Assembly: GCA_026413225.1 (NCBI GenBank)
Contig: CM048553.1
Span: 116,442,690 to 116,506,689, forward strand
DNA: 64,000 nucleotides
Direction of reading: 5' to 3'
Source of the DNA: Otis tarda
Taxonomy: Eukaryota > Chordata > Aves > Otidiformes > Otididae
Shown: positions 1 through 64,000 of the stretch, one piece after another
Numbering within the stretch: position 1 is the first letter of the stretch
How the letters are laid out: each line of letters begins with the position of its first letter
Notes under the pieces: model-generated
The model's input: the letters and a program-made list of their open reading frames with translations, nothing else
What the model was told of the DNA's origin: nothing
Database searches by the model: none
Program-made: the position numbers and the translations under genes

Positions 1-2247
1 TCATTTCATTCAACATTGTAAGTGATTTATTTAGTAATTGAAATTATGCTGTTAGTTATAGGCTGCATAAAATCGTCCTTAGACTCTGACCCTCCCAGTT
101 TTATCGTCCCCCTTTTTTGATCTCCAGACATGTTTCTGACCATCAGACAACCAAAAACATAGCTTTAAAGAAATGCTGAGACTTTCAGAGAGCTGACATT
201 TTAAGGAAAATACTAAATATCAGGAAATATGACAAAAATCATGAGAGTTGACAATGCTGCCATCTAGCCTTTTAATGGTAATCAACAGGAGTTATCTGAT
301 ACAATGCAATGAGTCTCTGGATGTCTTCATTAGCTCCATAATTATCAGAGATCTAAGAGGACTCCTTTCTGTGAAGTTATGGCAGCTTGACCATAGACAA
401 TGAGTCCTCTGACATCATTCTCAAGAGCAAGACTGTATATGCTCTTAGCTAGTAGTATCATATACTCAGATGTTTAGACGCTACATACATGGATGGGACA
501 TTGCTGTGAAACTCCTCGTTATAAAAATTAAAAAGTCAGCAAACTTCTGTGTGCTGTCCTTTATGCATGGATCATAATCTCTGCAATACATCATATACCC
601 TCACAGTTGGCTTCCTCTGTTTGTAAGTTGTGTTGCTGTTATGAAAAGCTAAAATTAAAAGGCTTTAAAGATAAAGAAAACATTTTTTCTATGTCTAGTT
701 ATATTCGTCTCATTAGTATTTCTTTGGTTTAAGTGACAAGTTTGGGATCTTTTGTATTACCTAAGAAGATCAAAAAGCAATCATCTTTTAATGTATATAG
801 ATATTGTTGGTTGTAGATTTTGTTTTAAATGATGTGTTTTTAGATGCGTTTTGTGTGCACATGCAAATCTTTGTATGAGATATACCATTCTGATATGTAC
901 TAATACGTGTAGACTGTTGTTGCTTATGTTTGAAATGCTAATTTGTTTTTTCTGTTCTTGTTTTAAAACTAGCGCTTGTCATTGTTTTGTTCTAACCTGT
1001 TTGACAATAATTGATTTTGTGTTCACTTGTTAATTGGTTTAGTTGTTACTTTATTGAAATTCATGGATTTTCTGATGTCCTGAGGAGGGTGTGTTTTCAC
1101 TGGTAGTCACTAATTGCACAGTGTTAAGCATTCATAAGCTTCCAACTTCTTCATAAAGCAATCAGCACATTTTATTAACTTCCTGAATCTCTGCTCTGCT
1201 CCTTGAATCATAGCATTTCTGATCCTGCTCTTAGCCGAACACAGGTGCCATATTTGTATAATAAGGAACTCTTTGAAATGAATGCATATTTTACTTTTAG
1301 AAAAGTAATTTCTTGGAGACAAATTGCTGTAATTATTATTATTTATTTCTACAGCAGAAGCATTGGGAGTATCAAAATCAGAGATACATTGTGTTATGTG
1401 TAGAATAAGAGAATAAAAGACACTCAAAACACCAAACAGTAAGGGTTAGATGGTTTCCAGCCATATTAGTCCCACGAGGATCTTCAAAAGAAAGCAAGCA
1501 GTAGTGCCATGCACACCAGCATAGCTTTTCAAAAGCAATACATACCTTCTGCTTAGGAACTCCCCTTCCTGGATGCTTCTTTCTAGTGCAAGCAGAAGAA
1601 ACAAAGAAAGAGAAAGATCAAATTGAGATGCTGGATGTCTCACCTGGTGACCACCAAATGTGGGCAGAAATGGTTAACAACATCTGGGGAGACACACTAA
1701 GTGTCAGCCCGTTAGGAAAGTGGGTGACAGATTCTATTAACCTGAAGATTCGATTGCCCAGTCTGGCAGGCCAGACCTTGCTGTAGGTCTCACAGTCTGA
1801 CAAATGGGAGTGAAATGAAACCTGGCCTGATACTGAGGCCTCACAACCTTTGAAGTTTCAGATTCCTCAGCCTTGGTTTCCCCTCTCTTCAATTCCCCTC
1901 TAGTTTTTGTCCTTACATCCTTGACCTTTTCCTCACAAAACCACTGTAGCTGTGTTTTATCCTTTTGTAATGCACTTAACAAGAGAAAATTTAGGTTATA
2001 TTATCTTAATAACGTTGCCTGTAGCATTCCCAAATCCTTGCCTTCCACTGGTGGATTTTTATATTGTTCCCCATTGCTCTCTTTGTCCAAATAAAATCAG
2101 TGAGCTACATGGCTTTATACTCCCGGCTTCTCTCTCCAGCTTTCTTGGTGATAAATTCACAAATAACTACCATATACTTAAGTTATTACCCACCTAGAAT
2201 TATCACAGCTATATACACACAGTAGTATAAATTGATTTATGTTGTGC
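1..2247. other. AT-rich DNA without recognisable gene
   Basis: This stretch holds only short chance reading frames. Most of it is AT-rich single-copy sequence. About 1590-2200 is less AT-rich and contains several short open frames and an AATAAA near 2089. It could be a decayed repeat, but I cannot match it to a family. Confidence 0.5.
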
Positions 2248-2435
2248 ATCTGTGTCGTAGTTCAGCCCTGATCAGGACCAGACTACGCAGTCTCTCTCTC
2301 ACTCCCCCCACCCTCCGAAAGAACAGGGAGAGAAAATATAAGGAAAAACGGCTCGAGGTTTGAGATAAGGACAGGGAGAAATCCTCAAAGTTACCGTCAC
2401 GGGCAAAACAGACTCGACTTGGGAAAAACTATTCA

Positions 2436-2441
2436 TTTATT
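2436..2441 (-). terminator. Poly(A) signal AATAAA in the LTR
   Basis: The sense strand reads GTAGTAATAAATG. It lies downstream of the TATA box and upstream of the U5-like end. The same signal is present in the other copies, for example near 26214 in the solo LTR at 25247-26401. Confidence 0.65.
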
Positions 2442-3221
2442 ACTACAAACAGCAGGATAATGAGACAGAGAACAAGATAACCTCCATCCACCCCTCCCTC
2501 TTCCCAAGCTTAACTTTATCTCTACTACCTTCCCCCCCCCCCCCCGAGCGGCACAGGGGGGAAGAGGGAATGGGGGTTGCAGTCAGTCCATCATACGTTG
2601 TTTCATGCCGCTGCTTCATGGTCGGGGGAAGAACTCCTCACATTCCTCCCCTGCTCCATCGTGGGGTCCCTCCCACGGGCCACAGTCCTTCGTGGAACTG
2701 CTCCGGCGTGGGTCATCTCTTCCACGGAGTACAGTCTCTCCAGAACGGCTGTCTCAGCGGGCCCTCCACGGGCCACAGCCGCCTTCAGGCATCCACCTCC
2801 CCCGGTGTGGGGTCCTTCACGGGCTCCAAGTGGATCTCTGCTCCTCCGTGGACCTCCATGGGCTGCAGGGGGACAACCTGCTCCACCATGGTCGTCACCA
2901 CAGGCTGCAGGGGAATCTTGGCCAGGAGCCGCATTACTCCTCCCCCTCCTTCTGAACTGACCTTGGCGTCTGCAGCCGTTCCTCACAACAGGGTGGTAGA
3001 TGTCTCTCAGGATCTTTTTACATCTTATTCACTTCTTCTCATCTCCTCTCCACTTCTTGCAGCCGGGCCGGGCCGAGTCGGGCCCAGTCGGCCGCCTGGC
3101 AAGAGGCCAGAGGGTGAGGCCTGCAAGGCCCAGGAGGCCTGCGCCTCCCCCTCTGCACCTCCGCCCCAGCTCAGCTTCTTCACATCTTCTCTTCTCTCTT
3201 TTTTTTTCTGTTTTCCCCTTC

Positions 3222-3228
3222 TTAAATA
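3222..3228 (-). promoter_or_regulatory. TATA-like box of the 3' LTR
   Basis: The sense strand reads ACGTATTTAAGAAGGGG. The same motif is kept in the other LTR (4678-4684) and in solo copies of the family, so it is the likely core promoter. Confidence 0.6.
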
Positions 3229-3401
3229 CGTTATCGCAGAGGCGTTATCACGGGACATTCTGCTACCAATCGGCTCGACCTTGGCCAGCAGCAGGTCCGC
3301 CCTAGGCCTGGCCAAGTCCACTGAACAAAGGGGAGCGACTTCTAGCAGTTTCCTGCAGAAGCTACCACCTTAGGCCCCCCCTCACTAACAAAACCATGAC
3401 A

Positions 3402-3416
3402 TTCCACCCCTCGCCT
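3402..3416 (-). promoter_or_regulatory. Polypurine tract, non-autonomous element
   Basis: The sense strand reads GGCGAGGGGTGGAA directly before the 3' LTR start TGTCATGG. This is the expected position of the plus-strand primer. The core AGGGGTGGA is shared with the provirus tract at 11714-11731. Confidence 0.75.
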
Positions 3417-3685
3417 CTGCGAATTACGTATTTAAGAATTCTAATTAAAATACACACACATCAACAGAAAAGAAAAAGAATTCCCCGCACCAAAAATCAA
3501 AATAATATCCTCAAAACACCAACTGTGGATATACTAGGCAATTTACACACAATTCACCACTTATCCCTTCACCACAATCACAACATAAATTTTCCCCTAA
3601 TCATTTTGCTCTTTTGTCAAGTTCAATCCCTGTTTTGCCCATTACCGCTCCCAATTAAACTCAATCCTTATCTCAAATTCCTCGA

Positions 3686-3703
3686 GCCCCATGTTGGGCG
3701 CCA
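3686..3703 (-). promoter_or_regulatory. Primer-binding site, tRNA-Lys type
   Basis: The sense strand reads TGGCGCCCAACATGGGGC, seven bases inside the 5' LTR edge. It matches the known tRNA-Lys1,2 primer-binding sequence (ending ACGTGGGGC) except at one base. Confidence 0.85.
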
Positions 3704-3710
3704 AAATAAC

Positions 3711-4857
3711 TGTCGTAGTTCAGCCCTGATCAGGACCAGACTACGCAGTCTCTCTCTCACTCCCCCCACCCTCCGAAAGAACAGGGAGAGAAAATATAAG
3801 GAAAAACGGCTCGAGGTTTGAGATAAGGACAGGGAGAAATCCTCAAAGTTACCGTCACGGGCAAAACAGACTCGACTTGGGAAAAACTATTCATTTATTA
3901 CTACAAACAGCAGGATAATGAGACAGAGAACAAGATAACCTCCATCCACCCCTCCCTCTTCCCAAGCTTAACTTTATCTCTACTACCTTCCCCCCCCCCC
4001 CGAGCGGCACAGGGGGGAAGAGGGAATGGGGGTTGCAGTCAGTCCATCATACGTTGTTTCATGCCGCTGCTTCATGGTCGGGGGAAGAACTCCTCACATT
4101 CCTCCCCTGCTCCATCGTGGGGTCCCTCCCACGGGCCACAGTCCTTCGTGGAACTGCTCCGGCGTGGGTCATCTCTTCCACGGAGTACAGTCTCTCCAGA
4201 ACGGCTGTCCCAGCGGGCCCTCCACGGGCCACAGCCGCCTTCAGGCATCCACCTCCCCCGGTGTGGGGTCCTTCACGGGCTCCAAGTGGATCTCTGCTCC
4301 TCCGTGGACCTCCATGGGCTGCAGGGGGACAACCTGCTCCACCATGGTCGTCACCACAGGCTGCAGGGGAATCTTGGCCAGGAGCCGCATTACTCCTCCC
4401 CCTCCTTCTGAACTGACCTTGGCGTCTGCAGCCGTTCCTCACAACAGGGTGGTAGATGTCTCTCAGGATCTTTTTACATCTTATTCACTTCTTCTCATCT
4501 CCTCTCCACTTCTTGCAGCCGGGCCGGGCCGAGTCGGGCCCAGTCGGCCGCCTGGCAAGAGGCCAGAGGGTGAGGCCTGCAAGGCCCAGGAGGCCTGCGC
4601 CTCCCCCTCTGCACCTCCGCCCCAGCTCAGCTTCTTCACATCTTCTCTTCTCTCTTTTTTTTTCTGTTTTCCCCTTCTTAAATACGTTATCGCAGAGGCG
4701 TTATCACGGGACATTCTGCTACCAATCGGCTCGACCTTGGCCAGCAGCAGGTCCGCCCTAGGCCTGGCCAAGTCCACTGAACAAAGGGGAGCGACTTCTA
4801 GCAGTTTCCTGCAGAAGCTACCACCTTAGGCCCCCCCTCACTAACAAAACCATGACA
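3711..4857 (-). repeat. 5' LTR of the non-autonomous element
   Basis: This 1147-bp LTR is nearly identical to 2253-3401 and includes a TATA-like box at 4678-4684. It would drive transcription leftwards, away from the provirus that starts at 5401 on the other strand. Confidence 0.9.
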
Positions 4858-4862
4858 ATCTG

Positions 4863-5395
4863 AAAGATTACAGCCCAGGAGACCTGTCTTGGGCTCTCAC
4901 TTTAGCACAACCAGTCTTTCCCTTGGACGGTTAGCTGCAGTCTGTGTGTCACTCTACCTCGGGTCTGGAGGGATCTGTCTTCCTCTGCAAAGCTGGGGGA
5001 CAGGAGGTGAAATGGGCTGCCTGGAGCTCAGACCTATCCATACTCACACTACAGGTTCAGCTGTATGTGGCATGGCAGCCACGAGCTACCAAGGCCTGGC
5101 TGACAAAAGTAGGGTAAAATTCTGTTGCTGTCTGAATCTAGATAATTCAGACTCATATTATGTATGTTTTTTCTTATCCATGGGTGTTTGTAGATGTGTC
5201 TCATATACCTGTCCAGAAAGACACCTGAGCAGGAAGACACACAAACAACTATATTAAAAACCAACTATACAGAATAACTCAGATTCACTTAATACATTTA
5301 TTGCTTATGAAACTTAGCTCTGCGGATAATTTCCCAGCAAGAAGTGATTGGTTGGTTTTTTGTTTGTTTGTTCAGTTATTGCTGTGATTTTTTTT
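4863..5395. other. Spacer between two LTR elements
   Basis: About 530 bp of host sequence separates the two divergent elements. It ends in T/G-rich runs next to the provirus target site. The open frame at 4889-5257 resembles nothing I know. Confidence 0.5.
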
Positions 5396-5658
5396 TTGTG
5401 TGTCCTGGTTTCAGCAGGGATGGAGTTAATTTTCTTTTTAGTAGCCGGTGTGTTTTGGATTTCGTGTGTGAAGAATGTTGATAAAAACATTCTGATGATA
5501 CGAGTTGTTGTTAATGAGACCAAGGACACTGTCTGGCTTTCCAAGTCTCGTTAAGGTCTTGTTAACGTGCAGATGCGGGAAGCTGGGCGAAAGACAGACA
5601 GAATAATTGATCCAAACTGGCCAAAGAGAGTATTCCATGCCATAAACGTCATGCTCAG

Positions 5659-5665
5659 TATATAA
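5659..5665 (+). promoter_or_regulatory. TATA box of the ERVL LTR
   Basis: The sequence CTCAGTATATAAGTGGG is typical of an LTR core promoter. It is kept in the solo LTR at 61725-62191 but is missing from the one at 52856-53475. Confidence 0.8.
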
Positions 5666-5974
5666 GTGGGGGTTGCCCATGGGAGGGGGCATCCTAATCC
5701 TTTTCTGGTATTCCTTTCTTGTCGGGTATCCATTCGGGCACCCTTGGCACCCTTTTCTTCTCGCTTGCTTGCTGGCATCGTTCCCTCTACCTTGCTAGCT
5801 TGCTCTCCCCCCTTTTGCTTGCTGCTCGGTGTCGTTCCTGTGATTGCTGCTCGGGACGGGCTGCGTCGGTCATTCGGACATCGGGTGGTGAGAAATTGTA
5901 CATTGTTCATTTTGTATATTTTGTATATATTAATATCCTTATATCCTGTTAGCTTTGTAGTTTTTAGTATTTTT

Positions 5975-5980
5975 AGTAAA
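5975..5980 (+). terminator. Probable non-canonical poly(A) signal AGTAAA
   Basis: There is no AATAAA in the second half of this LTR. AGTAAA sits about 310 bp after the TATA box. The related LTR at 17483 has ATTAAA at the same place. Confidence 0.45.
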
Positions 5981-6102
5981 CTGTTTTTATCTCAACCCAC
6001 GAGTTTTCCTTTCTTCCCAATTTCTCTCCCCTGTCCCACTGGGTAGGGGGAGGGTGAATAAGAAACTGTGTGGTGATCCGGGCTAAACCACCACAGTCTT
6101 TT

Positions 6103-6120
6103 TGGTGCCCAACGTGGGGC
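6103..6120 (+). promoter_or_regulatory. Primer-binding site, tRNA-Lys type
   Basis: TGGTGCCCAACGTGGGGC lies seven bases after the LTR. It equals the known tRNA-Lys1,2 primer-binding sequence except for T in place of C at the fourth base. Confidence 0.9.
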
Positions 6121-6130
6121 TCGAAAGGGC

Positions 6131-6199
6131 CTCACTAGATCAGTCGTGAGATCATCAGACCTTAGTCTGAGGATCCAAGGTTCAAGCCCCGGTCAGTCC
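6131..6199 (+). other. tRNA-Lys-like element in the retroviral leader
   Basis: Ten bases after the primer-binding site the plus strand reads like a tRNA in sense orientation. The D arm is TAGATCAGTCGTGAGATC with stem GATC/GATC (6138-6141, 6150-6153). The anticodon arm is TCAGA-CCTTAG-TCTGA (6155-6170), with a 6-base loop instead of 7. The T arm has the B-box GGTTCAAGCCC (6179-6189). From memory the closest tRNA is vertebrate tRNA-Lys(UUU), whose anticodon stem TCAGA/TCTGA is the same. The acceptor stem does not pair (6131-6135 side against 6193-6199), so this is a mimic or relic and not a functional tRNA gene. Confidence 0.65.
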
Positions 6200-6294
6200 T
6201 GAAGGGTTGAGATAAGGACAGGTTTGAACACAGTGTGTTGAAAACAGATTTGTTACAAGTGTTCATTAAGCTGGTTTGGTCATCGCTGGGCACA

Positions 6295-8124
6295 ATGTTG
6301 TTTTATTTGTTCTCACAGTTGTTTTTAGAGCTGTATTGGGCAGCGCCCTACCTGCCGTATTTTCTGTTTGTCGGTGTTTATGCACGGTTTTTCAATGCGG
6401 TGTGTTGGATTAAGATTATGGTTGTGCTGTGCTATGTGGCACTGATTTGTTTAGTGAGATTGCTGGTGATGGGACCATTTTCATATCTGTACTCAATGGC
6501 GGCGGGCAGTGTGCAGGGAGAGGAGGCAGAGGCACCTCCACCCGGGTATTTCGGGAGCCATCTTGTGGGTGTTGTTTGGAACTATACCTGTTGTTTTGTT
6601 CCGGGAAGCCAGGCCGCAGGGGGAACATCTGTTTACAGCTATCCCCACCTCGCCAAGCTAATTGCAACAGCTTTTGAGAATTTTGAATACCCTTTTGATA
6701 CCCCTAGCACCATGTTCATGGTGACAAGTCTCTTGCAGCTATCTCAGATCTTGATATTGATTAAGTTTAAACAATTTTTTAAAAGTATTATGGCTCCTCC
6801 AATCCCCGCAACAGACACTGTGGCTACTCAAACTGCTGCTACAAATACTGCAACTACTTCAGCCGCTACAGCAGGCACTGCAGCTACCGCAGCCCCGGCT
6901 ACGGGCACTGCGATTGCTTCAGCCCCCACGCCAGACGCTGTGGCTACTCAAACCTCGCCCAGCAGTACCAAAGAGAAACCAAAAAAGCAATCTACACCAG
7001 TATCAGTTGCCCCTGTACAGAAGAAATACACCAAAAAATCAGGTCACATAGTGAAAGATGATGATGAACCAGGCCCATCGCATGATCAGGGAGAGGCAGA
7101 AGGAGAGGTAGTCACCCGGTCCCTATCCCTGAGTGAGCTGCGAGATATGCGAAAAGATTTCAGCCGTAATCAAGGTGAGCAACTTGTCACCTGGTTGCTC
7201 CGATGCTGGGACAGAGGGGCCAGTAGCCTGGAATTAGAAGGCAGGGAAGCCAGGCAGCTGGGATCCCTGTCTAGGGAAGCAGCCATTGACAGGGCGATCA
7301 GAAGAGAGTCAGCAGCCTGCAGCCTCTGGAGGCGACTCCTGTCAGGTGTGAGGGACAGGTATTTCTTTAAGGAAGATATTGTATGCCACCCAAGCAAGTG
7401 GACCACCATGGAGAGAGGTATCCAGTTTCTGAGAGAATTAGCTGTTCGGGAGCTGATTTATCATAACCTGGATGACCCACGGACATCCGTAGATCCAGAT
7501 GAAATGGAATGCACCCGACCCATGTGGCGGAAATTTGTACAGAGTGCACCATCATCGTATGCCAACTCATTGGCAGCAATGAGTTGGAAAGATGATGAGA
7601 TGCCACCAGTACGTGCAGTGGCTAACCAGCTCCGACAATATGAAGACAATCTCTCTTCCCCGATGCGGGCCTGTGTCTCAGCTATAGAAAGACTGACTGA
7701 GAAATCTGAAAGCCAGTTTGAAAAACTGTTAGAAAAACTATCTGAGGTGTGTCAGAAACTGGAAGATTCTTGCTCCCCACCTGCACAGACCAATATCTCA
7801 GCTATTAGAAGAAGACCTCATCCTCCTCCTGCTCAAGGGAGACGGTACTCCCGACGAGATGACCTATGGTTTACCTTGCGTGACCAAGGAGAGGATATGA
7901 GGAAGTGGGATGGAGAGCCTACCTCGGCCCTAGAGGCACGTGTACGTGAGTTGCGAGGTAAAACAATCATAAAGGGAGGTTCTTCCAGGCAATTTGCTGC
8001 TCCAGTCTCCAGTGGGCAGTTCCCCAGACAGCGTAGAAGGGCTGATTTCACCTCTGATCCTATGGAAGGAACTTCTGATTCATATTCACAGAAAGTGAAT
8101 AGAAAATATTATAAACAGGACTAG
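6295..8124 (+). CDS. gag: ERVL Gag polyprotein with N-terminal membrane region
   Basis: The frame is open from 6211, and the first ATG is 6295 with A at -3, giving 609 residues. Residues 2-30 and 41-65 are strongly hydrophobic, and 141-162 is another likely membrane segment. A NYT glycosylation sequon lies at 96-98. Then follow an Ala/Thr/Pro-rich linker (about 167-222), a charged stretch, and the Gag core from about 275 (SLSLSELRDMRKDF). A likely coiled coil occupies 461-492. The basic tail has RRR (505-507), GRRYSRRDD (515-523) and RQRRR (578-582) and no CCHC zinc knuckle, as in spuma-like Gags. ATGs at 6496 and 6790 (MAPPIPATD) are other possible starts. The second would leave out the membrane part, though the frame before it is fully open. 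The stop is UAG, in frame with pol. Confidence 0.85.
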   Translation: MLFYLFSQLFLELYWAAPYLPYFLFVGVYARFFNAVCWIKIMVVLCYVALICLVRLLVMGPFSYLYSMAAGSVQGEEAEAPPPGYFGSHLVGVVWNYTCCFVPGSQAAGGTSVYSYPHLAKLIATAFENFEYPFDTPSTMFMVTSLLQLSQILILIKFKQFFKSIMAPPIPATDTVATQTAATNTATTSAATAGTAATAAPATGTAIASAPTPDAVATQTSPSSTKEKPKKQSTPVSVAPVQKKYTKKSGHIVKDDDEPGPSHDQGEAEGEVVTRSLSLSELRDMRKDFSRNQGEQLVTWLLRCWDRGASSLELEGREARQLGSLSREAAIDRAIRRESAACSLWRRLLSGVRDRYFFKEDIVCHPSKWTTMERGIQFLRELAVRELIYHNLDDPRTSVDPDEMECTRPMWRKFVQSAPSSYANSLAAMSWKDDEMPPVRAVANQLRQYEDNLSSPMRACVSAIERLTEKSESQFEKLLEKLSEVCQKLEDSCSPPAQTNISAIRRRPHPPPAQGRRYSRRDDLWFTLRDQGEDMRKWDGEPTSALEARVRELRGKTIIKGGSSRQFAAPVSSGQFPRQRRRADFTSDPMEGTSDSYSQKVNRKYYKQD

Positions 8125-8199
8125 AGGGGCCCTGCCTCCAGCCAGGCGGAGGAGAGGGACAACAGAGTTTACTGGACTGTATGGATTAAATGGCCTGGC
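8122..8199 (+). promoter_or_regulatory. Candidate UAG readthrough site with downstream pseudoknot
   Basis: Gag ends with UAG at 8122-8124 and the same frame continues without a stop into protease. Ten bases on, CCTCC (8135-8139) can pair with GGAGG (8148-8152). The loop GCCAGG (8141-8146) can pair with CCTGGC (8194-8199), giving an H-type pseudoknot with a 41-base loop. Gammaretroviruses suppress a gag UAG with such a structure. The structure here is predicted by eye only. Confidence 0.5.
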
Positions 8200-11100
8200 A
8201 CATCAGACCCACAGAAGTATAAAGCTCTAGTAGACACTGGTGCACAGTGTACCCTAATACCATCAAGCTATAAAGGGGCACAACCCATTTGTATTTCTGG
8301 AGTGACAGGAGGATCCCAAGAGCTGACTGTATTGGAGGCTGAACTAAGTTTGACTGGGAATGAGTGGCAAAAGCACCCCATAGTGACTGGCCCAGATGCT
8401 CCGTGCATTCTTGGTATAGATTACCTCAGGAGTGGGTATTTCAAAGACCCAAAAGGGCACCGGTGGGCTTTTGGTATAGCCACCGTGGAGGCAGAGAAAA
8501 ATAAACAGCTGTCCATCTTGCCCAGACTTTCAAAGGACCCTTCCGTTGTGGGAAAGCTGAAAGTTAAAGAACAAAAGGTACCAATTGCTACCACCACGGT
8601 GCACCGGCGGCAATATCGCACCAACCGAGACTCCATAATCCCCATCCTCAAGCTGATTCGTCGACTGGAGAGCCAGGGAGTGATCAGTAAGTCCCGCTCA
8701 CCCTTTAACAGTCCCATATGGCCAGTGAGAAAATCTAATGGAGAATGGAGATTAACAGTGGACTATCGTGGCCTAAATGAGGTTACACCACCAATGAGTG
8801 CTGCCGTGCCAGACATGCTAGAACTTCAGTATGAACTGGAGTCAAAAGCAGCCAAGTGGTATGCCACCATCGATATTGCCAATGCGTTCTTCTCCATTCC
8901 TTTGGCACCAGAATGCAGGCCACAGTTTGCTTTCACTTGGAGGGGTGTCCAGTATACCTGGAATCGACTGCCCCAGGGGTGGAAACACAGCCCCACCATT
9001 TGCCATGGACTGATCCAGACTGTACTAGAAAAGGGTGGAGCTCCAGAACATCTGCAGTACATTGATGACATCATCGTATGGGGCAACACAGCAGAAGAAG
9101 TTTTTGAGAAAGGGGAGAAAATAATCCAAATCCTTCTGAAAGCCGGTTTTGCAATAAAACAAAGCAAAGTCAAAGGGCCTGCACAAGAGATCCAGTTTTT
9201 AGGAGTAAAATGGCAAGATGGACGTCGTCACATTCCAATGGATGTGGTCAACAAAATAACAGCTATGGCTCCACCAACTAACAAAAAGGAAACACAAGCC
9301 TTCTTAGGTGTTGTGGGTTTCTGGAGGATGCATATTCCAAATTACAGTATGATTGTAAGCCCTCTCTATGAAGTGACTCGAAAGAAGAATGATTTTAAAT
9401 GGGGCCCTGAACAGCGACAAGCCTTTGAACAAATTAAACAGGAGATTGTTCATGCAGTAGCCCTTGGGCCAGTCCGGACAGGACAAGATGTGAAAAACAT
9501 CCTCTATACCGCAGCCGGGGAGAATGGCCCTACCTGGAGTCTCTGGCAGAGAACACCAGGAGAGACTCGAGGTCGACCCCTAGGCTTTTGGAGCCGGGGA
9601 TATAGAGGATCTGAGGCCCGTTATACTCCAACTGAAAAAGAGATACTGGCAGCATACGAAGGAGTTCGAGCTGCTTCAGAAGTGATTGGTACTGAAGCAC
9701 AGCTCCTCCTGGCACCCCGACTGCCAGTGCTGGGCTGGATGTTCAAAGGGAAGGTCCCCTTTACACATCATGCAACTGATGCCACGTGGAGTAAATGGGT
9801 TGCACTGATCACACAGCGAGCCCGAATAGGAAACCCCAATCGCCCAGGAATCTTGGAAGTAATCACAGATTGGCCAGAAGGCAAAGATTTTGGAATGCCG
9901 CCAGAGGAAGAAGTGACACGTGCTGAAGAAGCCCCACCATACAACAACCTCCCAGAAAATGAGAAGCAGTATGCCCTATTTACTGATGGATCCTGTCGCA
10001 TTGTAGGAAAACATCGAAAGTGGAAAGCTGCTGTGTGGAGTCCTACACGACGAGTGGCAGAAGCCGCTGAAGGCCAAGGTGAATCAAGTCAGTTTGCGGA
10101 GGTGAAAGCCATCCAGCTGGCTTTAGACATTGCTGAACGGGAAAAATGGCCAAAGCTCTATCTCTACACTGACTCATGGATGGTGGCAAACGCTCTGTGG
10201 GGGTGGTTAAAGCAATGGAAGCAGAGCAACTGGCAGCGCAGAGGCAAACCCATCTGGGCTGCCGCACTGTGGCAAGATATTGCTGCCCAGTTAGAGAAGC
10301 TTGTTGTAAAAGTACGTCATGTAGATGCCCACGTACCCAAGAGTCGAGCCACTGAAGAACATCAAAACAACAAGCAAGCGGATCAGGCTGCTAAGACTAA
10401 AGTTTCCCAAGTGGACTTAGACTGGCAACACAGAGGCGAACTATTTTTAGCTCGGTGGGCCCATGACACCTCAGGCCATCAAGGAAGAGATGCAACATAC
10501 AAATGGGCTCGTGATCGAGGGGTGGATTTAACTATGGACACTATTGCACAGGTTATCCACGACTGTGAGACATGCGCTGCAATTAAGCAAGCCAAGCGGC
10601 TAAAGCCTCTTTGGTATGGAGGACGATGGCTGAAATACAAATATGGAGAGGCCTGGCAGATTGATTACATCACACTCCCACAAACTCGCCAAGGCAAGCG
10701 CTATGTGCTTACAATGGTGGAAGCAACCACTGGGTGGCTAGAGACATATTCTGTACCCCATGCCACCGCCCGAAACACCATCCTGGGCCTTGAGAAGCAA
10801 GTTCTCTGGCGACATGGCACTCCAGACAGAATAGAGTCAGACAACGGGACTCATTTCCGAAACAACCTCATAGACACCTGGGCCAAAGAGCATGGCATTG
10901 AGTGGGTATATCACATCCCCTATCACGCACCAGCCTCTGGAAAGATTGAACGGTACAATGGACTGCTGAAAACTACACTGAAAGCAATGGGTGGTGGAAC
11001 CTTCAAAAACTGGGACAAACATTTAGCAAAAGCCACTTGGTTAGTCAACACTCGGGGATCCATCAATCGAGCTGGCCCTGCCCAATCTGAACTTTTACAT

Positions 11101-11310
11101 ACTGTAGATGGTGATAAAGTTCCTGTGGTGCATGTAAGGAATATGTTGGGGAAAACAGTCTGGGTTATTCCTCCTCTGGGCAAGGGCAAACCCATCCGTG
11201 GGATTGCTTTCGCTCAAGGACCTGGATGTACTTGGTGGGTGATGCGGGAGGATGGGGAAGTCCGATGTGTACCTCAAGGAGATTTGATTCTAGGTGAAAA
11301 TAGCCAATGA
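8125..11310 (+). CDS. pol: ERVL Pol: protease, reverse transcriptase, RNase H, integrase
   Basis: The frame of 1061 codons follows the gag UAG directly and in phase, with no internal stop. It has no ATG of its own near the start, so it is most likely made as Gag-Pol by readthrough. The protease has DTGA (8233-8244) and a later ILGID. Reverse transcriptase has LPQGW (8968-8982) and YIDD (9058-9069). RNase H has TDGSC (Asp at 9985), Glu at 10099, TDS (Asp at 10171) and HVDAH (Asp at 10324). Integrase has H-x4-H (10462, 10477) and C-x2-C (10564, 10573), then Asp 10663, Asp 10840 and Glu 10948, with exactly 35 residues between the last two. All catalytic positions are present. Integrase is the last domain, and no dUTPase follows. 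Confidence 0.93.
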   Translation, partial: RGPASSQAEERDNRVYWTVWIKWPGTSDPQKYKALVDTGAQCTLIPSSYKGAQPICISGVTGGSQELTVLEAELSLTGNEWQKHPIVTGPDAPCILGIDYLRSGYFKDPKGHRWAFGIATVEAEKNKQLSILPRLSKDPSVVGKLKVKEQKVPIATTTVHRRQYRTNRDSIIPILKLIRRLESQGVISKSRSPFNSPIWPVRKSNGEWRLTVDYRGLNEVTPPMSAAVPDMLELQYELESKAAKWYATIDIANAFFSIPLAPECRPQFAFTWRGVQYTWNRLPQGWKHSPTICHGLIQTVLEKGGAPEHLQYIDDIIVWGNTAEEVFEKGEKIIQILLKAGFAIKQSKVKGPAQEIQFLGVKWQDGRRHIPMDVVNKITAMAPPTNKKETQAFLGVVGFWRMHIPNYSMIVSPLYEVTRKKNDFKWGPEQRQAFEQIKQEIVHAVALGPVRTGQDVKNILYTAAGENGPTWSLWQRTPGETRGRPLGFWSRGYRGSEARYTPTEKEILAAYEGVRAASEVIGTEAQLLLAPRLPVLGWMFKGKVPFTHHATDATWSKWVALITQRARIGNPNRPGILEVITDWPEGKDFGMPPEEEVTRAEEAPPYNNLPENEKQYALFTDGSCRIVGKHRKWKAAVWSPTRRVAEAAEGQGESSQFAEVKAIQLALDIAEREKWPKLYLYTDSWMVANALWGWLKQWKQSNWQRRGKPIWAAALWQDIAAQLEKLVVKVRHVDAHVPKSRATEEHQNNKQADQAAKTKVSQVDLDWQHRGELFLARWAHDTSGHQGRDATYKWARDRGVDLTMDTIAQVIHDCETCAAIKQAKRLKPLWYGGRWLKYKYGEAWQIDYITLPQTRQGKRYVLTMVEATTGWLETYSVPHATARNTILGLEKQVLWRHGTPDRIESDNGTHFRNNLIDTWAKEHGIEWVYHIPYHAPASGKIERYNGLLKTTLKAMGGGTFKNWDKHLAKATWLVNTRGSINRAGPAQSELLHTVDGDKVPVVHVRNMLGKTVWVIPPLGKGKPIRGIAFAQGPGCTWWVMREDGEVRCVPQGDLILGENSQ

Positions 11311-11429
11311 TTTGAACCGTATATAATCATGTCTGTAGTTCTTTTATGTTCTATCAGAGGTATTGCAGCAAGAATCACCCTCATCAGTGAAGAACAAGCT
11401 TCGATGAAACCGAGCGACGTGCAGCAGTG

Positions 11430-11654
11430 ATGGAACCAGAACTGGCGACCAACAACTTCCTCGAGATCAACATCTTCAACTTGCAGACCATGAACGTGAT
11501 ACACCAACTGTGCCAGAGGTACCAGCTACAAGTTCCAGATGCAGTATGTAACAACTTCACACTACATACCATCTCTCCTGCCCTGAGAGACTGCTATCAC
11601 AGATGGGGCCCAAAGTCATGGACTAAATCAACTCAACAGACTTTGGAGGGATAG
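11430..11654 (+). CDS. Small post-pol open frame, function unknown
   Basis: This frame of 74 codons lies between pol and the polypurine tract, where env would be. I do not recognise the product. It has no signal peptide or membrane segment and no Env feature. It could be a decayed remnant or a chance frame. It is given because the 420-bp stretch after pol holds nothing else. Confidence 0.25.
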   Translation: MEPELATNNFLEINIFNLQTMNVIHQLCQRYQLQVPDAVCNNFTLHTISPALRDCYHRWGPKSWTKSTQQTLEG

Positions 11655-11713
11655 GTCATAGATTGAGATAGTGATATCTGTGTGTATATCTATAAGCATG
11701 ACGTAAATGATAT

Positions 11714-11731
11714 GGAATAAGGGGTGGATAC
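11714..11731 (+). promoter_or_regulatory. Polypurine tract of the ERVL provirus
   Basis: GGAATAAGGGGTGGATAC directly precedes the 3' LTR. The AGGGGTGGA core is the same as in the non-autonomous element. Confidence 0.75.
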
Positions 11732-12428
11732 TGTCCTGGTTTCAGCAGGGATGGAGTTAATTTTCTTCTTAGTAGCCGGTGTGTTTTGGATTTCGTGTGT
11801 GAAGAATGTTGATAAAAACATTCTGATGATACGAGTTGTTGTTAATGAGACCAAGGACACTGTCTGGCTTTCCAAGTCTCGTTAAGGTCTCGTTAACGTG
11901 CAGATGCGGGAAGCTGGGCGAAAGACAGACAGAATAATTGATCCAAACTGGCCAAAGAGAGTATTCCATGCCATAAACGTCATGCTCAGTATATAAGTGG
12001 GGGTTGCCCATGGGAGGGGGCATCCTAATCCTTTTCTGGTATTCCTTTCTTGTCGGGTATCCATTCGGGCACCCTTGGCACCCTTTTCTTCTCACTTGCT
12101 TGCTGGCATCGTTCCCTCTACCTTGCTAGCTTGCTCTCCCCCCCCTTTTGCTTGCTGCTCGGTGTCGTTCCTGTGATTGCTGCTCGGGACGGGCTGCGTC
12201 GGTCATTCGGACATCGGGTGGTGAGAAATTGTACATTGTTCATTTTGTATATTTTGTATATATTAATATCCTTATATCCTGTTAGCTTTGTAGTTTTTAG
12301 TATTTTTAGTAAACTGTTTTTATCTCAACCCACGAGTTCTCCTTTCTTCCCAATTTCTCTCCCCTGTCCCACTGGGTAGGGGGAGGGTGAATAAGAAACT
12401 GTGTGGTGATCCGGGCTAAACCACCACA
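11732..12428 (+). repeat. 3' LTR of the ERVL provirus
   Basis: This 697-bp copy matches 5401-6095 except for four substitutions and a run of eight C instead of six in the CTCCCCCC tract. The TATA box and the AGTAAA signal are intact. Confidence 0.95.
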
Positions 12429-12433
12429 TTGTG

Positions 12434-15400
12434 CAAGACTATTTTACCTGTTTCAGTAATTCCATCCTTGTAGACAGACAAATCACATTCTCCTTTCTGT
12501 ATGTTCTCCAGTCCTTTATGTGTCCTTCAGTCTCCCACCATTCCTTTGTCTGACAAATACTGTATCTCTTCTCATTTAAGTCCCACCTCAAAATACCTTC
12601 AGAGAAGAAAATGTCATTGCTTGTCCACCACTGGAAGGAAAGTGTTGATCAGACCAAATATATCACTGAGAGAAAAAAAAAGAAAAAGATATTTTTCCAA
12701 CTTTTTTTTAGAAAAGAATTTCTGAGGAAATTTAAATATTTTTTTTTTTTTTTTAATGCTTATGAACATCATCATAGTCTGATCATCCAGTCTTTACGTT
12801 GTCTGGATTAAATAATACACTACTGGCATGGACACTGTTGCTTTTTGCCCTACTCCATGTACCGACAGACCCAGTAGAAAAATCAAAGTAATTTATATCC
12901 TTCCATCCATGTTGTAAATTATAAACTCTGTGTTCAAACAATCATATAGTTTTTTAGCTGTATTTCCAACCTGAATAAGAAGCTATGGATGTATGTTGGC
13001 ACTGGGATAGGAAAATACAGCAGCTGGTTGTCCTTACTGTGAAACACATCTGATTCATCTGAGCATGGCTGAGGCAGAATGATGTTGATGAAATGATGCT
13101 CCTGCAAAGAAGGGTTTGTTGGTTTTTTTTTGCTTGGGACAGTGATAGGAATCTGAATCCTGTGGTCATTACGTTCTTCATGGTAACATTTCTAAGACTG
13201 ACACTTCATACAAGTGCTCATCTCCATTTCAAATTCTTTAAAAAAATTTAATTGCCTCTTCATTTTTGAAAAATATTGATTTACATTCAGAAATAGCTAC
13301 TGTCTTCCAATCTAGTACAGCTTTGTGCATGGAAAAATTTGTACTTCGTACTCTTTATTTAACTTGAAAGATTATTGTGAAGCTTAATTAGTGAATATAC
13401 ATGAGGCACATAGAGATCCTTAGGCAAAAGATGTTCTCTCTCATACCTACATAGACATTAATACCTCTAAAAGCAGCTAATTTGTACAGCCAAAGCGTTT
13501 ATCTGCTTACACTTCATGCTGTTTCACAGACTGCTTAAATCAATGCTTCAGTGACAAAATGAAAGCAGAAGAGATTTCAGCCATACATTCATGACCTAAC
13601 CTTACATGATTTTTTTCTCTTTCGTACAAATATGCAGCTAATCTCTCCAAATTGACTATTTATTGTCCCATCATTTCAGTACTGCAAGGTTGTTGAGTTT
13701 TGGCAGTGCTTGTTTTTGAATGGTTTATAGGTCTTCAGTAAGATTAATTTTAGCTCAGGCACATCAAAAACGGGGAAAAAAATCTCTTCACTTTAATAAC
13801 CACAAGGAAATACTAGAAAACGTTTCTTCATAGAATAGTTATTTTTGATAAAATAACGAATGGAGAAATATATATTATCTTTCTGAAATACACTATAAGG
13901 CATGGAAAAGCAAGAATAAATTTTAAAAAAGAAAAAAAATGAAAAGAAGGAGTATGAGGAACACAAAGACAAGTTATTTTCTAAAAAGGATGAAAAAAAG
14001 ACAAGCACAAAAGCATGATGTATTCTCTTTAGAAAAGCAAAGGGTTTCTTACAAGTGAACCATAATGTATTTTCTAATTCTCAGCTTCATATTTTCTGTC
14101 TCGCTGTAGATCAGAAGCTTCTCTTCAGTAGTGCAGCATGTTTCTTAAATTAGATTTTTTTTTCTTGTACCGTCTTCTCTCACATTTAGAACTGTGTAAG
14201 ACCCTACTGCAGCTACAGACATTGTTTACCTGTAAGATGAGCACTGGGCAGACTCTGAAAGCTGGCTTCACATCCCCTCTCCCCAACCCTCAGCTTCTCT
14301 TTTTTAATGGGATTTAGCGATTTTAAAGAAAAAGAAAGGCACCTTGTGACAAGACAGTTATCCACGGATGATTCAGGTGGGCTATGCCAGTTGCCAAATT
14401 TCCATGAATTTCAAAGTCTGAGGTTGCACATTTTGGGTAGAACACAAAACTGATGGCCATTGATTGAAACATTATATATCGATCACGATGTTAAGGAATT
14501 CTGTTGGACTGGTAAATATGTTCCTGTGCAAAGTCAACGTTACAATTCATATTTGACGGTGATCAAGCATAATCCTATCCTGATAGTCTGCTAGCAAACC
14601 TACTCAGTCTCTAGGAAAATATTTTAATCAATTTCTGATGATAGGGTGTGGAAATGGATGGGCAAAAAATGTTTGAGCATGATTTATTTTTTAATTTCTC
14701 TTTAAATCATTCCATAGCCCCACCAATTCCCCCCTGAGAGCTAAAAATCAATGAGCCGAGGATTCCACAGCCCATTGGCAAGTGCCCATCATTCTTCTGA
14801 ACTTCAGAACAAGCAGGGTGATTAATCCATTTAAATTTACTGCACAGGAAATATCGGAGGTGGCAGATGCTTTCCTCAATTGTGATTTACATTGAGAAGA
14901 AAATTAAAACCCTCACCGTAACAATTAACTGACTGGTCCACTAAATCCAGTGCCATCTCTGGCTTTTTTTTCTTGTAGAGAATGTGACTACAAATGCTTC
15001 CAGCTTTCATGACATGAAGAGGTGAGGGGCTGGGAGGTTTGTTTTGTTTTTCCCTTGTTGTTTTAGTTCTTTATTTTTTAATTATTAATGACATTCAGTG
15101 GCTTGGTTTGGGTTATGATTTTTGGGGTGGGGAACCACTAGGGAATGCTGCTTTAGAAACTGATTAATCTATAGTCATTAAAACACTTCACAGACACTGC
15201 AGCAAAACTGTCAGTATCTCTTCATTAGCTCCGACATAGGGAGCTTTATATAAGTACATCTAAACCTCAGCTGTAACATCCTCCTCAGGGTATATTAACA
15301 GTGCAGGATTTTACAACATTTCAGGACTAATTTCCTGCTTATTCAGAAACTTTTTCATCATAGGGAATTTACACAGCTACAGACATCTGTCTTAGTAACA

Positions 15401-17477
15401 GTCAGCGTGTTAATATGGGTCTGGAGGACATTAGATCGTTGAGACTGTAGCTACTCAATTCTCCCCATCATTTTGAAATGATCGAAAAATCCCTTCATGG
15501 CTGTGGAAGATTTACTGGGTTGATTCATTTTTATTCTGTAAATTATACTTTTTTTTTTTGTTTCTTCTTAAAACTATGGGCTGTGTGTAAGACTTGTAAG
15601 GTGTGCAGGGACAATTTGAGGAGCGAGATCCATTACATGAAATGATATAAGTTTATGACACTGAACCTTGTGAACTTTCTCTTCCACCATTATAAACCCT
15701 ACAAAGCCACACATTAATGGCACTCATTAGCAAATGATCAGAATAGGATGTACGTAGGTAAAACCATATTTTGCCTGACCTTTTCTTCATGCTTCCATAA
15801 TCTATCCAGCCTTAGCAAGAGATAAAACCAAATTATTTCTCAGCATTCCCAGTATGTATTTCTCATGAACAGTCATTGTATTCTTAACCCAGGGGATTCT
15901 CAAACTTTTCATAGTGCAGGCTGTAAAGCAATGAAGGCAGTCACATAATGGGTGATACCATCCCATTAAAAGTTTCTGAGCTGAAAATATCTATACCAAG
16001 GTGAAATGTCAACATGCTTGACTTGGTTTTGCTTTTCTCTAGAAATTTCCTTCTGGCCACTGTGAGAAACAAGATACCTAGCTTTGAAGCTTTGGACTGA
16101 ACCAGTATGTATAATCTCACGCTGATGGACAAGAATACGAGATAAGTCCTGACATAGCTGTACAATCAGTTTTGTGCATAACTGGCATACATCATCACGT
16201 TATACTTTATAAGAAATATATAAACCAATTAATTGTATTTTAAGTATAGTAAACATAGCCTTCTTCCCACCAGAGAGGCCCTACTTATACAGGAAAAATG
16301 TGGGAAAGCACTTGAATGCACATTATCAATAATGTAACAAAGGCTTAGGTTGTGCATCTTGAGCACTGATTTTGACAGAAAGTTTTTCAGAGGTCTTGGC
16401 ATCAGCATTGAAATTTTTCATTTTTTAATGCCTGTGACCAGGCAGTCAAAGAACTGCTACCACTACTGCTGTCTCCTGCTTTTTTTTTTTCTTCAATTAG
16501 ATTAAAAGAAACAAGCTGAAACAAAAAAAAAAACAACCCACTCTTTTAGATCAGAGATATGCCACAGAGAAACTTGATGAACTGTATCTTCTGCCCAAAG
16601 CTCAGCTGAGGAGCTGGAGAAAGACAAAAGCTGTAGAAATGGGTAACATTCTCCATCTCTGCAATGTGTTCTTGCTTGTTCTTTTATTTGCAGTTTTACA
16701 ACGTATCTGAGACAATTACAGTAACTGCTTCTGAGGACCTAGGCTTCACACTTTGTTTTTCACCTGGTTTTGCAAAAGTGGGATTCTCTTTGCTAAACTA
16801 TGGGTAAAAAGGAAAATAGAGTGAAAATGTGATGTGATTGACCTGACTGTAAAATCCTGTTCTAATAATCATAATATAAGAAAGATATTGACAGTAGCTC
16901 CTTTTATTAACGAAGCAGGAAGTATTGTGCATATACTGCTTCTTGCTTTCCATGTGTAATGAAATAAGAATAGTATTTACCCTTTTGGAAAACCTCAATA
17001 AATACTTGTAAATGTTTCACAAGCCCATTCTGAAACCTACAAATATGAAAAGAATATTTATCCTTTTTTTTTTTTTCCCCCTCAGGAAGAAAAGCTAAAT
17101 TGTTGCACTTTTTTCACCTTTTTGTACTTTAAAAAAAAATCTGAATTGTTACTATTCACACTTTATAAATGGGGAAAAAAAAACCAGAATGGGATAATAG
17201 TCAAATTACAAAAAGGAGAATGTGGAAGAAAATAAAAAGTTTCCTAGCTCCCTGTTTCTACAGCTTGTTGCCTCTCACAATAATTAGCTGCACAAACAAT
17301 AATATTTGCATATAGTACTTTTTTATGTTTACTGAAATGTTATTTTTTTACTCATCGGGCATGAGGAAAGGCTATTAACAGTTGATAAGACTTTTTTTTT
17401 CTGCTGCTTAGGCCTTCGCTATAGTTTCCCTGGAAGCTGATAATGAAAGTTCCTGCCATAGTATCTCTATTTTGTGG
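12434..17477. other. AT-rich single-copy DNA, no gene seen
   Basis: About 5 kb with only short chance frames and many A or T runs. No LTR, CR1 or exon-like structure is visible. The sequence at about 14700-14990 is more balanced in composition and could be conserved non-coding DNA, but that needs an alignment. Confidence 0.5.
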
Positions 17478-17482
17478 GCAAT

Positions 17483-17819
17483 TGTGCTAGTTTTGACTGG
17501 GATAGAATTAATTCTCTTCATAGTATCTCGTATGAGGCCATATTTTGGATTTATGGCGTTTTGTCTTCCTGAGTAGCTGTTACGCAAGATGGAGTCCTGC
17601 ATTCCTGGAGATGCTGCCTGCCAATGGGAAGTAGTGAATTAATTCCTTGTTTTACTTAGCTTGCATGTGTGGCTTTTGCTTTACTTATTAAACTGTCTTT
17701 ATCTCAACCAATGAGTTTTCTCACTTTTACTCTTCCAACTCTCTCCGCTGTCTCACCAGGGGGGAAGTAAGCAAGCGGCTGTGTGGTGCTTAGTTGCCAG
17801 CTGGGGTTAAATCACAACA
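17483..17819 (+). mobile_element. Old, shortened solo LTR related to the ERVL LTR
   Basis: It starts TGTGCTAGTTTTGACTGGG and ends AATCACAACA. It keeps blocks of the provirus LTR: a GAATTAATT start, TTTTGGATTT, and TTTATCTCAACCAATGAG in U5, with ATTAAA near 17689. Most of U3 and the TATA box are gone. The flanks GCAAT (17478-17482) and GGAAT (17820-17824) are a 5-bp target duplication with one mismatch. Confidence 0.8.
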
Positions 17820-17824
17820 GGAAT

Positions 17825-19360
17825 AAAGTATTTAATTCAAAAGAAAGATAGTTCTTTTCATGGACTTTCCTCAGAGGAGGCAAAATGGACTTTGCACCCA
17901 GTTTTTCTACATGCAGGTACATCAGCAGGGAGTGCAAAGTCTGGGAGACAAAATCTCTATATACAGCTGAACTTATGCTCTAAGGGGAATAAAATTATTT
18001 ATGTGGAAGAATGAAGTGACTTATGTCTCCATCAGAGCAAAGAGAAATCTGCGAAGGACTGTGACCTCCAAGCCACAATTTTTTCACTGGTCTCCTGGGG
18101 TACTGTTGTGTTGAACTGCTGCTATTCAGGGTAGATAGCCAAGTCACACTCCAATTTATAACATTTTTACTGACAAGTGTGCAGGTCCCTTTTTCTCTTC
18201 CTATTATCTAAGACTGGTAATGAGTTCGATGTAATCTCAGTTCTGTCCCCAAATAACAAGTCCAATATGCTGTGAATATCTTATCCAGGCTTACTAAATT
18301 TCTGTAGATTTGTATTTTATATTAATATTAAATTTGGTTTATACCATGTTTTATCTGCCTTTCCTTTTATGTACACAGTATCCTGTAGGTCCATTGGATC
18401 ACTTAATCATTAAATAAATTATTTTCTACATAAAAGTGGATTGTTCTTCATAAGAAGTAGCTGGAAATTTCAGCTTCTTTGTTGAACTATAAGAATTGTT
18501 TTTAAATTATTTCCACAGTTATTGGAATGATTCTTAATTTCTGAAACAGCACTGTTACGATTCAATAACTTTGTTTAAGACAAATAATGACACTGAGAGT
18601 TATTCTACTCATTAGTTTATATGAGATTAAAAAGGATCTGCATCTTTTTTGTGAAGTACTGTGTCAAGGCCATGGAAAGTGTGCTGCCTAGTTTGCAGAG
18701 CTTGCAAGATAAGACAAAATGTAGGCAGGCAGCAAATTTACAGTGAGACAGAAGATGAGGACAAGAGCCATAATAAGATTGTAATAAATATAATAAAAGT
18801 TATTTATTATGGTACTTTTTAACCTGCTGGTTCTACGTAATTGTAAACTTTTAAAATAGGTGTCAGCAGTCCTCGTTGGCCTTTTACCTAGCCATTATCT
18901 GTTGGCTATTTCAAAATCCTGTGGGATTCCCCTCTCAAGATGGGAATTGAAAGATGAGAGATTAATGGGTTTATGGACTAATTCAAGGAGTGCACTCTGT
19001 TTGTAAAAGTGCTAAGACTCCTGTGGCAGAAACTGTCAAGTGAATAGTTTGGGTTACTATCACTGATGAAGTGGAAATTTCAAAGAGGAACTCATTAGAT
19101 TCAAAGAACAAATAGGGAGGGAGGCTCAGATCTTCAAAAAGCATGAAAGGTAAGAGCAAGTAGATGAACCAGCTGTGACAGAAAAAAAAAAAGTGACGGT
19201 GAAAGGATGTAAGGAAGAGTGATTAGTGAAAAGGAAGATGACCTTGTACACAGCAAAGAGCAAACAGATTGTACACCATCATTCTACTAATGTTAATGCG
19301 ATTAATTTTGATTCCAAAACAGACTTTAAAAAAGTTTTTATAGATATGCATTTTCAGAAC
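17825..19360. other. AT-rich DNA, no gene seen
   Basis: Single-copy-like sequence without long frames or recognisable repeats. Confidence 0.5.
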
Positions 19361-20412
19361 CATAGAAATCATAGAATCACAGAATCATAGAATGGTTAGG
19401 GTTGGAAGGGACCTTCAAAGGTCATCTAGTCCAACCCCCCTGCAAGGAGCAAGGACATCCCCCACTAGATCAGGTTGCTCAGAGCCTCATCCAACCTGGC
19501 CTTGAACATTTCCAGGGATGGGGCATCCACCACCTCTCTGGGCAACCTGTTCCAGTGTTCTACAACCCTCATTGTAAATAAATTTTTCCTAATATCCAAT
19601 TTAAATGTACCTCCCTCTATTTTAAAAACATTACCCCTCATCCTATCACAACAGGTCCTACTGAACAGTCTCTCCCCATCTTTCTTGTAGGCCCTCTTTA
19701 GGTACTGGAAGACCACTATAACATCTCCCCGGAGCCTCCTATCCACCAGGCTGAACAGCCCCAACTCTCTCAGCCTGTCCTCATAGGAGAGGTGCTCCAG
19801 CCCACTTATCATCTTTGTGGCCCTCCTCTGGACCCTCTCCAACTGCTCCATGTCCTTGTGCTGGGGGCTCCAGAACTGGACACAGTAGTCCAGAGTAGAG
19901 GGGGGAGAATCACTTCCTTTGACCTGCTGGCCACGCTCCTCTTGATGAAGCCCAGGATGCGGTTGGCCTTCTGGGCCGCAAGGGCGCATTGCCGGCTCAT
20001 GTTGAGCTTCTCGTCCACCAGCACTCCCAAGTCCTTCTCCTCAGAGCTGGTCTCAACTCATTCTCTGCCTAGCCTACATTTGTGCCTGTGATTGCTATGA
20101 CCCAAGTGCAGGACCTTACACTTGGCCATGTTGAACTTCATGAGGTTGGCATGGGCCCACCTCTCCAGCCTGTCAAGGTCCCTCTGGATGGCATCCCTCC
20201 TGTCCAGTGTGTCAACAGCACCACACAACTTGGTGTCATTGGCAACCTTGCTGAGGGTGCACTCTATCCCACTGTCCCTGTCACCGACAAAGATGTTGAA
20301 CAGGGTCGGGCCCAACACGGACCCCTGAGGGACACCGCTCGTGACCGGTCTCCACTTGGACATTAAGCCGTTAACCACCACTCTCTGAGTGCAGCCATCC
20401 AGCCAAATATTG
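19361..20412 (-). pseudogene. 5'-truncated CR1 LINE, reverse transcriptase fragment
   Basis: The copy reads on the minus strand and ends at the left in ATAGAATCACAGAATCATAG, the CR1 3' repeat type. The conceptual protein has the reverse transcriptase motif [15 protein letters not shown] (around 20320) and CR1 ORF2 C-terminal wording such as LSYEDRLRELGLFSL and VVEHWNRLPREVVDAPS (19465-19800). The catalytic F/Y-ADD is changed to VAND. There is at least one frame break near 19990-20060, so the copy is dead. It begins abruptly at about 20412. Confidence 0.9.
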
Positions 20413-20439
20413 GTTGAAACAATATTTAACAGTTATCTT

Positions 20440-20700
20440 AGGCACCTTCCCATTTGAATCAGGACTACATTCAAGTCTAGATTGGGTAAGCTATTGCTTT
20501 GTCTAGTGGAGTCTTGGAAGGACATCTACGGGCAATCTGTTTCTCTACTGCCCTAAATTTATAATTGAAGAATTTTTTCCTAATGTCAGTCTGAAGATCC
20601 AAGGCCCTGAATTGTAGCTGTTACTTTTTATCATCTGGCACTAATGAAAACAGCCTAGCTTAGTCCAGCTGGGCTTTGGCTTTTCTCTGTTCACCCTTGA
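20440..20700 (-). mobile_element. Possible old CR1 3'-end fragment
   Basis: Phrases such as TTTTTCCTAATGTCAGTCTG and GCTTTTCTCTGTTCACCCTTG resemble the complement of a CR1 3' region in diverged form. The assignment is weak. Confidence 0.4.
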
Positions 20701-21060
20701 ACACCTAATAAGTGCTGTTGCATTTCTCTTTCATTGCCTGCCTTTGTTTCCACTTTAAGTATGCTCTCTCTTTGCAATTTACTTCTTTAAGAATTTTCTG
20801 CTTAGCCTCCTGTCAAAGTGTCTTATCTTTCTGTAAAACAGGATACTTTGTTCCTGAGTGCTAATAATTGCTCTCATTTTTTAAAATTCTACAGCTGCCC
20901 AAAGAAACTGTGCTCCTCTTCGTAGTCTCCCAGGGGATCTTGGCCAGCAATTTATTAAAGCCTGTGGTCCTAAAGTCTAGAATCCTGACTCTGTTGCTGA
21001 ACCTCTCAGTCTCAGAATCTGGGTTACAGATTCTTTTCCCATCATCTGGTGCAGGCACAG
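20700..21060 (-). pseudogene. Degenerate CR1-like ORF2 linker fragment
   Basis: Minus-strand translation gives RILDFRTTGFNKLLAKIPWE (about 20920-20990) and KERAYLKWKQRQAMKEKC (about 20720-20790). These resemble the linker between endonuclease and reverse transcriptase in CR1 ORF2 (DFRRADF...LL..IPW and K..Y..WKQG in family members). The two pieces are in different frames, so the copy is broken. It is older than the neighbouring CR1. Confidence 0.55.
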
Positions 21061-24000
21061 CAAACCATAGGCTGTGTGGTAGAAAGTTAGTATCTATGAA
21101 ATATACAGTCCAACTTGATAGACAATGATGAAGATTCTTACATTCCTGAGAAGAAAATCAATTGTTAGAGCCTTAAATCTTGCACTAGCGATCCAAAATA
21201 GTATATTTGCTTTCATGTGACAATTTAATTACTACCTCTTTGACACAGCTCACTTCTCATTGAATCATGTAATATCAGGGCTGTTTACCAGAGTATCTGT
21301 CAGTGGTAATCCCACTGTAAGTGACCTTTTGAGGACTATCTTGCTATCTTGTGCTCACACATATGTAGAGATATGGTATAAAAGATGGAATGATTAGACT
21401 GTGCTTTTTGTGGTAGCAAAAGCAAAGTGGTAGCAAAGTGGAACATGGACCATGTTTGATCAGCTTTTGCTTTTGTTACAAACTGGCTGACTACCTAACA
21501 CCTCAGCCTACTGCAGTGTCTACCAATCTAGACCTCTTACTACAGCTGAAGCTCTAAAATCTTTCATTTTAATCTAAGATCTTTTGATGTGCCAGTAAAG
21601 TCACTCTCCATCTTCTTCTGTTCAGTAATGCAGAAAAATTCACAGTCTTGTAAACAAGAATAAACACTCCTGTATATTCTTGCTCTTTTCAGCAGGTATT
21701 GTAAATAATTCAGACTAGCTGTACACTTGCTGAAATGTGCAAAGGCTGAGGTCAAGCTCCAAAATAACATAGGCACTAAGAAGTGAAATTTAGGCTGGAT
21801 GCGAGATGCAGAATTACCCTAAGATAACAGGTAAGAAAACTCCTTTATCTACTTAGAAGTTCTAATAATGAAATCTCTTCTAATAAACTTATACCAAGTG
21901 AGACTATTGGTAGAGACAGACCATAGTTATTGAGAGTGAACAGTCCACCTTCCGCCTCTAGCAGGGCAAGATTTTTGCTTGCTCTCTTTCTTGTCCCATG
22001 ATTCCTGCATTCATATCTGGACAGCAGCCAAGCTCCAATAAGAGGGATAGATTGTACATGATCTACTCTATAATTTGACGGTTAGAGTTCTTTCTTAAGA
22101 ACTGGAAGGACTCTTGGGTTGATAAAATGAACCCAACTCTATTTTCTTGAGCAAATGTTCTAACCATTCTGTTATTACACAGAAGGAAGAAAAGATAACA
22201 CTGTCCTTTTAATTAAAGGAGTACTACTTATTCAGCTACATATCATGTTCCTCAAGACAAAGTATCAGAGTGTGAAATGCCCAGTGTCCATAAAGTTACC
22301 ACACTAAAGGCTGCACTGAGAAGATCCAGAATCCAAAAAAAAAAAAGTGTTCATCATGTTGGTCTTGCTAGTCCCAGACATGGAAACCAACCTCTGCAAA
22401 GTGAGTTCCACATCCACAGTTTGGTGCTTAATTTGGAATAAACTGTTTTACAGTGGCTGGATCCTGTTCCTAATCTGGTGCTAAGTGAATATATCAGTGT
22501 ATATGTACTTCATGGATAGACACCACATTAAGGCTATAAGATTTCCATGAACATCCTTAAGAGTGTTGCTGAGTTTCTACATTTAGACTGATTCTATCTA
22601 AGGGCCAAGTGAGTTGTTTTGTTTATAATAAACCATACCAATTCTTTCAGAGCCACTGCATTGAATGTTGTAAATGTACATAAGGAACGTTAGGCTTTAT
22701 GCAATAATAAAAATCCTTATTAAATGTTGAGAGAAATTAGCAGATATTGCAAACGAATCACTTCCCATTTATGAGTTTTTAAAACTAAATCTGTATTTGA
22801 ATTCTATTCTTATAAATTACTTTAAAATATGAAAATTTTCTAGGATTTTTTAAAGTTAGTTTAACATATCTGACACATTCCAAATTAAGGGCCTTATTCT
22901 CAACTGCACTAAGGCCACTTTATGTTGTTCTAGCACCAATTACAATTATGTGCTCTTCAAAGACCCTATGCACTTGAGAAGAACTATAAAGAGGACTTAA
23001 TATAAATGAGAATTCAGTCATAATATTGTGGGATGAATTGAACTGATCATTTATGAATGGGAATAATTAGCAAAAACACACCTTTGCCTTCTTTGTGTCA
23101 ATCCTTTCATTTTAAACTACAGACCAGCTCCTGTTAATTTTACTTATTTAAATAAGTATTTCCATGTGAGTATCCCCTTCAAATTTGGATTTTTATGTAA
23201 TTATTTTCTAAAGAGATAGAGTGATTTCCATTTGCCATTAAATTTTATCAATAATCTGTGAGTAGAGTGGTGGCTGTGTTTTCAGAGAGCACTTCTCTGA
23301 TATCTGGAAGAAAAAAAAAAATTAGCTCCTCTGCAGTTAAAACTATGATGTTTGCCTAAAGCCTTTCAAGCAGTTTGGAACTTCCTCAGTAATTCTCAAG
23401 GCCTTCCTAGAGCACCACTTGGGCAGGAAAATCCAGTATTATCTTCATTGCCTGCATTGAATTTGATTAAATGATTTTCACTGATTTTAAATTGAGAAGG
23501 GATTTTAATCCTGTGTTCTGTGTTAGCAGTCTGCTTTTCCTCAGGTCTCTTTAAAGTCAATACAGAAAGACAGGTAAGGTGACTCATATGTTAAAGGAGT
23601 TTATTTTGGAACTGTGTTTGTGTGTTGATTGACTACTTGAAGATTTTAAATAAAGAAAATCATCACTTCCTTGATATCTGAGCCTTCTTCTGAGTGTCAG
23701 GGTCAAACTTCTGTAATTATTCATCTAAGTATAGACAAGTTACAAAGTCATCTGTCCTGAAATGAAAGTACATTCTTAATGTGACAATTACAAAGTAGTG
23801 AGAGACATAAATTAAGTGGTAGTTATATAAACACTTACATTAGAATGGCCAAAGACTGAACAGAATGGAAAAATGGTGTTAGAGAGTGAAATATTATTTA
23901 TGTCATACCATAGAATATTTTTTTTTCCTATTCAGAGATGACCATAAAGTAGAGAATATATTATTGCAATGGCTATGCTGGCTGTCCAGTTAAAAAGATT

Positions 24001-24806
24001 AGAAATACTCTAATGAACCAGTCCCAGTCAGAAGATTTAGTATAGTAGAGACAGGCATGGCAAGAGGAAAAATTAGTCCCATAAGAAGACTGAGTTTTGA
24101 CAAATAAGACTTAGGGGCAAAATCTTTGTGGCATAGGCTAATGCAAGACTCTTACTCTCATCCAAATAATTACATTAACATGAAGGTCCTGAAGAAAAAG
24201 CAGCAGTCAAAGCCATAAAGTAGGAGAAATTAAACAGATTGTGTAGCTAGTTCAGCTATATCTTTTCTTTCTCAAATGGATTGTCAGATACTGAGAACAA
24301 AAAGAAAAAAAAAGGTTAACCAGTCTCTTTAGCCATCACTTTGTCATGCTTCTTTCAGGACAATACAAAGATGAAAGGCATTTTTTTTGGTATGACTTTT
24401 GGTCTGATGTAATCTGATTATAGTATAATGGACTTCGGTAAAAAAAATCGGTCTATTGCTGGAAACTAATTTACCATATTATATCTATTCAAGTAAACAA
24501 AATTACATATCTCTAGCAAAGGAAAAAAAAAACAGAATAAGTGAAAATTCATATTGTACCACCTCTGAAGCCAGTATTGGTTGATTCTGTATTCCTTGGA
24601 ATATAGAGCATGCATAGACAAGAATCTACCATATCTGTACATATCATCTTTTGTTTTACATCCTCAGTATAGGTCTCTGTAAAGCTGTAGTTGCGTGGAT
24701 ATTTTCCTCCCAAACCCAATGCACAGAACTTCTGCATATATATCGATTAATTTGTTTCTATTGCTAAACATAAGCAATTCACAGACTACGTCACTACCAT
24801 GCACAG
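21061..24806. other. AT-rich single-copy DNA, no gene seen
   Basis: Only short chance frames and A/T runs are present. No repeat family is recognised. Confidence 0.5.
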
Positions 24807-25246
24807 AGTTCAGTGGAAGGCCACCAAGATGGACAGGGAATGGAGCATTTGTCATGAGAGGAGAAACTGAGGAACTGGGGCTTGTCCAGCCTGAAGACAA
24901 GATGGCTTTGGGTGCACCTAACAGCAGCCTTCCCAGTACCTGTGGGGAGAAGATGAACCCAGTCTCTTCACAGTGGTACATGGCTGGAGGACAAGAGGAA
25001 GAACTCATCAATTGTAACAAAAGAGTTTCAGATTGGATATAAGGAGAAACATTTTGACCAATGAACTGTAAAGTAGTGGTACAGGCAGCTCAGGGAGTCT
25101 ATGAAGTCTCCATCCTTTGAGGTTTTCAAGATCAGACTGGACAAAGCCCTGAATAACCTATTTTGATCCCCTGAATAACTTCACTTGATCCTGTAGCTGA
25201 CCCTGCTTTGAACTGGGAGATAGACTACAGACCCTGAGGTCCCTTC
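24807..25246 (+). mobile_element. CR1 3' fragment, left part, interrupted by an LTR
   Basis: CR1 wording is clear on the plus strand: GGGGCTTGTCCAGCCTGAAG, then AGGAGAAACATTTTGACC, then TCCATCCTTTGAGGTTTTCA, and an end GAGGTCCCTTC. The final bases continue after the LTR, at 26402. Confidence 0.85.
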
Positions 25247-26401
25247 TGTTGTGGTTTTGTTTAGTGAGGGGGAGGCATAAGGTGGTAGCTTCTGTAGGAA
25301 ACTGCTAGAAGTCGCTCCCCTTTGTTCAGTGGACTCGGACGGGCCTAGGGCAGACCCGCTGCTGGCCGAGCTAATTGGTAGCAGAATATTCCGCAATAAC
25401 ACCTCTGTGATAACGTATTTAAGAAAGGGAAAATAATAAAAAAAAAAGGGAGAAGAGAAGATGTGAAGAAGCTGAGCGGGGGCAGAGGGGCAGAGGTGCA
25501 GAGGGGGAGGCGCGGGCCACATGGGCCTTGCAGGCCTCACCCTCTGGCCTCTCGCCAGGTGGCCGACTGGGCCCGACACAGCCCAGCCCAGCTGCAAGAA
25601 GTGGAGAGGAGATGAGACGGATGATGTGAAGAGATTCTGAGAGGCGTCTGCCAGCCTGTTGTGAAGATCTTTTCTTGTGAAAGGAACAGCTGCAGATGCC
25701 AAGGTCAGTGAAGAAGGAGGGGGAGGAGTAATGCACCTCCTGGCCAAGATTCCCCTGCAGCCTGTGATGACGACCATGGTGGAGCAGGTTGTCCCCCTGC
25801 AGCCCATGGAGGTCCACAGAGGAGAAGAGATCCACCTGGAGCCCATGAAGGACCCCACATTAGGGGAGGTGGATGCCTGAAGGTGGCTGTGGCCCATCGA
25901 GGGCCCACTGGGGCAGCCACTCTGGAGAGACTGCACCCCGTGGAAGAGATGACTCACGCCGGAGCAGTTTCACGAAGGACTGTGGTGTATGGGTGGGACC
26001 CCACGATGGAGCAGAGGAGGAATGTGAGGAGTTCTTCCCCCGACGATGAAGCAGCGGCGTGAAAAAACACGTGATGAACTGACCGCGACCCTCATTCCCT
26101 CTTCCCCTGCTATGCCGCTCAGGAGAAGGAAGGTAGTAGAGATAATGTTAAGCTTGGGAAGAGGTGGGGGGAGGTTATCTTGTTCTCTGTCTCATTATCC
26201 TGCTGTTTGTAGTAATAAATGAATAGTTTTCCCCAAGTCAAGTCTGTTTTGCCCATAACAATGACTTTAAGGATTTCTCCCTGTCCTTATCTCAAACCTC
26301 GAGCCGTTTTTCTTATATTATCTCTCCCTATTCTCTTGAAGGGTGGGGGGAATGAGAGAGAGACTGCGTAGTCTGGTCCTGATGGGGGCTGAACTACAAC
26401 A
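25247..26401 (+). mobile_element. Solo LTR, non-autonomous element family
   Basis: This 1155-bp LTR starts TGTTGTGGTTTTG and ends GGGCTGAACTACAACA. It carries the family TATA-like box (ACGTATTTAAG near 25395), the 39-42-bp degenerate repeats and AATAAA near 26214. The perfect duplication CCTTC (25242-25246, 26402-26406) shows insertion into the end of a CR1. Its many differences from the 2253 copy make it older. Confidence 0.93.
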
Positions 26402-26424
26402 CCTTCCAAGCTGAATTATCTTAT
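26402..26424 (+). mobile_element. CR1 3' end, right part
   Basis: CCTTCCAAGCTGAATTATC is the continuation of the CR1 whose left part ends GAGGTCCCTTC at 25246. Confidence 0.7.
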
Positions 26425-29400
26425 AAACCTATAGCAAGCTACATGTGCTATAAATCAACATAAAAAGTTGTGTTAAAACGTAACTGTAGAACGCCCATCA
26501 GTAAAATCATCTGTATTCATAAAGAAGATAACATTCATCTTTCATGGAATAACAAAATATTGTCCACATTCTTTCCATTGTATAAAATTAGCTCTTTATA
26601 TTTATGTTCCTGTGTCTACTAAGAGAGTAAAAGAAATTTGGAGGAGGTTTGTCTTCTGGTCTGCCACTGCAATTTAGCCTGAACTCTGCCATCTGTACGT
26701 TGCAGTGTGAATGCTCACTTGTGCTTACTAACACTGAAAAGAAGAATTACATTCTAATGGAAACTTGGCTTAGCCAGTTTTCCAAACCACTCAAGGGTGA
26801 ATAGCTACAATTAGCAAAGGATTGGGGGTTTTTGCTACTTTTTTTTTTTAATTTCTGTTCAAGCAAAAAACTGTGAGAAAGATCTTACAGACAATAAATT
26901 CATTTGGAACTCATACATAAAATAAGCCTAGAGAGAACTGTAAGATTTAACTTAAAATGGCCAACTATAACCAGATATTTGTATACCCAGAAAATTTTAT
27001 GTGTACTTGTATATCTAATACTTAATGCTTATGTACATAGATATCTATTAAATAGAAATTTGTTGATTTATATTCTTATATTCCCACATTGAACCACTTG
27101 ATGTGTAATTTTCCACTGTATGTCCTCATTACCCTGAAATACAAAACAGAACTTTTATTCTCTTATTACTGTTTGATGTTTGGTAAAGCTGGTGAGGAAA
27201 CTTCTCAGGTATAATTCTGATATCCAGCTTCACCAAAACTAAATCCTTCTCCAGAATCCTTACAGGTTTAAATATGGTTCACACTTTGCAATATAGATAG
27301 TGAGATTATCAAAAGGTAACAAGGAATTGATGAGGCCAAAATTAATGTATCTATCCCTCACTTTTCACAGCTTCTCCTCCTCACTACTCAACAGTTTCTT
27401 TATTCCTCAGGCGATCCCTTCAAGCAGACTAAAATAGTTGTTATATTTAAAACAGGAAATATCTCAAATAATTGTTTTCCTCTTCTCTGAAATATGAAAA
27501 TTCCCTTCTTAAAAATGTGTCTATAACTGGCTAAGCAGAAGTGTTTCAGTCCTAGTGTCAACATTTTAGGTAAAACATTTTAGCTAAAAGCTACTTTAAA
27601 CAGGATAATGAATCTCTACTGTGCTGGGGAAGATTTATCCTTTTCAGAAATGGAGATTCATTGAATTTGTTATCCCTTTTGGGGCTCATGAGGCTGGACT
27701 TTATGACTATGACATAGTTATGAACAGAAAATACATTTTTCTCTTTCTGAGTTTTGTGCAGAGGTCTCAAGGTAACTAAAGTCCCTAGCTTTAAAAATTG
27801 ATGCAAATGAAAAAAAAAAAACTTTCAATTAAGAAATAGAAAACTCTCTCCAGAAATTCTAAAATCTTTTTTTGTAACATAGGTAGTATATTCAGACACA
27901 TAATGACACCTTGCAATTGCAAAGCTCTCTTGTCACTTTTTTAATGACTTGCATAAGTAATTTGAAGCTTTCTTACTCAACAACAAACTGATATTCCCAA
28001 ATCACCATCTTTCAAATTCCCTCTGAAATTTGGCAGAGACTTCCGTGATTTTTAGATTGGGCAAGCTATGGTGTTATAAACAGATCAGATCATTCACTGT
28101 TTTTGCTGTATGCATGTGTAACTGTGGGATTTCTTTGGAGTCATTTTGATTGACAGGAGTATGGAATAGAGAACCATGTCCAGATGCACAGTTTCTGAGG
28201 TTGAAGTAAAAAGAAAACATCTATCTTTTTGTAATAAAGGCATCATTTTGCCACAGGCAGCATCATAAGGGAGATTTAAAGGTGAGTGAATATCTCAGTT
28301 TCAAAACAAATACTGTAAAGGCTATGACTTCAGTCCTTTAATTTGTCCCTTTTGTATTCCTTTTCCATTCTACAACAAACTTTTAACAGTCAAGTTTTAA
28401 ATTAACAAAAATTGAAGGTAATATTGTGGAAATACTTTCACCACAGTGGAGCTAGTAGGCACAGCCATGATACAAAGTGCATTTACTTTAATGTTATGAA
28501 GAGTCCTCCTGTTCTTCCCCTGCTCTACCATAAAAAAAAGAGTCAGTAAGCTGTGGAAAATGTTGTGCAGACTATTAAAATCCCTATGTATTCCATAACA
28601 TTATTATATATTAAAGCTATTTCCTCTGGAAACTTAATAAAAGCTGGCACTACAGCTTAGTCAGAGTGTTGAAAGTGACCTGTTTTATATGTGATGACAT
28701 TAGAGGGAAAGCTAATAGAAGCTTAGATTGTGTCACTGTATAATCTTTAAATATAGACCTAATTTGGCTGGTAATTAACCCTGGACTATTATGTTGTGGG
28801 CAGCCCAGGGGAATAAAAAAAAAAAAAAACCAAAGAACAACAACTTGCAGTGACTGAAAAAAGGAGGCGGAGGCACAGAATATAAAAATTCAGGTGAATA
28901 GCAATCAAGACACAGTTGACCAGTTTGGATTGGTACTTAAAAACCTTTGCCTCTGCTGCCTTACCCAACACATGCTGAAAGAGCAAGCTGCTGAAGTCTG
29001 CTGCAGTGCCATTATCATCTGTTCATTTTATTTCCATTGCCAATTATCCTTAATTATTGGAAACTTTTTTTTCAACGTATAATGACTTCTGAAATGTTAG
29101 CATGCTCATTAAATTGAAGCTCTAGCCCAAGAAATAGATTTTGATAAGCTACGTTATGTTATAGACCTGCATTTTCAAGTACTCCATCCTCTGTTAACTT
29201 CAAGTCCATCCTTGCACAACATTTTCCAAGATATATTTACATATTTATTTATTTTTACAGGAGAAAGAAACAGAAGGCCAGATTTTCTTGTTGAAAGCTA
29301 ACATAATTAGTATAAAAAGACAGACATGATCTGAATTGCTAGTAGATAAGGAATAAATGCGGGCAAATATTATTTCTGTAAGGACGGATGATATCATTGG

Positions 29401-32400
29401 AGCAAATGCAACAAGGGGCTGCAATTCTCTTGGACCCCATTGAAAGGCAGAAAGAAATTTCCTCAGACTCATTCCAGCCCACTGTACATCCAGTCATATG
29501 TACTGGGTGCTATCCCAGGGACCATCTTGAAACCTAGTTGTGCGAGCTGTAAAAAGAACGAGGACAGAGCTGTCTTTGTGCCACATCTAGAGAGTGTGAT
29601 CTTGCCTGATACTCATGTGGATTTCATATCTCTGCTGTTGCACACTCTCAAAAAAAGCTAGGGGACATCTGGTTCAGAGTGGGTCTATTTTAGGCACAGA
29701 AAAGCCTGAAAAAAAACACGTAGGGAATTTGTCAGGAACTCCAGAAAAAAAATAGCATATGTAAAAGAGAAAATAAAAAGGGGAAATTCTTCAAGTTTTT
29801 TTTTATGCGAGTCACCCTACTGACACCACTATCAGGCCTGGGGAGAGCGAATGTGCCTTCCACATCAGAAATATCTGTTAGTGCAATGTATGTGCCCTGG
29901 CCTATCTTTTGTGACTTCCTTGTTGTCTTCTGACAACACCCATGATTTGCATCTCCTCTGATGACAGATTATTTTGCCAAAAATATCTAATTAAAATAAA
30001 AGCAAATAACTGACAAGATGTGCATGTAAGTGTGCATATCACTGTGCTTGAGAACATAGCTCTTTCCTTTCTCTTTCCCTATCAATCTTTTTTTTTTCAT
30101 TTTTTTTCTCTTTCATAATTATGAGATCTTAGGAAGAAAAAAGAAGGGCTTTTTTTAAGTTGTTTTAAACAACCTCTCTGCCCTTACTGCACAAACACAC
30201 ACATATAACATCATAGGAACAAACACAAATGTTTAGCTCACAATTCTAATTTCTTTTAGGTTTAACTGTGTTGCTAGCTCTGTATTTCCTTGTTAGGCAC
30301 TAGGAGACTCATGACAGACAGAGGTTTAAAGTGTAGTCTGATCTTTAAGGGTTTTTTTTTAAGGTAGTCTTCCTGTTCTAGACATTTCTGTCACACCATC
30401 CAGTAGCAGTATAAAAGAACAAGAATCATAATTTCCAAAATGAGACAGGAGAACTAATAGCCTATATAATTTATTGCTGATAATTTTTTATCTGGATTGA
30501 AAGCTGTATTGGTAAAATTGGGTTAATAATAGGGTTTTTTTCCATGTAACTTTACAAATTGTGTATATGTAAATGCTTTGAGATTTTACACATTCAGACA
30601 AACTCCTTCAAAGAGTTTTTTCTTTTATTTTATTTTGGTTTTGACAACATGTGAGATACTAGCAAGAAAGCTGTCATCCTATTGTTATTTCCACAGAGCA
30701 CTGTTGGTGGATGAAACTCGGTTATTGCTCTAGTTCTGAGGTACCAGAAAAAAAACATCTTTAGGAGTCAGGCAGATGCAATATGCAGAAAAGACCATTT
30801 TATGAAGTCAAAAAGCTTTAATGAGAACTGTGAGGATCTCCTTTATAACCCTTTAGTCATCAGACAGAATTGCTACTGCATTCTAGTAGAGAAAACTTAC
30901 AGAGGTACCTTATTAACTCTCTGTCTGTCCTGACACCCACACCTCTCATGAACTGGGTATGTTCCTGCTTCTGAGGACCCTCTCTATGGCTTTACCAGGG
31001 ACAATACTTCAATTCCAGATCAAATAAAATTCATTTTTCACTAATAAATATTACATATACATGTTTTGAGATTAAATCCATGCCTGTCAACCTCCTCACA
31101 TCCTTGTGGCAAACAACACTGACATCAGAGTCAGAATGACTCTGACAAAAGTGATTATCATGGTGTTTTTCAGCTGATCTGCAACATGAAGCACTAGTGA
31201 ACTCCTAACTTACCGGGGTACACAGTGCTCACAAGAATGCCAGCTCAGTTTTGCAGAACCATAGGATTTGGAAAAGGTTCAGAGAACTGTTTGAACTCTT
31301 GGGTGTTCATGCAGAACAAACTAAGCTGCCTGGTCATTTAGCTGTGCACAACACTAATCATCACTAGCAGTAAAATCTCTGCAATCAAAAGCTGGCTGAC
31401 AATTTTGTTGATAATATGCAAGGCAGAGTGCAATTCAGCTTGCTCTTTAACAGTTACATTGGCTGTGCTAAACTGACAGTAATAACAACTTGTTTTTGTC
31501 AGTAAACTAAGCAGATATTATTAGGACAACACATGGGGTAAATTTCTATAGAGATGCATAGGGTTTTATCCATGCTTTTGTCATTAAAGTCAATATAAAC
31601 TGGGCAGCTGAAACCCCAGGTAACTCTGGCAATTTATACCACAGGGAGAAGATAAGTGAACTAATAAAATGCTTTTTTTTTCCTTTGAAATTCAGTACTC
31701 AGTAAAGTCGCTAGACTAGCAGCCTTGCAAAACAGAAGTTCTTTGCTGTATTTATCCACGCTACAGGTACAGCATAAGTAGCAGCAATATGGATTTCTTT
31801 CTCCTGCTGTACCAAAGTGTTACATATTTTTTCAATGGCACTCATTATCACCACCATGATCTGGAGCACTATTTGTAAAACGTATGAGTTCAGTCTTCCC
31901 TCCTGCTCATTAGCAGCAGTCATTCCTATGCCTAGCTCACCTAGAAATGAGCAGGGTTTCTTTCTGCTTCTACAGGCAGTCATGTGAGCCTGTTATACAA
32001 CCCTTATGCAAACTATTGATTTGTTATCACACTAATAGACTCACTGAAGTCAGCTGCAAGCCTCAGCTGTTTATTGTCATTGCCTGAATATTATTTCTTC
32101 TTATGAGGTGCTAGACATTCCTTGCTCTGAATAACTGAGGATGCAAAGGGCTAAAGAAATTATTTTTATAGCTGTTCTTGATTAAATAAGAACCACCTCC
32201 AGGCTATACTTTCTCCTATCCTTCCCTATACAATTGCTCCTTTTCTTTCCCCGTTAAGTACCCAGCTAAGCAGAAGAAATAAATTAAAATTTCTAATCTT
32301 AGATTTATGAAAAAGTGAAAAAAAAAACGTTTTGGACATTGAATTTCCTTCATATTTTACATACTCCCTCCACCAAAATCCTTTCCTATGTCTGCTTGCT

Positions 32401-34149
32401 TGTTTGGAAGGATCATTAACTTACACTGATGGAGGTGCTCCTCCAAATGTAAAAGGAACTTCCAGGTTTTCAGTGAGCTCTGAACTAGGAAAAAAGTGTA
32501 CCCTTTTAGAAAAAAAAAAGTGTCCTGGATCTTCTGAGCTGCAGTTATCCTCAGATTTTTCAGCCTCTCGTGATGCTAGAAGGAAGTAGCTTAAAACATC
32601 TATTACCTAGTCAATTGCAAAAGCCCTCCATGGAGAATAGCCTTCCCTACATTCTAATTAGGGTAGGTCATGATCTATAGATGCATGGGATGAAAGGCTG
32701 GAGAGATATCACTACTCCTACAACAAGACTTATCTTAATGAAATGGATAGGTAGTAATTTTCATAGTAGGAGCCTGGACAAATTATAGCAGTGAAAATAT
32801 GGGGAGAAAGGAAAATAAAGCGTATTCACTTAAAAGACGTTATCTATTTGAAGACTTAACTTTTAAAAAAGGTAAATTTTGCGTTTCAAAAATACTAATT
32901 TTCAATGTTTCCTTCCTGTGTTTTGTTCATCTCTTTGATACATAATTGAGTTTGAACACCTTGAAAAAACTCAAGACCTGTGGTTGAGCCAGCCATTCAG
33001 ATCATCATAGTTTGCACCTTTGTAACAGGGTGATTAAGGAGTAACTACAGAAGGATTAAGTATATTTTTCTGCTCTGGCTGCTTTATATGTATATCAGGC
33101 AGTGAAAAAGAGTTGCTGAGAAATAACTGTACAGCTTTTATTCAAAGCAGGTATTCCCAGTCACTAACAGCCCAAAGAATTCTGTAACCAGGGGATGATA
33201 GCAGGTGGTAATTACAATTTGAGACAACTGAACTTTAGGAGTATTTTTCATAGTTCACCAAGAAAACCTTTGACAAATTATTTTCTGTAAGACAGTTCAA
33301 AATTTGCGTAAACACAAATTTTACACAAATAAATTTTATTTTCTCAGTATTGTTGGTTTTTTTTTTCCAAAACCAAAGATATTAATAATAACATTTTGAC
33401 CTTAAGGAATATGTTGGTCACTTTAAAATATCCTTTGTGGTTTTTCCTGAATATAGAAATATTCACCTGTAGAATTATTCACAGCAAGTTATAACTTGCT
33501 GTCCTTTGCTTCAGAACACTCATTGAAAAGACTGTGTCTCAATGATGAGTAGTATGATCCTTGTAATAAGAAAGGTTATACATGCTTGTTAGGCTTTCAT
33601 AATGTTTTCTATTCTTATCTACCCTTTCCGTCACTCACAATTTAGTTGTTGAAGGTTTTGGGCTTTTATTTTTTATCTTGAATTTCTGCCTCAGAGTGAA
33701 TTCTTTATGCTTTGGAAGGAAGAGCAGTTCTGCTCTTTCTAGTAAAAAAAAAAAAAAAAGAGGATTATTTAAAAGAATTATTTAAAAGAAATAAATAATT
33801 TCATATTTTTTAAACAGTTCTATAACTAACTTGGCTCGAATTTGGAAGTTAGAGTTGTCCATGGTGAGAGTGTCCACTAGTAGACATTAACTTGAATAAA
33901 AATTGTTTTGGTTAAGTTGTAAATCTGTGGAAATAGTGTCTCAAGTCCAGTTGACTAAGTCCATAATCTATATTCAAGGAATGATTCTTTGTGCTTGCAG
34001 TCATATATCTGACTTACATACTAATGAGCACTTTAATAAAATTTGTAGCAGCAAATATTTAGACTTAGCTTTGACTGGATGGAAGACCTACTGTGGCTTT
34101 ATAAGGTGTGATAAGTGAGTGAAGATGAAGGTAGAGAGGACTGATATGA
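26425..34149. other. AT-rich single-copy DNA, no gene seen
   Basis: About 7.7 kb with short chance frames only. The frame at 29440-29661 lies in a less AT-rich patch, but its translation is not recognised. A small duplication TTATTTAAAAGAA occurs at about 33767-33790. Confidence 0.5.
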
Positions 34150-34565
34150 GTCCTCATATCTGTCATCTGAGGAGAGGCTGAAAGCTGGCACTGTTCAGCC
34201 TGAATAAGAGAAGGCTTAGAGGAGATCTTATAAATGTTTATAAATATTTGAAGGGAGGGTGTAAAGAAGATGAAGCCAGGCACTTTTCAGTGGCACCCAG
34301 TGACAGGACCAGAGGCAATGGGCACAAACTGAAAAACCGGAGGTTCTGTCTGAACATCACTAAACTCTTTTTTACTGTGAGGGTAACTGAACACTGACAC
34401 AAGTTGTACAGAGACATTGTGGATGCTCCCTCCTTTAAAATATTCAAAAGCTGTCTGAACATGATCCTGGGCGATTGGCTGTAGGTGGCTCTGCTTGAGC
34501 AGGAGGGTTGGACCAGGGGTCCCTTCTGACCTCAGCCACTTTGTGATTCTGTGAGTCTGTGACAT
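34150..34565 (+). mobile_element. CR1 3' fragment
   Basis: Diverged CR1 wording includes GAGGAGAGGCTGAAAGC, TTCAGCCTGAATAAGAGAAG, TTTTACTGTGAGGGT and GGTCCCTTCTGACCTCAGCC, ending in TGTGATTCTGTGAGTCTGTG. Confidence 0.88.
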
Positions 34566-37500
34566 CAAAAAAAAAGCTCTGTAGAAGAGTTTGCAATTCC
34601 AAGGACTGACGCTTGTTGTTGATGGGAGCAGAAGGATCCAGAATCAAGAACTAGGGATCCAGAGTAAAAAATATTTGCCTGTGAAACCTCCATTTGCTGT
34701 TTTAGTTCATGTTGCGTTTTTTAAGTCATGCATTCTGTTCTACTATCTGCACATGGCTACAAGAGCTAACAAGGAATCTTCTACTTTATCTAGTGTTGAT
34801 CTTAAACTGTCTCTTGCCATTTGACAGAAGTTTCACAAAGTTGAGAGATTTTCTACAATTAAATATAGTTGTTAGTTATCTGCATCAGCGTAGATGACAT
34901 AGTGATAAAATAATGATTACTTTGTAATTTAGGATGCTTTACCTGGTTCACTTTTCTCATTTACTTTTCCAGTTCCATATGTCATAGGAATACCTTCCTT
35001 AAGCTAAGAATATGACTTGAGAACTTTGTCCAGCAGTCCTGATGAAGGTAAGATTTGTCTCTCCTGAAAGAGAGATATGTAAAAGGCATTATACAAATAT
35101 ACAGCTAAACCACATTTTCAATAATTGTTTCCAAAGTATCTACATTTCATCACTGAGGTGGAGTGAAATGCAGGAAATATCTTAAAACATACAGCTACTC
35201 AAAGCATACTAGAATAAGTGGAACTCTAGAAACACATAGAAGACACACTGTATCCAATCTAGAACAGTATATTCCTTCAAATCCTGTTAAAAACAGCCTT
35301 GCCCTCATGGAAGAAAAATATTTTTCCGAAATTACCAGTCACATTCTGATGCTGTTTCCTGAAAGTATCCTCTGTGATCTTTAACATCTACTTATGTTGT
35401 AAGATAATGCATAGAGACCAGGTATAAGGCAGGTACATTTTATGAGAGATTTTATTTCTGTACCACAAGCAGATGGAAATGGTTTAGAATAGTGTTTTTG
35501 TAATATGAAATTATAGAAAAAGTATCTATGAATAGCCTTAATTTGAGTGGGAGGAAGAATGAGACAAGAACTCCTCAAGGGCTTCTTGTGTTACCGTGCC
35601 ACTGCCGAGGAATACATATGGCACATGTTAGTCACTGGAAGAAATTTTGTTCACACAGACCTTATTATTAGCTCCCAAGCTGAACCACAGTGTCACCCTT
35701 TGAACATAACGAAAAAATGTTTTGGGATGCAAGAATACTAAACTGTAGTCTTAAAGGCCATCATGTTCATTGAGAGGGCAAGTCCTGGTACTAATCTCAG
35801 CACTAACATCCTTGCTTGGGATTTGATAAAATCCGTTCAAATTCCATAAATCTCCTTCAGTGCTACTTTTTTTTTTTGTTATGAAACTACAAGGAAATAG
35901 TACTGATATTTTGTCCTCTGGGTTCGTGATAATCCTCATCTCCTTGGAAACACTTGTTAAGCACAATAATTGGTGAATTGGTAGATCAGTGAGAAAATTT
36001 TCTGCTCCTGAGGCACCACACTGTTCTAAGTGGGATATTCATACAGATGCTGAACTTCATATTTCACAAAACCCATGAATATTAATAAAGTTGTGTAGTG
36101 CACACAAGCATCCAAATAGTACTTATTAATGTATATAGCTCATCACTGACAGAGATTATTCACAAAAGTAGACCAAATATAGTGCAACAAGAATGGTTTT
36201 CAGATAGCTGATCCTGCTCTTCTCTCTGTAAAAAGATAACAGATGAGTATTTTAAAACTGCTTCAAAGTTAAAGAAATAGAAAAATATATAACAGAATTC
36301 TGTGCTTTTTTTTTTTTTTTTTGAGAGTCTAGAGCTTATTTCATTAAACTAAAATTGTAGAATAATCCATGTGAGTTAGTCTCTACTGACTTGCATTCAT
36401 TCCATAGTTTAATTCAAGGTACTGGCATTCTCTTCTGGAACACTAAAAGAGCTGGAATTTTCTACTCATTTTAAAGATCACTTGTTCACTTTCCATTTCA
36501 TATACACAAGATGGGAGGAGTTTTGGGGGAGTTTTTTTTTTTCCTTTTTTTCTTTCTTGTCCCTCTGAATCCACTCATGGAAACAACGAGCATCAGCATG
36601 CAACCAGAACCTTTAACACTGCGATTCACTTCCTCTTTCAGTCTTTTGGCACTTCTAACGACTGATATACAAGTCATACTGCAAAGCCTATTTACTCTCT
36701 GAGGCTTTTCCTGAGGGGAACAGTTTTTAAAAGAGCATGTGAAAGTAGTATATGGAATAATTGCCATGCAGATGGGCTTGGTGAATGGGGCAGAATTGAA
36801 TGTTTCCAGTAAATGTTATATTTTAAAAATAATTTTTTTTGTATTTAAAAAAAATAAAGTAAAGATGATCTATATATGTGTTGACTCTTACATACATTTT
36901 GTGACTTCATATATATGGTTAAAATTGAGAACAGAAGTATAAACCACAATATTAAGGATAACAAATTGCAACATAGCCTACTGGCTAAAAAAGATGAAGA
37001 CATCAGGATTGTGTCTTGATTGTGACTATGGATAGAAGTCTCCCCTGTGCCTAAGTATGTTATATATACATACAAAATGTTACTTTTATAATACACATGT
37101 AAGCTAGATTTCTTGCCTCAATGTCAGGTTTTCTACCACATTTTATCAGAGAAAAACATTGTAAACTGCAGGCCAAATATTACTCCTGGTTTTTTTTTGG
37201 AGGGGGGAAAGTTTATTTTCAATTATATTTAAACCAGAAACTTGTGGCTGAGAAGACAAGACTTGTCTGGCTGTCTGCTGAGAAGGCACATACAGTTACG
37301 ATCAGCACAGAATAATCCAAAACATACATACATGGACAGGACAGCAGAGACACTAGTTATGGGGGTTTTTTAACAGATAGTGAAGTCACTTGTTAGGAAT
37401 CCAGAAGAGTTTGCAAAACTTTCCTTCTTGTGCCCAGGGAGGGCACTTGGCTGTCAATGTGAAGAACAGACCATGTCTGAAGAACTCAAATTGGTCTACT

Positions 37501-38691
37501 TTATCCACATCAGTCAACAACTCCCTTGAGTATAATTTTACTCTGCTTTGGAAGAGAAAAGTATAACATCCTAATGTCTGTACTTGAGATCTCTGCCACA
37601 GAATTTTTCTATTTCCTGCCATCTGAGAACATACTAAAATGCCTTCTAAATATTTAAGACCCAAGCTATCTGCCCAGATATAAATTACAAAGGTAAGTTT
37701 TTGAAAGACCGATTTTTTTTTTCCCTCATACATTAAGTCAAGATTAGTTAATCACATCACAAAGCTTTGAGGTTATGTGATATGATAATTTAGCAGTCCA
37801 GATCATTATATCTCAATTAAATCACAAAACTTCATTTAGATACCATGTTTCCCTATCTGCGTACCTGCAAGCCAAGCTCAGATTTTATTGGTAAAGAACG
37901 AAGCTACACGCTGCACATACAGTGCTCATCCTGGTTTCTCAAGGTTCACTAAACAGAGAATCTTGAGGCATATGGCAATGTATCACTTATGTCAGTGTTC
38001 CACCAGATGTGTTGAGTATCTAGTCTGAGCTTAGAATAGGTATGTTTTCTCCTTATTTTTAAAAGAATACTCATTCTAGGATAGAATTGGTGAATTCCAG
38101 AAGAATTCAACACTTTTTTGTGGAATGCTAAACTCAACAGTTCTTACAAGATATTATTTCTCCAAGAAAATAAATAATTGTATTGGTTATCCTATTTGAA
38201 ATTGGATCAGATTTGATTCATTCTTTGCTAAATATCACATTACAATAATAAGAACTACTATCGGGGAATATTCCAGACCACTTCAATTCTTCCTCTCCTT
38301 TCAATTATTTCAGTTGTTCCAATCTTTATTTGTGGTATTTGATACAATGCCACTGAATGACCCTGCCTTTATCCTTAGGTTCTTGCAAATGTATTACATT
38401 GTTCTTGAAACTACTATATTTTAACTAATGCACATGAAATACATTTAACTGCATTCTATAGCCTGTACTTCCATCTAGTATTTGTGCTAAATAAATGTAA
38501 TGCATTCAATAGTGTTTCTCAGAACATGCTTCTTTTTTATTTTCTCTACAAAGTGCATCACACTTAAAGAGATATGTTGAATATGTAGAAATTCTGTAGG
38601 TCTTGTAGAGTCACCTAATACAGCTAATCTTCTTTGTGTGATGCATAGTCCAGAGTCACACTAGCAGAGCAGAGGAACATATTTTGCCATG
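34566..38691. other. AT-rich single-copy DNA, no gene seen
   Basis: Only short chance frames and homopolymer runs are present. Confidence 0.5.
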
Positions 38692-38696
38692 GTGAC

Positions 38697-39837
38697 TGTC
38701 GTAGTTCAGCCCTGATCAGGACCAGACTACGCAGTCTCTCTCTCACTCCCCCCACCTTCCGAGAGAACAGGGAGAGAAAATACAAGGAAAAACGGCTCGA
38801 GGTTTGAGATAAGGACAGGGAGAAATCCTTAAAGTTACCATCACGGGCAAAACAGACTCGACTTGGGGAAAACTATTCATTTATTACTACAAACAGCAGG
38901 ATAATGAGACAGAGAACAAGATAACCTCCATCCACCCCTCCCTCTTCCCAAGCTTAACATTATCTCTGCTACCTTCCCCCCCTCCAAGCGGCACAGGGGG
39001 GAAGAGGGAATGGGGGTTGCAGTCAGTTCATCATACGTTGCTTCACACCGCTGCTTCATGGTCGGGGGAAGAACTCCTCACATTCCTCCCCTGCTCCAGC
39101 GTAGGGTCCCTCCCACGGGCCACAGTCCTTCGTGGAACTGCTCCGGCGTGGGTCATCTCTTCCACGGAGTACAGTCTCTCCAGAACAGCTGTCCCAGCGG
39201 GCCCTCCACAGGCCACAGCCACCTTCAGGCATCCACCTCCCCCGGTACAGGGTCCTTCACGGGCTCCAAGTGGATCTCTGCTCCTCCGTGGACCTCCATG
39301 GGCTGCAGGGCACAACCTGCTCCAACATGGTCATCACCACAGGCTGCAGGGGAATCTTGGCCAGGAGCCGCATTACTCCTCCCCCTCACTTCTGAACTGA
39401 CCTTGGCGTCTGCAGCCATTCCTCATAACAGGCTGGTAGATGTCTCTCAGGATCTTTTTTACATCTTATTCACTTCTCATCTCCTCTCTACTTCTTGCAG
39501 CCGGGCTGGACCGATTCGGGCCCAGTCGGCTGCCTGGCGAGAGGCCAGAGGGTGAGGCCTGCAAGGCCCATGAGGCCTGCGCCTCCCCCTCTGCGCCTCT
39601 GCCCCCGCTCAGCTTCTTCACATCTCTTCTCTCTCTTTTTTTTCTGTTTTCCCCTTCTTAAATACGTTATCGCAGAGGCGTTATCACAGGACATTCTGCT
39701 ACCAATCGGCTCGGCCTTGGCCAGCAGCGGGTCCGCCCTAGGCCTGGCCAAGTCCACTGAACAAAGGGGAGCGACTTCTAGCAGTTTCCTGCAGAAGCTA
39801 CCACCTTAGGCCCCCCCTCACTAACAAAACCACGACA
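38697..39837 (-). mobile_element. Solo LTR, non-autonomous element family
   Basis: This 1141-bp LTR on the minus strand is very similar to the LTRs of the 2253-4857 element. It starts TGTCGTGGTTTTG on the sense strand and ends CTGAACTACGACA. The TATA-like box and AATAAA are kept. The perfect target duplication is GTGAC (38692-38696 and 39838-39842). A small deletion around 39309 breaks the antisense frame that is open in the 2253 copy. Confidence 0.95.
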
Positions 39838-39842
39838 GTGAC

Positions 39843-41970
39843 TGTAAACTAAAAGAGTGGTTATAAGAAGCTCTGCTTTCAAGTGCTTCTAGAATAGTAG
39901 AATTTTTCCCTCTCAAAATAACCAGTGAACTATGCATGTTTGTATTTGCACAGAACTGTCTCAGGGCTTTGTTTTTGTTGTCCCAAGAACGAGCTATCTG
40001 AATTCACTTGCCCAGCCCCGCAAGAGAGGATAATCTTGGGAAAGTTTTATATGAGGAAGTGAAATTATGCTGGGTAGAAATTTCAGCAGAGATGGACTTC
40101 CTGTTCCTTATTCCCATTCCTGCTGCTGCTGGGACCATCTTAGGTAGTGGCTGTGGCCAATACCCCCCTTTAGAAGCAGTAGACATGGCAGTAAACCTGA
40201 CTTTTAGTTTCTCAGCCAGAGCAAGTAGCTGAACTGTATCTGCATTTGGCTCACATAGGCAAGTACGTAGTTCACTTATAATTAGGGTCATGCTTTTCTG
40301 CATGTGTGCACATGCATTAAGAATTCCAGCTACAATCAAGGTGCATCTTGGTTTACTTAGAGGCCTCCTCGCTATACAAGTGTGTATCAAATAAAGGCAT
40401 AAAATTTCCTCATAGGAAGGAATGTATGAAGTCAAGAAGCCTGAATTTCACATTGCTATTAATGTAGCAGAATAGAATAAACCTTTACAATAAATTAATC
40501 TTCCTTGTCAACCTAAAAAAAAAATCCCTAAAATATACTACTCATTTATTGAACTGTGGAACTGAAGATTAATTCTATTACAGTCAGAATCACAAGAGTA
40601 GAAGATATGTGGTGCAGAGTGAAGAGGGGAAAAAAATAAATCAACAATTAATCCTTTCCAAATGACAGCAGGAGAAATGGAAAATATCTAAGAGGTAAAT
40701 GTGACATTGATTAAGACAATTTTTTTTTTTTTTTTTTACAGAGAAGAGGAGCCTCAAAAAACAGAACCAAAGGAAAGGATTTGAGACTATTGCAACTCCC
40801 TTTTGGTGCTCAAAAGACGTAAGAGCCATGCAATAATGCTTTCCAAGTTTTTTTCTAAAAGTTTTGGAGAGAAGAGTCTGATTGCAGCTCTGCACAACTG
40901 AAACTGAAAAAAAACAAAATAAAAACCTGAAGATTACAAAATACATCAATTTATAAAGTTTGATAAAGGTGGAATTTAAATAATGACTCTTACAAGTTTC
41001 TTCTGAAACTTTATTAAACTTCTTTATTCAAATAGCAACCATTCATCTATACTGGGAATAAGAGTCCTTTCCCTGAATAAATAGTATAGACTACGTTTAC
41101 TATTTAATGTTAAATGTTATAATGCAGGTAGGACTCCATTTCTTTGGATTAATATAAACTATTTAAAAAAGGTAGGCATCAGTGAAGATTTGTTTATCAA
41201 TGTTTATTAATGTTTGTGGTTTTTAAAATAAGTATTTAAAGGGCAATATATATTTGTCACACACACACAAAAAAAGCAACTGGTCTTTTACTTGGCAAAG
41301 AAGTGTAGGAGATTATCTTTGCTACGTCAATTTTTAAAAGCACTGGAAATAGAAGAACAATTTTTACTGTGTAATGATAGCAAGGACATTAAAGAATAGC
41401 ATAGTAACTAATTGAGTTTAAAGTACAATAATGGTCAAGTTGCTTTTCAAAAGGTCATATTGAAAAATCATTATCAAAAGACTGAATTTTGAAGTCATGG
41501 ATGTTTCAACAGATGGTGATTTGTGTTGCAGCTCTTTTTAGTAGATTTTTGTGAAAGAATGTGATGAAATGTATGTTTTTGACATTTGGTTTTCATTAAA
41601 GAACTATTTCTCACCTGATGCTATTTGTCTCTTCAGATGATTTTGATGACTTGATGGCAATTTTGACTGCTTTTTATATTTTATTTATTTCAATGACTTG
41701 AATTCTTTTCCTTTCAGGTCTATTATTTCAAGTCAGTTAGTGTTTTAACCCCTTCTCCTCCAATTAAATTGATATCAAGGAACTTTTAATGGCCATTCCA
41801 CAGTTAAAGCTGTATTGAGATAAAAGGTATGTAACTATAGGCATGGTATTACATTTAACCTAAAACATCCTAGAACAAATCAACATGGTGCACAATGGAC
41901 AGAAGTCTCTAATTTGATAAGACTGGTAGGATGCTCACTTAAAAAGGATCTTGGTAACTACTTGGCTAAG
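39843..41970. other. AT-rich single-copy DNA, no gene seen
   Basis: Includes a 143-codon minus frame (40435-40004) that I do not recognise and treat as chance. The rest is AT-rich, with a long T run at 40721-40738. Confidence 0.5.
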
Positions 41971-42960
41971 TATGGTGGGTTGGCTCCAGTCAACAGCCAA
42001 GCACCCACACAGCTGCTTGCTCATTCCTCCGTCTGCAGCAGGACAGGGGAGAAAACAATAAGAACAGGAGAGAGAAAACTCATGAGTGAAAATAAAGACA
42101 GAGAGATTACTTACTAGCTGCTGTTATGGGCAAAGCAGTCTGGACACTGGGAACAGTTTTAAACTGGAAGAGGATCGATTTAAATTAGAAGAAATTGATT
42201 TAAATAAAGAAGAAATTATTTACTGTGAGGGTGGTGAGGTACAGGAACAGATTGCCCAGAGGAACTGTGGATGCCTCATCCCCAGAAGGGTTCAAGGCCA
42301 GGCTAGATGGGACTTTGAGCAACCTGGTCTAGTGGAAGGTGTCCCTTCTGATGGCAGGGGGGTTGGAACTATGTGATCTTCAAGGTCCCTTCCAACTCAA
42401 ACCATTCTATGATTCTATGAATTTAATTTACCAGTTAACATAAACATTAAATTATTGAATCACTTCCTAGGAAATAAAAAGACAAACACTTAGACACTTG
42501 ACAAAAGACCTTTCCTCACCTGTTGCCAGGCTCAGCTTCAGTTCAGACATGTGTCCTTCCCTGGTGTTATGGCTGCCAGTTTGCTTGGTCCCTTCAGCCA
42601 GGCAACTATCGGTGCATAATGGTTTCTGTCTGCTGACCTTTCCTCATAGCTCTTTTCCTGTGCCCCAGTATGGATTCTCCATGGGCGACAGTCCCTTCAG
42701 GTGTGTGCTTACTGTGCCATGGAGCATCTCTTCCTCCGACCTCTTTGTTCCCTCTGTTGTTTCTTGCTATTTTGTTCCCTCCTTGTCTTCCCCATGGGTG
42801 TTTTCCTAAATATATTATCATAGAGGTGACATTAGTTTTGCTGGTAGGATTGGCTGTGTCCTGTGGTGGATCCATTTTGGAGCCAGCTGGAACTGCCTGT
42901 GTTTGGCAAAGGGCAACTCCTAATCTTCCCCTAGATAAACCGTCCCTGCAAACCACCACA
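41971..42960 (-). mobile_element. Older LTR, related to the non-autonomous family, split by a CR1
   Basis: The left end TATGGTGGGTTGGCTCCAG and right end CAAACCACCACA are LTR-like. On the minus strand AATATATTTAGG (about 42807-42818) corresponds to the TATA region of the 2253 family, followed by CCTCTATGATAA (compare CCTCTGCGATAA). The segment CTGTGGTGGATCC...GGAGCCAGCTGG also has that family's layout. It is much more diverged. No clear target duplication is seen. A CR1 lies inside at 42135-42422. Confidence 0.65.
42135..42422 (+). mobile_element. CR1 3' fragment nested in an LTR
   Basis: Typical CR1 3' sequence: TTTACTGTGAGGGTGGTGAG, then CTGTGGATGCCTCATCCCC, GGTTGGAACTATGTGATCTT and the end ATTCTATGATTCTATGA. 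Confidence 0.9.
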
Positions 42961-43004
42961 CACTACCAGACTCTTACAATTTACACCCAATACATGAATA
43001 TTTT

Positions 43005-43352
43005 TGTGGGGTAAGGTTAGCAGGGCTGCACGTACACTGGAGAGGTAGTCTGTGGCGATTCGCACGCTGGGCGCGGATAAGTCCATAAGTGCAGGGGGCA
43101 GGTGCGTCCACATACGTGGTGGGCACAGATAAGTCCATGGGCGCAGGGGGCAGGTGCGTGTTGGGCGTGGATGGGTCCATGGGCGCAGGGGGCGGGTGCG
43201 TTTGCATGCGTAGCGGGTGTACGGGTATTTAACCCTGTATTGTGCAGCATTAAATTGAAGGCTTGGCTTGACGGTATCCGTGTGGTGCCCTGCTTTCCCT
43301 GGAGCGGAGCTTTCGTGCGTGCGGGGTAGGTTAGCTTGCAAGAGAGCCTGCA
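43005..43352 (+). mobile_element. Solo LTR of a third family
   Basis: This 348-bp LTR runs from TGTGGGGTAAGGTTAGC to CAAGAGAGCCTGCA. It has TATTTAA near 43228 and ATTAAA near 43250, so the R region would be very short. The flanks ATTTT (43000-43004, 43353-43357) form a 5-bp duplication, though this is low in complexity. A second copy is at 52625-53605. The retroviral class is not assigned. Confidence 0.75.
43069..43201 (+). repeat. Three 39-bp repeats in LTR U3
   Basis: Units at 43069-43107, 43121-43159 and 43163-43201 share the pattern GGGCGCGGATAAGTCCATG then GCGCAGGGGGCAGGTGCGT. They sit upstream of the TATA-like box, where enhancers of LTRs usually lie. The other copy of the family has one such unit (about 52802-52840). 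Confidence 0.8.
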
Positions 43353-43357
43353 ATTTT

Positions 43358-44112
43358 AAAAGGTGCGGAAAGGTGCGGAAAGGAATGGTGTGGAAAGGAA
43401 AGGTGCAGAAAGGGAAAGGTGTGGAATGGGAAAGGAAAGGTGTGGAAAGGGAAAGGTGTGGAATGGGAAAGGAAAGGTGCAGAAAGGTGTGGAAAGGAAA
43501 GGTGCAGAAAGGAAAGGTGCGGAAAGGAAAGGTGCGGAGAGGAAAGGTGCAGAAAGGTGCGGAAAGGAACGGGAAGTAAAGGAAATGTGTGGAAAGGAAA
43601 GGAAAGGTGCGGAAAGGTGCGGAAAGGAAAGGTGCTGAGAGGTGCGGAAAGGTGTGGAAAGGAAGGGAAAGGTGTGGAAAGGTGCGGAAAGGAAAGGTGC
43701 GGAAAGGAAAGGTGCGGAAAGGAAAGGAAAGGTGCGGAAAGGAAAGGTGTGGAAAGGTGCGGAAAGGAAAGGTGCGGAAAGGAAAGGTGCGGAAAGGAAA
43801 GGAAAGGTGCGGAAAGGAAAGGAAAGGAAAGGAAAGGAAAGGAAAGGAAAGGAAAGGAAAGGAAAGGAAAGGAAAGGAAAGGAAAGGAAAGGAAAGGAAA
43901 GGAAAGGAAAGGAAAGGAAAGGAAAGGAAAGGAAAGGAAAGGAAAGGAAAGGAAAGGAAAGGAAAGGTGCGGAAAGGAAAGGAAAGGTGCGGAAAGGAAA
44001 GGAAAGGAAAGGAAAGGAAAGGAAAGGAAAGGAAAGGAAAGGAAAGGAAAGGAAAGGAAAGGAAAGGAAAGGAAAGGAAAGGAAAGGAAAGGAAAGGAAA
44101 GGAAAGGAAAGG
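43358..44112 (+). repeat. GGAAA / GGTGC pentamer array
   Basis: About 750 bp of pentamers. The left half mixes GGAAA with GGTGC and GGTGT, often as a 15-bp unit. The right half is nearly pure GGAAA, with 31 units at 43811-43965 and 24 units at 43991-44110, and two GGTGC units between. All long frames here (Lys-Gly-Lys-Glu-Arg or Phe-Pro-Phe-Leu-Ser type) are products of the repeat. Confidence 0.95.
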
Positions 44113-47100
44113 CTGTCTGATATAAACAGGTATATAATACTTATAATTGACAATATAGACAGATGTCAATGACAGTGGTTCTTTGGATATTTGCAGCACT
44201 GTCCAAGAAAAGGGTATGAAAGTTACAAATGTCTGCAAAAAGTATCTAAATAGATCAGCTAGTCTTCTGCTTCAAAGAATTCCCACATTGTAAAAGGAAA
44301 GTTTATACAATAGTTAGCTGCACTCTTCATAAACTTTGTACCTCACGTATTTATCACAAGGACAGAGCCAGCATATTCTGGTAAACCACAGAACGATATT
44401 TTTCTTCATTTGGAACACTTTATTTCACCACTTAAAAGAAAATGGTAGTCAGATAAGCAGGCTACTTTCCCTCCTGGCTCATCAATATAATTTCTCACAT
44501 ACATGCTCACTGCTACTGACTGATGAAATGGGGACATATACTGCACTAAGCTCACTGAGGGCAGAGATGGAGATGATAGTTATGTAGCATTGAAATATGA
44601 CACGATTCACAAAGAAGCATAACTCAAATCAAGACTCTTTTTTCAGGGTGAGGGGGCAAGTGCAGTGAAGGAAGAAAGCAAGGAATGCACTGGAAATATG
44701 GATACTGAATTTAAACGGTCATTTTGGATGTGGAATGTCTCCTTTGGGGCATGTGAGCATGTAAGCATGAACAGGGGACATGAACAAGAAAAAATAAACA
44801 AAGTAGAAAGAAGATAAGGCATCTGCATATATTTTTCTGTATCATCCAGTAGGATGCTGGTAAGAGTCCATTTGTTTCCACAGTTCCAGAAAACACCAAT
44901 CACCTCAGCATGAGTTAACAGATAACACGTCAGTACTTAATCTCACACACATGGATTCTGCATGGGAACTATTCTATCATTGAGCAAAACCAGACCAAAA
45001 GTGTTCAAACTCTTCTGACTTAAAAAAAAAAAACACAACAAAAAATCAACAACAGATTTTTATAAATTCCTATGTCTAGAACAACTTTTGTTTTCCAGAA
45101 CAGAAAAAAAATAATGAAAAAATGTTAGTAGTAGCCCTTTGCTTTGAAAACATATGGCAAACACCTGCACAACATCATCTCCATAACTACTGTATTTGAT
45201 GCTTTGTTTTCCTGCTGAGAAGTGGAGAAATTTTATTACCAAGCATTTAAGAATTATAGCACCAATTCATTGTTCTGTGAAGAAATTGACAATGATGGTT
45301 CTTACGGCATATAGCCAGTATAATTAAACATCAATTTATGTTACTCCATAGAATATATGAAATATATAATAACATAAAAGTCTACAGAAGTTTCTCAGTT
45401 AATCAAGAATGTATTACTCACATAGAGCACAGGAGATGACAAAGAAAAATGCTTATGCGTGTTCATAGATGTATAGTTTTATTTACTTGATAGATGGTGA
45501 GGTTCTTTCCATCAATCTTCTTAATCTGTATTTAGCTAGTTTCAAAGGAAAAGTTTTAAATTATAGATTGAAATGTTATGTTGGCATGATACAGTACTGT
45601 GTATCAATTCAATTTTGGAGCTGTTATGAAGTTAACCTACATACCACACTGACTGTGTGAATATTAAAATTCTGATTTAAAAATGTTGACCTGATTCTTT
45701 CCTTGTAGCTCATATTCTACTAGTTTTATAGCAATGTAAATCAACTTAAATGAATGGATTTCAAATAGCATAAGACTGAGATAAGTATTTAGAACTGGCT
45801 GTGATACATATGCAAGGGGTGAATTTTCTAATGTGCTTACTTTGGAAAATATTACCAGAGCCTAATTCATGTGATACAGAACAAAGGCAACTTTTTGTTT
45901 ATATATATGTACACAATATGTGTATGTATATACATTATATGTATACTTTCATTTGCCTTGTAAACTGATATGAAAGGTTTGCACCAATATACTGCACTGA
46001 TTTAATGATTGAAAAAAAATTTATGAATATCTGCATTTGTAAATGGTAGAAGGCTATAAAGAGGGGAATAAATGTATTTCCATATAGTTTTTGAGAAGAG
46101 AATGGGATTTACTGTTCTTCAAAGAAAGCTGTTCTTATTAACCCTTTAGGTCTTCATAAATCTTCAGCTTATTGTCTCACTGGAAACAACAAGGTGTCTG
46201 TGCAGTTACAGCTTCTATACTCAGCCTTATGTGAGACACTTCAGAGAGGATTAAAAGCTCCAGGTGATTCCACATCAGGGCTGGCTGAACATTACCCTTC
46301 TGAGCAACCTCAGCTACAGCTGCCTTCAATTTACACCTCCCCTTGGAGCAGATGGCTTCAGAGCTCTTCTAGTAATGACCCTGGGCTGCATTTTCTGCCT
46401 AGAATTCCCATTACAATGTCATATTAAGGATAGATGCAAATAGTTTGGACATTCAGAATGTGCTGATAAATGCTCTATCCAAGACTTCAGGCGTCATATA
46501 TTCCAGCAATTTCCTGTGTAGTCTTCTCCAAAATGTCCTGAATGGACTGAAGAGTGAAAATGGTCCTTGTGTTTAAAAATAAACCAAATCTTAAGGGTAT
46601 TCAATAAATGTAGTATAAATTAGACTGCTAATTCAAATGGGAATCTACAGACTATGCTTTGATTCCCTTTACAAGACTGAGACACAATTTTAGAACTAAA
46701 GACTTACTTAAACAATGAACTTGGTAAGTACTTACCATAAATTCAGTATCTGTAAAAACTGTATTTACTTATTTCTATTCCATTTCTATATTCACTAAAA
46801 TATTAGAAAGCTTACCATATGAAGATAAATGCAGAAGGGTCAATGATACTGTATTCTTCATTAAATCAAGATTTGTCATGTGTCTAACTACTGAAATTCA
46901 GTTGTACAACCATAGGTAACTTTCCATTTATGTTTATAATTCCATATTTGTAAAAATGAAAAAAAAAAAAAAAACCAAAACCCAGATAAAAGAATTTCCC
47001 TGTCAGTGCATGTAAATTGTATTTATGTATAGGCATACATACACATGTTTATATTTGTGTGCTCTTCTCTATTTATGTAATTTTAATGTATATTATATGT

Positions 47101-50100
47101 ATATTTATGTGTATTATATGTATATTTATGAATAGCTGACATTGCATCTTGGAAAGATCTGAAGAATGTTTTAAGATATGTGTATGTTCTCTTTTTAAAT
47201 ATGTGTGCATGACATCTCTCTCTACATATAGTGTGTGTGTGTGTATATGTGTTTGAAATAATTCCTTTATATACCTTAGAAATGCAATGACTATATGACT
47301 GGAAACTACTGCACTTTTGATTGAACTTTGGCACTGCAGAGCTGTATCTAATGGCATTATTCTAAAAAGAAATGTAATTTTTGTTATTTCTACTTTCCAT
47401 TGAAACAGAAATTCATTGACGTGCAGATCTGGGAAAATGGAAGTTCTGTCTACAGGTTAACATGATATGAGTTGAAAATTTAAAAAATAAAGATTTTTTT
47501 TTTTGCTTGCTTTCCATATAAATTTGTAATTTACTAGTTTTAATTTGTTCTTGATCAAGAGCCGTAATTTTTACCAAATGAACCTTTGTATATGTCTACA
47601 AATCATGAGGCAAATTTACTGCATCTATGACTAAGTGCATTTGAATCTCAATCTCCAAAGACTTTGATCTTGTTTACCTACTGCAAACAAACACTGACAT
47701 TTTTAAGGTCACATTCTTTAGTAGCATCAGTTTCTCTCTGATTGACCATGTGGGAAGATCCATTTGGTGGCTTTGCATCATGACAGTTTCTTTCCATATG
47801 TAGAAATGTGTAAAGGAGGAGCAGATGGGAGATTGTTAGTGGCTGTTAGCTCAATATTGTCACTAAATCTATATTTCAAAGACTTTGTGGGGGGAGTATG
47901 AGCTGAGGTAAGGAGGTAAAATAGTCAAATTTACCCCCTTTAATCATGACTCCCTTAGTCCTTATTAAAATCCTTTGCTGATCCTTTTTTTTTTTTTTTT
48001 TTTGTCACCAAAGCTAGGATTTTGATACTAAGCAACATCTTAACACTATTATCCCTTGGGGCCATCTTTCTACCTCCGACTGACATTTATGCAGTGCAAG
48101 TTGTTGGGCATATATTTGGAAAATCAATGTCAAAAGAATGACCATATTGATGTGGGTATTCTTACACCCTACAGCTCTTGGAATTGTTTAGAAAATCTCT
48201 CAAGCAACTTCCAAATACTAATTTGACAATCCTTAACTTTGATACAACTTACATGTTCCATGTCTACTTGTTTTACAGATGTTACCTTGCTCTTCTTGAT
48301 TTGGTTTTGAAAATGCACATGTAGAGCATGACTGTAAATATGCAGTTCATAAAAAGTAGTAGAAAACTAACAGAAATAGGAACATGAGAAAGCCTCACGA
48401 TTTATTCAGTCTCTGGGTTTTTTTGCTATGATTGCTGAACAGGCATCTCAATAGGGAAATCCATTATTTTGCGGAGCCAGGGAGGATATACACATAGGTG
48501 TGTTGTTGAAATATTTTGCTCTAATGTTTAGGATTGCAGTTAGCTATTGAGATAAAAATAGAGCAGGGCACAGTGTCTTTGCTTCATTAGTCCTTCAGCA
48601 GACCTTACTTTCAATTTTGATCTAAGAGGATGCAGGTCCCTCAGTTTGCTTTCTGATCTTTCCCAAGTTTCACTTTTTGACTGCCTTGCATGAGAAAGGT
48701 TCGCTATACAACATTTAAAAAGACACCAGTAGCAATATCAATAATCTCTCTGCCAGTGTTCCCCATCCCAGGCAGTTTTTTCAAAACCGACATTTAGATT
48801 CTTAAAGCCAAATATCAACATTTGCTTACTTTCTAAAGAACATTTATTAGACACTTTTTGACATTTTTTCTTACACCAAATTTTTTATCAGACTTGAACT
48901 GCATGGCAGCAAAAGTAATTTTCAAGAATGGTACTTAAGAGTCTTATAAATCAGAATTATTCTTATGCTTCTGTCTGTTCCCTAATAGCTGAATTATTGT
49001 CCAGATCTTTTCTCACATTTTTAGAGCTACAGATAGCTAAAAATGCACCAAAAAAAAAAGTTTATTTTCCTTTATCTAATCAAACTAAATTTTGTGTTGT
49101 GTAATAGTGGAAAATTCCAGGTGCCAGTGCCCATTCTCTTTAATGCTGAAGATCTTTCTTACTTCCCTACCATCACACGATCTATTAAGACAGTGAAGTC
49201 AGCTAGAAAAATTTAATGTACAGCCTCATAGATTTAACTGTAGAGATCTAATGACAGTATTGTTAGAAGTTAAACTTCATGCAGCCATTCATATATGTTT
49301 CCATTGTTTTGCCTCATGAGATCCCTCAGAGGGGATATGTGAGGTTTTCATTGGGTTTTTTTTGTTTGTTTTGATTAGAGCAGTATCTCACAAAGCAATT
49401 TTTATTTTAAGGCAGTGTAATAATGACAGGCCTTAATACATGAGTGTACTACATTTGCTTCCAATTTGGAGTTTCTGACAAAATATATAACTACTTATCA
49501 CTGAACCCTTTGCTATGAACACATCTCTAAAACACTGTTAATTTTAGCAAACCTACATTTGGAATCCCAAAAGCCTTAAGCTGATAATTTGCTGTATACT
49601 AAGACGTTTATAGAATATAAATTATTCAGTGCATTTGATTTTTTCCCTCCATTAGTACTAGCACCACCAAGGATAATTCCTTTCTTGAACCCATGAAGAT
49701 TCTTGTTCTCCTTTGTCAATTACACCTTTTGATTTGTCAGCAGCAGTGAGAAAGTATTCCTCAGAGGACAACACTTTTCTCTAAAGGAACCTAAAATAAT
49801 ACTTTTAAAAAAATATTAAAAAAAAAAGCAAAACAAAACACATTCCTAAGTCCAGCATTTACTATAACTTCATTTCCAGTACCAGGAGACACTGAGGTTT
49901 TTTACCAAGTTATTTATTTAAAGAAAGCATAAGAACAAGAAATTCATTGCGGCAACTAGAGTCATCATCAGTAGCCCTCTGAGTACCAGTTACATACAAT
50001 CGTATGGGGATGAAGCTAGGAGATAAAGACTTGATCTAACTAATATTTCTTTATTATAACATATCTATCACAGTATTATCATATGTTGCTTTGTGATTAT

Positions 50101-51867
50101 GACTATATTTAATTCTATGGAATCTGAAATGTGAAAAGGGATTCATTTACTTTGTAAAAATTTTGAAATGAAAATAGATAGCTTGTTTCCTTAAGCTGGA
50201 AAAGAGCTATAATGTCAACACTTCTACAAAATACATATACACAGTCATTTGACAGTGAAAACTCTCATTGTCACACTAGGCTTTACAATCCATTATAGTG
50301 GAGATGCAGAAGGAGAGAAACCTATTTTTCAGATATTTGAAAAAAGGAACAAAATATTTTTCAGATATTTGAAAAAAGGAACAAAATATTTTTCAGATAT
50401 ATTTCAGCCAAACAAGGAATTCAAGTCCTCCAAGATAAATGCTGGTTTTTAAATATATGAAATAAATATAAGGATTTTTTTTAAAGTTAGAGTAATTTTG
50501 CTGCAAGTGAAATTAATAGTACAAAACAAATTAATTGTAATTAAAATAACTTGGATAACACATTACTGAGGCAGAAGAAGCTATCACAGTTATTTGAACC
50601 GCAAGAAAACAGAAAAACATTAGAGTATTAAAACCAGTGAAAAATAATATAAAATCTCCCATTAAAACCATATATATATTAATAAGATAAAGGTTGATAT
50701 CACTGGTACTAGCCTCAATAACTGTAAACGTTGTGGGGTACAGTGGACTGTAGAAAGCTTTTTGGATATTTTGGTCACAGTCTGAACTTATCTTGTCTAA
50801 ATTATTAATTTCTGGAAGAGCACTACAGAAATGAACTATAAGCAAGGATTAAGGAGTTGAAATTGCTGCATATGGTGAGATTTTATATAAAAGCTTTTGT
50901 GTCATCACACCTCATGGAACAAAGTCAGAAATATTCCATGCAATTCCAAATCCCTTGTGCATTTTGAAGTTTAAATCCTTCTATTTTGGCCTACTGTGGA
51001 AGATGTTGTCGGAATTAAGAGGTTCCAGAGAAGTATGTCTTACTTCTTCTGCACAGATTATAACACTATTGCTAGAAAGCAGCTTTAAAAGTAAAAAGAC
51101 AGAAAATATGAACCTCTCCTATCACAGGAAATTAAGTAATGGATATTTGTGAGTACAATGATTGCAAAGCTCATCAAAGAAATATTGTATATATGTAATC
51201 ACCAAAACTCTCACACCCATGCGGTATCAATCCAGCATGGCTCTAATAACATAATTGTGTATAAACACTAAAATTATCTAAGCCTCTATATTGTTTTGTA
51301 ACAGACAAATTGATTAGAAATGCAGTCCCATTTAAAGCCTTCTTAATGTTATCTTTTCTATAGCACATTTTTCTAGCTCAGCTGTCAAGAACACTTGGTA
51401 GATGAATATTTTAATCAGGGCCATTAAGCTTCTTGCTCGATGATCTTGAGAGTGATTGACTAGAGACACACTAGAGTGTAACAGTCCTTAAAGTATCTCC
51501 AAGAACAGTCATAATTTCCTACATGGAGGACAAAGTTAAGAGATCTGTTCCGTACAGTGAGAAAAGTCTAAATGGGGGGATTTTAAATGGAAGATTAGCA
51601 TCACCATCAGTGCACTTATTAGACCTGGTTAAAAACTACCTGATACCTTTAGGTAACAGAATGGACAACATTTGTATTATTACTGTAGAATTTCCATATA
51701 TTTTTGGTTTATTTAAAAATTTGGGGTTTATTTTGATTCAGATCTATGACAGTTCTATTTGGAAATGCATCTGTTCAGTCTGTTCATGTCTCTTTTATTT
51801 AAATATTTTATTTTTCAAAATTTATTTTCAAAAATTTAATTTTCAAAATTTATTTCTATAAATTTAT
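44113..51867. other. AT-rich single-copy DNA, no gene seen
   Basis: About 7.7 kb without recognisable genes or transposons. It holds TA/TG-rich microsatellite patches (45901-45950, 47085-47130, 47228-47250), a T run at 47979-48003 and the short tandem repeat at 50325. Confidence 0.5.
50325..50402 (+). repeat. 32-bp tandem repeat, 2.4 copies
   Basis: Units 50325-50356 and 50357-50388 are identical (TTTTTCAGATATTTG then AAAAAAGGAACAAAATA). A partial third follows to about 50402. Confidence 0.9.
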
Positions 51868-52054
51868 TCACTGAAAGAGTTATCAAGCACTGGAACAGGC
51901 TGCCCAGGTAAGTGGTTGAGTCACCATCCCTGGAAGTATTTAAAAGATGTGTAGATGTGGTGCTAAGGACATGGTGGACTTGGCAGTGTTAGGTTTATGA
52001 TTAGACTCAATGATCTTAAAGGTCTTTTCCAGCCTCAATGATTCTATGATTCAA
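51868..52054 (+). mobile_element. CR1 3' fragment
   Basis: CACTGGAACAGGCTGCCCAG, CATCCCTGGAAGTATTTAAA and the end TCAATGATTCTATGATTC mark a short, diverged CR1 3' end. Confidence 0.88.
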
Positions 52055-52618
52055 AACAAGAAGGATAAGTTGTACAAATGGATATTTGCATACCAGTGGT
52101 AGGAAAGGTGATGTTCTAGCTAAAAGAGTGGGGTTTTGTTACCTACAGTGGATTTATTGGTTTGTAAATTAGGATGCCAAGCAGAGAGCTAGGGGAAAGA
52201 ATGTACATTTGGGTTATATACATATGTGTGTGTATATATAGGAGTGTATGCATTTGAGTTTACTTACATATATACATATACTTGTTTACAATAATGTTAA
52301 ATGTTCTTATTCTTAATTTATATGGATAGTTTCAATTTTCCATAAAATACAGCAGAATAGATATTCTTAATTTCTACATAAGAAAATGTTTGAAACATCA
52401 CTCAAAAACCTGAAAAAACAGTGTAGGTAATTAATTATAAAGTCTTGTGAACATTTAATTAATGTTAGAAGTTAAAAACATCCAGACTCAGCGTTTTCCA
52501 GTCCTGAGACACTAGGAAGGGACCAGCTGTTGGCGACCCACTGAATTATATTCTTCATAAATCTCACACTGAGAGTAATTGTTTTCTGCAGGTCACCCAT
52601 GTATGTCACTCCCAAGTT
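52055..52618. other. AT-rich DNA, no gene seen
   Basis: Contains a TA/TG-rich patch at about 52218-52290 and nothing else recognisable. Confidence 0.5.
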
Positions 52619-52624
52619 GTTATC

Positions 52625-53605
52625 TGTGGGGTAATGTTAGCAAACAGGTGGGTGTGGCAAGGCAGAACTTACAGCCTAGCAACAAGGCTACGAGTGGGGC
52701 TGGGCTGCACGTGCACAGGAAGTGCTTCGACTGGGGCTGCACGTGCACAGGAAGAACGGACTGCAACGATTCGCGGGCTTGCTGACGCACTGCCTCATGG
52801 TAGGCGCGGATAGGTACATGGGCGCAGGGGGTAGGTGCATAGCGGGTGTCGGGTATGTGATGGTTTAGCCCGAATCACCACACAGTTTCTCGCTCACCCT
52901 CCCCCTCCCCAGGGGGGTGGGGGAGAGAATTGGGAAGGAAGGAGAACTCGTGGGTTGAGATAAAGATAATTTACTAAAATAAAAAGGGAAAACTACAATA
53001 ATAACAGAATATAAGGATATTAAAAATATACAAAGTGAACAATATGTGTTTTCTCACCACCCAATGTCCCAATGACCAATACAGCCCGTCCCGAGCAGCG
53101 ATCACGGAAACAAAACCGAGCAGCAAGCAAAGGAGCAAAAGGGAGCCAGCAAGGTAGAGGGAACGATGCCAGCAAAACGAGCAGGAAAGATGGATGCCAG
53201 GAAGGCAGATACCCACCCTTGCCTGCCCCCATGAGCATGACGTTTATGGCATGGAGTACTCTCTTTGGCCAGTTTGGGTCAATTATCCTGTCTGTCTTTT
53301 TCCCAGCTTCCTGCATCTGCAAATTAGTGAGACTTGGAAAGCAGGACGGTGTCCTTGGTCTCATTCACAACAACTGGTATCATCAGGGTGTTTGTCAACA
53401 TTCTTCACACACGAAATCCAAAACATACCAGCTACTGAGAGGAAAGTTAACTCCATCCCTGCCAAAACCAGGACAGGGTATTTAACCCTGTGTTGCGCAG
53501 CATTAAATTGAAGGCTTGGCTTGACGGTATCCATGTGATGCCCTGCTTTCCCCGTAGCGGGTCTTTGGTGCGTGCGGGGTAGGTTAGCTGGCAAGAGAGC
53601 CGGCA
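52625..53605 (+). mobile_element. Solo LTR of the third family, split by a nested LTR
   Basis: The left part (52625-52855) starts TGTGGGGTAATGTTAGC. The right part (53476-53605) starts GGGTATTTAACCCTG and ends GAGAGCCGGCA, matching the 43005 copy. Without the insert it is about 356 bp. Possible flanks are GTTATC (52619-52624) and GTCATC (53606-53611), with one mismatch. The U3 has two copies of CTGCACGTGCACAGGAAG instead of the three 39-bp units. Confidence 0.75.
52856..53475 (-). mobile_element. Solo LTR of the ERVL provirus type, nested, TATA lost
   Basis: This 620-bp LTR reads on the minus strand. Its plus-strand ends, TGTGATGGTTTAGCCCG and AAAACCAGGACA, are the complement of the provirus LTR ends. 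The perfect duplication is GGGTA (52851-52855, 53476-53480). It keeps the U5 phrase TTTATCTCAACCCACGAG. The provirus segment with GTATATAAG is missing after CGTCATGCTCA, so it probably lacks a promoter. Confidence 0.93.
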
Positions 53606-53611
53606 GTCATC

Positions 53612-54071
53612 ATTAAGCTTCCATCTGAAACAGAATAAAAAAAAGGGTAGAGGAGAAAAAAGAGTTTACAAAAATAAAGACTTCAGATTTTTGACAGTTC
53701 ATCACTTAAAGACAGTACTCAGAAAAGGCATTGATCATAAAATCAGTAAATTAGAGTTAGAAAAAGACTAACAGCTCTTATAAAAAGCTCCCAACAAAGC
53801 TCTGAAACAGAAAACTTGATGCTTAGTGGATACATCCTGAGGAGACAATTTGCACTACCTTACATAAGTATCCATAGGGATAACAGACACTTCTAGAAGG
53901 CTCGTGAAGCCTAGAAACACCCTACGATTTTGATAAACAAGACAAGTTGTGCTTAAAGGAACTTAATGTTAGCAGTCTATAAGCCCTTTCCCTAGCTGAT
54001 TTTTTCTGCTGTAAAGAATTACCAGTTACAAACACCAACTCTGATTTCTAATAACTACTAAGGAAAACAGT
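53612..54071. other. AT-rich DNA, no gene seen
   Basis: Short single-copy stretch between two LTR insertions. Confidence 0.5.
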
Positions 54072-54076
54072 GGATG

Positions 54077-55214
54077 TGTTCTGGTTTTGTTTAGTAATGG
54101 GGGGCCTAAGGTGGTAGCTTCTGTAGGAAACTGCTAGAAGTCACTCCCCTTTGTTTAGTGGACTCAGACGGGCCTAAGGCAGACCCACTGCTGCCCAAGG
54201 CCAAGCCGATTAGTAGCAGAATGTTCCATGATAACACCTCTGCAATAACATATTTAAGAAGGGGAAAACAGGAAAAAAAAAAGAGAGAAGATGGGAAGCA
54301 CCTGAGCAGGGGCAGAGAGGAGGAGGTGCGAGCCTTGTGGGCCTTGCAGGCCTCACCCTCTGGCCTCCTGCCGGGCAGCCAACTGGGCCCAACTTGGCCT
54401 AACCCAGCTGCAAGAAGTGGAGAAGAGATGAGAAGTGAATAAGATGTAAAAAGGATCCTGAGAGGCATCTGCCTAGCCTGTTGTGAGGAATGGCTGGAGA
54501 CACCAAGGTCAGTGAAGAAGGAGGGGGAGGAGTAGTGCGGCTCCTGGCCAAAATTCCCCTGCAGCCCGTGGTGAAGACCATGGTGGAGCAGGTTGTCCCC
54601 CTGCAGCCCATGGAGGTCCATGGAGGAGCAGAGATCCACTTGGAGCCTGTGAAGGACCCCGTACCGGGGGAGGTAGATACCTGAAGGAGGCTGTGGCCAG
54701 TGAAGGGCCACTGGGACAACTGTTCTGGAGACACTGCACCCCATGGAAGAGGTGACCCATGCCGGAGCAGTTTCACAAAGGACTGTGGCCCATGGGAGGG
54801 ACCCCACGAAGGAGCAGGGGAGGAATGCAAGGAGTTCTTCCCCTGATGATGAAGCAGCGGCATGAAACAACACGTGATGAACTGACTGTGACCCCCATTC
54901 CCTCTTCCTCCCCTGTGCCACTTGGCAGCGGGGGGTAAGGTAGTAGAGATAATGTTAAGCCTGGGAAGAGGGACGGGTGGGGGTGGTTATCTTGTTCCCT
55001 GTCTCATTCTCCTGCTAGTTTTAGAAATAAATTAGTATTTTTCCCCAAGTCGAGTCTGTTTTGCCTGTGATGGTAACTTTAAGGATTTCTCCCCGTCCTT
55101 ATCTCAAACCTTGAGCCATTTTTCCTAATATCATCTCCCCCTATTCTCTTGGAGGGTGGGGGGAGCAGGAGAGACACTGCGTAGCCTGGTCCCAATCAGG
55201 GCTGAACTACGACA
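54077..55214 (+). mobile_element. Solo LTR, non-autonomous element family
   Basis: This 1138-bp LTR runs from TGTTCTGGTTTTG to GGGCTGAACTACGACA, with the perfect duplication GGATG (54072-54076, 55215-55219). The TATA position reads ACATATTTAAGAAGGGG. AATAAA is present near 55026 (GAAATAAATT). The antisense frame remains open for 271 codons (54921-54106), but the first half uses another phase than in the 2253 copy. Confidence 0.94.
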
Positions 55215-55219
55215 GGATG

Positions 55220-58200
55220 TCACAAAATTTTATGCCCACTTCCAAAAGCAGTATTTCTGATAGCTAGAGGTTCATCAGTTAAGACAAAAACATAGGAATA
55301 AGTATAAAAATAAAAATAGGCCTGTGGGGGAAAAATGGAGTAAGTGTGTTCAAAGGGGATTTCAAGTAGATTAACATCAGGTTTTTTTTTTACAATGAAG
55401 TTGTAATATACTACCGAGAAGTAAGTATGTGGTGCAGCTTATTCCATTTTATTCATTACATGGAACAGAGTGCCTATCTGATAATTCCCTGCAACAAGCT
55501 TGTAGGAGTAGGTAATAACACACAAAATTATTCACAAACCCCTTTGTGGTAGAGGCCTGTGAGATCTCACGTTGATTCTCAAAGGTGGATAGGAATAAGC
55601 AAGTTGGAGAAGGGCTAAATCAGGCAAGTACTATATAGACTTTAGTTGCCTCCTTGAGCAGCCTATTTTGGTACTGATCCTTCAGGAAGGATGACAAGCT
55701 CCCCTCACTGATGAAACTTCCAGTGAGAAGGCAGAAAGGAATTTGGTTTCTCCTTTTGTCAAGTGAAATAGCATTCTTCCTTGCATGCAATCTTGCAACT
55801 CCAAAAAAAAAAATCCCCAAACTGCTATAATTGAAAATAACAGACATGCAAATAGTCCTGCACGGGAGTACAGAGGGAAGTATATCACCAGTCAGATCTA
55901 GTTATAATGCAGATACCTCATTGTGCAGCTGCACAGCTATCTCTGCCAAATGACTGGGAACACTCATACCGTGTTGACTGATTAATGCAGGAGTTAAAGC
56001 TGCCTGGGTTCTCTGGTAGACCCAAGCAGTTCTTTCCTTCAATAATCCAAAGTAGCAAGGCAGTCCAGTTTGCACTATATAACCAGTTTTTACACTGAAA
56101 GATTGCTGTTTTTTCTGGGTTGTTTTTGGTTTTTTTTCCCATAAAAAATGAGTAAGTATAGAGTACATTATAAATAAAGCCCCAAGATCCAGAGGAGGAA
56201 AACAAACAAACAAAGGCAAAAAACTGTATATAAAAGAGGGGAGAAGAAGAAAGAGAACTGGAAGATAGTACCCTATAGTTATAAATTCTTCTAGCGAGAT
56301 GAATCCTATAGCATTATGCCAAAGGCAATACTTTCTCTTCAGGTGAGGAATGTAGAGGTGAAAGCTGGTTGACATTCATCTGCTAACAAAGCACTGTAGC
56401 TTCTACTCTGTCTTTTACTACAGGAAGAAACAGAAGGCATTTTAAAAATTAAGGTGAAGAATAAGTGAAGATAATGTACAGCAGTTTTCCAAGATCGGAT
56501 TCAGCAAGGATCAGTCAAGGGAAGGTACTTCTAATGTTGCTGAAAATGCAAGGGAGAAGTGTAAGAAAAAGGAAAAATCAGAACTGATGACAACATGACC
56601 TGAAGTTAATCACAGCTTTTGGAGGAGCTCAGGTGATCTTATCTTGTTTAGTTGAAACAGAGACACTTCAAAAATTATGGTTCTCCCTAACTACACATAG
56701 AGGATTGAAAGATGCTGAATCAAAGTCAGGGATTTCCAAGTGTCCAAAATAATTTCCTGCAAGGTCTAAGATTTCCTTGGAGATTTTATTTTGAAGTGCT
56801 GAATCCTGTTTGGATGATAAGATTTGAGAACCCAGTAACCCAGGTGCAACTGGATCTACAGAGCTACTAATTGTAGTCATTAGGAAATCAGCTCTTGTAA
56901 TGGTGTAACAGCAAAACTTTGCTTATGGTGTGACAGAAATGTAAAAGAATAAGGAAACAATGCAACTCCAGTGTGGTATGTTTTGAAACATTATACAGAC
57001 AGTGGCTTTTAAGATGTCTGCCATTTAAAGTAATGGATTTTATTTACTTTCAAGATCTGTTGTAAAGGGTGGGAATCAATAATGCTCCTCTCCATTAAAT
57101 CAAGACTGTTTCTACTTTCTGATATTCCTTTCAATATTACCCATAATTCTATTTCTCTATGATTTTCTCACAGGCTTCAGTAATTGGCTGACAAAAGCAC
57201 AGCATTTAGGAAAGTTTTTTTGCACTTGATGTCTGGAGACACAGAGTTCCTAAGCTCATTTCATTTGTGACTCTTGAAAGCTTGCAGTCAAGTCATGTCT
57301 CTTCTGCATGAGGCTCCAAGGAATTGCACAGTAAAGCTTGAAGAGCAGAGGAAAGCTAAAAGAGGATAGAAAAAGCAAGGGGGACTAGAAGGGGATACAG
57401 GCAACGCAGAAGCAACAGACAGCATAAGCTTCAGAAAAAGAAGACATGGAATCTCGTGGTACACAGGAAAATAAAAAAAAAAAGAAAACAAAAGGTAACA
57501 TTTTGGGGCTCACCTAACCTTCAAAAGGCAGCCTACAGAGGAACTGAAAAGAGTGCTTGCAGCTATGCCTGCCTCTGAGATTTCATCTTGTGTGAAAAGT
57601 GTAGAGCGAGATGAATAATAAGATTGTCCTTTCAGGACCAAGACTTTGCCTATCAATCACTTAAAAAAAAAAAAAATAAAACCAAAACAGCAGGAAGAAA
57701 AAAGCAAAACAAAACCAAAACAACAATAAGGAAATCTTAACAATCCCATGTTTATCATCGATTCAGTTAAACACATAATTAGCTTTTTTCTTTGATGTTT
57801 CAGGCAGCTTCGCTTGTCTGACTGCTCCTGCTTTGCTGTCTGACACTCAGCTCTCTTTAACACAAAGTGTCCCCAGGACACCTATCCTTTACCCAGAGTA
57901 TACCCAGGATGCCTGTCCTTTGGAACATTTAGCCTTTACTGTGTATCTTCCTTTCTGTTGTAGAAAATGAAACTCGCTCCTTTCTGCATGTTGCCATAAT
58001 GTGTTCTGATCAGTAGAATTCACATGTCATTTTCATTTTCAACAGTAGCAGGGCACAGTAAGGTACACAGCTGGTGCCAGGAAAACAGTTTCCAGTTACT
58101 GTTCTCTGATGGGAGCTTATTAGTGACACTGTGCACTCTTCAACTGAGCCACTGAATTACAATAAGCATGTAGAGCTCAGTTCTTCTCCCAGTGTCATCA

Positions 58201-60035
58201 ACGACAAATACCCACAGACTGTACTGAAAACTATGTTAAATGATTTGGCAGTTTCAGGATCTTGCCTTTTCAGATTCCATTTTTCTCTTTCTGAATCAAC
58301 CATGTAACGCGAAAGGAAAATAATAGCCAAAAATCGTAACAAAAGGTATGTGAATGAAGTAGTATAATACTTTTTTTTTATGGGACAAGAATGGCTAAGT
58401 GAAGCTTCAGATGAGGTTATGATCAAGGGCTAGGACCAATAGGGCTGCCTTTAGACAGGTCTTCAAACGTGCTTGGAGTCAGTCTGTCCCTCTGACATCA
58501 TGAGTCATGAGTCGGTTCATCAATAAAAACACTTTCAGAGCATTTTCAGTCAAAACAGGAAAGAAGTTAAGGGGAGAAGAAAAGGAATAAAGGCAAGAAA
58601 CCAAGCAGTGACCTGGAAACAGAGGAACAACTTCTAAGAAATCTCGTAAGTGGTAGGTTAAGATTGATTTCTTGTTGTATTTCTCTTAAATAGAGCTGAG
58701 CTAGAAAAATGCCCCTGATTTTGCTCTTTACCCTGCCCTCTTCTTAATACTGTGAAGGTCTTTCCAGTGCAGGTTGTACCTCAGCAGTGTTAAAATGTTT
58801 CAAACAAGGTGACTAGTTCCTAGTTTAAATAGAAGTCCACACCGGGAGAGATATTCGTTCTGCTGTAAGGAGGCATGAGAAAAAGTACTGGCAGAAAACA
58901 GTTAAGATTATTATCACAGGATAGTCAAGTCTGTACTTTCAAGTATGTACCATCAGTTTACATAAGGTCTTGCTCTAAAACACAAGAATGCAATTCTTTA
59001 GAAGTTATGGAAAATAAAAATAATAAATAAAAAGGCAACACAAGTAGATCACTTGCAGAATAAAAAATCTAAAAGAGAAGAGCCAGAGGCTTCATATACT
59101 GATCTGAAATTAATATATACATCAAAGAACCTAGTAAAGCTTGTTGAAACTACAGAGCAGGTAAAATAAAAGAACCTATATTGATAGGGCAGAAAATTCT
59201 ACCTTCTTGAAACAAACACGATAAAGATTATATGAGGTCCGCAGAGGGAATAAAAAAGCTTTGTACTTCTTCTACACTAGTATTTTCACTTCCCCAAGGT
59301 AATCTCACTTAACAATGCCTCAATAAAAGAGAAGTTAACATCTACCAAACCTATCACCCCAAAGAGTTGTGAAAAGACAACATGCCAACATACCAAACCT
59401 TCTGAACACAAACCATAATTCATAAAACATCTATTCATGTAACTTTCAGAGAAGTAGGACTTTAAGCACATCACTGATAGCGTTCATAATGCCTTGTTTG
59501 GCAGGTAATTAGAAACCTCAGTCAGAGAGCTAATTTGCTAACAAGTCTGTGCACTAAAGCTCTGATTAGTTTTTAACACTGACATTAAGAAACAGAATCA
59601 CTGAACTAAGAACTGTTAGTTGTCAACATATTGTTCAACAGCACTAAAAATAAGAGTGGTTTCAGTGTTAGAAAGCTGATGTTAGAATCAGTGGAAGTGT
59701 GTACATAGAAATACAAGGTAAGACAAAACATGAATCTGATTTGGGACTGAAGGATCTACCATCAGGTCATGAAAATAATGCTATTATGGCTACAAGTCAA
59801 AGAAAAATCACACAGAATAATCCTGCAGTCAAATAAGATCTTCACCATTTAAGCATGACTTATGGGGGTATAGGCTGCCATTTCCCAAATACTAAATTGG
59901 AGAAAAAGATGTAGACAAGATATTCTCAGGGAATAGCTTCAGCAGTTCGACAAATGTGAACCCCACAATATGCACAAAATAAGAGTAACAGGCTTCTTAC
60001 TGCTTTGCAACAGTGCTGAGGTCTCAGGAATGATC
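55220..60035. other. AT-rich single-copy DNA, no gene seen
   Basis: About 4.8 kb with chance frames up to 157 codons (56375-55902, minus). None resembles a known protein. No transposon is recognised. Confidence 0.5.
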
Positions 60036-60950
60036 TGTGGACCTTGTAATTGTAGAATTATTCTGGTCATAAGGGGTCTCAGGGTGCAGCCTCCTACTCC
60101 AAGCAGGGTTAACACTCAACGACTAAGCTGCTCAGGGCTTTGACCACACAGGTCTTGAAAAACCTTAGAGGACCTCCATTCCATAAACTCTCTGAACAAT
60201 CTACTCAAATACTTAATTACCTTCAGGGTGACAAATTTTCCTTATATCTAGTTGGAATGTTACCCATTGCAATTTATGATTGCTGTCTCTCATTCTCTCT
60301 TTCACCTCAATTGCACTTGAGTAAAGAACCTAGTCCTATCTTCTTGATGACCCCTCTCTAAGAACTGCTGTTAGGTCCACTTAAAGTCATCTCTTCTCCA
60401 GGCTTAATAAGCCCTAGTTTCTCAGCCTCTCCTCACAGGATAAGTGCTACAGACCCTGACCAGAAAAACTTGCATCCATTTATCATATCTCTTATTGCCC
60501 TGGAGCTCCCAAATGCAAATGCAATATTTCATGTGATCTAGTCAATGCCTCTCAGAAGGGAATAATACTGTCCTTCAATATACTGGCTGAAGTTTTCTGA
60601 AGAGAATTATTTCATCCCAGCTACAGGACTTCGCATGTGTCCTTGTTTAATTTCGTGAGGTTCACATCAGCCCATTGCTCTAGCCTGTTTAAGTCCTTCT
60701 GAATGGCTTTTCTGTACCCCTCAGTGTGTGGTTGTCCCTAGACTTCATGAGGGTGCACCCCATCTCCTCTTCTAGGTTAAAGATATTGAACATAATAAAA
60801 GATATTGAACAGTCCCAGAATTAACTCCTGAGCAACTCTGCTAACTGGCAAAATACAGACCATTAACCACCACACTTTGAATCAGAAACCCAGACTTATA
60901 CTCATCCATCTGCTAGTCCCCTTATTTAAGATCTTAATGGATAAAGGGAT
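60036..60950 (-). mobile_element. Old CR1 LINE copy
   Basis: On the minus strand this is a strongly diverged CR1, seen in complement as CTTCTCCAGGCTTAATAAGC, CTCAGCCTCTCCTCACAGGA, AGCCTGTTTAAGTCCTTCTG and ATTAACCACCACACTTTGA. The order matches that of the younger CR1 at 19361-20412. It contains a small duplication (AAAGATATTGAACA, twice at 60779-60811) and no open reading frame. Confidence 0.82.
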
Positions 60951-61719
60951 GCTGTGGGATACCATGAGGAAAGTCCTGCTCTACCTGAGATAAAGAACAT
61001 CCACTGCTCTGCTCTCACTCATAGTCATTTCCTCATAAATTGTAACCAGGTTTGTCTGGCAAGATTCACCCTTGGTCAGCCTATGTTTGCTATTCCCAAT
61101 CACCATTTTTTCCTTCATATGCTCAGAAATGACTTTCAAAAGGCAAAATCTTCCTCCACATACAAAATCTTATAGTGATTAATTATGACACATTATACTT
61201 TTAAACTCTAGCTGGAATTAAGAATAGGAGATATGGAAATGCAAAGAAGATTTTAACGCAAATAGACTGAATCAATAATCCTCCTCTCAGAATAAGATAC
61301 TTTTCAACACAGCAGCTTGGTGTGGTTGTGTGGCTCTCAAGGGAGTGAGAAATGGGGAGTAATTTAAAAGGCTACCAAAAACTCCCATCCATCTTTTCTC
61401 CTTTTCCATTTCTTCTTTCTTTTTCTCTGAGTATTCTGTCCTCCTGAAGAGATTAGTATGTTCTTTGGACCTGTGAGGCTGGGGACAACAGAAATAAGAC
61501 CACAGGAAGATCTCAAGCATGAAGGCAGATTCAGAAATGATACAGATGGAAAAATATACCTTTGCAAGCTATATGTCTGTGCACTTGAAGCTGGCACAAG
61601 CACTGAAAGAAGCCCTTCTTGGCACACCATGCACAGGCACAGATGGGATTTATTACCAAGGCTTTGTAGAGCTATCTAGACACTGGAAATTGGGGTGAGA
61701 ATTTTGGCGCTACGTTTAA
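60951..61719. other. AT-rich DNA, no gene seen
   Basis: The left part may still be CR1-derived (for example GGTTTGTCTGGCAAGATTCA, near 61050). Nothing else is recognised. Confidence 0.45.
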
Positions 61720-61724
61720 TTTGG

Positions 61725-62191
61725 TGTCCTGGTTCTAGCTAGGATGGAGTTAATTTTCACCTGAGCTGGAAGAGGAGCTGGAGCTGGTGGCACCTGTGGC
61801 TGGGGGATACAGCTGGGGTAGCTTACTAATTAGTCAACAGCTAGGATAATTTACCAAAGGGCTGTTCCATCCCATGTGACATCATGCTTAGTATATAAAG
61901 TGGGGACTGTGGTGAGGGCAGATTCCTGCTACTGAGGAGGAAGATAGGTATTAGGATTCACTGTGAGCTATTGTACTGTGAATTATGTGCTTAAGTATTT
62001 TCTGTTATTGGGATGTTTTATTTTGTTTTCCATCTCTATTTTTCTTTTCCTATGTTGTTCTCTTAAACTGTTTTTATCTCAACCCATGAGTTTTGCTTTC
62101 TTTGCTTTACTGCTTTTCTTTCTTATCCCACTGAGGGGACAGTGAGAGACTGTGTGGTATTTTCACTGCTGAGTGGAGTTCAATAATAACA
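61725..62191 (+). mobile_element. Solo LTR related to the ERVL provirus LTR
   Basis: This 467-bp LTR starts TGTCCTGGTTCTAGC and ends AGTTCAATAATAACA. The perfect duplication is TTTGG (61720-61724, 62192-62196). It keeps the TATA box (GTATATAAAG, 61891-61900) and the U5 phrase TTTATCTCAACCCATGAG. U3 differs and is shorter than in the provirus. Confidence 0.92.
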
Positions 62192-62196
62192 TTTGG

Positions 62197-64000
62197 TCAA
62201 AGCTAGGGTCAGGTTTTTTTACAGGTTGCTGAAGGGAGAGAGATTAAAGTGCAAGTATGATAACTTTTGGTGGTGGCTGACAGTGGATTTGCATGAGTAT
62301 GTGTAGCAAATACCTGCAAAAACTAAGCCCTATATAAAACAGAAACACTCATGTAATTTGAGAGACACACATCTAATGCAAAATTTCTGAATTTACAAAT
62401 GTAAAGTTGGCAGAATTTGGCACTCTTTGTTAGTTTAAAATTTAGAAGTGCTTTTACCTGAGCTTGCCTGCACTAAAGTTTTGACTCTCTGCCTTCCATT
62501 TAGTAACTGAATGGATAAAGTTGGATGGATAATGGATCTCAATAGATTATCAATAATAATACTTTTAAGTAATCCTCAAGGGTATTTTTTTTGAAAACTT
62601 TTCATTGACAGACCCAAGCCATTGGGGTGTAAGCAGCCATGGAGCTATCACAGCTTTTTCCATGAGGAGTCAGGGAGATGATGCCTCACTCAGATGGGGC
62701 TACATGGTCTTGGGGCTCCCTATGCACTTTCCTTACAGCTTTCCTGATCACCTTGAAAGGAAGTGATGAGTGACATCAGCTGAGTGTGGCCTCCCCTGTG
62801 CTGAAATAGACTATTTTTCAGTCTGACTTTAACATGCTCTGTTGAATTTCAGTAAACAAGTCTGTTTATGAGTTTGGAAAACCCAGAGAACACTTTAAAA
62901 CTATGCTCAAAAAAAAAATTTATTCCCAGTCACCCCATCATATGTCAGGGAGTCCCATATATTGCTCACACTCATGACTCCCAAGTCTCCATTTAATTCT
63001 TATCTCTTGAGGCCCTGTATCTCAGAAGTACTCTTCTCTGTACTCTGGACTATTTTGCAGAGAAAATGAAAAAAAAAAAAAAAAGGTTGGTTGATGTGTT
63101 TTATTCTCCCAATGGTCCTTTCAGTTATGAATTTTCTCTTTCCCTCTTTTTATGTTGCTGTTTTCCAGCCATGTAGTTGATAGCCCAGTTTCTCCCTGTA
63201 ACCTCTCCTGTGCTGCCTGTATCTTTTTCCTGTGTTACTTTTCCACCCACAATGTCCTCCATTTGCAACAGGTTTGTTATTGCTCTACATATGCTTATAT
63301 ACACATGGGAATCTGTATGATTGCTGGATTGACTAACTTAAAGATGCTCAGTAGATATGCTCCAGATCTAATCCTTGTGAAATATGCTGATCTCATATAT
63401 ACCGTCTACAAAAATAAAGGAATATCAGAGTAGAAGCAGAAGTAATGGCAAAGAAAGGTTTCTTCATTTAAGTCACCTTTGAATAGAATCTAAAAAAAAT
63501 ATTAAGTTCATGTTTGGGATATTTTCAATAGTCACAGGAATATTATTGCCACAACTCTACTACAGCTCCCTTGAATTAATGATTTATATTACGGAATTAA
63601 TGCTACATAAGAAAACACAAAGGCTTAAAAAATAGACCAATTGACCTTTAGATATTTGCACTTCCCTATATTTAATCTTTGCTGAAAATGAATTTTCAGT
63701 AATTTCTCATTTCTAATAACTGATTTTCATCTGGAGAGTGCTTCAGGTAAGACATAATGCTGTTACAAATGTGTACTGAATAAAGTCAAAATGAGTTTCC
63801 AAATATTTTTTTGTCACTTAGAAATAACTTTCCTTAAAGTTGAGGGAAATAAATTATTAGCTGTATCCAGATCCAAAATTGTGTGATTTTTAAAACTTGT
63901 GTTCACAGAAACAACTGTATGGAAGCAAGCCCTTTTACATTTACTTCCAGCTTTTGTTTATTTTGTATTTGTTCCATTGTCATGAACAGTCAATCATTAA
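62197..64000. other. AT-rich single-copy DNA, no gene seen
   Basis: Only short chance frames and A runs are present. The 93-codon frame at 63152-63433 is not recognised. Confidence 0.5.

What the first reader, a model, noticed from the sequence alone, without database searches (positions are those of the whole stretch)
6131..6199. Sense-strand tRNA-Lys mimic next to a tRNA-Lys primer-binding site
Ten bases after the primer-binding site the leader contains D, anticodon and T arms in tRNA order: GATC/GATC stem, TCAGA/TCTGA stem and B-box GGTTCAAGCCC. From memory it is closest to tRNA-Lys(UUU). It is in sense orientation, so it is not primer sequence copied by reverse transcriptase running on past the tRNA 3' end, which would give the complement. 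HIV-1 is reported to use a tRNA-like element near its primer site to attract tRNA-Lys/lysyl-tRNA synthetase. A literal tRNA-derived mimic in an avian ERVL would be an independent case. A captured tRNA-SINE piece is the other option.
Basis: partly seen in the sequence, partly recalled or inferred. Interest (0 to 1): 0.78.

Follow-up and report, generated by a model that had tools for sequence, protein, structure and literature searches.

The report
tRNA-Lys copy beside retroviral primer site
A family of bird endogenous retroviruses carries, right beside the site where a lysine tRNA primes copying of the virus, a sense-strand copy of another lysine tRNA whose stems changed in matched pairs more often than chance, which hints that the virus used it, perhaps to help bring in its primer.

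Summary
Confirmed, and larger than reported. Bases 6129-6199 are a degenerate, sense copy of tRNA-Lys(UUU) in the leader of a young avian provirus, just 3' of a PBS for tRNA-Lys(CUU). The window copy alone is weak: 21.4 bits, cut-off 29, and no demonstrable stem conservation. The window's own genome adds 13 loci with the same insert between a PBS (or its remnant) and the same leader motif; seven were compared and their LTR and gag stretches are clearly homologous but divergent. L082 scores 67.8 bits and is called tRNA-Lys(ttt) by ARAGORN. Across 14 leaders there are six double compensatory stem events (null mean 1.65, P=0.001), and the covariation score exceeds all 500 shuffles. Against: de novo consensus folding gives no cloverleaf, family A's acceptor and T stems are eroded, family B lacks the insert yet multiplied, and the loci were found by searching for the insert, so how often it was lost is unknown. 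Best reading: an ancient capture of tRNA-Lys(UUU), kept for a time as a folded element. An HIV-like role in primer delivery is plausible, untested.

The parts
5401..6095 (+). 5' LTR of the young provirus (family A)
   Evidence: Paired with 11732-12428, 99.1% identity over 697 aligned columns; TG...CA ends read
5981..5998 (+). U5 arm CTGTTTTTATCTCAACCC of a predicted U5-leader stem
   Evidence: 18 pairs with 6204-6221 in the predicted duplex; fold of 5960-6250 has z -4.85. 8 of 13 leaders tested pair through the same U5 ATCTC motif; no shuffled control there
6103..6125 (+). Primer-binding site, 18 nt plus TCGAA, complementary to the 3' end of tRNA-Lys(CUU) with one mismatch
   Evidence: Sequence against tRNA-Lys-CTT gene L086, CCA assumed; pattern match. 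T6106 differs from the other 27 copies compared, which have C
6126..6203 (+). 78-nt segment present in family A and absent in family B (equally placed as 6123-6200)
   Evidence: Alignment of window with L031
6129..6199 (+). tRNA-Lys(UUU)-derived tRNA-like element, sense orientation
   Evidence: shared with 13 other loci
6204..6221 (+). Leader arm GGGTTGAGATAAGGACAG of the U5-leader stem; 6201-6206 GAAGGG is the right-hand direct repeat
   Evidence: left-hand GAAGGG is intact in copies such as L062
6235..8124 (+). Open frame in gag position (first listed start GTG; real start not determined)
   Evidence: no Pfam match at E 0.001
8302..11310 (+). Open frame with reverse transcriptase, RNase H and integrase domains
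   Evidence: scanned in two pieces
11732..12428 (+). 3' LTR

Best explanation
The element descends from an ancient capture of a whole host tRNA-Lys(UUU) sequence into the leader of an avian ERV lineage that primes with tRNA-Lys(CUU). Members of the lineage kept it as a folded cis-acting element beside the PBS, inside the loop closed by a U5-leader stem. Shown: tRNA-Lys origin, sense orientation, same position in divergent relatives, covarying stems. Inferred: a single capture, made when reverse transcriptase, slowed where the primer tRNA is annealed, jumped to a co-packaged tRNA-Lys(UUU), copied it to its 5' end and jumped back, leaving GAAGGG on both sides. Inferred and least certain: the folded element works like the tRNA-like element (TLE) of HIV-1, by engaging lysyl-tRNA synthetase or Gag and helping deliver tRNA-Lys to the neighbouring PBS. 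In the window's family A this use is weakened or lost.
For: Same insert in 13 other loci of the window's genome; the seven compared have homologous LTR and/or gag sequence. L082 keeps 21 of 21 pairs, 67.8 bits. Six double compensatory stem events among 40 distinct stem events, null mean 1.65, P=0.001. Covariation score 0.137 against 0.078 shuffled, 0 of 500 as high. Position 11-24 is C-G, A-U or U-A in different leaders. Anticodon loop is CTTTTAA in L082, L084, L087 and CTCTTAA in L090. U5-leader stem predicted in families A and C. HIV-1 packages tRNA-Lys1, Lys2 and Lys3 through LysRS, and its TLE beside the PBS binds LysRS (PMC8473020 and PMC11181671, passages).
Against: De novo consensus folding gives no cloverleaf. 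Pairs kept, 253 of 294, is only marginally above null (P=0.049). The window copy alone shows no significant stem conservation. Family B lacks the element and is more frequent than A among the first 48 exact-PBS sites (10 against 5). The loci were found by searching with tRNA-Lys or with an insert-bearing leader, so inserts that look like tRNA are favoured and losses elsewhere are unseen. Mean pairwise identity of the element (0.80) is close to that of the next 40 leader bases (0.78), though above the PBS region (0.68). Eight of the 14 leaders have a 6-nt anticodon loop. Many loci are single old copies with later decay. No binding or replication data exist here.
Confidence: 0.43

Rival explanations
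1. Passenger: the tRNA was captured and has been copied along without function; its tRNA look is inherited and the paired changes are luck or mutational bias.
For: Family B multiplied without it; eroded T stem in several leaders and eroded acceptor in A; about the same identity as the following leader; consensus fold fails; the search itself favours tRNA-like inserts.
Against: Six double compensatory events at P=0.001 and covariation score above all 500 shuffles; a search for similarity does not by itself favour paired changes.
Confidence: 0.32
2. PBS cover: the T arm and acceptor of the element pair with the PBS in cis, keeping the PBS hidden from 3' tRNA fragments or from early priming until the primer displaces it.
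For: Predicted PBS:element duplexes of -9.6 to -22.1 kcal/mol in the 13 leaders tested (L088 not tested); in the window fold the PBS 3' half pairs with the acceptor 5' strand. 3' tRNA fragments that target the PBS inhibit ERVs (PMC7472051, passages).
Against: The duplex program always returns its best duplex and no shuffled or unrelated control was run; pairing is expected anyway because PBS and element both derive from tRNA-Lys T arms; it does not explain covariation in the D stem.
Confidence: 0.12
3. Processing or promoter signal: the cloverleaf is cut by RNase P/RNase Z, or its A and B boxes act as a Pol III promoter.
For: L082 is called a tRNA gene by ARAGORN with all 21 pairs.
Against: Cutting would sever PBS from gag in the genomic RNA (inference); the A-box region reads TAGATCAG instead of TAGCTCAG in 8 of 14 leaders.
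Confidence: 0.06
4. A tRNA-derived SINE or a tRNA pseudogene landed in the leader.
For: Short direct repeats GAAGGG flank the unit.
Against: The unit is just tRNA length with no body or tail; the matches read are tRNA genes, ERV leaders with the insert, or L091 (antisense to its LTR).
Confidence: 0.04
5. Read-through of the primer tRNA by reverse transcriptase (antisense copy).
For: Something of that kind occurred in this genome: L091 holds the complement of nearly all of tRNA-Lys(CUU) beside a family C LTR end.
Against: The window element is in sense orientation and nearer tRNA-Lys(UUU) than the primer isoacceptor.
Confidence: 0.01

Closest known systems
[quoted passage not shown]
   Same: tRNA-Lys mimicry in the genomic RNA next to a tRNA-Lys PBS; proposed partner LysRS (PMC11181671, PMC8473020; passages read)
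   Different: HIV-1's TLE mimics the anticodon arm with a U-rich loop; here a whole tRNA unit of evident tRNA descent lies just 3' of the PBS; LysRS binding is untested; primer is Lys1,2 (CUU) type while the element is Lys3 (UUU) type
tRNA-like structures of plant RNA viruses (recalled)
   Same: tRNA-like fold in a viral genome
   Different: Those lie at the 3' end and are not plain copies of a host tRNA (recalled, not tested)
Primer-tRNA read-through at retroviral PBS
   Same: tRNA-derived sequence at the PBS
   Different: Antisense; seen here in L091, not in the window element
U5-leader stem around the PBS of avian retroviruses (recalled)
   Same: Leader arm complementary to U5, predicted in families A and C
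   Different: Here the loop also holds the tRNA-like insert

Membership tests
tRNA (Rfam RF00005) | Score at or above gathering cut-off 29 bits | tested here: not met
   Window 21.4 bits. Of nine fetched loci given, L082 67.8 and L088 35.0 met it; L084 28.5, L085 27.6, L090 27.0, L087 25.5 did not; L089, L062 and L063 were not listed at E 0.5. L099, L102, L103, L113-L115 were not scanned
tRNA (Rfam RF00005) | Cloverleaf with covarying stems | tested here: met
   14 leaders; but the de novo fold does not find it
HIV-1-type TLE | Lies beside a tRNA-Lys PBS in the genomic RNA leader | tested here: met
   PBS 6103-6125, element 6129-6199
HIV-1-type TLE | Anticodon-arm mimic with U-rich loop | tested here: inconclusive
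   Anticodon stem paired in 94.3% of cells; loops CTTTTAA in L082, L084, L087 but CCTTAG in the window
HIV-1-type TLE | Binds lysyl-tRNA synthetase and promotes primer annealing | not testable with these tools
   None
tRNA-derived SINE | Dispersed copies with body and tail outside ERV leaders | tested here: not met
   12 places and 30 of the 40 places read: only tRNA genes, ERV leaders and L091
Avian ERV lineage | LTR pair, PBS, RT/RNase H/integrase, bird relatives | tested here: met
   No reference ERVL was compared; TguERVL2 is named as a zebra finch ERVL family in PMC6523648 (passage) but was not compared

The most novel reading that the evidence does not exclude
An avian ERV lineage independently evolved a full-length, literally tRNA-derived tRNA-Lys mimic beside its PBS, kept folded by selection through deep divergence, that recruits lysyl-tRNA synthetase/tRNA-Lys to the genome; later families shortened its anticodon loop, eroded it (A) or deleted it (B).
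Probability: 0.3. Interest if true: 0.9.

Novelty: new variant of a known kind. Interest (0 to 1): 0.76.

Why it matters
Mimicry of tRNA-Lys beside the PBS is known from HIV-1 in the papers whose passages I read. A second, unrelated lineage that got there by taking in an actual tRNA would show a direct evolutionary route to such an element, in one bird genome that holds well-preserved (L082), derived, eroded (A) and empty (B) states. That makes it testable whether primer recruitment by RNA mimicry is a general retroviral device, and when it can be dispensed with.

Tried and rejected
Viral contigs gave no relative: RT piece (5 pattern stretches, none confirmed), leader pattern and LTR motif found nothing; a PBS match, L001, lies in an unrelated contig without a tRNA and looks like chance. 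Plasmids: no match. Stem conservation from the window copy alone: pairs kept P=0.09-0.26, rejected as evidence. Variation within family A (27 other copies, chosen by high score) shows no special conservation of the element: 5 variable sites in its 74 nt, 11 in the 144 nt outside element and PBS (my count). De novo consensus folding does not support the cloverleaf. Single-sequence folds (five elements and one host tRNA-Lys gene): even the host gene did not give the cloverleaf as best fold, so this test is weak. In one search the L062 row was cut at wrong coordinates and was not used further. Left out of the LTR tree: L085 and L088, which showed no LTR match; family C was left out of the gag tree; 5 of the 10 family B and 5 family A copies were put in. 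Its two trees disagree on B's nearest relatives (A in the LTR tree, 86/89; a group of L082, L084, L085 and L089 in the gag tree, 91/95, on a long branch), carry long-branch warnings and are midpoint-rooted. Ten of the 40 places scored were listed without loci and were not read from that call; 78 of its 118 candidates were not scored. In one search, 40 of 286 candidates were scored. The odds of best reading and passenger rival were moved by 0.02 for that.

Full report
Observation. The provirus has LTRs at 5401-6095 and 11732-12428, 99.1% identical, and frames with reverse transcriptase, RNase H and integrase domains. Of 1305 relatives of its RT piece 120 were listed, and the named ones among them are bird proteins. 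The PBS at 6103-6125 is complementary, with one mismatch, to the 3' end of the genome's tRNA-Lys-CTT gene L086 plus CCA. Eight bases after the 18-nt PBS, 6129-6199 aligns end to end with the Rfam tRNA model, but at 21.4 bits, under the 29-bit cut-off. Among 20 recalled tRNAs it is nearest tRNA-Lys(UUU), 55 of 74 columns, far above shuffles; with the genome's own genes it is 57/74 to Lys-TTT (L080) and 50/74 to Lys-CTT (L086).

Is the fold conserved in the window copy? Not demonstrably. Nine of 42 stem positions differ from recalled tRNA-Lys(UUU); 17 of 21 pairs stay, which random placement reaches with P 0.09-0.26; two double compensatory changes have P about 0.04.

Copies in the genome. The leader is multi-copy: 40 scored of 286 candidates, all 40 at 98-100% identity. 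Exact PBS TGGCGCCCAACRTGGGGCTCGA occurs 463 times, first 100 listed. Of the first 48 by position on contig C1, 5 have the insert (family A), 10 are family B (PBS running straight into AAGGGTTGAGG) and 33 are family C (a more distant leader, GGAATTTGAGATAAGG) (my count; the window's own copy has a variant PBS and is not in that pattern). Family B shows the empty site: the alignment leaves a 78-nt gap. Copies such as L062 have GAAGGG on both sides of the tRNA unit.

The insert is old and shared. A search with recalled tRNA-Lys(UUU) gave 12 places: 3 Lys-TTT genes (L080, L081, L083), 1 Lys-CTT gene (L086), 7 sense inserts in other ERV leaders (L082, L084, L085, L087, L088, L089, L090) and L091, which holds the complement of nearly all of tRNA-Lys(CUU) beside a family C LTR end. 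A second search with the L082 leader (40 of 118 candidates scored, 30 loci read) gave 3 tRNA genes, 6 of the same loci, 15 family A copies and 6 further leaders: L099, L102, L103, L113, L114, L115. The first seven were compared with the window: matched stretches over 100 bases are 66-79% identical, five of the seven in both LTR and gag, L085 and L088 in gag alone. L082 scores 67.8 bits, L088 35.0, four others 25.5-28.5, and L089 and two family A copies were not listed; ARAGORN calls L082 tRNA-Lys(ttt). Because these loci were found by the insert, the share of relatives that lost it is unknown.

Covariation. In 14 leaders (window plus 13) there are 40 distinct stem changes from a tRNA-Lys yardstick set to C7-G66, forming six double compensatory events: 10-25 to A-U, 11-24 to A-U and, separately, U-A, 49-65 to U-A, 50-64 to G-C, 51-63 to A-U. 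Moving the events at random, with the leaders that share them kept together, gives 1.65 on average (P=0.001). Pairs kept are 253 of 294 against 241.8 expected (P=0.049). On a separate alignment, 85.7% of cells pair (shuffles 82.4%, 0 of 500 as high), covariation score 0.137 (0.078, 0 of 500), pairs changed on both sides 5 (2.5, 15 of 500), further pair types 13 (11.0, 31 of 500); D stem 92.9%, anticodon stem 94.3%, T stem 81.2%, acceptor 78.6%. The shuffles ignore relatedness, so those figures are not strict probabilities. Against this, RNAalifold does not recover the cloverleaf. A position 7-66 change from A-U to C-G separates most inserts from the Lys-TTT genes found; it could also come from an unseen source tRNA.

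History. L082, L084, L085, L087, L089 and L090 have a 7-nt anticodon loop; L088, L099, L102, L103, L113, L114, L115 and A have 6 nt and the GATC/GATC D stem. Trees of LTR and of gag 5' sequence, midpoint-rooted, put the insert-less family B among insert-bearing ones, though they disagree where and have long-branch warnings. The simplest reading is one gain and a later loss in B, perhaps by deletion between the GAAGGG repeats (inference).

Setting. U5 5981-5998 pairs with 6204-6221 over 18 positions in the predicted duplex. Folds of 5960-6250 and of the family C leader are both much more stable than shuffles (z -4.85, -4.80). Of 13 leaders tested, 8 pair through the same U5 motif; L085, L087, L099, L103 and L115 gave other or weaker duplexes, and no shuffled control was run. 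The tRNA-like unit sits between PBS and this stem. All 13 also allow some pairing between PBS and the unit's 3' part, expected from shared tRNA descent.

How it may work. The unit is tRNA-sized and starts at tRNA position 1, beside the PBS. A jump of reverse transcriptase to a co-packaged tRNA-Lys(UUU) fits (inference). HIV-1 packages three tRNA-Lys isoacceptors through LysRS, and its TLE beside the PBS mimics the anticodon arm and binds LysRS (PMC8473020, PMC11181671; passages). A similar role here is the reading I find most likely but rests on position, descent and covariation alone. Family A's loop and acceptor changes and B's lack of it show that it can weaken or go.

Print. Ten searches of open PMC papers listed no title or abstract start describing a sense tRNA-derived element in an ERV leader. 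Listings were capped at 20 (of 42 papers, 28, 61). Passages were seen of PMC11181671, PMC5723415, PMC6523648, PMC8473020 and PMC7472051; no paper was read whole. Subscription papers and preprints were not searched.

Noticed in passing
window about 2253-4900 (- strand), PBS 3686-3703: A second LTR element (family C) with near-identical repeats 1456-1458 bases apart and, by eye, only about 0.3 kb between its LTRs, with a tRNA-Lys(CUU)-type PBS; 33 of the first 48 exact-PBS sites on contig C1 have this kind of leader.
   Followed up: partly
L091, about 1493-1573 (- strand): Family C LTR end joined to the complement of nearly the whole tRNA-Lys(CUU), then LTR-like sequence: apparent read-through of the primer tRNA by reverse transcriptase.
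   Followed up: partly
window 6106: The window's PBS has TGGT where the other 27 family A copies compared have TGGC.
   Followed up: no
G000:C2:102700929-102726232: Five leader matches spaced about 6.3 kb apart on one strand (loci not read), which would fit a tandem array of proviruses.
   Followed up: no
window 52856-53475 (- strand); 17685-17788; 61724-62102: Older relatives or fragments of the same LTR (76.8% identity for the longest).
   Followed up: no
G000:C12:7470325 and 7926139: Two identical tRNA-Lys(TTT) genes with identical printed upstream flanks, each with a tRNA-His gene nearby: perhaps a duplicated tRNA block.
   Followed up: no
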